33,019 nt of DNA, taken from Thermoplasmata archaeon (lineage in GTDB: Archaea; Thermoplasmatota; Thermoplasmata; Methanomassiliicoccales; Methanomethylophilaceae). Positions within the stretch are counted from its first letter, which is position 1. Each line of letters opens with the position of its first letter. Position numbers and translations under genes: made by a program. Below, in pieces: positions 1 through 33,019 of this stretch. The notes beneath the pieces were generated by a model. The model saw nothing but the letters and a program-made list of their open reading frames with translations, made no database searches and had not been told where the DNA came from. The stretch lies in NCBI GenBank assembly GCA_015063165.1, contig SUSZ01000029.1, forward strand, positions 1-33,019, written 5' to 3'.

Positions 1-57
1 AATCGGGGTAGATCTTGGCCTTCAGCGTCAGCACCGTCCTCTCGCCGTCCCCGCCCA
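1..57 (-). CDS. Partial N-terminus, possible TnpB/OrfB (IS200/IS605-type)
   Basis: Reading leftwards from an ATG at 57 gives MGGDGERTVLTLKAKIYPD, cut by the window edge. The stretch resembles the N-terminal strand of TnpB/OrfB proteins, where a basic strand ends in (I/L)YP followed by T/D and a few residues later Q. Only 19 residues are visible, so family membership is inference. Clustered hairpins just upstream (117-186) would suit the end of such an element. A short spurious frame remains possible. Confidence 0.35.
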
Positions 58-116
58 TCCGTCGTCACCATGAGCGGAGCCGCGCTCTGGGTATTTGTTG
101 ATTTCCCGCGGCTGTC

Positions 117-186
117 GGCGGCCTGGGCAGGCCGCCCATCGGTTATACCACAATGGCGGTATAGCTGTCCCGACGTTGATCGGGAC
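117..186. other. Cluster of three short hairpins
   Basis: Three potential stem-loops follow one another. The first is a perfect 8-bp stem, GGCGGCCT at 117-124 with AGGCCGCC at 129-136 and a 4-nt loop. The second pairs TATACC with GGTATA at about 145-163. The third pairs GTCCCG with CGGGAC at about 168-186. They lie 60-130 bp upstream of the possible TnpB start, where an IS200/IS605 end would carry imperfect palindromes. No cleavage-site motif was identified. Confidence 0.4.
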
Positions 187-315
187 ATGGCCAGACATAC
201 GGGCGCCTGGAGAAAGAGCATCAATCGAGGGATGTATACCATCAAAATCGGGAGTTAGAGTGAAATAATCGTACTTTGATTACTTTTCATTCCGGAAATG
301 GAATCTAGTAGTATC

Positions 316-360
316 TTAATTAGTATAGGTGATTACTTAATTGTCATTATTAATTTAATT
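316..360 (+). repeat. AT-rich repeat copy 1 (TAGTAWAGGTGA element)
   Basis: Contains ATTAGTATAGGTGATTAC, then TTAATT, and ends in ATTATTAATTTA. It matches copies 2 and 3 in order and spacing of the conserved blocks. AGGTGA resembles an archaeal Shine-Dalgarno, but no start codon follows at a suitable distance. Confidence 0.6.
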
Positions 361-454
361 GCTGGAAAAATATGATGAATTTTGTTGAAAGCACGATGCA
401 GATCCGAAGTTTCAGACTCGATGTAGCTGTGTTTTTCTTGAGATTCTATAGTAG

Positions 455-500
455 TTAAATTAGTAAAGGTGAATACTAAATTACATTTATTAATTTAGAT
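455..500 (+). repeat. AT-rich repeat copy 2
   Basis: Contains AATTAGTAAAGGTGAATACT and ends TTTATTAATTTA. It starts 140 bp after copy 1, measured at TAGTA. Similarity extends leftwards into a shared TCTA-TAGTAGT flank, so the repeat may be somewhat longer than 45 bp. Confidence 0.6.
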
Positions 501-524
501 ACTTTGAAATTAAGGAGGATCTTG

Positions 525-731
525 ATGAAAAACACGTGCAATGCGGCGGAATCTGCTGAAAATTGCGCGAAAAATAGAATAGCTATATTAGTAAAGGTGA
601 TTTCGTTATTTAAATTATTAATTAATGTAAATCTAAATTCATGCAATTTCGTTTCAAGAATGAGCGCAAAATGCACCTTTTTTAAAAATGCAAAATATTG
701 CTCAAAAATTAATAAAATTGGATATACGTAA
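525..731 (+). CDS. Doubtful 68-residue protein
   Basis: A Shine-Dalgarno-like AAGGAGG (512-518) sits six bases before an ATG at 525, giving a 68-residue lysine-, asparagine- and cysteine-rich frame ending at TAA. I recognise no domain. Repeat copy 3 lies inside the frame and composition follows the surrounding AT-rich DNA, which argues against a conserved gene. The ribosome-binding site is the only positive evidence. Confidence 0.15.
   Translation: MKNTCNAAESAENCAKNRIAILVKVISLFKLLINVNLNSCNFVSRMSAKCTFFKNAKYCSKINKIGYT
579..630 (+). repeat. AT-rich repeat copy 3
   Basis: Contains ATATTAGTAAAGGTGATTTC and ends in TTATTAATTAATG. It starts 128 bp after copy 2, measured at TAGTA, and is more diverged in its second half. 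Confidence 0.5.
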
Positions 732-932
732 TAAAATTAAGTTAATAACTTAACTACCTTGATAAAATACTCACTAATAAAAATCGATGAAAAAATGTCA
801 AAAATCGAGCGCAAAGCACTAAAAATTGAGGGAATTTAGAAAAATGTCAAAAGTTGACTTAATGGCCATGAAATATGCCAAAAATGAGTGCAAAAAAATC
901 AGCGACGGTCTCCCGAATGTACCCCTAACTTC

Positions 933-1208
933 TCATAAAATGCACTGTTTACCCAGTACCATTCGTGTTAATTTTGGGTTCGGAAAGAGTTGCCTTCCGG
1001 ATAGGCTAGAATTAATCAAATTCTTGGACTCCATGTCTCCGCTCAGGGTGCCGTTGCCTTTGGTGCCCATGCTGAACTTTGTTCTCACGTACCTTCCGTT
1101 GGAAGGATTAGTGATGACATAATACTCATGGTCGTGGCTGCGGCTCCTGTCGAGCACGAACCCCTTTTTCAAGAGGGCTTTCTTGATGTCGCGCCCTTTC
1201 ATGGACAT
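933..1208 (-). CDS. HicA-like (YcfA family) toxin
   Basis: A 91-residue protein whose N-terminal two thirds fit the HicA/YcfA fold: MKGRDIKKALLKKGF, then RSRSHDHEYYV with the conserved histidine of the double-stranded-RNA-binding-like fold, then a basic strand. Family members are mRNA interferases. The upstream frame's TGA overlaps the second Met in an ATGA arrangement at 1202, so translation may start there rather than at 1208. The last ~30 residues have no family counterpart that I recognise. It forms a two-gene operon with the HicB-like protein, antitoxin first, which is the less common order. Flanking AT-rich repeats suggest the pair arrived by transfer. Confidence 0.65.
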   Translation of the reverse strand: MSMKGRDIKKALLKKGFVLDRSRSHDHEYYVITNPSNGRYVRTKFSMGTKGNGTLSGDMESKNLINSSLSGRQLFPNPKLTRMVLGKQCIL

Positions 1209-1552
1209 CGGCGTCCCTCCACATGGTAGACTATGCGGTCAGACTCGGGATTCCCTTCGCGGCCGTACCTCCTGGCTATGTCCAGGCCGCACAGGAAGTC
1301 GGAGCTGAAGTCCCTCAGGGCAGAGTCCAACGAGCGCCCCTCCCCTAGGCACAGGACCTCCTCGCAGCTGACGACGTACCCTTCGCCGCTGTACTTCACC
1401 TCCACTTCGAGAGGAACGGCCAGGAGGACCCTGTCCCCCTTGTACGCGACCTTGCCGAGGGTCATGGAGCGAATCCCCTGCATCCTCGAGTCCTTTGAAG
1501 AGTTAAGGCGAGGTCTTGCCCAATCGGTCTTTCCGCGGGAGAATCCGAACAT
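1199..1552 (-). CDS. HicB-like antitoxin
   Basis: A 117-residue protein overlapping the HicA-like gene by a few bases. Residues ~40-110 fit the partial RNase H-like fold of HicB: LEVEVKYSGEGYVVSCEEV, then LGEGRSLDSALRDFSSDF. HicB proteins neutralise the toxin and often repress their own promoter, but no added DNA-binding domain is obvious here. The start at 1552 is supported by GAGGT nine bases upstream; Met-24 is an alternative. The toxin neighbour and the order support the call more than the weak sequence match. Confidence 0.6.
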   Translation of the reverse strand: MFGFSRGKTDWARPRLNSSKDSRMQGIRSMTLGKVAYKGDRVLLAVPLEVEVKYSGEGYVVSCEEVLCLGEGRSLDSALRDFSSDFLCGLDIARRYGREGNPESDRIVYHVEGRRCP

Positions 1553-2008
1553 GCGATCAATACCTCGCCTGATGTTGATAAAAACTTCCCTGCTCTCGCA
1601 GGAACCCCTGCCCCTCCAGCATCGCCACCACGTCCCTGCCCCTCATTCAGGCCCACTGGCGGTACATTCTTCAATTTTTTTCGAAAATGAGAGATTTTTT
1701 GAGTAGTAATATAATTAATTCAAATAACGTTTTTAACTTAACTAATATTGCTTCTGAAAATAAACGCTCGAAAATCAGTGATCCCGGGGCATTTTCCTCC
1801 AAAAATCATCAATATCTATCCGAAAATACAGTGCAATCAGTTTTGGATTAATTTATTAATTAAATTACGATATCACCTTTATTAATTATACCCATACTCA
1901 AAAATCGATTTCTTGCTGGCTGTGGCAAAGTTCCTCTGCAGAATTTCGGTCTTACTACGTACCATGTAATTTGGTTAATTTTATTATTAGTACATCGATA
2001 AGAAAAGC
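1553..2008. other. AT-rich intergenic region with inverted repeat copy
   Basis: Between the HicB-like start and the vWA gene lies AT-rich DNA with no convincing gene. It holds an inverted copy of the repeat found at 316-630, and presumably the promoters of both divergent units. AT-rich TATA candidates occur at about 1976-1990, just ahead of the vWA start. Confidence 0.5.
1851..1895 (-). repeat. AT-rich repeat copy 4, inverted
   Basis: The minus strand reads ATTAATAAAGGTGATATCG, then TAATTTAATTAATAAAT, matching copies 1-3 in block order. With those three it brackets the HicBA-like pair in inverted orientation. Confidence 0.5.
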
Positions 2009-2650
2009 ATGGATCAGTCCCTGATGGAATTGGTGTTCATACTTGACAGAAGCGGAAGTATGAGCGGTAAGGAAAGCGATACCATTGGCGGCTTCAACTC
2101 CCTGATCGAGAAGCAGAAGGGAGAGGAAGGAGATGCTCTGGTCACTGTAGTACTCTTCGATGACCAGTACGAGGTCCTGTATGACAGGGTGTCCCTCAAG
2201 ACGATACCTAAGATGACGACCAAAGAGTACTATGTGAGGGGATCCACAGCTCTCCTCGATGCCGTCGGTAAGACGATCAATAAGACGAAGGCTATCCAAG
2301 ATGGAACCGAAGAGGCAGCCAGACCTGGTAAGACGCTGTTCGTCATAATCACCGACGGGCTTGAGAACGCCAGCCGTGAATACAGAGCGGATGTCGTCAA
2401 GAACTTGGTCGAGACCAGGAAGAAGGATGATGACTGGGAGTTCCTCTTCATCGGAGCCAACATCGACTCTGTGGCTGAGGCTTCCAAGATCGGAATCGAC
2501 GCGAATCGTGCAGCAGGTTTTGCGACTACGGGAGAAAGCATGAGAAGCGTATATGACACCGTTGAAAGTGTCGTAAGAACTGCTAGAAAGAGCAAAGGAA
2601 GGATGTCAGACTCCATCGCCGATAATTGGAGCGACGACATAAAATCCTGA
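2009..2650 (+). CDS. von Willebrand factor A domain protein
   Basis: A 213-residue protein made of one vWA domain without signal peptide or membrane segment. The metal-ion-dependent adhesion site is complete: D13-x-S15-x-S17 (DRSGSMSG), T80 in RGSTALLDAV, and D116 in IITDGLEN. Such soluble vWA proteins bind a protein partner through a divalent metal; the partner is not evident from the neighbours. The gene stands alone between an AT-rich promoter region and a strong hairpin just past its stop. The start at 2009 puts the MIDAS strand at the normal distance from the N-terminus. Confidence 0.85.
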   Translation: MDQSLMELVFILDRSGSMSGKESDTIGGFNSLIEKQKGEEGDALVTVVLFDDQYEVLYDRVSLKTIPKMTTKEYYVRGSTALLDAVGKTINKTKAIQDGTEEAARPGKTLFVIITDGLENASREYRADVVKNLVETRKKDDDWEFLFIGANIDSVAEASKIGIDANRAAGFATTGESMRSVYDTVESVVRTARKSKGRMSDSIADNWSDDIKS

Positions 2651-2659
2651 TCTTAAAAA

Positions 2660-2682
2660 GGGTGTCCGTTTTTTCGGCACCC
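2660..2682 (+). terminator. Hairpin after the vWA gene
   Basis: GGGTGTCCG (2660-2668) pairs with CGGCACCC (2675-2682) with one bulged T, closing a loop of six T residues nine bases past the stop. The T-run is in the loop rather than after the stem, so it could act as a termination or 3'-end processing signal. That role is inferred from position. Confidence 0.5.
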
Positions 2683-2831
2683 GCCATTCATTCTCTCATT
2701 TCATCCACTAGGGCAATGATAGAGGTTGCCTATCTTTCCGCGATTCGGACATCTGCCTTCGCGATTTCAGAAAGAAATGGGGATGAGGCCGGGCCGCTCG
2801 GCCCGTAACAAGTTTGCAATGAGCCATCGGT

Positions 2832-4157
2832 TCAGCTGTATGCGTCCTCGTGGTGCTCCAGAAGGTCCTGGCCTTCCTCGATCTCCCTTTCGCTGAGCCT
2901 TCCGGGAACGATCTTGTCGGCTACGAATATTATCGCATAGGTCGCCACGAAGGCGAATATCGCGCAGACCGCAACTGCGACGCAGTTACCGATGAGCACG
3001 TCGGCGCTCCCTCCGAAGAGCAGGCCGTTGACAGGCGATCCGTACGCCTCCTGCACGAAGAGCGCGGTGAGGGCCGTCCCAAAAATACCGCCGACCCCAT
3101 GCACCGCGAACACGTCTAGCGCGTCGTCGATGCGGTCCTTGAGGGTAACGTGTATGAGATGGGAGAAAGCGTAGCAGATCGCTCCTCCGGCGATCCCGAC
3201 TACGAACGAGGTGCTGACGCTGACGTAGGCAGCCATGGGTGTTATGAACACCAGACCTGCAAGTATTCACGTGCCGACGCCGATGACGGTGATCTGCTTC
3301 TTGAAGCAGTACTCAGCGACCATCCAGACGAATGTCGCCGCGACTGCGGATCCAGTGGTGGTCACGATGGACCTGACTATGGTCCCCCCGGTACCTAATC
3401 CGGACCCTCCGTTGAATCCGTACCACCCGACCCAAAGAAGGAACACGCCGAGATACACAAGCGGTACGTTGTGGGGATGGGACTCCCTGATCTTCTTCGC
3501 TCTGAGCCCTGCGAATACGGCGAGGGCTAGCCCGGACATGCCTGCGAGCGTGTGCACAACCGTGCCTCCTGCGTAATCGACTATCGTGAAGTTGTCCGAG
3601 AGGAATCCTCCTCCCCAGACCCAGTGGCAGGCGGGAGCATAGACAAGCAGGGGCCACAGGACGGCAAGTATGGCGATGGTCTTGAACCTGATGCGTTCGG
3701 CGCAGGCTCCGATGATAATGGCCGCCGTGATCAGCACGAACTTCATTTGGAACACGGCGAATAGCAGGGAGTCTACTCCGCCACCTGCGGCCATGTCGTC
3801 GATCAGCTCGTCGAGGAACAGGTAGTCCAGGTTCCCGATTATGCCTCCTTCTCCTCCGCTGAATGCCAGCGAGTATCCGCAGACGATCCATACGACTGCC
3901 GACATTATGACCACTATGGTAGTCTGGATGAGGATCGAGACCATGCTTTCCTTTCTCAGAAGGCCTCCGTAGAAGAGGGCGAGGCCGGGGATCATTAGGA
4001 ACACAAGCACCGAGGCGACAACGACCCACACGTCTCCGGAACCGATCGTGTCGTACGGACCGGTCGCTGCGGCGATGGACGTGGCGCCTATTACTACTAT
4101 GAGCGATGCGACCAATGCGGGCAACAAGAGCATCGCTTTTCTGATATAGCTCATCAT
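2832..4157 (-). pseudogene. amt: Ammonium transporter (Amt/AmtB), interrupted by in-frame TGA
   Basis: The two frames 3267-4163 and 2832-3251 are the same reading frame of one Amt protein of about 441 codons, split by a TGA at 3267-3269 (codon ~297). The upstream part carries an N-terminal hydrophobic segment, the early Amt motif (VVVASVLVFLMIPGLALFYGGL), the pore histidine in ACHWVWGGG, and WVGWYGFNGGS. The downstream part carries the second pore histidine in DVFAVHGVGGIFG. The stop replaces the expected glycine of GTGILAGLV; GGA to TGA is one base change. Starts at 4157 or 4154 follow GAAGGTGA; the first possible codon is GTG at 4163. No GlnK gene lies beside it. A recent null mutation or a base-call error is likely, because TGA is the usual stop here. 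Confidence 0.8.
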
Positions 4158-4163
4158 TCTCAC

Positions 4164-5006
4164 CTTCTGCTTCTCGGTCCATAGCCAAAGCTAACGCTGA
4201 TGCATGTCGAGAAGCCAATCTGCGAGAGCAGGTCCAGCTTCGGCTTTATGGCCGTGCCAGAACGGGTCAAAATCATCGAGTCATTATTTAAATCTAATTA
4301 TATTAGACCATTTATTTGTCTATTATTTTATAAAATTTTGTTAACAAAATATGTTTATTAATCAATAATTAGATAATCATCATTTATTAAGTATTTTATT
4401 AGATATTTGTCTATCACTCATATTTTGACATGTGTCCGGTAAAGATGTTGTTTTCAAGATAGTCTGGATAAATCCTGAGGCCACTTTGATTCTTTGAAGC
4501 AATCCTTAGAATAGCTTCCGTGAACAGGATTGCATCAGATCACATCTGTTAAGCCCGGGTTGAAAACTCTATTTTTCAGTCAATTATTCGTCGACTTAAT
4601 GTCGGCAAAATGAAGACACACGATGGATGACTCGTTAAATAATTTCGTTTAAAAATTTAACCGATGTAAATAGAACATATTGACGGATTTTGGAATTATT
4701 GTTAATTTTAGAACTTCTATAATGCTTGATTGTCCACTGAAAACAAATCTCCCGAATGTTTTCGAGACTTATTTACAATTAAAATTTTAAAAGTAAGTTT
4801 TAGGACAGTTTTTTCGATGCAGATTTTCAATGCGTCCTGGTTTAGATATCATTAAACAGAAAATTATACACCATTATTGCTAATATATAATTTGATAATA
4901 TTATTTAATAACACTAAACGTAATTTATTTATTACCTATTATGCATGGCGATGCGTTCACGGTCTCTGGAATTTTAGCAGAGCACCTTTAACGCGAGTGA
5001 TTCTCA
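4164..5006. other. AT-rich intergenic region between amt and the chelatase gene
   Basis: About 840 bp without a credible gene. It includes a perfect 16-bp palindrome at 4335-4350, several T-rich stretches, and AT-rich promoter candidates for amt (4290-4340) and for the chelatase gene (about 4880-4945). The lack of any conserved-looking frame and the low GC content mark it as non-coding. Confidence 0.5.
4335..4350. promoter_or_regulatory. 16-bp palindrome upstream of amt
   Basis: ATTTTGTTAACAAAAT is a perfect palindrome about 180 bp upstream of the amt start. It resembles a dimeric regulator site. A nitrogen-linked role (for example NrpR-type, whose sites are GGAA-N6-TTCC) is not supported by its sequence. 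Confidence 0.3.
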
Positions 5007-5795
5007 ATGAAAGACGGAATACTTTTGATAGGATATGGTACCAGAAAAGGAAATCTCGAGAAGGTCCTTGAGACACAGGCAGCGAGAATCAGAGCTTCCA
5101 CCAACTTCGAAGTCGGGATCTCCTACTTCCGCATAAGCTCCCCTACGATTCCTGAAGCTGTCGAGCAGATGGTAGAGAAAGGGGTCGAGAGGATCATAGC
5201 CGTTCCTTATTATGTGGCCGAAGGCACACTTACCCGTGAGCTCATTCCTGAGAAGCTAGGGTTTCCCAAGCAGCTCAACACTGGCAAGGTGAATGTTAAC
5301 GGTAAGACGGTCATCATACACGTCACTCGCGCTTTCAACTTCTCTACCGAGGTCACTGACGTCGTATGCGACAGGATCATGACCGCCGGAGGCACCAAGG
5401 ATTCCGGGATCCTCGTTCTCGGACATGGGACCCGCGACCCCAGCATGATGAACAAAGCGGTCATCGAGAGGAATGCCCAGCGCCTCGAAGAGCGCGGGTA
5501 CAAGCATGTGGAGTTCGCCTTCAACGAGTTCTGCGAGCCCTCTATCAAGGATTCCTTGTCCAAGCTAGTCTCTGAGGGGGTGTCCGACATCGTCTGTGTT
5601 CCCCTGTTCATAGCAATGGGCCTGCATCTTGGCGAGGAGATCCCAGAGCAGATTGGAATCCCGTCTTACAGCGACGGCAGCGAGATTGAAATCGATGGCA
5701 AGAGGCTAAAGGTGTCATACACCAGGCCTCTGGAGGACGACCCCCGTCTCGCCATAATCGTGAAGTCCAGGGTGATAGACTACCTTTCACACTGA
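5007..5795 (+). CDS. CbiX/CfbA-type sirohydrochlorin chelatase, two-domain
   Basis: A 262-residue protein with two tandem CbiX domains. The family inserts Co or Ni into sirohydrochlorin; archaeal CfbA, one ~130-residue domain acting as a homodimer, starts coenzyme F430 and cobalamin synthesis. The C-terminal half keeps both metal-binding histidines, H140 (LVLGHGTRD) and H207 (AMGLHLGEEIPE). The N-terminal half has tyrosine (Y10, LIGYGTR) and leucine (L75) at the matching positions and is probably structural. The start at 5007 puts the first strand at the N-terminus. It stands alone, transcribed away from amt, with AT-rich promoter DNA upstream. Whether cobalt or nickel is the substrate cannot be told from the sequence. 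Confidence 0.8.
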   Translation: MKDGILLIGYGTRKGNLEKVLETQAARIRASTNFEVGISYFRISSPTIPEAVEQMVEKGVERIIAVPYYVAEGTLTRELIPEKLGFPKQLNTGKVNVNGKTVIIHVTRAFNFSTEVTDVVCDRIMTAGGTKDSGILVLGHGTRDPSMMNKAVIERNAQRLEERGYKHVEFAFNEFCEPSIKDSLSKLVSEGVSDIVCVPLFIAMGLHLGEEIPEQIGIPSYSDGSEIEIDGKRLKVSYTRPLEDDPRLAIIVKSRVIDYLSH

Positions 5796-5848
5796 ATGCC
5801 TGTCAAACCATTTTCCGCCTTACGGTGCCTTATATAATTAAGAGGGAA

Positions 5849-5888
5849 CCTTCGGGGCAGGGAGACGAACTCCCATGAAGCCCCAAGG
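5849..5888 (+). other. GC-rich structured hairpin in convergent gap
   Basis: Three nested stems: CCTT (5849-5852) with AAGG (5885-5888), GGGGC (5854-5858) with GCCCC (5880-5884), and GGGAG (5860-5864) with CTCCC (5870-5874). The loop is ACGAA, with an asymmetric A/ATGAA bulge. It lies between two convergent genes, so a bidirectional 3'-end structure is the plain explanation. TTCGGGGCAGGG also matches the 5' block of RFN/FMN riboswitches, but the following GACCGGCGGT block is absent. A TATA-like TTATATAAT at 5830-5838 precedes it. Confidence 0.5.
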
Positions 5889-5946
5889 GCCCGTGTTTGA
5901 GATGGGTTTTGCTACGTTATCGGCGTAATACGACCGTATGACGCGA

Positions 5947-6327
5947 TCAGCCTTTCAGAGCGCCGATCTTGCTGGAGATAGCGGAGATTATCTCTTTGAT
6001 CTCGTTGGCTTTGCTCAGGAGGTCTTTGATGCTGGACAGGTCGAATGATCCTTTGCTGGTGTCGCTGGCCAGGACTTTCTTTCCGATATCGGCTGCGACG
6101 GAGTCCAGGTCGGACTCTTTTCCTTTCAGCAGGTTCTGGAGGCCATCCATGTCGAGGTTGTCGAGGTCCAAGGCTTTGATAGCTTCGGAAATCTTCTCTT
6201 TTCCATCTTCGACAGCGTCTTCGACCTTGTCTGCCGCCTTCTCGGCTTCGTCCTTGCCGGTGATGATGTCGTCCATCTTGTCTCCGACTTTTTCGCCGAC
6301 GTCTTTCAGTTTATCGAATACTCCCAT
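5947..6327 (-). CDS. Small helical acidic/lysine-rich protein
   Basis: A 126-residue protein starting MGVFDKLKDVGEKVGDKMDD and continuing with a highly charged helix rich in Glu, Asp and Lys, then a second helical half with isoleucine and leucine spacing (SSIKDLLSKANEIKEIISAIS). It has no cysteine, signal peptide or membrane segment. I recognise no family; the N-terminus resembles stress-associated or phasin-like helical proteins only in composition. The start at 6327 is chosen because AAGGGAG lies just upstream; a longer frame to 6384 adds 19 residues without support. Single-gene unit, convergent with the chelatase gene. Confidence 0.65.
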   Translation of the reverse strand: MGVFDKLKDVGEKVGDKMDDIITGKDEAEKAADKVEDAVEDGKEKISEAIKALDLDNLDMDGLQNLLKGKESDLDSVAADIGKKVLASDTSKGSFDLSSIKDLLSKANEIKEIISAISSKIGALKG

Positions 6328-6775
6328 ATCGTTCACTCCCTTGATTCGCTCATCTCCCTGCGGATACAGGGTCTCGCATATCAAGCGATTAGGAATCGTC
6401 TAATGGGTTTTTGAAACCTTTGCTCAATTTTGGTTGTCCGAGCACATATTCGGACATAACAAGACGAGTTGCAGTCACTCTATAGTGTAACTTGGATGTC
6501 GGACTGACAATTCAGCATGAAAATACGTTTTAAACAGATTCTTATTTATACTACTTAGGGAACTGTTTTGTAGGACAGGTTATTTTTAGGTATTTTACGG
6601 TGAGAGCCAGATTTTTCGCTTGAACGACCAGAAAGATCATCATGCATATGCATTACGTAATGACCTGGTCTGATAGAGGCCGTCCGACGATAAAAGAACA
6701 GAGCAGAACAGGGTATTTGTTTGCCCTGATTCCTGCACTGTTTTGAAGAATTATAAATGGACGTCGAGGGTCCAT
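6328..6775. other. Intergenic region with palindromes
   Basis: About 450 bp with no supported gene. It holds two overlapping perfect palindromes, ATGCATATGCAT (6642-6653) and CATTACGTAATG (6651-6662), and a long hairpin at 6697-6742. A lone TGCCCTGATT (6722-6731) matches the 10-bp element found in arrays elsewhere. The promoter of the small helical protein should lie in the left part. Confidence 0.5.
6697..6742 (-). terminator. Terminator-like hairpin after flavin reductase gene
   Basis: AACAGAGCAG (6697-6706) pairs with CTGCACTGTT (6733-6742) with one mismatch. Inside it CAGGG (6709-6713) pairs with CCCTG (6724-6728). On the minus strand the stem is followed by TTTTA and lies about 33 bases past the flavin reductase stop, so a 3'-end signal fits. 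Confidence 0.45.
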
Positions 6776-7351
6776 TCAGACCGATCGCTTCAACGCCTTC
6801 CCGGCTTGTCCGGCCTTGCCTGCGACCTCGCCTATGGTATTGTAGCTCCAGGAGAACTGGTCGAACAGCAGAAGATCAGCCTTGCCTATGTCGATCTTGC
6901 CGTTCTCTCCGACGATCTCCTCGTCTGCTAGGACGTTGACTATCCGTCCGACGATGGCGTACATCGTCTCGGTCTTCACGACCTCGGCGAGCTCGCATTC
7001 CATGGTTATGGGGAATTCCTCTACGACCGGCGCGTTCACGTGCTTGCTCCTGGAAGCATGGAGTCCCGAGCGGGCGAACTTGTCCGGTACCTTGTTCCCC
7101 GAGACTATCCCCACGTAGTCCGCCGGGACGATGTTCTTTCTGTTGGCAAGGCTTACGGTGAACGCTTTCGTGCCGAGTATGCTCTGCGTCGTCTTGTGGT
7201 CCTCGTCGATCATCAGGACTATCTTGTCCATCTGGCTGATGGTCCCCCAGGCCGCGTTCATGATGCTCACTGTCCCGTCCTTGTCGTATGCGGATACGAT
7301 AAGCACCGGCATTGGGCACACGGCTGGCAGCGATCCGAGCTCCGTCTTCAT
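6776..7351 (-). CDS. Flavin reductase-like FMN-binding split-barrel protein
   Basis: A 191-residue protein of the flavin reductase-like family. Visible family traits are CPMPVLIVSAYDKDG at the N-terminus, then NAAWGTISQMDKIVLMI and VSLANRKNIVPADYVGIVSG. Members bind FMN as dimers and reduce flavins or act as electron-transfer flavoproteins; some related archaeal proteins serve as multimeric flavodoxins. It is the second gene of a two-gene unit: the upstream SnoaL-like gene stops one base before this ATG. A divergent HxlR regulator suggests control by a redox or xenobiotic signal. Confidence 0.85.
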   Translation of the reverse strand: MKTELGSLPAVCPMPVLIVSAYDKDGTVSIMNAAWGTISQMDKIVLMIDEDHKTTQSILGTKAFTVSLANRKNIVPADYVGIVSGNKVPDKFARSGLHASRSKHVNAPVVEEFPITMECELAEVVKTETMYAIVGRIVNVLADEEIVGENGKIDIGKADLLLFDQFSWSYNTIGEVAGKAGQAGKALKRSV

Positions 7352-7352
7352 C

Positions 7353-7739
7353 TCATTCCCTCCTTATCGTGTTAGAATTCTGGTTGTACGCCTTGGCGAC
7401 GCATCTCCATTGGCCGTCCATCTTCAATAGGAGTAGGTAGTCCGTGAAATCTATCCTTCCGCCCCATCCCTCTTCGAGGACGCGGACGACGGCTAGGTTC
7501 TCCTCGATGTCCACCACGTCTATCCTCGACCTGAAGGAGTCCCCTCCCGGGACGGTGTCCACGTTGTGGTAGAACTGCTCTATCGAGCCGTGCTCCAGCT
7601 TCCCATCTAGGAACCCGAACAGCACCGCGTCGTCGGAGAAAAGCTCTCTGGCATGCTTGCTGTTCCCTTCGGCTACGCTTCTGGTGAATTTCATGGCTGC
7701 TTCTTCTACTGCCTTGTATTCTTCGATGGAAGACCTCAT
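7353..7739 (-). CDS. SnoaL-like/NTF2-fold protein
   Basis: A 128-residue protein with the NTF2-like cone fold: a first helix AVEEAAMKFTRSVAEGNSK, then LFSDDAVLFGFLDGKLEHGS, and alternating strands ending TDYLLLLKMDGQWRCVAKAYN. Such proteins (SnoaL-like, DUF4440-like) bind small hydrophobic molecules or act as isomerase-like enzymes; the substrate is unknown. It is first in an operon with the flavin reductase and divergent from the HxlR regulator. Confidence 0.7.
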   Translation of the reverse strand: MRSSIEEYKAVEEAAMKFTRSVAEGNSKHARELFSDDAVLFGFLDGKLEHGSIEQFYHNVDTVPGGDSFRSRIDVVDIEENLAVVRVLEEGWGGRIDFTDYLLLLKMDGQWRCVAKAYNQNSNTIRRE

Positions 7740-7755
7740 ATACCCAGTAACATTC

Positions 7756-7799
7756 TACTAATAGTTAATAATGGTACTAACACTTAATCTAGATACTAA
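7756..7799. promoter_or_regulatory. Triple TACTAA direct repeat between divergent genes
   Basis: TACTAA occurs at 7756-7761, 7775-7780 and 7794-7799, exactly 19 bp apart, between the SnoaL-like start and the internal ATG of the HxlR gene. It overlaps the longest possible HxlR start at 7771, which favours the start at 7819. An operator for the HxlR protein is the simplest reading. Confidence 0.45.
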
Positions 7800-7818
7800 C
7801 CTTGAAGAAAGCGCTCAT

Positions 7819-8157
7819 ATGCGGTGTATCTCTGACGAGAGCCTGTGCAGCACGGGGTTCAGCTACACCCTCTCCCTCATCAGCGGGAAGTACAAGATGA
7901 CTATACTGTACACCCTTATGGAGTTCGGATCGGTCAGGTTCAACGAGATGAAACGGTACATCTCAGGGGTGTCCGACAAGACGCTCAGCATAGCGCTGAA
8001 GGAGCTGGAGAAGGACGGCCTAGTCCACAGGGAGATGTATCCGCAGGTCCCTCCGAAGGTTGAGTACTCCCTGACTGAGACCGGCAGGTCGCTCATCCCG
8101 ATCCTGGATGGAATGTGCGAATGGGGCGACCGCCACCGCCCTCCAGCTCGATCCTGA
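7819..8157 (+). CDS. HxlR-family transcriptional regulator
   Basis: About 112 residues with the winged-helix HxlR domain: CSTGFSYTLSLISGKYKMTILYTL, then VRFNEMKRYISGVSDKTLSIALKELEKDGLVHRE and PPKVEYSLTETGRSL. HxlR proteins are dimeric repressors or activators, often sensing aldehydes, quinones or redox state through a cysteine near the N-terminus, as here. The frame extends to an ATG at 7771, but that overlaps the TACTAA repeats and leaves only 31 bp to the divergent gene, so the ATG at 7819 is preferred. It probably controls the SnoaL-like/flavin reductase unit. Confidence 0.85.
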   Translation: MRCISDESLCSTGFSYTLSLISGKYKMTILYTLMEFGSVRFNEMKRYISGVSDKTLSIALKELEKDGLVHREMYPQVPPKVEYSLTETGRSLIPILDGMCEWGDRHRPPARS

Positions 8158-8484
8158 TTGTTTGCGTTGTCAGAAAGGGTCGCGAGGGCCGGATGTTTCA
8201 TGCATTAGCCCCTTTCCTGCTGGTATGAGGTTTCATGATTGCATTAGCTAATAAGACTGTGATTTCGTCCATATTGTTAGTCCATATGAATATTATAGGA
8301 TCCTGGTTGACCTGGTCGATATATCGGTAGATCCTGTCGATGAGCTCTTACTTCGAGCTGACGCGAATGCCTCTGAGAAGTGTTCTGGCTTCGTTCTGAT
8401 CTTGCCGTCCGGTACAACCATTCCTTTGGTACAACTGGGCTATTTCTTTATCGATTAATATAGCTAAGAAGCGTTATACCAGAC
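8158..8484. other. Intergenic region upstream of HD hydrolase gene
   Basis: About 330 bp with no supported gene. It holds a short hairpin near 8341-8361 (GAGCTC...CGAGCT) and a direct repeat GGTACAAC at 8411-8418 and 8428-8435. A TATA-like TTAATATAG at 8455-8463 lies about 25 bp before the ATG at 8485, so the transcript may be leaderless. Confidence 0.45.
8411..8463 (+). promoter_or_regulatory. Promoter with GGTACAAC direct repeat
   Basis: Two perfect GGTACAAC copies 17 bp apart lie 20-50 bp upstream of a TATA-like box (8455-8463). Their position suits an activator or repressor site for the HD hydrolase gene. Confidence 0.35.
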
Positions 8485-8934
8485 ATGATTTACACGCCGC
8501 TTACCTACCTCGCGATGCGCATCGCATACAATGCCCACCATGGCGTCCTGGATAAGAGCGGAGCCCCGTACATCTTCCATCCGTACGAGGTGGCTTCCAG
8601 GATGGACGACGAGGTCTCGACGGCTGTGGCGCTGCTCCACGACGTCGTGGAAGACACGGAGATGACGTTCGACGACCTGAAGGCTCAAGGTATCCCCGAC
8701 GAGGTCATCGAGCCCCTGAGATACCTCACGCACGATCCTGCTGTTCCTTACATGGACTACATCTACAAGATCGCCGAGAATCCGGTCGCGATCAAGGTGA
8801 AACTTTCGGATCTGAAGCATAACATGGACGAGACCAGGTACTGCCGTCCGATGAACGACTACGAGCAGGCCAGGCAGAAGAAGTACGAGATGGCGAAGCA
8901 GTTCTTGCTTGATTGTTCCTGCAGTCACGAATAA
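8485..8934 (+). CDS. HD-domain (p)ppGpp hydrolase-like protein (MESH1/small alarmone hydrolase type)
   Basis: A 149-residue single HD domain like the hydrolase part of RelA/SpoT. It shows H32 (IFHPYEVA), the H52-D53 metal pair with E56-D57 (LLHDVVEDT), and D109 with N113 (VKLSDLKHNMD). Small proteins of this type remove the 3' pyrophosphate of (p)ppGpp or hydrolyse related nucleotides using Mn2+. No synthetase domain is present here or in the window. TATA spacing supports the start at 8485. It is upstream of the Sel1 gene with an 80-bp gap, probably a separate unit. Confidence 0.8.
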   Translation: MIYTPLTYLAMRIAYNAHHGVLDKSGAPYIFHPYEVASRMDDEVSTAVALLHDVVEDTEMTFDDLKAQGIPDEVIEPLRYLTHDPAVPYMDYIYKIAENPVAIKVKLSDLKHNMDETRYCRPMNDYEQARQKKYEMAKQFLLDCSCSHE

Positions 8935-9014
8935 GTGAATATTCAGATAGCATTTCGTTGCCCTATTACGAGTCCAAGAAAACTATTTTGCAGAACCCGA
9001 CGATTCGTACATCG

Positions 9015-10226
9015 ATGGCAAGAAGATCCCCACCAGATCCCGAATCCGAAGCCGATAGGAAGGCGAAGATCGTCATCGTTCTGGGAAACGGGAGCGACGA
9101 TCCCAACGCGATACGTTTCAGGAGGCTCGTTAAATCCGGCTGGACCGTCCCTGAGAGCGACGAGCAGGCCGTCGAGTAGTACACGAGATGCGGAGAGTTG
9201 GGTTTCGCGGATGCGGACGCCCTGCTGGCCTACATGTATCTCGTCGGCGCCGGCGTCGAGGTCGACGAGTCGATGGCTGCTCATTACTTCCAGAGTGCAG
9301 CCCTCAAGGGAGACGTGTATTCACAGTAGTCCATCGGAAACCTGTACAACTGGGGCGTCGGAGTCGAGAGGTCCTACACGAGCGCGCTCAGATGGTACAG
9401 GCTCGGCGCCGAATCCGGAGAACCTATCTGCCTGAGGAACATCGGCTACTTCTACGAGAAGGGACAGGCGGTCCCCCAGTCTTACGAAGAGGCCATCGAA
9501 TGGTACAAGAGAGCCAGCGACAACGGCGACGGATGGTCCGCCAGCCAGATCGGCCTCCTGTACGAGAAGGGGCTGGGCGTAGAGAAGTCCTGCGAGACGG
9601 CTGCCAAATGGTTCGAGCGCGGCGCAGAGATGGGATACGTGTGGGCCCAGTCGAAGATGGGATTCGCTTATGAGCACGGCACCGGCGTCCCGAAATCCCC
9701 GGAACAGGCTGCCAAATGGTATCACATGGCCGCTTCGCAGGGCCATGCCATATCGGAATACAAGATCGGACAGTGCTACGAGAGGGGCATCGGAGTGCCT
9801 CGCATCCTGGTAGAGGCTCTGAGATGGTACAGGAGCTCCGCCGAGCATGGGAACGCCACAGGCCAGAGGCTTCTGGCCGAGATGTACGAGTTCGGGAAAG
9901 GGGTCGAGAAATCCTACGAGACCGCCGCAGAATGGCATGCCAAAGCTGCGGAACAAGGCGACCAATGGTCGCAGATGCATCTGGCCGAGCTCTACTACCG
10001 CGGAAGAGGCGTGGAGAGGTCTTATGAGGAGGCGGCGAGGCTGTACGCTCTGTCTGCCGAGCAGGGCAACGCGTTCTCCCAGTTCAGCCTAGGCTACATG
10101 TACGAGAAGGGCATCGGCGTCGTGGCCTCCATGGAGAGGGCGATGGAGCTCTACCGCTCTGCCGCGAAGCAGGGGGACAAGAACGCCATCGCCGCTCTGG
10201 AGAGGCTGGAAGGACCCGTCACTTGA
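9015..10226 (+). CDS. Sel1-repeat protein with two in-frame TAG codons
   Basis: A 403-codon frame of about ten Sel1-like (TPR-related) repeats of ~36 residues, each with a core like LGYMYEKGIGV followed by A-x-x-W-Y. Sel1 proteins are solenoid scaffolds for protein-protein interaction. Two TAG codons lie in frame: 9177-9179 (codon 55, where other repeats have W/Y/H after A-x-E/K) and 9327-9329 (codon 105, at the variable site before SIGNLY). Sequence on both sides keeps the repeat register, without frameshift. TAG may be decoded, as pyrrolysine in Pyl archaea, or both are nonsense mutations. The first third would be lost if translation began at an internal ATG such as 9630. The end overlaps the convergent transglutaminase gene by eight bases. 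Confidence 0.75.
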
Positions 10227-11784
10227 TCGTGATCCTGTAATTGATGCTGTTCTGGTTGGTGACCGTCATCCCGCGGTTCCCGGCGCCCTTCTTGGCGATG
10301 CGGGTGACCTCGGAAGGGTTCACCCCGTATTCCACCATGAACTCGAACATCGTGCCGCTCCCCTTTGCAGCCTGGGTCTCGATGTACTTGCTTGCCTCAT
10401 GGGCCATCTTGAACATGCTGCCGTTGAGCTTGTAGAAGTTCATGTCGTCCGAGTTGCATCCAAGCTTGGGCATCCCCGTGTGGGTCTTAGCCAGGATGGC
10501 GTCGCTGCAGTTGAAGCAGCCGTGGAGCCCGCCCAGGTCGGACGTCACGTCGAGGTTGTACCTCTTGTTGTCCAGCTCGATGATGTTCCAGCGGTGGCTG
10601 CCGCCCTTGAGCTTGCCGGAGGTCATCGCCACCTTGAGTCCGCATGCGTTTGCCAGGAAGGTGAACGCCTCGGAGATCCCCTCGCACACTCCCTTGTGCC
10701 AGAGGAGCGGTCCCAGGGGGTTGTAAGCGATCTCCGGGTCCGACTTGTCGTACGTCACGCTCTCGGTGATGAAGTCATGGATGGCCATCTCGGCGTCGTA
10801 CCGGGTCCTGCAGTCCTTCACCCTCAATTCGAACACGTTCTTGGCCACATCCTTCATGGCCTTCATCCAGTTCTCCCTGTCCTCCTTGAAGCGGTTGTAA
10901 TGGAAGCAGACGTACACGCCTTCCGGATCCTTCACGACGGTAGCTCCCGTATCGATGTAGAACAGCGACCAGTTGTCGTTCACCAGGGCCTTCACGATTG
11001 CAGTGATGCGGTCGGTATCGGGAGGAAGGTCCACCTTGATGCTGGGGAATCCTCTGCGTATGCCTTCCTCCAGCGCCTCGTAGGCCTTCCTGTCCTCCGC
11101 CGAGAGCAGGGAGTAGTTCAGGCGCCAGTACCTGTTGAAATCGAGCGTAGGAACGAAATCCCCGTCCGTGCTGGGGTCCCAAGGCTCGGGCGATTCGAAA
11201 AGTTCCGGCAATCCGGGCGTCGGCTCCTTGTCGGATGTCTTGACGGGCTCTGCCGGTGAAGGAGCGGGCGCAGGCGGGGCCGCTGGCTTCGCCTTGATGT
11301 TGAACAGCTTCGCGGCTATCTCCTTCTGCCTGTCTGACGACGGTTCTGGCTGGGGCACGGCTGCCGGAGCGGGTTCCTGCGCCTTCGGAGAATCCTCCTC
11401 GTCGATCCTCTCGATCTTGAATATCACAGGCCTTGTTCCGTCGGAACAGCAGGCGATCATAACGTTCTCGTCCTTCATCCAGCCCTTCATTATGGATCCT
11501 CCCTGCAGGCCGGCGTAGATGTATCTGGAGATGGCGTCCCAGGCTTCCGAGCAGTGGGGCATCTTAGGTCCTCCAGCGATGTTGTCAGGGTTTCCGGAGG
11601 TCTTCACGAGGGTATTAAGGCCGCCGTGCCAGAAGTGGTCGCTGTTTTCGTCCCTCTCGAAGACGAACTCGTCTCCGACGTTGTAGCACGGGCAAGGGCC
11701 CGACTGTGGATCGGAGCAGTACTCTTTCTGCAGCTCCGGGAAGAGCTTCTTGTCGATTACGGTGACCTTCACCTTGTGATTCAT
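10219..11784 (-). CDS. TIGR04076 domain fused to transglutaminase-like domain
   Basis: A 521-residue protein with two parts. Residues 1-127 match the TIGR04076 family: KVTVIDKKLFPELQKEYC, CPCYNVGDEF, the W/Y-rich ISRYIYAGL, and ACCSDGTRPVIFKIER. Residues ~132-200 are a Pro/Ala-rich linker. Residues ~320-420 form a transglutaminase-like cysteine peptidase fold with a complete triad: C367 (HKGVCEG), H397 (GSHRWN) and D412 (YNLDVTSD). Such domains in archaea act as peptidases or cross-link hydrolases. No signal peptide or transmembrane segment is seen, so it is probably cytoplasmic. Convergent with the Sel1 gene, downstream of the FKBP-like gene on the same strand. Confidence 0.8.
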   Translation of the reverse strand: MNHKVKVTVIDKKLFPELQKEYCSDPQSGPCPCYNVGDEFVFERDENSDHFWHGGLNTLVKTSGNPDNIAGGPKMPHCSEAWDAISRYIYAGLQGGSIMKGWMKDENVMIACCSDGTRPVIFKIERIDEEDSPKAQEPAPAAVPQPEPSSDRQKEIAAKLFNIKAKPAAPPAPAPSPAEPVKTSDKEPTPGLPELFESPEPWDPSTDGDFVPTLDFNRYWRLNYSLLSAEDRKAYEALEEGIRRGFPSIKVDLPPDTDRITAIVKALVNDNWSLFYIDTGATVVKDPEGVYVCFHYNRFKEDRENWMKAMKDVAKNVFELRVKDCRTRYDAEMAIHDFITESVTYDKSDPEIAYNPLGPLLWHKGVCEGISEAFTFLANACGLKVAMTSGKLKGGSHRWNIIELDNKRYNLDVTSDLGGLHGCFNCSDAILAKTHTGMPKLGCNSDDMNFYKLNGSMFKMAHEASKYIETQAAKGSGTMFEFMVEYGVNPSEVTRIAKKGAGNRGMTVTNQNSINYRITIK

Positions 11785-11837
11785 GAAAAAGTATCGTGTT
11801 ATGGTAATAATCAGTTACCCTGTCTTAGAAAAGAAAG

Positions 11838-11865
11838 CCGGGTCCCGGCGAGAGCCGAGGCCCGG
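11838..11865 (-). terminator. Hairpin after the FKBP-like gene
   Basis: CCGGG (11838-11842) pairs with CCCGG (11861-11865), and CGGC (11846-11849) with GCCG (11854-11857) around a GAGA loop. On the minus strand it follows the FKBP-like stop directly and is followed by CTTTCTTTTC, a terminator-like arrangement ahead of the transglutaminase gene. Confidence 0.5.
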
Positions 11866-11870
11866 AGGAT

Positions 11871-12740
11871 TCAAGCGTTTACTGAAACGATCTCGATCAG
11901 GTAGTACAGAGGCTGGCCATAGGCCTCTTTTCCGAACTTGTAGCTCATCTGGTCGTCCTCGAGCGCGGTTATGTACACGCTCCTCGAGCCCATGTCAAGC
12001 TTGAGCATCTGGATCGAATTGCCGTCCAGGTATACGGGATCGTGTATCTCTATGTCGTACATGATGGTGCTCTCGCCCACGTCCGTGACCTTGTAATACA
12101 CCGTGGTCCTGGTGTTGTCGTAGGCCTCGTAGCTCTGTCCTTTGATCGGAAGGTATTCCATCATGACTTCGGTTTCGTCCTCGGAAAGGGTTGCTTTTCC
12201 CGGCCATCCGCAAGATGCGGTGAAATCGACAGGGGTTTTAGCTTCCAATTTGACTTCAGGATGCATGTTCTTGAACTGGCTGGCAACAACGGGGAACACG
12301 TTGGACATGATGTTCCCTTTCAGCGGCAGGGTTCCGGTCTCAAAGGTGGTGGAATCGCCTTCCTCGGCTGCCTGACGCACTTTTACGATGTCTCCAGCGT
12401 AATGTCCTTCCACCGCTTCTTTGAAAATTTTCAGGGAGGTCCTGCTGTCCACCATGAAGTCGAGGGTGGAGTATGAGGGCTTTACGCTGAAATCGTTGGA
12501 CTTCAGAACGGTGGGATCCTTGGCGATGGTTTCGTAGCTGGTATCGAACACAGCCGCGTTCTCCTCGCCGTAGTATGCGTATAAAGTCCCGGTATAGTTC
12601 ACTGACACCCGGTCTCCAGAGACTATCTTGTGTTTGTCCTCGTTGCTACCACCGTGATCCTGAAGAAGCAGGCCCACGGCAACGACGACCGCTATGAGGG
12701 CCGCCGCGACAACGACGATTGTGACAATCTTCTTGTCCAT
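11871..12740 (-). CDS. Membrane-anchored FKBP-type peptidyl-prolyl isomerase-like protein
   Basis: A 289-residue protein with an N-terminal membrane anchor (residues 5-27, IVTIVVVAAALIAVVVAVGLL) and an extracytoplasmic remainder. Residues 41-125 fit a divergent FKBP domain (SGDRVSVNYTGTLYAYYGEENAAVFDTSYE). The rest resembles the insert-in-flap and C-terminal parts of archaeal long FKBPs. The role is probably folding of exported proteins. The FKBP active-site residues are poorly conserved, so chaperone function without isomerase activity is possible. Its promoter lies about 25 bp upstream (AAATAAATA near 12760-12770), and a 10-bp-element array lies just beyond it. Confidence 0.7.
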   Translation of the reverse strand: MDKKIVTIVVVAAALIAVVVAVGLLLQDHGGSNEDKHKIVSGDRVSVNYTGTLYAYYGEENAAVFDTSYETIAKDPTVLKSNDFSVKPSYSTLDFMVDSRTSLKIFKEAVEGHYAGDIVKVRQAAEEGDSTTFETGTLPLKGNIMSNVFPVVASQFKNMHPEVKLEAKTPVDFTASCGWPGKATLSEDETEVMMEYLPIKGQSYEAYDNTRTTVYYKVTDVGESTIMYDIEIHDPVYLDGNSIQMLKLDMGSRSVYITALEDDQMSYKFGKEAYGQPLYYLIEIVSVNA

Positions 12741-12800
12741 GGCCTTGAATATGCCGGTTCGTATTTATTTGGATGCAGTGACTGGAGATTAAGGACGACC

Positions 12801-12845
12801 AATCAATCAGGGCAAATCGATACCCTGATCGTTGCCCTAATCGAT
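12801..12845. promoter_or_regulatory. 10-bp element array A
   Basis: Contains AATCAGGGCA in one orientation, then TACCCTGATC and TGCCCTAATC in the other, within 45 bp. It sits in the divergent gap between the FKBP-like gene (TATA-like box about 30 bp to the left) and the unknown gene at 12910. Matching arrays lie at 21503-21540 and 32582-32626. Confidence 0.65.
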
Positions 12846-12909
12846 TGTCGCGTGCACGCACACGTTCCTGTTAACTATCGGGCGAGACGAATCCCATCTC
12901 GGCGATAAA

Positions 12910-13392
12910 ATGGACGTCGAGAACGGATGCGAAGGGTTTGTTGAGGAATTCAAAGAGCTTATGCGCGGAAGGTATGCGCTGGCATATGTGCTGTCCCAGA
13001 ATCTCCGCCAGTTCAGGGGATGCTCCCCCGAAGAGGTGCTGGACAGGATAACCAGCGACGATGGGCCGATGATCCATAGGGCCAGGATCCAGACGAATGA
13101 CGGGGAGCTGGACATAAAGGTCACAGTCGGAACAGGGGACGACTTCATGAGCGACAGATGCTCCTCGAAGCAGAAAGCCGCATGGTGCGGGGCATATGTT
13201 CTTTCCAAAGCGGCCTCGGAGGATTCCAAGGTCTGCTCGGTATGGTTCCAGGATAAGCCGGAGCCTAGCAAGGCGGGGAAAGCCGAAAGGCACCAAGTGA
13301 GGGCTGTGACTCTGGACGCCGTTACAGGAAAGACCGAAGAGGTCCCTGTGGAGGTGGTCGTCGTCTATCGCGGCGACGAGCCGAAGATGTGA
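12910..13392 (+). CDS. Unknown protein, 160 residues
   Basis: A soluble 160-residue protein that I do not recognise. It has a helical N-terminus (EGFVEEFKELMRGRYALAYVLSQNL), a central DGELDIKVTVGTGDDF segment, and a C-terminal strand-rich part (VPVEVVVVYRGDE). The general layout is reminiscent of Rpn/PD-(D/E)XK transposase-associated proteins, but no clear catalytic lysine pattern is visible, so I do not assign that family. Codon use matches neighbours. It is divergent from the FKBP-like gene and shares the array A region. Confidence 0.6.
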   Translation: MDVENGCEGFVEEFKELMRGRYALAYVLSQNLRQFRGCSPEEVLDRITSDDGPMIHRARIQTNDGELDIKVTVGTGDDFMSDRCSSKQKAAWCGAYVLSKAASEDSKVCSVWFQDKPEPSKAGKAERHQVRAVTLDAVTGKTEEVPVEVVVVYRGDEPKM

Positions 13393-13775
13393 CCTGCAGT
13401 CAATCGCGGGCGGATTCGCCCTTCCTAGGCATCCGGCATACCTCGTTCATTAGGCCGTGATAGCCGGAAGGGTAGCTCTCGGATCCGTCCGCTATATGAT
13501 GCGGCCGTTTACGGAGGCCTACATGTAGCCTGCTGTAACCTCACGGATAACGCTCTGATTTGGTTTCTCCGGGGATAACTCTATCGTCCAAATGGATGGG
13601 ACCGGAAGACCTTTCCGAGAACGGCCTCAGAGCCCTCAGGAAGCGTCATGTCTTCTGGATGTATCCGACATCTCATGTCTTCTGGATGTATCCGACATCG
13701 TCTTCGACGAGCTCGTGCTTCTAGAAGCTGTCTGAGTCGTCGGAAATCGGAATACGGGGCTCTTGACAGGAGAGC
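13393..13775. other. Intergenic region with a 27-bp tandem duplication
   Basis: About 380 bp between convergent genes. The only distinct structure is the perfect tandem duplication at 13646-13699. Frames through it have no recognised content. Confidence 0.5.
13646..13699. repeat. Perfect 27-bp tandem duplication
   Basis: A 27-base unit beginning TCATGTCTTCTGG and ending CCGACATC occurs twice back to back (13646-13672 and 13673-13699) with no mismatch. It is an in-frame length (9 codons), but neither strand shows a credible gene across it. The identity implies recent slippage duplication. Confidence 0.85.
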
Positions 13776-14150
13776 TCATCTTTTCCATTTCTCTGGTACC
13801 GATGGGACATAGGTTCCTTGGTCCATGCGCTCCAGCATTATCACGAGCCTTCTGTTGACCGAATCGTAGTCTATGAACTCGTCTTCGAGATTGAACTCGT
13901 CGACAGCCCTGCACACCTGTTCGTCGTACTCGGGGGTCGGGTACTCTTTCTCGCTCTCCCTCTGGCCGATCTCTATGTTCAGGCTTTCGAGGTATTCGAA
14001 GATGGCGTCCTCCTCGTCCTTTTTCAGAGGCAGAGAGAGCCCCATCTTCTCTAATCCTTCCGCGATGAGCTCGAGTGTGCCGTCGCATACTACCATCTCG
14101 GCGCGTCCGCCCTCGTGTCTGACCCTCTGGAGATCGCGTATGCTGTACAC
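13776..14150 (-). CDS. Unknown acidic protein, 124 residues
   Basis: A 124-residue, strongly acidic, soluble protein of predicted helical content (ELIAEGLEKMGLSLPLKKDEEDAIFEYLESLNIEIGQRESEKEYPTPEYDEQ). I recognise no domain. A protein-binding or regulatory role would be guesswork. It is a single gene, convergent with the unknown 160-residue protein and upstream of the aldo/keto reductase on the same strand, separated by over 170 bp from other genes. The start at 14150 is the first ATG of the frame; Met-19 is an alternative. Confidence 0.55.
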   Translation of the reverse strand: MYSIRDLQRVRHEGGRAEMVVCDGTLELIAEGLEKMGLSLPLKKDEEDAIFEYLESLNIEIGQRESEKEYPTPEYDEQVCRAVDEFNLEDEFIDYDSVNRRLVIMLERMDQGTYVPSVPEKWKR

Positions 14151-14323
14151 GCAGCAGGTTAATGGTTCCTCGCTTTTTGTATTCTAGCGTAATACGTCGC
14201 CCTTGTATCCTGTTGTCATAAAAGCCATGGAATCGTAACGTTCTGGTAAAGAGGAATGGAAAAGGGTAAGCAGACGGGTTTCCCCGCCTTTGTTTTATTC
14301 GGGCATATGGCCGATAGAAGCGT

Positions 14324-15307
14324 TCAGCTGGCGTCCTCCGGAGGAACGGCCCCTACGATCTCGTGGGGACGATAGGGCTCCTCCAGGTACCTGACATCGT
14401 CCGCGGACAGCTCCAGCTCCACAGCGCTGACGGCATCGTCCAGATGGGATGTCTTGGAGCCTCCGACTATCGGCGCCGTGACCCCTTTGGAATAATGCCA
14501 GGCGAGGGCCACCTCCGCCATCTTCACGCCCATCCTCTCCGCGACCTCGTGGACGCGGGCGACGATCTCCATATCGTTTTCCTTGGCGCGGTCGTACTTG
14601 TCCCTGCGGACCTTGTCGGACGTGCTCCTGGCGCTGCCGGTCTCCCACACAGGGTGGGCCAGATGGCCGCTGGCCAGGGGGCTGTACGGTATCATGGCTA
14701 CGCCGTACTGCCTGCATATGGGCATCAGCTCCCTCTCGTCCTCCCGGTAAAGGAGGTTGTAATGGTTCTGCATGGTGGAGAACATCGCCCATCCGTTCCT
14801 CTCCGCGGCTATCTGCATGTTGTGGAACTGGTATCCGTACATGGCGGATGCCCCGATGGCCCTGACCTTGCCGGATTCCACGAGGCCGTTCAGCGCCTCC
14901 ATTGTCTCCTCGATCGGCGTCCCGTAGTCGAAGCGGTGTATCTGATAGAGGTCGAGGTAGTCCGTTCCCAAACGCTTCAGGGTTCCTTCGATCTCCCTTT
15001 CGATTGCTTCCTTCTTCAGCTTCCCCTCGTTGAAATACACTTTGGAGGCTATGACGACGTCCTCCCTCGCGATTCCGAGCTCCTTCAGAGACCTTCCGAT
15101 GAACTCCTCGCTGGTTCCGTGGGAGTACCCGTTGGCGGTATCGATGAAGTTGACCCCTGCGTCGTAAGCGTGGGATATCATCCTCTTCGAGCTCTCGTAG
15201 TCCAGCGTCCACTGGTGGAAGTCTTCCGAAGGCACCCCGAAGGACATGCCCCCGAGGCATATGCGCGATACCTTCATCCCTGTTCTTCCTAGATCGACGT
15301 ATCTCAT
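14324..15307 (-). CDS. Aldo/keto reductase
   Basis: A 327-residue TIM-barrel NADPH-dependent oxidoreductase of the aldo/keto reductase superfamily. The catalytic tetrad is complete: D56 and Y61 (FIDTANGYSHG), K89 (IASKVYF) and H124 (LYQIHRFD). A C-terminal cofactor segment is present (APIVGGSKTSHLDDA). The full-length match to the YajO/YghZ-like branch suggests reduction of small aldehydes or ketones; the substrate is unknown. It is the last gene of the TetR-headed redox unit, 59 bp after the FMN reductase, so it may have its own transcript start. Confidence 0.88.
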   Translation of the reverse strand: MRYVDLGRTGMKVSRICLGGMSFGVPSEDFHQWTLDYESSKRMISHAYDAGVNFIDTANGYSHGTSEEFIGRSLKELGIAREDVVIASKVYFNEGKLKKEAIEREIEGTLKRLGTDYLDLYQIHRFDYGTPIEETMEALNGLVESGKVRAIGASAMYGYQFHNMQIAAERNGWAMFSTMQNHYNLLYREDERELMPICRQYGVAMIPYSPLASGHLAHPVWETGSARSTSDKVRRDKYDRAKENDMEIVARVHEVAERMGVKMAEVALAWHYSKGVTAPIVGGSKTSHLDDAVSAVELELSADDVRYLEEPYRPHEIVGAVPPEDAS

Positions 15308-15366
15308 GTCCTATCTCCTCTTGATCCGATCGTGCGATTTTGGTCTCTTCATCCATTCTGGGTTCG

Positions 15367-15936
15367 TCAAAGGCTCCTGCCGAGATCGTATGCCTTCTGC
15401 GGATAGGCGCTGGACCTCGTCATGCTCGGGGTCCCGCATCCGGCTCCCAGCACCGTTCCCATGTCCCTGAGGTTCAGGTATCTCACAAGGGTGCGATAAT
15501 GGGATTCCAGCGCCTCGAAGGTCCAGCCGTCGGAGTTCCAGGCGACCGACAGAAGAGCCGACCTCAGGTTCCTGCGGTTGAGGCTTCCGTTGTAGGAGCA
15601 GAACCTGTCCACCGCAGCCTTCAGCTGGGCCGTCATGCCGAAGTAGTATAGCGGCGTGGCGAAAACCACCATGTCCGACGCCAGAAGGGCGGAACGGACG
15701 CGATCGTTATCGTCCTTTAAGACGCATGGCCCCTCGTATCCGCAGCGGACGCACCCGGTGCAGGGGGAAACATCCATGTCGCAGACGTTCAGCACCTTGC
15801 ACTCATGCCCTTTCTCCCCTGCTCCTTTGACGAAGCTCTCTACCAGCATCGACGTGGAGCCGCCCCTGTTCGGGCTTCCCATCAGAATGGTTATCCTCGT
15901 GCCCTTCGCCCCCCTCGCCTCATCTCCTTCTCCCAC
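15367..15936 (-). CDS. NADPH-dependent FMN reductase/flavodoxin-fold iron-sulfur flavoprotein-like protein
   Basis: The flavodoxin fold is clear: ITILMGSPNRGGSTSMLV is the FMN phosphate loop. CTGCVRCGYEGPCVLKDD is a four-cysteine-type segment like that of iron-sulfur flavoproteins, and FATPLYYFGMTAQLKAAVDRF follows. The first strand (ITIL) begins without an ATG: the upstream aldo/keto reductase stop overlaps it as ATAA, where ATGA would be usual. The coordinates use a GTG at 15936, which adds a short Gly/Arg-rich tail. An ATG at 15882 would lose the first strand. The product probably supplies electrons to reductive reactions of the operon. Confidence 0.75.
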   Translation of the reverse strand: MGEGDEARGAKGTRITILMGSPNRGGSTSMLVESFVKGAGEKGHECKVLNVCDMDVSPCTGCVRCGYEGPCVLKDDNDRVRSALLASDMVVFATPLYYFGMTAQLKAAVDRFCSYNGSLNRRNLRSALLSVAWNSDGWTFEALESHYRTLVRYLNLRDMGTVLGAGCGTPSMTRSSAYPQKAYDLGRSL

Positions 15937-16847
15937 ATGCGGACGGCGTTGATCCCGAGGCCCTCGGCCAAGGATTCCATGGAAGCGATCTCTTCCTGGG
16001 TCAGCCTCACGTTCATCGCCTTGACCGCATCCTCCACCTGCTTCCGGCTCGTGACGCCGATGATGGGGAGGGTCTCCTTGGATATGGCCCACGATATGGG
16101 GATCTGGGCTGTGGACACGCCATGGCTCGACGCGATCTCCGAAAGCTTCGCGTTGAGGACTTCGAGCTTGTCCATGAGCGGATTGTACGTCTTGGCGCGG
16201 GCGGAGCCTTCAGGCATCGGATTCTTGGAGTCGTACTTTCCGGAAAGGGCCCCCTGCTCCAGAACCATGTACGAGAAGAACGCGATGCCGTTGTTCTTGC
16301 AGTACTGGAGGATGCCTGAGCTCTCGGACGAGCGGTTGATGAGGCTGTAGTGGTTCTGCACGGCCGACAGTTCGAGCCCGTGCTCGCGCAGTATCCTGTC
16401 GGCTTCCTTTATCTCTGCCAGGTTGTGGTTCGATACGCCGATGAGGGGGGCGTCCTTCCTCCCGTCGTAGTGCTCGGCGACCTTCCGGGTCCACCCAGGG
16501 GCGCCGGAAGTGTTGTGTATCCAGTAGATGTCGAAGCGGTCCAGGTCCATCAGGGACAGCTGCATGCCGGTCATCTCCTTTACAGGGTCCTTCCAGGAGG
16601 CGTCAACGCACTGCGGGGTGAACTTGTCCGATACGATGTACGAATCGCGGGGAAGCCCTTTCAGGAAGCCAGCCAGGACCTTCTCGGATTCGCCCATGCC
16701 GTACGCGTAGGCCGTGTCCCAGAGGTTCAGGCCGTTGTCCATGGCGGTGTCGAAGACCTCCTTCAGGACGACAGGGTCCAGCCTGCTTCCGAACGTGCCG
16801 TCGTTGCCCCAGGCCCAAGCTCCAAGAGCGATCTTAGGGAACTCCAT
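15891..16847 (-). CDS. Aldo/keto reductase
   Basis: A 318-residue aldo/keto reductase with the tetrad D44 and Y49 (WDTAYAYGMGESE), K75 (VSDKFTP) and H111 (YWIHNTSG), and a C-terminal IIGVTSRKQVEDA cofactor segment. It is paralogous to the other aldo/keto reductase of this operon but diverged. It begins four bases after the tautomerase stop and overlaps the FMN reductase frame at its 3' end, indicating cotranscription. The substrate is unknown. Confidence 0.88.
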   Translation of the reverse strand: MEFPKIALGAWAWGNDGTFGSRLDPVVLKEVFDTAMDNGLNLWDTAYAYGMGESEKVLAGFLKGLPRDSYIVSDKFTPQCVDASWKDPVKEMTGMQLSLMDLDRFDIYWIHNTSGAPGWTRKVAEHYDGRKDAPLIGVSNHNLAEIKEADRILREHGLELSAVQNHYSLINRSSESSGILQYCKNNGIAFFSYMVLEQGALSGKYDSKNPMPEGSARAKTYNPLMDKLEVLNAKLSEIASSHGVSTAQIPISWAISKETLPIIGVTSRKQVEDAVKAMNVRLTQEEIASMESLAEGLGINAVRMWEKEMRRGGRRARG

Positions 16848-17674
16848 GCGATCATCTCTCCGAAAGGAGCCTGCCGCCGACTGCTATCGAGTCTCTCGGG
16901 TGCTCGTTCACGAACACGTAGAACAGGCTGGCATCGATGCCGGTGACCTTGGCCGCGGTCTCGGTGAATTCTTTCGCTATCTGCGCCTTCTGCTCCTTCG
17001 TAAGAGGGGCCATGTCCAGAGTTATCGTCGGCATTGTCTATCCTTCTGCCTTGGCACTCTGTCAGAAGACCGATGATCAGCCTGTACGACAGGTCGTATG
17101 CCGAGCTGTACTCGAAATCGATCCCGGCGGCGGACATCGCCTCGCGCTGCTTCTCCGTGACCTCGGTGTAAGGGCATAGCCCGTAGAGGAACGGGAAGAA
17201 CGAGTAGACGAAGCGTCTGGCTTCCTTCTCGGAGCATCCGCTGAACTTCCTGACGAACTTCGCTACGGAAGAGAGGGTCCTGCCGTAGGAGCGCTTGAAC
17301 TCGGTGAGGTTCTCGAGACGGCTCCCGCTCTCCATGTCGTAATGGTTCATGGAAAGGATCCTCAGCATACGCTTCCTGCTGCCCAATGTTCCGGCCAGGA
17401 AGCCTGCCATCTCCTCGGAGGTCATGGAATCGTTCCCGGCACTCGCAGCGTCGATCTCGTCCGACCACATGTCGTATTCCCGCTGGAGCAACGCCAGGAA
17501 GATCTCCTCCTTGGTACGGAAGTAGTTGTAGATCGACGTGCGGGTGAAGGTGGTCTCCTCGGCTATGTCGGCCATGGTTATCTCCTTGAAGCCTTTGGTC
17601 TCATAGAGGCGCTCGCATGCATCGATTATCTCATTCCGTCTGAAGTTCAGGAACTCAGGGGTTCTTTTAGGCAT
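16763..17674 (-). CDS. TetR/AcrR family transcriptional regulator
   Basis: Residues 10-60 form a TetR helix-turn-helix (IIDACERLYETKGFKEITMADIAEETTFTRTSIYNYFRTKEEIF), followed by a helical ligand domain to about residue 212 (SYRLIIGLLTECQGRR). The open frame continues to 16763 through the tautomerase gene and the start of the aldo/keto reductase, giving 303 codons; that tail is surely not a regulator domain. A one-base shift near residue ~206 would end the protein as SAKAEG at a TAG (17038-17040) just before the tautomerase ATG, so a late frameshift or base-call error is likely. It probably represses itself and the downstream redox genes through the operator at 17704-17731. Confidence 0.8.
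   Translation of the reverse strand: MPKRTPEFLNFRRNEIIDACERLYETKGFKEITMADIAEETTFTRTSIYNYFRTKEEIFLALLQREYDMWSDEIDAASAGNDSMTSEEMAGFLAGTLGSRKRMLRILSMNHYDMESGSRLENLTEFKRSYGRTLSSVAKFVRKFSGCSEKEARRFVYSFFPFLYGLCPYTEVTEKQREAMSAAGIDFEYSSAYDLSYRLIIGLLTECQGRRIDNADDNSGHGPSYEGAEGADSERIHRDRGQGHRHRCQPVLRVRERAPERLDSSRRQAPFGEMIAWSSLRSLLELGPGATTARSEAGWTLSS
16852..17034 (-). CDS. 4-oxalocrotonate tautomerase-like protein (DmpI type)
   Basis: A 60-residue tautomerase: MPTITLDMAPLTKEQKAQIA, with the catalytic Pro-1 exposed after Met removal, then ASLFYVFVNEHPRDSIAVGG. Members act as dimers or hexamers on enol/keto substrates; the physiological substrate in methanogens is unknown. It lies between the regulator and the first aldo/keto reductase. 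The TetR frame overlaps it fully in another phase, which is unusual. Confidence 0.85.
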   Translation of the reverse strand: MPTITLDMAPLTKEQKAQIAKEFTETAAKVTGIDASLFYVFVNEHPRDSIAVGGRLLSER

Positions 17675-17703
17675 CTTTCCACCGGATAGGCGAACATCTG
17701 TAC

Positions 17704-17731
17704 TGACACAGTGTCACTGACATTATGTCAG
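17704..17731. promoter_or_regulatory. Double palindromic TetR operator
   Basis: TGACAC-A-GTGTCA (17704-17716) abuts CTGACA-TTA-TGTCAG (17717-17731). The half-sites TGACA/TGTCA recur with fixed spacing, 14 bp from dyad to dyad. It lies 30-57 bp upstream of the TetR start, the usual place for an autoregulatory operator binding two dimers. Confidence 0.65.
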
Positions 17732-17900
17732 AATAGATGTCGGGTATTTATCGAATGCGTTCGGTCGACAGCTCCTGCATCTGCTTACATCGTTGAAGAA
17801 CCGATTGATTGGGTCTGTATCGGCCCGATGTTTCCAGACACCGAACCCGTTTCGTTCCGATCGGGCACGCTTTAATAAGGCTAACTTATGATTCCGGTCT

Positions 17901-18242
17901 ATGGTCGACTACCTGAACCAGTACAAGAAGGGCCAGAAGGCGCGCCACAACCGGTCGCCTCGCAATCCCAATCCTGGTGAGGTCTGGTGGATCGAGAACC
18001 TCGACGGGGTGAAGGACCGTCCCATCCTCGTGACCGGCGTCCAGGGAGGGAGCGTCATGTTCCGCAGATGCACATCTCAGAACGGCGGAGCGCAATCCAG
18101 GGACGTCATCGAGGATTACATGGAGGCTGGCCTGGAGAAGGAGACCTTCGTCGACAGGGAGGTCCGCACCATCCAGAGCACCCACCTGGTCAGAAAGCTC
18201 GGTACGCTGTCCAAGTACGACAGGGAGAAGTTCAGGCTGTAA
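17901..18242 (+). CDS. PemK/MazF-like family protein
   Basis: A 113-residue protein with a PemK/MazF-like barrel: PNPGEVWWIENLDGVKDRPILVTGV, then GSVMFRRCTSQ, near the C-terminus RTIQSTHLVRKLGTLSKYDREKF. True MazF toxins cut mRNA, but no antitoxin gene is adjacent, so a housekeeping or orphan member is likely. A TATA-like TTTAATAA at 17871-17878 lies about 25 bp upstream of the ATG, suggesting a leaderless transcript. The DNA polymerase IV frame runs 127 bp into it from the opposite strand. Confidence 0.65.
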   Translation: MVDYLNQYKKGQKARHNRSPRNPNPGEVWWIENLDGVKDRPILVTGVQGGSVMFRRCTSQNGGAQSRDVIEDYMEAGLEKETFVDREVRTIQSTHLVRKLGTLSKYDREKFRL

Positions 18243-19435
18243 GGTCGACGTCTTCTCCTGTGAGTCCTCATATGCTCGGCGATCGAACGTATGGTGTCCC
18301 TGTCCACGGATTCTCTGTTCAGCGTGTCCAGATCATACCTCTTGCGTATCGATTCCAGCTTCTCCTCGACAGCGCTGCCGTTCTCCGCGATGCCCATCAG
18401 GGAGTCCAGCGTCCTCTGCTTGGGATCCTGCCTGACCAGGTTGTACACGTACACCCCGATGCGTCTTACGGGGCGGAAAGGAATCTCGTCCAAGATGGAC
18501 ATGGCGGATTCGTGCAGCTCGACCGGATCGCGGCACATCTTCATCATCTTGTTCGAACCGAACGGCTCCCTGCCGCTGTACGCTCCCGCGACCCCTATCC
18601 CGTTGCCGAACTTGCCGTATCCTTCCAGGACGTTCGCTATGTCCACGCATACAAGGAAGACGACGTCCGACAGCAGCCAGTAGTCGTCGATGTCCTTGAG
18701 GAATGTCAGGCTTCTGCTTATCGATTTGGCGTCCTCCGGGATGCGCGGGGTCACCGGCCTCATATCGATGCCGTCGGCAAGATCGATGATCCTCTTGGCT
18801 TGCGACCCCAATATGCTGGCGACTTCGGCTCTGTTCTCGCGGACGTCCCTCACGGTCCTGATCCCGTGGCAGCCGAGCTTCTCCGAAGTCCTTGGGCCGA
18901 TGGAGTTGACCTCGCCTATGTCGCGATCCTTCATAAGGTCCACGAAATCATCAGGCGACAGTATCTCGAAGTATCCGTTAGGCTTCAACTCCTCGCTGCC
19001 GGTCTTGGCGGACACCATGTTGTATCCGAGGCCGACCGAGCATCCCATCCCCATCTCCTCGAGGACGCGACGCTGTATCTCGTGGGCGAAGCGTCTGGCT
19101 TCATCCAAGTCGCGGGCCGTGTTGGTGACGTCAAGGTAAGCCTCGTCCAGCATGACCGGCTCCATGATATCGGTGTACTCGGACCAGAGCCGGTGCAGCT
19201 CCTCGGAGACGGCGCGGTACTTCCTCAGGTCGCCGTTAATGAACACAGCGGATGGGCAAAGGCGTCTGGCCTCGGACACGGACATGCCCGAATGAAGGCC
19301 CATCTCCCTGGCTGGATAGTTGCAAGTTCCAACTACCTGGACCTGATCCGCCGGCGAGAGAATCGCAACCGGCCTGTTCTTGAGCGAGGGGTCCTCCCTC
19401 ATCTCCACCGAGGCGTAGTAGCAGTCCATGTCCAC
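18116..19435 (-). CDS. dinB: DNA polymerase IV (Y family, DinB/Dpo4-like)
   Basis: A Y-family translesion polymerase. It shows VDMDCYYASVEMREDP (first catalytic Asp), the N-terminal GTCNYPAREMGLHSGMSVSEARRLCP, the second catalytic motif in MLDEAYLDVT, a helix-hairpin-helix (IGEVNSIGPRTSEKLGCHGI) and the little finger domain. The listed start is GTG at 19435, which truncates the first strand (IIIH precedes VDMD). No ATG, GTG or TTG lies in frame between it and the promoter, so CTG or another rare start is possible. The basic C-terminus HMRTHRRRRRP is the probable natural end; the remaining ~40 residues run antisense to the PemK-like gene. Confidence 0.88.
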   Translation of the reverse strand: MDMDCYYASVEMREDPSLKNRPVAILSPADQVQVVGTCNYPAREMGLHSGMSVSEARRLCPSAVFINGDLRKYRAVSEELHRLWSEYTDIMEPVMLDEAYLDVTNTARDLDEARRFAHEIQRRVLEEMGMGCSVGLGYNMVSAKTGSEELKPNGYFEILSPDDFVDLMKDRDIGEVNSIGPRTSEKLGCHGIRTVRDVRENRAEVASILGSQAKRIIDLADGIDMRPVTPRIPEDAKSISRSLTFLKDIDDYWLLSDVVFLVCVDIANVLEGYGKFGNGIGVAGAYSGREPFGSNKMMKMCRDPVELHESAMSILDEIPFRPVRRIGVYVYNLVRQDPKQRTLDSLMGIAENGSAVEEKLESIRKRYDLDTLNRESVDRDTIRSIAEHMRTHRRRRRPYSLNFSLSYLDSVPSFLTRWVLWMVRTSLSTKVSFSRPASM

Positions 19436-19498
19436 GTGGATTATGATCCGGTCCAGATTATCGCCTCGACAAGTGATGCTGTTCTGATTGATGTCTCG

Positions 19499-19507
19499 TA
19501 TATAAAT
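19499..19507 (+). promoter_or_regulatory. TATA box before acetyltransferase gene
   Basis: TATATAAAT on the plus strand predicts initiation near 19530. Read on the minus strand the same AT core (ATTTATATA) is placed to serve the divergent DNA polymerase IV gene. Confidence 0.45.
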
Positions 19508-19620
19508 CGGGTACGAAGGGGGACTGGAGCGAAAGTGGCATTATGCAGGTTTCGTCTTTTCATACCTCGCCTCCTTCTCCTTTCGTTACAGATAATAAGC
19601 TTCAAACCATATCGGGAGGC

Positions 19621-20199
19621 ATGTCGGACCCCTCTCTGAAAGTGCTTCTAGATAAGTTCGCCGCCGGCGAGAAGATATCATACGACGACCCCATTTTCAA
19701 GCTGCTGGATACTTATGCTGCGGAAGCTCAGAAGGTCACCGCCGAGATCAATTCGGGATATCACGACCAGGAGGAGCTGAAGGCCCTCATGGGCCGTCTG
19801 ATCGGCAAAGAGATGCCCGAGAGGTTCATGCTGTTCCCTCCTATCTATGTAGATTTCGGCAAGAACATAACACTTGGGGAAGGGATCTTCATCAATTCCG
19901 GATGCTGCTTCCAGGACCAGGGCGGAGTACGCATAGGTGACGGGTGCCAAATCGGCCACCAGGTCGTGTTCGCCACCATAGACCATGATATGGATCCGGA
20001 CCATCGCCACGACGTCATGGCTTCTGAGATTGTCCTGGAAAGCAACGTCTGGGTGGGCTCCCATGCCACGATTCTGAGGGGAGTCACCGTCGGACATGAC
20101 TCCATCGTAGCTGCAGGTGCGGTGGTCACACACGACGTTCCGCCCCGCACCGTCGTCGCCGGAGTGCCGGCCAGAGTGGTCAAGAGGATAGACGATTGA
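19621..20199 (+). CDS. Maltose/galactoside O-acetyltransferase-like hexapeptide transferase
   Basis: About 192 residues: an N-terminal maltose-acetyltransferase-type cap (LIGKEMPERFMLFPPIYVDFGKNITLGEGIFINSGC), then left-handed beta-helix repeats of the hexapeptide family (IGDGCQIGH, VWVGSHATILRGVTVGHDSIVAAGAVVTHDVPPRTVVAGVPARVVKRI). The active-site histidine is in ATIDHDMDPDHR. It transfers acetyl from acetyl-CoA to a sugar or similar hydroxyl; the acceptor is unknown. The ATG at 19621 is chosen because conserved sequence starts there, though an in-frame ATG at 19543 lies closer to the predicted transcript start. Confidence 0.85.
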   Translation: MSDPSLKVLLDKFAAGEKISYDDPIFKLLDTYAAEAQKVTAEINSGYHDQEELKALMGRLIGKEMPERFMLFPPIYVDFGKNITLGEGIFINSGCCFQDQGGVRIGDGCQIGHQVVFATIDHDMDPDHRHDVMASEIVLESNVWVGSHATILRGVTVGHDSIVAAGAVVTHDVPPRTVVAGVPARVVKRIDD

Positions 20200-20224
20200 T
20201 GGGGCTCATGCTGCCGCTTTCTTG

Positions 20225-20380
20225 TCAGCGTTCCTTAGCCGGTCGAATGACGAACACCGGGAAGCGGATGAAGGCGGCGATGAAGGACGCGTGCCCGAAT
20301 ACAGGCGCCAGGTCCAGCTCCGGCCGCAGCACTATCGACGACATGGATGACGTGTAGAGGATAGCAAAGTATGGATCCAT
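20225..20380 (-). CDS. Small hydrophobic protein or gene remnant
   Basis: A 51-residue frame beginning MDPYFAILYTSSMSSIVLRP after ACGGAG, with a hydrophobic segment and a basic end (RPAKER). I recognise no family. Codon use looks like real genes nearby, so it may be a small membrane protein or the remains of a larger gene. Confidence 0.25.
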   Translation of the reverse strand: MDPYFAILYTSSMSSIVLRPELDLAPVFGHASFIAAFIRFPVFVIRPAKER

Positions 20381-20467
20381 ACTCCGTCGTGTCGAAGCTT
20401 TCAGGTATGGACTAGATCGAATCAATCGCTCGGAGCGGTGCTAGATCGCCCCGGAGCAGAACAAGTT

Positions 20468-20599
20468 TCAGAATTCTCCGATCTGGCGGTCCTTGACGCA
20501 TCCGAATCCGCACTTGGGGCAGACTCCGGCATACATCTGGGAATCGGTCCAGCAGTATCCGCAACAGATGTTGCTGCAGCAATGCTCGTATCTGTACAT
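20468..20599 (-). CDS. Cysteine-rich zinc-ribbon-like small protein
   Basis: A 43-residue frame with nine cysteines: two CC pairs (CCSNICCGYC) followed by CPKCGFGC. CxxC knuckles, ending in CPKCG, are typical of zinc ribbons. It ends at TGA (20468-20470), 14 bases from the TfoX-like stop region on the same strand. No good ribosome-binding site is visible, but the cysteine spacing is hard to explain by chance. Confidence 0.5.
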   Translation of the reverse strand: MYRYEHCCSNICCGYCWTDSQMYAGVCPKCGFGCVKDRQIGEF

Positions 20600-20613
20600 G
20601 GTTGAGAATCGGA

Positions 20614-20988
20614 TTATTCTGTACTTTTATCTTCTGGACGGGTGCAATACATGCATTTTACATGAACAAGGGATGCTGTCCGACGAAGCGATCGCTTGCG
20701 TCTGGGCAGCTCCTTGACCATGGCATCAACGACGTTCCTCAGAAGCTCACCGTCGTACGGTTCTGGGAAGAGTATCATCTCTCCTCCGCCCTCGTAAGGA
20801 AAGTCCGAGGGGAAATCGGCCAGCATCGTGGCGGAAGACTTGGTGATCTTCAGAAGCAGCCTGTTGTCGTAGATCCCGCCGAACAGCACCCTGTCCTTGT
20901 AGAGAAGATATTCCCCCATCATTTTGCGCGAAGTAATCTCCGGCAGAATCTCCTTGACGGACTCCAGGGTCGAGGCGTCGGACGGCAA
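20614..20988 (-). CDS. TfoX N-terminal domain protein
   Basis: A 124-residue protein whose first 100 residues match TfoX_N: SRKMMGEYLLYKDRVLFGGIYDNRLLLKIT, then FPYEGGGEMILFPEPYDGELLRNVVDAM. In bacteria the domain belongs to a competence regulator, but stand-alone members in archaea have unknown function. The last ~20 residues include two cysteines and lie outside the domain. It starts three bases after the stop of the GyrI-like gene, so the two are cotranscribed. Confidence 0.8.
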   Translation of the reverse strand: MPSDASTLESVKEILPEITSRKMMGEYLLYKDRVLFGGIYDNRLLLKITKSSATMLADFPSDFPYEGGGEMILFPEPYDGELLRNVVDAMVKELPRRKRSLRRTASLVHVKCMYCTRPEDKSTE

Positions 20989-20991
20989 ATC

Positions 20992-21444
20992 TCATCCCTT
21001 CACGCCGATATAGATGTGGATCTCGCAATTGTCGGGGTCAGCGTTCTGGTACTCCTCGAAATCGAAGACGAATGTGCGATCGAGGCCCATCTTCCACAGC
21101 TCTTTCCAGAATTCGCCTACCGCCGTCATCATGTTGCCGATGACGACGAACTTCGCATACTTTCCAGCGGGAAGCGTGCGCACATCGAAGCCGTCAGGAA
21201 CATCTCCATCCACGGCGCATCCAGCCATGAACGTGTATTCTCCGTGCTCGTCGCCTTCATAATCGGTGTAGATCCCCATCGTTTTGCCGGTGGTCTTGTT
21301 AGGTATCGAAGAGTATCCTCCTTCCGAGAACAGCCTTTTCCAGGTTCCTCCGATGACGGCTCCCATGTCAGGTGAGGAATTGCTGGTACGGGCTACGAAT
21401 CCAGCAATCATGGTTTCCTTCAGTTCTACCAGCTCGTATTTCAT
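20992..21444 (-). CDS. GyrI-like/effector-binding domain protein
   Basis: A 150-residue stand-alone GyrI-like (AraC effector-binding/SOUL-related) domain: MKYELVELKETMIAGFVART, then IGGTWKRLFSEGGYSSIPNK, MGIYTDYEGDEHGEYTFMAGC, and the terminal DFEEYQNADPDNCEIHIYIGVK with its typical IYI(G/P) ending. Such domains bind small hydrophobic or cationic compounds; some hydrolyse xenobiotics. No DNA-binding part is present. It is first in an operon with the TfoX_N gene, and 10-bp-element array B lies about 60-95 bp upstream. Confidence 0.85.
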   Translation of the reverse strand: MKYELVELKETMIAGFVARTSNSSPDMGAVIGGTWKRLFSEGGYSSIPNKTTGKTMGIYTDYEGDEHGEYTFMAGCAVDGDVPDGFDVRTLPAGKYAKFVVIGNMMTAVGEFWKELWKMGLDRTFVFDFEEYQNADPDNCEIHIYIGVKG

Positions 21445-21502
21445 CAGGAAGGCATCAAGGTCAGAATCTTTAATTGTTGAGGGTCTTTGTTTATCGGTAA
21501 TT

Positions 21503-21540
21503 GATTAGGGCAGATTAGAGCAAAATTATTTGCCCTAATC
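21503..21540. promoter_or_regulatory. 10-bp element array B
   Basis: GATTAGGGCA (21503-21512) is followed directly by GATTAGAGCA (21513-21522) and, after eight bases, by TGCCCTAATC (21531-21540), the exact reverse complement of the first unit. It is upstream of the GyrI-like gene, whose AT-rich promoter (about 21470-21482) lies between, and just beyond the stop of the preceding gene. Confidence 0.7.
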
Positions 21541-21543
21541 AAT

Positions 21544-21960
21544 TCAATGATTTATATCGGGATTTTGGCTGTCCCTCATCATCTGATACAGGGCTTTTTC
21601 TAGCTCACGGTACCCTTTGGGAAAATTTTCCGAACCGCTTGCGCGTATTCTCCTTCCTCCGTTGACCACTGCTGACATGGAGAACATGACCCCGTCCTTG
21701 ACTCCGTAAGGGTGTTTGCCTTGAAAATCGTCCCAATCCATCAAGTTGCATTCATTCAGAAGGTCTATGAACGATCCAGTTTCCTGCTTGAACTTGGCTA
21801 TCGAGTATCCTTCTTCATCTTCCGAAACATAAGGGTTGCTCACTGTAATGGAAACCTCTTGACCTTCGCAGACGGCCTCGTAAAGAAATGCGGAGCGCAT
21901 GGCAGAAATCGTCAGGCTGAAGCATTCGAAAGAATCGACCTTTTCCCTCTCGAAGAACAT
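21544..21960 (-). CDS. Unknown protein, 138 residues
   Basis: A soluble 138-residue protein I do not recognise. It has a strand-rich N-terminal half (ECFSLTISAMRSAFLYEAVCEGQEVSITVSNPYVSEDEEGYSIAKF), a central NECNLMDWDDFQGKHPYGVKDG, and a helical end (GYRELEKALYQMMRDSQ). The stretch after VKDGVMFSMSAVVNGGRRIRASGSENFPKGYREL looks like a ligand- or peptide-recognition fold, but nothing firmer can be said. It lies alone between the CPBP gene and array B. Confidence 0.55.
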   Translation of the reverse strand: MFFEREKVDSFECFSLTISAMRSAFLYEAVCEGQEVSITVSNPYVSEDEEGYSIAKFKQETGSFIDLLNECNLMDWDDFQGKHPYGVKDGVMFSMSAVVNGGRRIRASGSENFPKGYRELEKALYQMMRDSQNPDINH

Positions 21961-22029
21961 GGTTAACCTGTGAAACAGTGCTGTCTGGGGTATTAAAGCC
22001 TCTGTGCTGGGGATTGTCGGTCAACCGCT

Positions 22030-22947
22030 TCAGTCCCACTCCCACATCTCCCTGAGACTTCCTTCGAACGGCTCGTTCAGACTGTTCTTCGGGACGTAGG
22101 ATCTCATTTTGAAGAGCGACCCGGCCGCGAGAACCGCCCCGAGCACGCACATCACCATCAGCGGGATAGTGCCTGCCCCGTCGAAGAATACATCGAAGCA
22201 CGAGATGAGATCGAAGGACGAATGCATCACTATGGTCGCATGGACGCCGTACTGGATATACACGTAGCCGAATAGCATCCCGGAGATGAAAGTGTCCGGA
22301 AACTTCATGATGCTCCATCCGTCCAAATGCATCAGTCCGAACACCACTGAGGACAATATAAGGAATGCCAGAGCCGTTCTGCTCATCCCGAATCCGCCCA
22401 GCATGTTCTTGGCGCATCTAGGATGTCCTTTCAGCAGACAGACCAGCGCGACAGGAAGACCTATGAGCAGCATGCGGCAGAGGAACTCCTATTCGGGTCC
22501 GGCGCACATCATGCAGACCATCAACTCGTAATCTGTCATCCCGGAGAGAAAGTCCTCCGTGTTGCTTTCCCCTATCAGATCAGACAGCAATATGACAGCA
22601 ACACTGGTGAATGCGGTGATAGAGAACAGCATCCCCGCCTTGCTTACAGGTGCCATCATGAAGCGGGCGTCTTTCTCGTCGTCTGGACAACCGCTCATCC
22701 TCTTCGACAAGTCCTTGATGAGCAGTGCGAGGCATATGACGAAGACCGCTGCACAGATGAGCGGATACGTAACACCCAAGGAGTCGTCGCCGCTCGTGAG
22801 TATATAAGCCTCTCTGGGCGCTGCCGCGACTAGGTAGACCAAGGAAATCACGGAAGCCGCCATCATTATTGCAACGGATATCCGCGTGCAGACGACGTAC
22901 AGCTTATTGTTAGGGTCTCTGAGATCAATACTCATTCGCATCGACAC
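22030..22947 (-). CDS. CPBP-family intramembrane protease with in-frame TAG
   Basis: A 305-codon membrane protein of the CPBP (CAAX prenyl protease 2/Rce1-like, PF02517) family: several transmembrane segments, then motif 1 read as TAG-E154-F-L-C-R158, motif 2 FGLMH207, and motif 3 H242SSFD246. The TAG at 22489-22491 is codon 153, exactly the first glutamate of the expected EExxxR motif; GAG to TAG is one base change. All other catalytic residues and the frame remain intact. Either amber is decoded or this is a fresh nonsense mutation. CPBP proteins process prenylated or peptide substrates in the membrane. It is downstream of the ClC gene with a 57-bp gap. Confidence 0.78.
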
Positions 22948-23004
22948 TTCTATCGAAACCGAACAGGCTCATATCTGTTGCTGACAGAACATTCGGATTT
23001 GTCG

Positions 23005-24348
23005 TCAGGTCGAGACTTCGTCTTCGTATGCGACAGGAGCGGGACCGCTTCTCCCGTCCACCAATCTGGCAATCCAGCCTCCGATTACTGCGGCTACGAA
23101 GATCCAGAAAACCATGCGGAACGGGAAGCAGAGAAGCAGCAGCATCGTGACAGCCAGTGGCTTCTTCATCTGGGCTCCGAGCGTGGCTGCTGTCAGCACA
23201 CCAGCAGCGAACGCCACATGGCTGAACGAATCCGGGAACAACAGCATGGACATTCCCATCCCGAGGCAAGAACATGCGAAGATCAGCGGGAAGAAGTGTC
23301 CCCCTTTCAGGCCGAAGCGAAGGCAGAACGCCGTCATGAGGACTTTCAGCACGCATAGTCCCATCAAAGCCCACGCTCCAAGCCCTCCGAATCCGCCTAT
23401 GAGCTCCGCCATCTGATCTTCGCCCGAGAACATCGCCATCGGCACCATCATGCACATGATTCCCACGATGATTCCGCAGAGAGTCTCCTTCAGCACCGAA
23501 GGAACCTTCTCTGCGCCTCTCTGGGCCATATCGCATGATACCTTGTACAGAAGATACACCAGCACCCCGGCGGGAATGTACATCAGAACAGCCGCATAGT
23601 CGATGACAGCGATATCGACCTCCGAGAAGCTTGGGAATCCTTCCAGCGAGGAGTTGAACGCCTGATTTAGACACCATATGACGAGGATGCTGGAACCCGC
23701 GGACAGACAGTAGAGGACAAGCTTCTCCATTCTGGGGAGCCTCGTCCCCTCACCGTCCATCGGAGCCTCCTCGACGGCCAGGATACCGAAGAGAGGCATG
23801 TGGAACAGCTGTCCTAGCGTGGCGGCCTCCCCCAGCTCGGTGAACGTAGATGCGTTCTTCCTTGCGAAGGAGACGTTGTCGCCTATCCAGTAGCACAAGG
23901 CCGCGATTATCCCGGTAAGGCCTGCCTCAGGTCCGACGCTCGCTCCAAGAATCAAAGGGAGCAGGGCGCATGCTAGCATTGGCAGGAAAGGGCGGTAATC
24001 GTAATGCTTCTCCTGCTTGACCTTTCCCAGAACCACGTCCAGTTCATCTGGATAGTCCCCGTAGCGCCTGTGAAGGAGGCCTATGGCGCATCCTCCGATG
24101 GCGCATATTGGAACAGCGATCCATTGTCCTCCAGCGAACGAAGGCGCGAAGTCCCAGATCAGAGAGGTTCCTAGCGATATCGCCTGCAGGAATAGCCAGA
24201 GGACCGTGCCCGCGACCCCTCCGAGCATCACAGCCAGCGCTAGCACAGAGGCCATGTTGCGAGCCCTCGTGCCGCCAGCACCTCCCTTCCCTGGGAACGG
24301 AGTCTTGGAACCATCGTGCGTTCTTTCCTCAGACACTGGATAGGACAT
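23005..24348 (-). CDS. ClC-family chloride channel/transporter
   Basis: A 447-residue polytopic membrane protein of the ClC family. The visible signatures are LGASVGPEAGLTGIIAAL (the GREGP-type region with its glutamate) and LKGGHFFPLIFACSCLG (the GxFxP region), with about ten hydrophobic segments. The N-terminal 30 residues are polar and cytoplasmic. No CBS domains follow, so it is a short prokaryotic type. Whether it works as a channel or an H+/Cl- exchanger cannot be told; no clear proton glutamate was located. The gene is divergent from the substrate-binding protein gene. Confidence 0.85.
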   Translation of the reverse strand: MSYPVSEERTHDGSKTPFPGKGGAGGTRARNMASVLALAVMLGGVAGTVLWLFLQAISLGTSLIWDFAPSFAGGQWIAVPICAIGGCAIGLLHRRYGDYPDELDVVLGKVKQEKHYDYRPFLPMLACALLPLILGASVGPEAGLTGIIAALCYWIGDNVSFARKNASTFTELGEAATLGQLFHMPLFGILAVEEAPMDGEGTRLPRMEKLVLYCLSAGSSILVIWCLNQAFNSSLEGFPSFSEVDIAVIDYAAVLMYIPAGVLVYLLYKVSCDMAQRGAEKVPSVLKETLCGIIVGIMCMMVPMAMFSGEDQMAELIGGFGGLGAWALMGLCVLKVLMTAFCLRFGLKGGHFFPLIFACSCLGMGMSMLLFPDSFSHVAFAAGVLTAATLGAQMKKPLAVTMLLLLCFPFRMVFWIFVAAVIGGWIARLVDGRSGPAPVAYEDEVST

Positions 24349-24486
24349 TCGTTTCTGCGGTAATAATCGTTCTTCTTTGGAATACCGGAACCTCTCATCT
24401 TATTATTGATGGCTGTCCTTATGTACGGAATAGGCATCCAAGAATCAACATTTCAAATAATTATAATCGATTCATACCATTTTAAT

Positions 24487-24503
24487 AACAACCAATGGTT
24501 GTT
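24487..24503. promoter_or_regulatory. 17-bp palindrome upstream of the transporter operon
   Basis: AACAACC-AAT-GGTTGTT has perfect 7-bp arms and ends about 20 bp before the TATA box of the substrate-binding protein gene. It is well placed for a metal- or tetrapyrrole-responsive regulator, whose identity cannot be told. Confidence 0.5.
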
Positions 24504-24524
24504 TTGAATCCAGTTTAGTTGCTA

Positions 24525-24533
24525 TTATATATT
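24525..24533 (+). promoter_or_regulatory. TATA box of the transporter operon
   Basis: TTATATATT predicts initiation near 24555, leaving a leader of about ten bases before the ATG at 24564. Confidence 0.55.
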
Positions 24534-24563
24534 ACACATCGGATTGAGCATCCAAGTGGTTCT

Positions 24564-26903
24564 ATGAATCGGAATACGCTTATTGCGATCACCGCGGTCG
24601 CAATCGTTGCCGTCGTCGCCATTGCTGCGGCGGTCATGTTGACTGGCAACGGTGAGAAAAAATCTGAAGACATCCAGATCACCATATCTGACGTGTCTGT
24701 AGAGGCGGGAGCATCCATCGGCTTCGATGTCAAGGTGACCCCGTCCGAGTATGCGAAAAAATACACCGTGACGCCTGCTAACACGGACGTCTATTCCTAC
24801 AGTGACGGAAAGGTCTTCGGTCTGAAGAAGGGAACTTCGACGATCGAGGTCAAAGCCGGCGACGTGACCAAGACGGCCAAGGTTACCGTGACTGGAATCC
24901 AGGTCACCGACCACAACGGAAAGGTCGTCGAGCTCGACAAGCCCGCAGAGAAGGTCGTCGTCTACACCAAGTACATGGCAGAGGCCATGATCCTCATGGG
25001 AGCCACCGACAAGGTCGTAGCGACCTCCGACACCGTCCTCAACGATTCCAACTACGCCCCCTATTATAAGCACGCCGTAAGCGCCGGAGCCGGCAGCACG
25101 CCCAAGAGCGCGGATCCCGCCATTCAGGCCGGAGCTGACCTCGTCATCATCTACAGCGCCGACGCCTCTTCCCTGTTCAACGCGAGCGGCATCCCCGTGC
25201 TGGAGATCGGAGCCTCGAAGCTCGACGAGATCCATGACGACATCACCGCTCTCGGAAAGGCCCTCAACATGAAGGACCAGGCCGACAAGATCCTCAAGTG
25301 GTTCGACAAGTACTACAAGATAATCGCTGACAAGGCCAGCACCAGCGACGCCTCCATCATGAACGCGCTCGAGAGCTGGTCCGCAACCAAGCTGAGCATG
25401 TGCGGAGACACGTCCACCCCCGGAACCCTCCTGAAGGCCGCGGGAGGAAGCAACGTCTTCACCGGCGGCTACAACTATCCCGAGGCTTCGACTCTCATCG
25501 AGCTCAACCCCGACTACTACTTCACCGTCATGTACAACGCCCAGTGGACCGAGGCTGACATCAACGCCCAGTTCGAGACCGTCAAGAACCGTCTCGGATG
25601 GAACCAGATCGACGCTGTGAAGAACGGCAACGTGTACAACGTGTCCAACGACATCATCGGAGGAATCCGCGGCGTCATCGGCGGAATGTTCTTCCTCTCC
25701 ATCATCAACAAGGACTGCGCCAGCTACGACGTCGAGACGATAATGAACGAGTACAACGCCCTGTCCGGCACCAGCTTCAACACCCACCTCGTCTACAAGA
25801 TGGGAGGCACCGCGCCCACCCTGAAGGAGAAGGAGGACAAGTCCAGCCTCGGCGGATGGTATTCCTGGAACCCCTACGTCCTCGAGGCGAAGTACGCGTT
25901 CATCACCTACACCCCGTCCATCGCCACTCTCCTGGTCGACCTCTACGAGGGAGTCTACGGAGACCTCCCCGCGGCCACAATCAGCGCCAGCGAGATTCCC
26001 GAGGAGTACCAGACCAACTTCGAGTCCAGGGTCAGCGGATCCTATGCGACCGGCGGTGTCAGCTTCTACAGCGGATACGACCTGATGAATTCCTCCAGCG
26101 AGGACGTCCTCGAGACCCTCACGAGCAAGCCTGGAACCATCATCTCGTTCTCCGGATCGACCAACGACACCATCTACAACCTGCTCTGCCAGAAGTACGG
26201 CGAGGCCCCCTATTCGGGCAACTCGCCCAAGTCTGAGGCGGCCCTCTGGGATATGATCTACGCTGGTTCGAAGTCCGCTACCGAGAACTTCGAGAAGAGG
26301 TTCGGACTGACCGTCCCCGATTCCGTCATAAGGCTCGGAGAGGACGCGTCCAAGATGGACACCAGCCTCCTGATGAGCACTTGCTACGACGCCTGCCAGA
26401 AGTACGGCTCATGCGTCGTGTTCATGTCCAACTCCATCCCTGCCAGCCTGTCAGCCGACAAGCAGGCGGACCTCAAGGAGATAGCCACGAAATCCAACAC
26501 CACCTTCTACTTCATCAAGTCGAAGTCCATCAACGATACCCTCGGCTGCACCGAGATCACCGGTGCCATCGTCGACATGCAGGACGAGGCCAAGGCTGTC
26601 ATCGAGAAGGCTCAGCTCGACATCTACAGGGTCAAGAAGGCGGTCGACGAGTACAAGCAGAACGGCGGAGAGGAGCTCACAGTCTACCTCGAGGCCAACT
26701 CCGGAAAGGGCGCTCCCAGAGGCTCCATCGCCGGATCCCTGTTCAAGATCCTCGGATGGGAGAACATCGTCGACAGCGACGGGTCCTCGTTCGTCCAGCT
26801 CTCTGAGGAGACCATAATCGAGGAGAAACCGGACATAATCATCTTCTACGACAAGTCCCTGGATTCCAGGACCATCGAAGAGAAGATGAGGCTCAACAAG
26901 TGA
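24564..26903 (+). CDS. Fused double substrate-binding protein of a FecBCD/BtuFCD-type ABC transporter
   Basis: A 779-residue protein with an N-terminal anchor (residues 5-27), a BIG-type Ig-like domain (~34-112, GLKKGTSTIEVKAGDVTKTAKVTVTG), and a first BtuF/FhuD-type binding domain (~113-400; KVVVYTKYMAEAMILMGATDKVVATSD, AGADLVIIYS, LNPDYYFTV). A second, diverged binding domain follows (~430-779; KAPRGSIAGSLF-type segments and EKPDIIIFYD). It delivers a metal chelate such as cobalamin, haem or siderophore to the permease. Most substrate-binding proteins have one such domain, so the tandem form may bind two ligands or a large one. The start at 24564 suits the TATA spacing. First of a three-gene operon. 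Confidence 0.82.
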   Translation: MNRNTLIAITAVAIVAVVAIAAAVMLTGNGEKKSEDIQITISDVSVEAGASIGFDVKVTPSEYAKKYTVTPANTDVYSYSDGKVFGLKKGTSTIEVKAGDVTKTAKVTVTGIQVTDHNGKVVELDKPAEKVVVYTKYMAEAMILMGATDKVVATSDTVLNDSNYAPYYKHAVSAGAGSTPKSADPAIQAGADLVIIYSADASSLFNASGIPVLEIGASKLDEIHDDITALGKALNMKDQADKILKWFDKYYKIIADKASTSDASIMNALESWSATKLSMCGDTSTPGTLLKAAGGSNVFTGGYNYPEASTLIELNPDYYFTVMYNAQWTEADINAQFETVKNRLGWNQIDAVKNGNVYNVSNDIIGGIRGVIGGMFFLSIINKDCASYDVETIMNEYNALSGTSFNTHLVYKMGGTAPTLKEKEDKSSLGGWYSWNPYVLEAKYAFITYTPSIATLLVDLYEGVYGDLPAATISASEIPEEYQTNFESRVSGSYATGGVSFYSGYDLMNSSSEDVLETLTSKPGTIISFSGSTNDTIYNLLCQKYGEAPYSGNSPKSEAALWDMIYAGSKSATENFEKRFGLTVPDSVIRLGEDASKMDTSLLMSTCYDACQKYGSCVVFMSNSIPASLSADKQADLKEIATKSNTTFYFIKSKSINDTLGCTEITGAIVDMQDEAKAVIEKAQLDIYRVKKAVDEYKQNGGEELTVYLEANSGKGAPRGSIAGSLFKILGWENIVDSDGSSFVQLSEETIIEEKPDIIIFYDKSLDSRTIEEKMRLNK

Positions 26904-26907
26904 TAAA

Positions 26908-27963
26908 ATGGACGGTCGTCGCCCCTCCAGCGGAGAGGATCTGAGAAGAATCGGAGCCAAGTCCCGTGCCAGAGGGGTGGCGATCATCCTCCTTACCGCT
27001 ATAGCCCTGGCAGCCATATTCGTAATATGCCTGTTCCTAGGGTCAGGCGGGCTTTCCTTCGAACGCTGCATACAGGGCCTCATGGGCGATGGGTCCTGGT
27101 CGGACAACTACATTATCCAGAGGATACGCATCCCCAGGATGCTGTGTGTCATACTGGTCGGCGCGGCCTTGTCGGTCGGCGGTATGACCATGCAGTCCCT
27201 TTTCAAGAACCCCATGGCATCCCCGTCCGTCCTCGGACTCTCGTCTGGAGCGTCGTTCGGAGCATCCATGGCCATATCGTACGGGATATTCGGATTCGCA
27301 TCCGGATACGGCACCACCATCGCCGCGTTCATATTCTGCATCGGGACCATGGGCCTGGTCTACGCCGTGGCCTATTCGAAGTACGGGACCTCCACCATGA
27401 TGCTGCTCCTCTCCGGAATGGCCATAAGCGCGATGTTCTCCGGCCTGACCTCCCTCATAGAGTATCTGGCCGAGGACGCCACTCTGGCCGACATCGTCTT
27501 CTGGATGATGGGGAGCTTCAACAGGTGCGGTTGGAACTCGTTCTACATCGCGGTCGTCCCGATAGTGCTGGGACTGATCATGATAGGCATCAACACCCGG
27601 GAGATGAACATCATCTCGATGGGCGAGCAGCAGGCCAAGACTCTGGGGGTGAACGTCGGGAGATGCAGGATCATGCTGATCCTGGGCACCTCGCTGCTCG
27701 TGGCCGGCTCCGTGTCCATCTGCGGTGTGATAGGCTTCGTCGGGCTGATAGTGCCGCACATCTTCAGGATGATAGCCGGCCCGGACCACGTCATGCTGAT
27801 GCCCCTCTGCATGCTCGGAGGCGCCGTCTTCATGCTGATAATGGACACAATCGCGAAGACCATAACCGTGGGGGAGCTGCCGGTCGGCATCCTGACCTCC
27901 CTGCTGGGAGCGCCGTTCTTCATGTACATCCTCCGCACTCGCAGAAGAGAGATCTGGAGCTGA
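26908..27963 (+). CDS. FecCD/BtuC-family ABC transporter permease
   Basis: A 351-residue integral membrane protein of the FecCD family: about ten hydrophobic segments, the early RIRIPRMLCVILVGAALSVGGMTMQSLFKNPMASPSVLGLSSGA signature, and the C-terminal GFVGLIVPHIFRMIAGPDH cytoplasmic coupling region with GELPVGILTSLLGAPFFMYIL. It forms the channel of the chelate importer. It starts four bases after the substrate-binding protein stop and is followed four bases later by the ATPase, so all three are cotranscribed. Confidence 0.9.
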   Translation: MDGRRPSSGEDLRRIGAKSRARGVAIILLTAIALAAIFVICLFLGSGGLSFERCIQGLMGDGSWSDNYIIQRIRIPRMLCVILVGAALSVGGMTMQSLFKNPMASPSVLGLSSGASFGASMAISYGIFGFASGYGTTIAAFIFCIGTMGLVYAVAYSKYGTSTMMLLLSGMAISAMFSGLTSLIEYLAEDATLADIVFWMMGSFNRCGWNSFYIAVVPIVLGLIMIGINTREMNIISMGEQQAKTLGVNVGRCRIMLILGTSLLVAGSVSICGVIGFVGLIVPHIFRMIAGPDHVMLMPLCMLGGAVFMLIMDTIAKTITVGELPVGILTSLLGAPFFMYILRTRRREIWS

Positions 27964-27967
27964 TAGT

Positions 27968-28954
27968 ATGGATATAGAGATCAAAGGCGTGAAGTTCAGC
28001 TACGGGTCCAAGAGCGTGCTCAAATCCCTTTCGTTCAAGATGGAGAGCGGGAACATCGTAGGGATCCTCGGCCAGAACGGCTGCGGAAAGACCACCCTCC
28101 TCAACTGCATCAACACAATCCTGAAGCCCACCGGCGGATGCGTGATGATAGACGATCCCGGAGGATTGGGCGAGATGGACGTCCAGAGGATGTCGAGCAA
28201 GGACCTGGCCCAGCACATGGCGACCGTCGCACAGACCAACAGCACCTCCTTCCCGTTCACTGTGATGGAGGCTGTGAAGATGGGACGCTACGCCCAGACC
28301 AGAGCCAGGGACGCGTCCGATCAGGACATGGACGTCATCTACAACGCCCTGGAACGGGTCGGGATGCTCGACTTCATCGACAGGAACATCAACGAGCTCA
28401 GCGGCGGAGAGCTCAGAAGGGTGATGATCGCCAGAGCCCTCGTTCAGGAGCCCGACGTCATGTTGCTGGACGAGCCTACCCTGCATCTAGACATCAACAA
28501 CCAGTTCGATCTGATGGACCTCATGAGGGAGCTCGTGGACGAGAAGAAGATCCTCGTCGTCATAGTTACCCACGACCTCGTGCTCGCCGCTAGATACTGC
28601 GACCAGATCGTCCTGATGCAGAAGGGCGAGGTCGTCAGCATAGGCTGCTGCGCCGATGTCATAACTCCTGAGAACATGCGCGACGTCTTCTTCGTGGATG
28701 CGGAGGTCAGCTACTCGGAGGCCATCCACGGGCTGAACGTGTTCATCCGCGGCAAGTTCAAGGGCCGAGGGCGTCGCGATATCTCGAGGAGACCTTGCTG
28801 GCCTCCTTCATGCGCTCCTCCCATTCCGGCAGGCTGTCGTACCTGTAGATGTCGATGTTGCCTCCCTGGTGCTCCCCCTCCCCGGACAGGGATTCCAGGT
28901 CCGACTCCAGCTCCAGGTAGCGGTCCTGCAGGAGAGCCAGGTCCTCCTCGCTAG
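27968..28954 (+). CDS. FecE/BtuD-type ABC transporter ATPase
   Basis: Cytoplasmic ATP-binding subunit of the importer: Walker A GQNGCGKT (35-42), Q-loop AQTNSTSFPFTV, signature LSGGELRRV (~143), Walker B VMLLDEPT, and the H-switch VTHDL. Normal members end near residue 260, here at about GLNVFIRGKFKG. The frame then runs another 65 residues, rich in Cys, Pro and Arg, antisense to the end of the CobN-like gene, to a TAG at 28952-28954. This tail is probably not conserved; a lost or shifted stop is likely. Confidence 0.88.
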   Translation: MDIEIKGVKFSYGSKSVLKSLSFKMESGNIVGILGQNGCGKTTLLNCINTILKPTGGCVMIDDPGGLGEMDVQRMSSKDLAQHMATVAQTNSTSFPFTVMEAVKMGRYAQTRARDASDQDMDVIYNALERVGMLDFIDRNINELSGGELRRVMIARALVQEPDVMLLDEPTLHLDINNQFDLMDLMRELVDEKKILVVIVTHDLVLAARYCDQIVLMQKGEVVSIGCCADVITPENMRDVFFVDAEVSYSEAIHGLNVFIRGKFKGRGRRDISRRPCWPPSCAPPIPAGCRTCRCRCCLPGAPPPRTGIPGPTPAPGSGPAGEPGPPR

Positions 28955-31900
28955 CATTCCAGAGGCCTCTTGTGTTCGCTTCCAGGAGACGTCTGACCAT
29001 CTCCTCTGCCGCGTAGACGTTGTTGTCCCTGAGGAAGGAGTAGTTGTCCTCGTTCCTCACGTATTCGTCCGTTATCCTGTCGAAGGTCCTCCCTTCGATC
29101 TCCTTCGTGGAGCATTGCCAGCCGTAGACTCTTGTCACCCTCTTGGTTATCTCGCTGGCTCCGGCGTATCCCGATCTCTTCATGGCATCGATCCATTGCG
29201 GGTTCAGCAGCTTGGTGGAGATCACCCTGTCGAGCTCCTCCGACAGGGAGCGCACGGGTATCGACAGCGGGTCGCTGGTGTCCCCGTAATACGTCTTCGA
29301 CTCCTTCCCAGACAGGAACTTGGTGGCTGCGGACATCCCTCCTACGCTGCTGTAGCGTCCGCTGGACAGGATGTCCACAGAATCCGAATGGATCTTGTCG
29401 AAGGTGAAATCGTCAAGGGCCAGCATCCTTGCGAACTGGGAGATCATCGGCTTCCCTTTCCTGTCGCCGCCATATCCGTACCCTTTGCAGTTGAGGTAGA
29501 AATCCACGAGGTCCTTGTCCCCCTCCCATGCGCTGGCCAGGATCGCCAGGTACGGACCTCCGCTTCCGCAGCCGGGGCCGCTGCCGAACATGCGCGTTTT
29601 CGACTCCTCGGCGTCGGCTCCGTCCTCGATGGACTCCAGCATATGCTTCCTGGGGAAATTGAACTCCAGAGGCTCGTCGAGATCCATTATCGATTCTATG
29701 ACGGAATGCAGATAGTCCATAGGTCCGGGCATGTTCTCGATGAGCATGGTGGAGATGCCTATCGTGGTGTCTATGCGAGGCCTTCCGAGCTCCTCCATCG
29801 GGATTATGCGGAATCCCTTGACGGAACCGTCCTGCCCCCATGTCGGCTCGGCTCCCAGCAGGTGCATCATCTGGGACATGGTCTCGCCTCCGCACACCAG
29901 GATGTCGCTGAAGTTCCAGTTGTATCCGATGGTCTCGGGCATCCTCCCCTCGTCCTCCATGAATCTCTTCACAGCCGATTCCGCGAGCTTGACGCCGGTC
30001 TCCCAAGCGGATCTGGTCGGGACGGATTTCGGGTCCATGGAATATAAGTTCCTGCCTGTGGGAAGGACTTCGTATCTCCCTCTGGTGATGAATCCGGACG
30101 GGCTGGGTTCGATGTAGCACCCGGACATGCATCTCATCAGCGAGCCCATCTCGTCGGACCTGTCTATCCTGTTGGAGATGTCCAGTATCAGCTCGTCCTT
30201 GTCGGGGAATTCGGACGTGTCCCCGCTGGAAATCACATGAGCTATGTGCTCGCGCGTCCTCTCGCGTATGGACCCGCGGATGTCGTCGACGCTCTTGTCA
30301 CCCAGCCTCTCCCATGGTTCCATGGAGCTGAGGGCGTCGAGATCGTATCCCATGGAATCCGAGACCAGATGCATCAGGGAGCCTCTGTCGTCGTTGAATC
30401 TCATGATGGAATAGACCATGTCGATCCTCCCCTCGCCCTCTGGCTTCTCGCCGAAGACGTGGAGGCCTTGGATGGTCTGCGATCCGCGTATGCTGGAAAG
30501 ATAGGAACGATAATGCCTTATGCAGGCGTCCAGATCGATGTCGTCGGGCAGTTGGCGAGCCGTGTTGACCGAATTGTGCTTCTTCACCATGCGCACCCTG
30601 AGGGCTTCCGATCTCGAGGGATCGTCCTTCGAAGTCTCGAGCTCCCTCATCATTGAATCCATCTCAGCGAGATCGCCATACAGCTGGACGTCCTTCATCG
30701 GGGCCTGCATATGGCTGACGATCGTGGCGTAGGACCTGCGCTTTGCCACCATACCCTCGGTCGGGTTGTCCGTGGTGTAAAGGTAGATGTGGGGCGTGTC
30801 TCCCACGCATAGGTCCGGATAGCATCTCTCGGACAGACCGGTGGATTTTCCCGGGAGGAACTCGAGGCATCCGTGAGACCCGATATGGACCATCACATCG
30901 GCCTTCCAGATGTCGTTGAAATAGTGCATCTCGGCCATGAACTGGTGCGTAGGGGCGCATACCGGGTCCTGGAGTATCTTGCATACCTTGCCGTCGCATC
31001 TGGGCCCGTAGCAGCCCCTCTTCGGCTCCAGAGCTACGATGACGTTCCCCAGCCTGATTCCGGAGATCAGGATCTTCCCGTCCAGGACCATGCTCTGGCC
31101 TGGCGGCTCTCCCCAGGTCTTCACGATGTCCTCCGGAATTCCATCGGGAAGCGTTCTCAGATACGTCTCGTACTCGTCGGTCCCCATCTCGTACAGCACG
31201 CCGCCATGGCCTTTTATCTCCTGGACGGTGGTCCACCTGAACTCGTTCAGAGCCTTCTTCTCCAGGATCAGGTCCTTGAGCTCCTTGCCGTCTTTTACGG
31301 GCGCAGTGTCGTATCCTTCGGCCGCCATCCTCTGCAGGATGCGTGCGACGCTCTCCAGCGCGTCCATTCCGCCCGCGTTCCCTATGTTGGCCTCGGCTCC
31401 GTGGCACGGGAAGTTGTTCAGGAAGAGCAGGACCCTCTTCTCGGAGTTCGGCTTGGTCTGCAGCGCGACGCTCCTGGCTATCCTGCGCATGGCCTTCCTG
31501 CATCTCTCCTCGATCAGGACCCTCTTCTTGTCCATCCTCGGAAGGAAGTCCATCTCGGAGCCTATGGGGATGGGCTCGATGCCTCCCTCCAGCTCGGGGA
31601 GCATTATCTTCCATGTCACATCGGAGGTGAGGCCGCTGCATTCTTCCCATTCCTTCACCGACATCCTGGACATCAGGACTGGAGCGAACAGCGGGACGTC
31701 CGTGTCCTTCAGAACGCTGCCGCTGTCGTCCTCCGAGCCGAAATAGGCTATGGACAGCTTCGCGATAGCGGACACCAGCGGCTTACCGTCGGACCACATG
31801 AACCTCCTCACGCATTCGGAAGGGGTGAGGACCGGCTGGCCTGGCTCGGGCCTGTACATGGTGTAGACCAGAATGGGATTTATCCCGTATTCGATGGCGA

Positions 31901-32477
31901 TCTCGCACATCCTCTTCTCGAGAGACAGCCCGTCCATGGTGTAATGGGCTCTTGACGCCATTATCCCCACGAAAGGCTTCGTTCTATCGAGGCCGTAGGA
32001 TTCGATGTAGGCGAGAGGGTCATCGAAGAGCTCTCCATTCTTGTATCCTACGATCGACTGCCACGGGACGTCCACAGGGGGCTTCACTTCCTCTTTCCCG
32101 CCGAGGACAGAGGCGCTGATGTAGTCGAACATCCTCACGAAGTTCTCGTCGCCGCCCTTGCTCATGTACTCGTAGCATCTGGACACTATGCTCATGTCGA
32201 CGGTCGAGCGCGACCATACGGACGGATCGCTGCCTATCACGATTATCTTGGACTCGGCCAGATCCGGGTCGGACAGCACGTCCCCGATGAATCCGATGCT
32301 CTGCCAGCAGATCAGCGTGACCTCGTTGGAGAGGATGAGCTCCTTTATCATGTCGGGGGTCAGGGCCTTGTTGTGAAGGATGGTCGGACAGATGGCGGTA
32401 ATCTGGTGCTTGACATCGATCCTTTCCATGACGGCCATGTGGTTGTTCCAGACGTATGCGAATATCCTGGCGGGCAT
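28758..32477 (-). CDS. CobN/BchH-family chelatase large subunit
   Basis: A 1239-residue protein of the CobN/magnesium-chelatase H family, the usual length. Recognised segments are NFPCHGAEANIGNAGGMDALESV, MVHIGSHGCLEFLPGKSTGLSERCYPD (~525-550) with its metal-site histidine, KGCYGPRCDGK, and GSGPGCGSGGPYLAIL (~967). CobN inserts cobalt into hydrogenobyrinate with ATPase partners CobS/CobT; neither is in the window. Related CobN-like proteins next to haem uptake genes (HmuS) remove metal instead. It converges on the transporter ATPase. The promoter at 32498-32508 and array C at 32582-32626 lie upstream. Substrate and direction of the reaction are open. Confidence 0.88.
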   Translation of the reverse strand: MPARIFAYVWNNHMAVMERIDVKHQITAICPTILHNKALTPDMIKELILSNEVTLICWQSIGFIGDVLSDPDLAESKIIVIGSDPSVWSRSTVDMSIVSRCYEYMSKGGDENFVRMFDYISASVLGGKEEVKPPVDVPWQSIVGYKNGELFDDPLAYIESYGLDRTKPFVGIMASRAHYTMDGLSLEKRMCEIAIEYGINPILVYTMYRPEPGQPVLTPSECVRRFMWSDGKPLVSAIAKLSIAYFGSEDDSGSVLKDTDVPLFAPVLMSRMSVKEWEECSGLTSDVTWKIMLPELEGGIEPIPIGSEMDFLPRMDKKRVLIEERCRKAMRRIARSVALQTKPNSEKRVLLFLNNFPCHGAEANIGNAGGMDALESVARILQRMAAEGYDTAPVKDGKELKDLILEKKALNEFRWTTVQEIKGHGGVLYEMGTDEYETYLRTLPDGIPEDIVKTWGEPPGQSMVLDGKILISGIRLGNVIVALEPKRGCYGPRCDGKVCKILQDPVCAPTHQFMAEMHYFNDIWKADVMVHIGSHGCLEFLPGKSTGLSERCYPDLCVGDTPHIYLYTTDNPTEGMVAKRRSYATIVSHMQAPMKDVQLYGDLAEMDSMMRELETSKDDPSRSEALRVRMVKKHNSVNTARQLPDDIDLDACIRHYRSYLSSIRGSQTIQGLHVFGEKPEGEGRIDMVYSIMRFNDDRGSLMHLVSDSMGYDLDALSSMEPWERLGDKSVDDIRGSIRERTREHIAHVISSGDTSEFPDKDELILDISNRIDRSDEMGSLMRCMSGCYIEPSPSGFITRGRYEVLPTGRNLYSMDPKSVPTRSAWETGVKLAESAVKRFMEDEGRMPETIGYNWNFSDILVCGGETMSQMMHLLGAEPTWGQDGSVKGFRIIPMEELGRPRIDTTIGISTMLIENMPGPMDYLHSVIESIMDLDEPLEFNFPRKHMLESIEDGADAEESKTRMFGSGPGCGSGGPYLAILASAWEGDKDLVDFYLNCKGYGYGGDRKGKPMISQFARMLALDDFTFDKIHSDSVDILSSGRYSSVGGMSAATKFLSGKESKTYYGDTSDPLSIPVRSLSEELDRVISTKLLNPQWIDAMKRSGYAGASEITKRVTRVYGWQCSTKEIEGRTFDRITDEYVRNEDNYSFLRDNNVYAAEEMVRRLLEANTRGLWNASEEDLALLQDRYLELESDLESLSGEGEHQGGNIDIYRYDSLPEWEERMKEASKVSSRYRDALGP

Positions 32478-32497
32478 CGCGGTTGGATTACCCTACC

Positions 32498-32508
32498 AAT
32501 TATATTAG
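32498..32508 (-). promoter_or_regulatory. TATA box of the CobN-like gene
   Basis: CTAATATAATT on the minus strand is centred 26 bp before the ATG at 32477, which predicts a leaderless or nearly leaderless transcript. Confidence 0.55.
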
Positions 32509-32581
32509 AGATATGAACCGAAAGAACGCCTTTGATGATTGATGATTCAACTTTATTGATCAAAATGCTATGTGTAGAAAT

Positions 32582-32626
32582 AGGGCAGATTAGAGCAATA
32601 TGTTGCCCTGATAATTTGCCCTGATC
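32582..32626. promoter_or_regulatory. 10-bp element array C
   Basis: Reads ATAGGGCA, GATTAGAGCA, then TGCCCTGATA and TGCCCTGATC: two units in one orientation and two in the other. The first 18 bases are identical to array B (TAGGGCAGATTAGAGCAA). It lies about 75 bp upstream of the TATA box of the CobN-like gene. Confidence 0.7.
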
Positions 32627-32989
32627 GATGTGGAAGTTTCGCGGACTGAAACGCACCAATCCGTTTGGATGCATTTCACATCTTCTTGAATCCTCTGAGC
32701 ATCCATTTCCTAGTAATCTGGAGAATGAAACCATCGTAACAGGCGCTTTGAAGCAACTTATTTAACAATCGAACGATACAATTTGATTTTTATAATGACA
32801 TACTGTAAAGTTATAAATTCTAAAATGTAAAAAAAAGCGTGGATGGCAGTACAGGAAAACTATTTGCTAATTGGCCCCATCCCTTGACATGGACCCTGAC
32901 CTCGCCACATGATGCCCGAAGGGGTATCTGATCTTCTGTTAGCAGCGAGGTTAAAAGCGCCCCGCCTCAATGCGCAGTTGTGAACCAAA

Positions 32990-33019
32990 CGACATTCAGG
33001 GCAGGGGCATCCGTCCCTA
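32990..33019 (+). ncRNA. Possible RFN (FMN)-riboswitch-like 5' part, cut by edge
   Basis: ATTCAGGGCAGGGG is followed by ATCC and GTCCC, so GGGGC can pair with GTCCC. The run ends TCCCTA at the window edge. FMN riboswitches start TTC(A/G)GGGCAGGG...UCCC(G/U)ACCGGCGGU, and the visible part fits this start. The diagnostic ACCGGCGGU lies outside the window, so this is a guess. Confidence 0.3.

Follow-up and report, generated by a model that had tools for sequence, protein, structure and literature searches.

An in-frame TAG of recent origin at the catalytic glutamate position of a CPBP/Rce1-like protease gene in a methanogen predicted to read UAG as pyrrolysine

Pyrrolysine (Pyl) is a long lysine derivative that carries no carboxylate. 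Wide recoding of UAG to this residue has already been described for the family Methanomethylophilaceae: according to Borrel et al. (2014, PMC4153887), 'Candidatus Methanomethylophilus alvus' uses TAG for 1.6% of its stops and has 16 extra predicted Pyl proteins, including a Sel-1 protein. On the protein side, the reference is MmRce1, a type II CAAX prenyl protease of the CPBP (Abi) family, in which a dyad formed by Glu140 and His173 activates water and in which mutation of either residue severely impairs proteolysis (PMC12067869; also PMC11980579). Here we describe a locus in which the two subjects meet. In a stretch of 33,019 nucleotides from a Thermoplasmata archaeon of this family (contig SUSZ01000029.1 of assembly GCA_015063165.1; hereafter the window), a gene for a CPBP/Rce1-like protease carries a TAG exactly where the EExxxR motif should have its first Glu (GPE-O-EFLCR, in the context AGPE-O-EFLCRMLLIG). 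We consider that this codon probably changes the catalytic base from Glu to pyrrolysine, a missense expected to yield a full-length but inactive protease (rough probability 0.72). The features to which the text refers are the following:

22030 to 22935, minus strand: CPBP/Rce1-like intramembrane protease gene (PF02517), TAG read through, ATG start, TGA stop.
22489 to 22491, minus strand: the TAG codon, codon 149 from the ATG or 153 from the GTG; Glu in 29/29 relatives, GAG in nine close outgroups.
22474 to 22488, minus strand: rest of EExxxR (E150, GAG, to R154, CGC), intact in translation and alignment.
22327 to 22341, minus strand: FGLMH motif with His203 (alignment; PMC12067869).
22210 to 22224, minus strand: HSSFD motif with His238 and Asp242, matching the oxyanion-hole position (HxxxN/D) of Rce1 (alignment; PMC12067869, PMC11980579).
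9015 to 10226, plus strand: Sel1-repeat gene in which codons 55 and 105 are TAG (9177 to 9179 and 9327 to 9329); Sel1 match, E 4.5e-78.

The codon was read directly on the minus strand, the plus strand having CTA at these positions. The read-through frame (305 aa) extends from 22947 (GTG) or 22935 (ATG) to 22033, followed by TGA; the ATG is the more likely start, so that the number 153 given to the codon in the preliminary description holds only if one counts from the GTG, and 149 is to be preferred. Past the TAG the frame runs on for 152 codons, with neither a frameshift nor a second stop, and the read-through translation bears out the earlier statement that the FGLMH and HSSFD motifs are intact (E150 at 22486-22488, R154 at 22474-22476, H203 at 22327-22329, H238 at 22222-22224 and D242 at 22210-22212). 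The PF02517 profile match spans the TAG and scores 37.4 bits against a curated cut-off of 22.4. The family of origin is thus clear, yet by its motifs the window allele is not an intact member: the second E and the R of EExxxR, FxxxH and HxxxN/D are all present, and the catalytic first Glu is absent.

Alignment of orthologues, which the preliminary description had proposed as a check, gave a uniform answer. In 29 relatives with 26-95% identity, the position of the TAG is Glu without exception; the second E, the R and the His of both remaining motifs are likewise invariant (29/29 each), and HxxxN/D ends with D in 26 of them and with N in the other 3. The ten close orthologues, 52-95% identical, align from end to end, the homology continuing past the TAG, and none of them contains a stop; with the open frame beyond the TAG, this is more than chance would give. 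Neither was a stop found at any other of the approximately 118 PF02517 loci of 102 family genomes, the window locus being the sole case, and a conserved TAG at this site was found neither in the orthologues nor at those loci. Viral contigs were also searched for this TAG region, and no further copy turned up. The gene is accessory and patchily distributed: close orthologues occur in 11 of the 102 family genomes. No PDB structure matched the protease by sequence or by profile, and the AlphaFold model computed for the read-through protein and four orthologues, although mostly helical (the Rce1 fold has seven to eight transmembrane helices), was set aside as a structural basis because of its pLDDT of 48; the residue correspondence to Rce1 is accordingly based on the order of the motifs and on membership of the family.

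The change is young. A contig of 5,225 bases, G068:C42 (L084), aligns end to end and without gaps to window positions 18295-23519 with 97.9% identity, and has GAA where the window has TAG, while the nine close outgroups all have GAG (9/9). We infer from this that the ancestral codon was GAG, which changed by G to T on the window lineage and by a silent G to A on that of G068:C42. The presence of GAA in so similar an allele, together with GAG in nine outgroups, indicates that the GAG-to-TAG transversion is recent. We rejected the idea that G068:C42 represents the orthologue of a sister species, since an ungapped identity of 97.9% contrasts with the 55-82% protein identity of the other G068 proteins tested; the better view is of an allele from a near strain, either on a mis-binned contig or acquired by recent transfer. 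With the TAG excluded, the two protease alleles differ at 19 silent and 13 replacement codons, and dN/dS is 0.19, equal before and after the TAG, although most of this divergence may predate it. On the window lineage, some replacements are radical and fall at conserved sites (R94M, I125N, R272G and probably R300W); those on the G068:C42 lineage are milder. This hints at relaxed constraint, although the selection tests on this gene are too weak to separate relaxed from kept constraint; the signs of decay in the gene are weak.

The genome to which the window belongs (2.28 Mb, 99.9% complete) is a fragmented draft of 67 contigs and probably a metagenome assembly. The window ends (32893-33019) in a repeat that broke the assembly: its final 125-128 bases are found again, with 99-100% identity, where C5, C30, C65, C48, C46, C17 and C13 of this genome end. 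The genome contains a tRNA-Pyl(CUA), detected by ARAGORN, in one cluster with PylS, PylB, PylC and PylD, each above the cut-off of its NCBIfam model (TIGR02367, TIGR03910, TIGR03909 and TIGR03911, respectively). Next to the cluster lies a methyltransferase gene whose in-frame TAG is of the canonical MtmB type (it was named from reading its sequence, no NCBIfam model having matched), and one MtmB and one MttB gene, both with their canonical in-frame TAG, lie elsewhere. In a sample of 744 kb (33% of the genome) processed with a simple gene caller, 631 genes ended in TGA (542), TAA (73) or TAG (16, hence at most 2.5%, an upper bound that includes several weak calls). The same sample gave 19 called genes with in-frame TAG, although a few of those with several TAGs, such as L094:113-1129, may be false; by extrapolation, there are perhaps some fifty in-frame TAGs in the genome. 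The organism thus has the tRNA and the enzymes for Pyl, avoids TAG as a stop and uses it as sense. Selenocysteine or another suppressor was set aside as the decoder, given that the codon is UAG and that tRNA-Pyl(CUA) is present.

Two other genes bear on UAG as a sense codon. In the only SMC gene of the genome (L111:4446-8039, minus strand), codon 859 is an in-frame TAG; the site is variable, and the match to the SMC model continues across it from one end to the other. The SMC gene of G074 (L115) has an in-frame TAG of independent origin, at aligned position 817. In each of the two, the codon falls between the hinge and the C-terminal ATPase half. The other is a PHP-domain gene (L094:12830-13480, minus strand, equivalent to G000:C17:32833-33480; also L137-L141), which has one match each in 89 of the 102 family genomes, and which provides the strongest evidence for UAG translation in the clade. 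Its TAG at codon 105 (HGETVVEPV-O-PGTN) is common to six species of the genus, including that of the window, and three other species checked have Ala or Met there. Among the six TAG species, dS ranges over 0.6-1.4 for the whole gene and 0.5-2.0 for its halves, and dN beyond the TAG over 0.06-0.18; since the half beyond the codon stays constrained, the TAG does not act as a terminator there. Codon 105 is possibly a conserved Pyl in an enzyme other than a methyltransferase, close to a conserved motif. Taken together, the complete pylTSBCD set, the rarity of TAG stops, the SMC codon and the six-species PHP codon indicate that this clade treats TAG as a sense codon.

The window itself has a second gene with TAG as sense, the Sel1-repeat gene, which standard calling shortens to 9630-10226, and firm in-frame TAGs were also found in genes for a ThiF-like protein, a nitroreductase and a DUF2099 protein; these three and the SMC codon are all at variable sites. 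In the DUF2099 family, the homologue from a related genus (L128, G014) has its TAG at aligned position 207 and the protein of the window genome (G000) at 168. A large surface-type protein without a Pfam match (L049:4981-7815, minus strand) has two in-frame TAGs, at 195 and 333.

How, then, is the protease codon to be read? It is atypical when compared with those at variable sites, and could reflect an error or a decaying gene. If UAG terminated here, for example because Pyl is scarce, the product would be a fragment of 148 residues without FxxxH and HxxxD, and the gene a young pseudogene. Such a plain nonsense mutation would sit well with a TAG that is unique to the window genome and hits a catalytic site, with the radical changes R94M, I125N and R272G at conserved sites, and with the few percent of genes that TAG may still end; we nevertheless judge it unlikely, for the single-copy SMC gene and the PHP gene of six species require TAG as sense, the protease gene has acquired no frameshift or other stop, and dN/dS does not differ between the parts before and after the codon, with the reservation on the age of that divergence made above. 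We think it quite improbable that the true codon is GAG (Glu) and the TAG an error of sequencing or assembly. The draft character of the assembly and the single base by which TAG departs from the ancestral codon, as reconstructed from nine outgroups, would allow it; against it stand the numerous in-frame TAGs that the genome has in genes clean in other respects, two of them in the same contig, and the fact that base substitutions are less common than indels among consensus errors.

The opposite extreme, that Pyl at this site has been selected for a function, seems very unlikely. Pyl has a reactive imine which serves catalysis in the methylamine methyltransferases, and one could imagine that it replaces the catalytic Glu in a working or altered enzyme, or that the product is a selected pseudoprotease which binds without cutting; the preserved frame and the preservation of all the other motifs would be in keeping with either. 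But Pyl offers no carboxylate to activate water, the TAG is found in no other genome, a near-identical allele has Glu, and selection for Pyl at this site was looked for without any sign of it. One catalytic-site TAG among perhaps fifty in-frame TAGs, and in a patchy accessory gene, needs no special explanation.

The missense reading accommodates these observations as follows. The host is a methanogen of the Methanomethylophilaceae type in which UAG is decoded as pyrrolysine and hardly used as a stop, and in which a single GAG-to-TAG transversion has recently struck a CPBP/Rce1-like membrane protease at its first Glu, the catalytic one. The tRNA-Pyl would read this codon too, an assignment strongly favoured by the genomic evidence, giving a full-length, multi-helix membrane protein with Pyl at position 149. 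By analogy with His173 of MmRce1, His203 would be the His of the catalytic dyad; deprived of its water-activating partner, the protein would be proteolytically dead or nearly so, if Rce1 biochemistry is a guide. Since the catalytic Glu is needed in MmRce1 and Pyl has no carboxylate, a full-length inactive protease is the likeliest outcome, and the activity of the TAG allele is most likely lost. Loss of this activity would be tolerable because the gene is accessory, and the mutation could persist because UAG is sense, an amber change acting as a missense that leaves the protein untruncated. The preliminary description had offered a non-canonical residue in a catalytic site and a fresh null mutation as alternatives; both are probably true together, the change being fresh as was supposed, and the null arising most likely by missense and not by truncation.

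If this is correct, the locus is a natural example of how codon reassignment alters the effect of a mutation: an amber change becomes a missense to pyrrolysine, so that even a catalytic residue may be exchanged while the protein keeps its full length. In practical terms, standard annotation splits or truncates genes of this kind, including the protease, the Sel1 gene of the window and SMC. The SMC and PHP codons make full sense use of UAG in these rumen and gut methanogens a proposition that proteomics can now test. A more recent report is said to describe archaea in which every TAG encodes pyrrolysine; the present argument makes no use of it.

Three known systems come closest to this case. 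(i) The organism belongs to the same order of methanogens as 'Ca. M. alvus' and, like it, has a complete pyl cassette, rarely uses TAG as a stop and has in-frame TAG in many non-methyltransferase genes whose orthologues have ordinary codons; in contrast, the list of Pyl candidates of that species contains no CPBP/CAAX protease, and no case in the available text is described as hitting a catalytic residue (PMC4153887). The protease thus appears to be another instance of the recoding already described for the family. (ii) The protein resembles MmRce1 and the type II CAAX prenyl proteases in its above-cut-off match to PF02517 and in its second E, R, FxxxH and HxxxD; where MmRce1 has its catalytic base Glu140, however, the window protease has TAG. 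(iii) With MtmB and MttB it shares the codon, the genome and presumably the tRNA-Pyl, but in those methyltransferases Pyl is conserved and needed for catalysis, whereas in the protease the TAG belongs to one lineage and occupies the site of a Glu.
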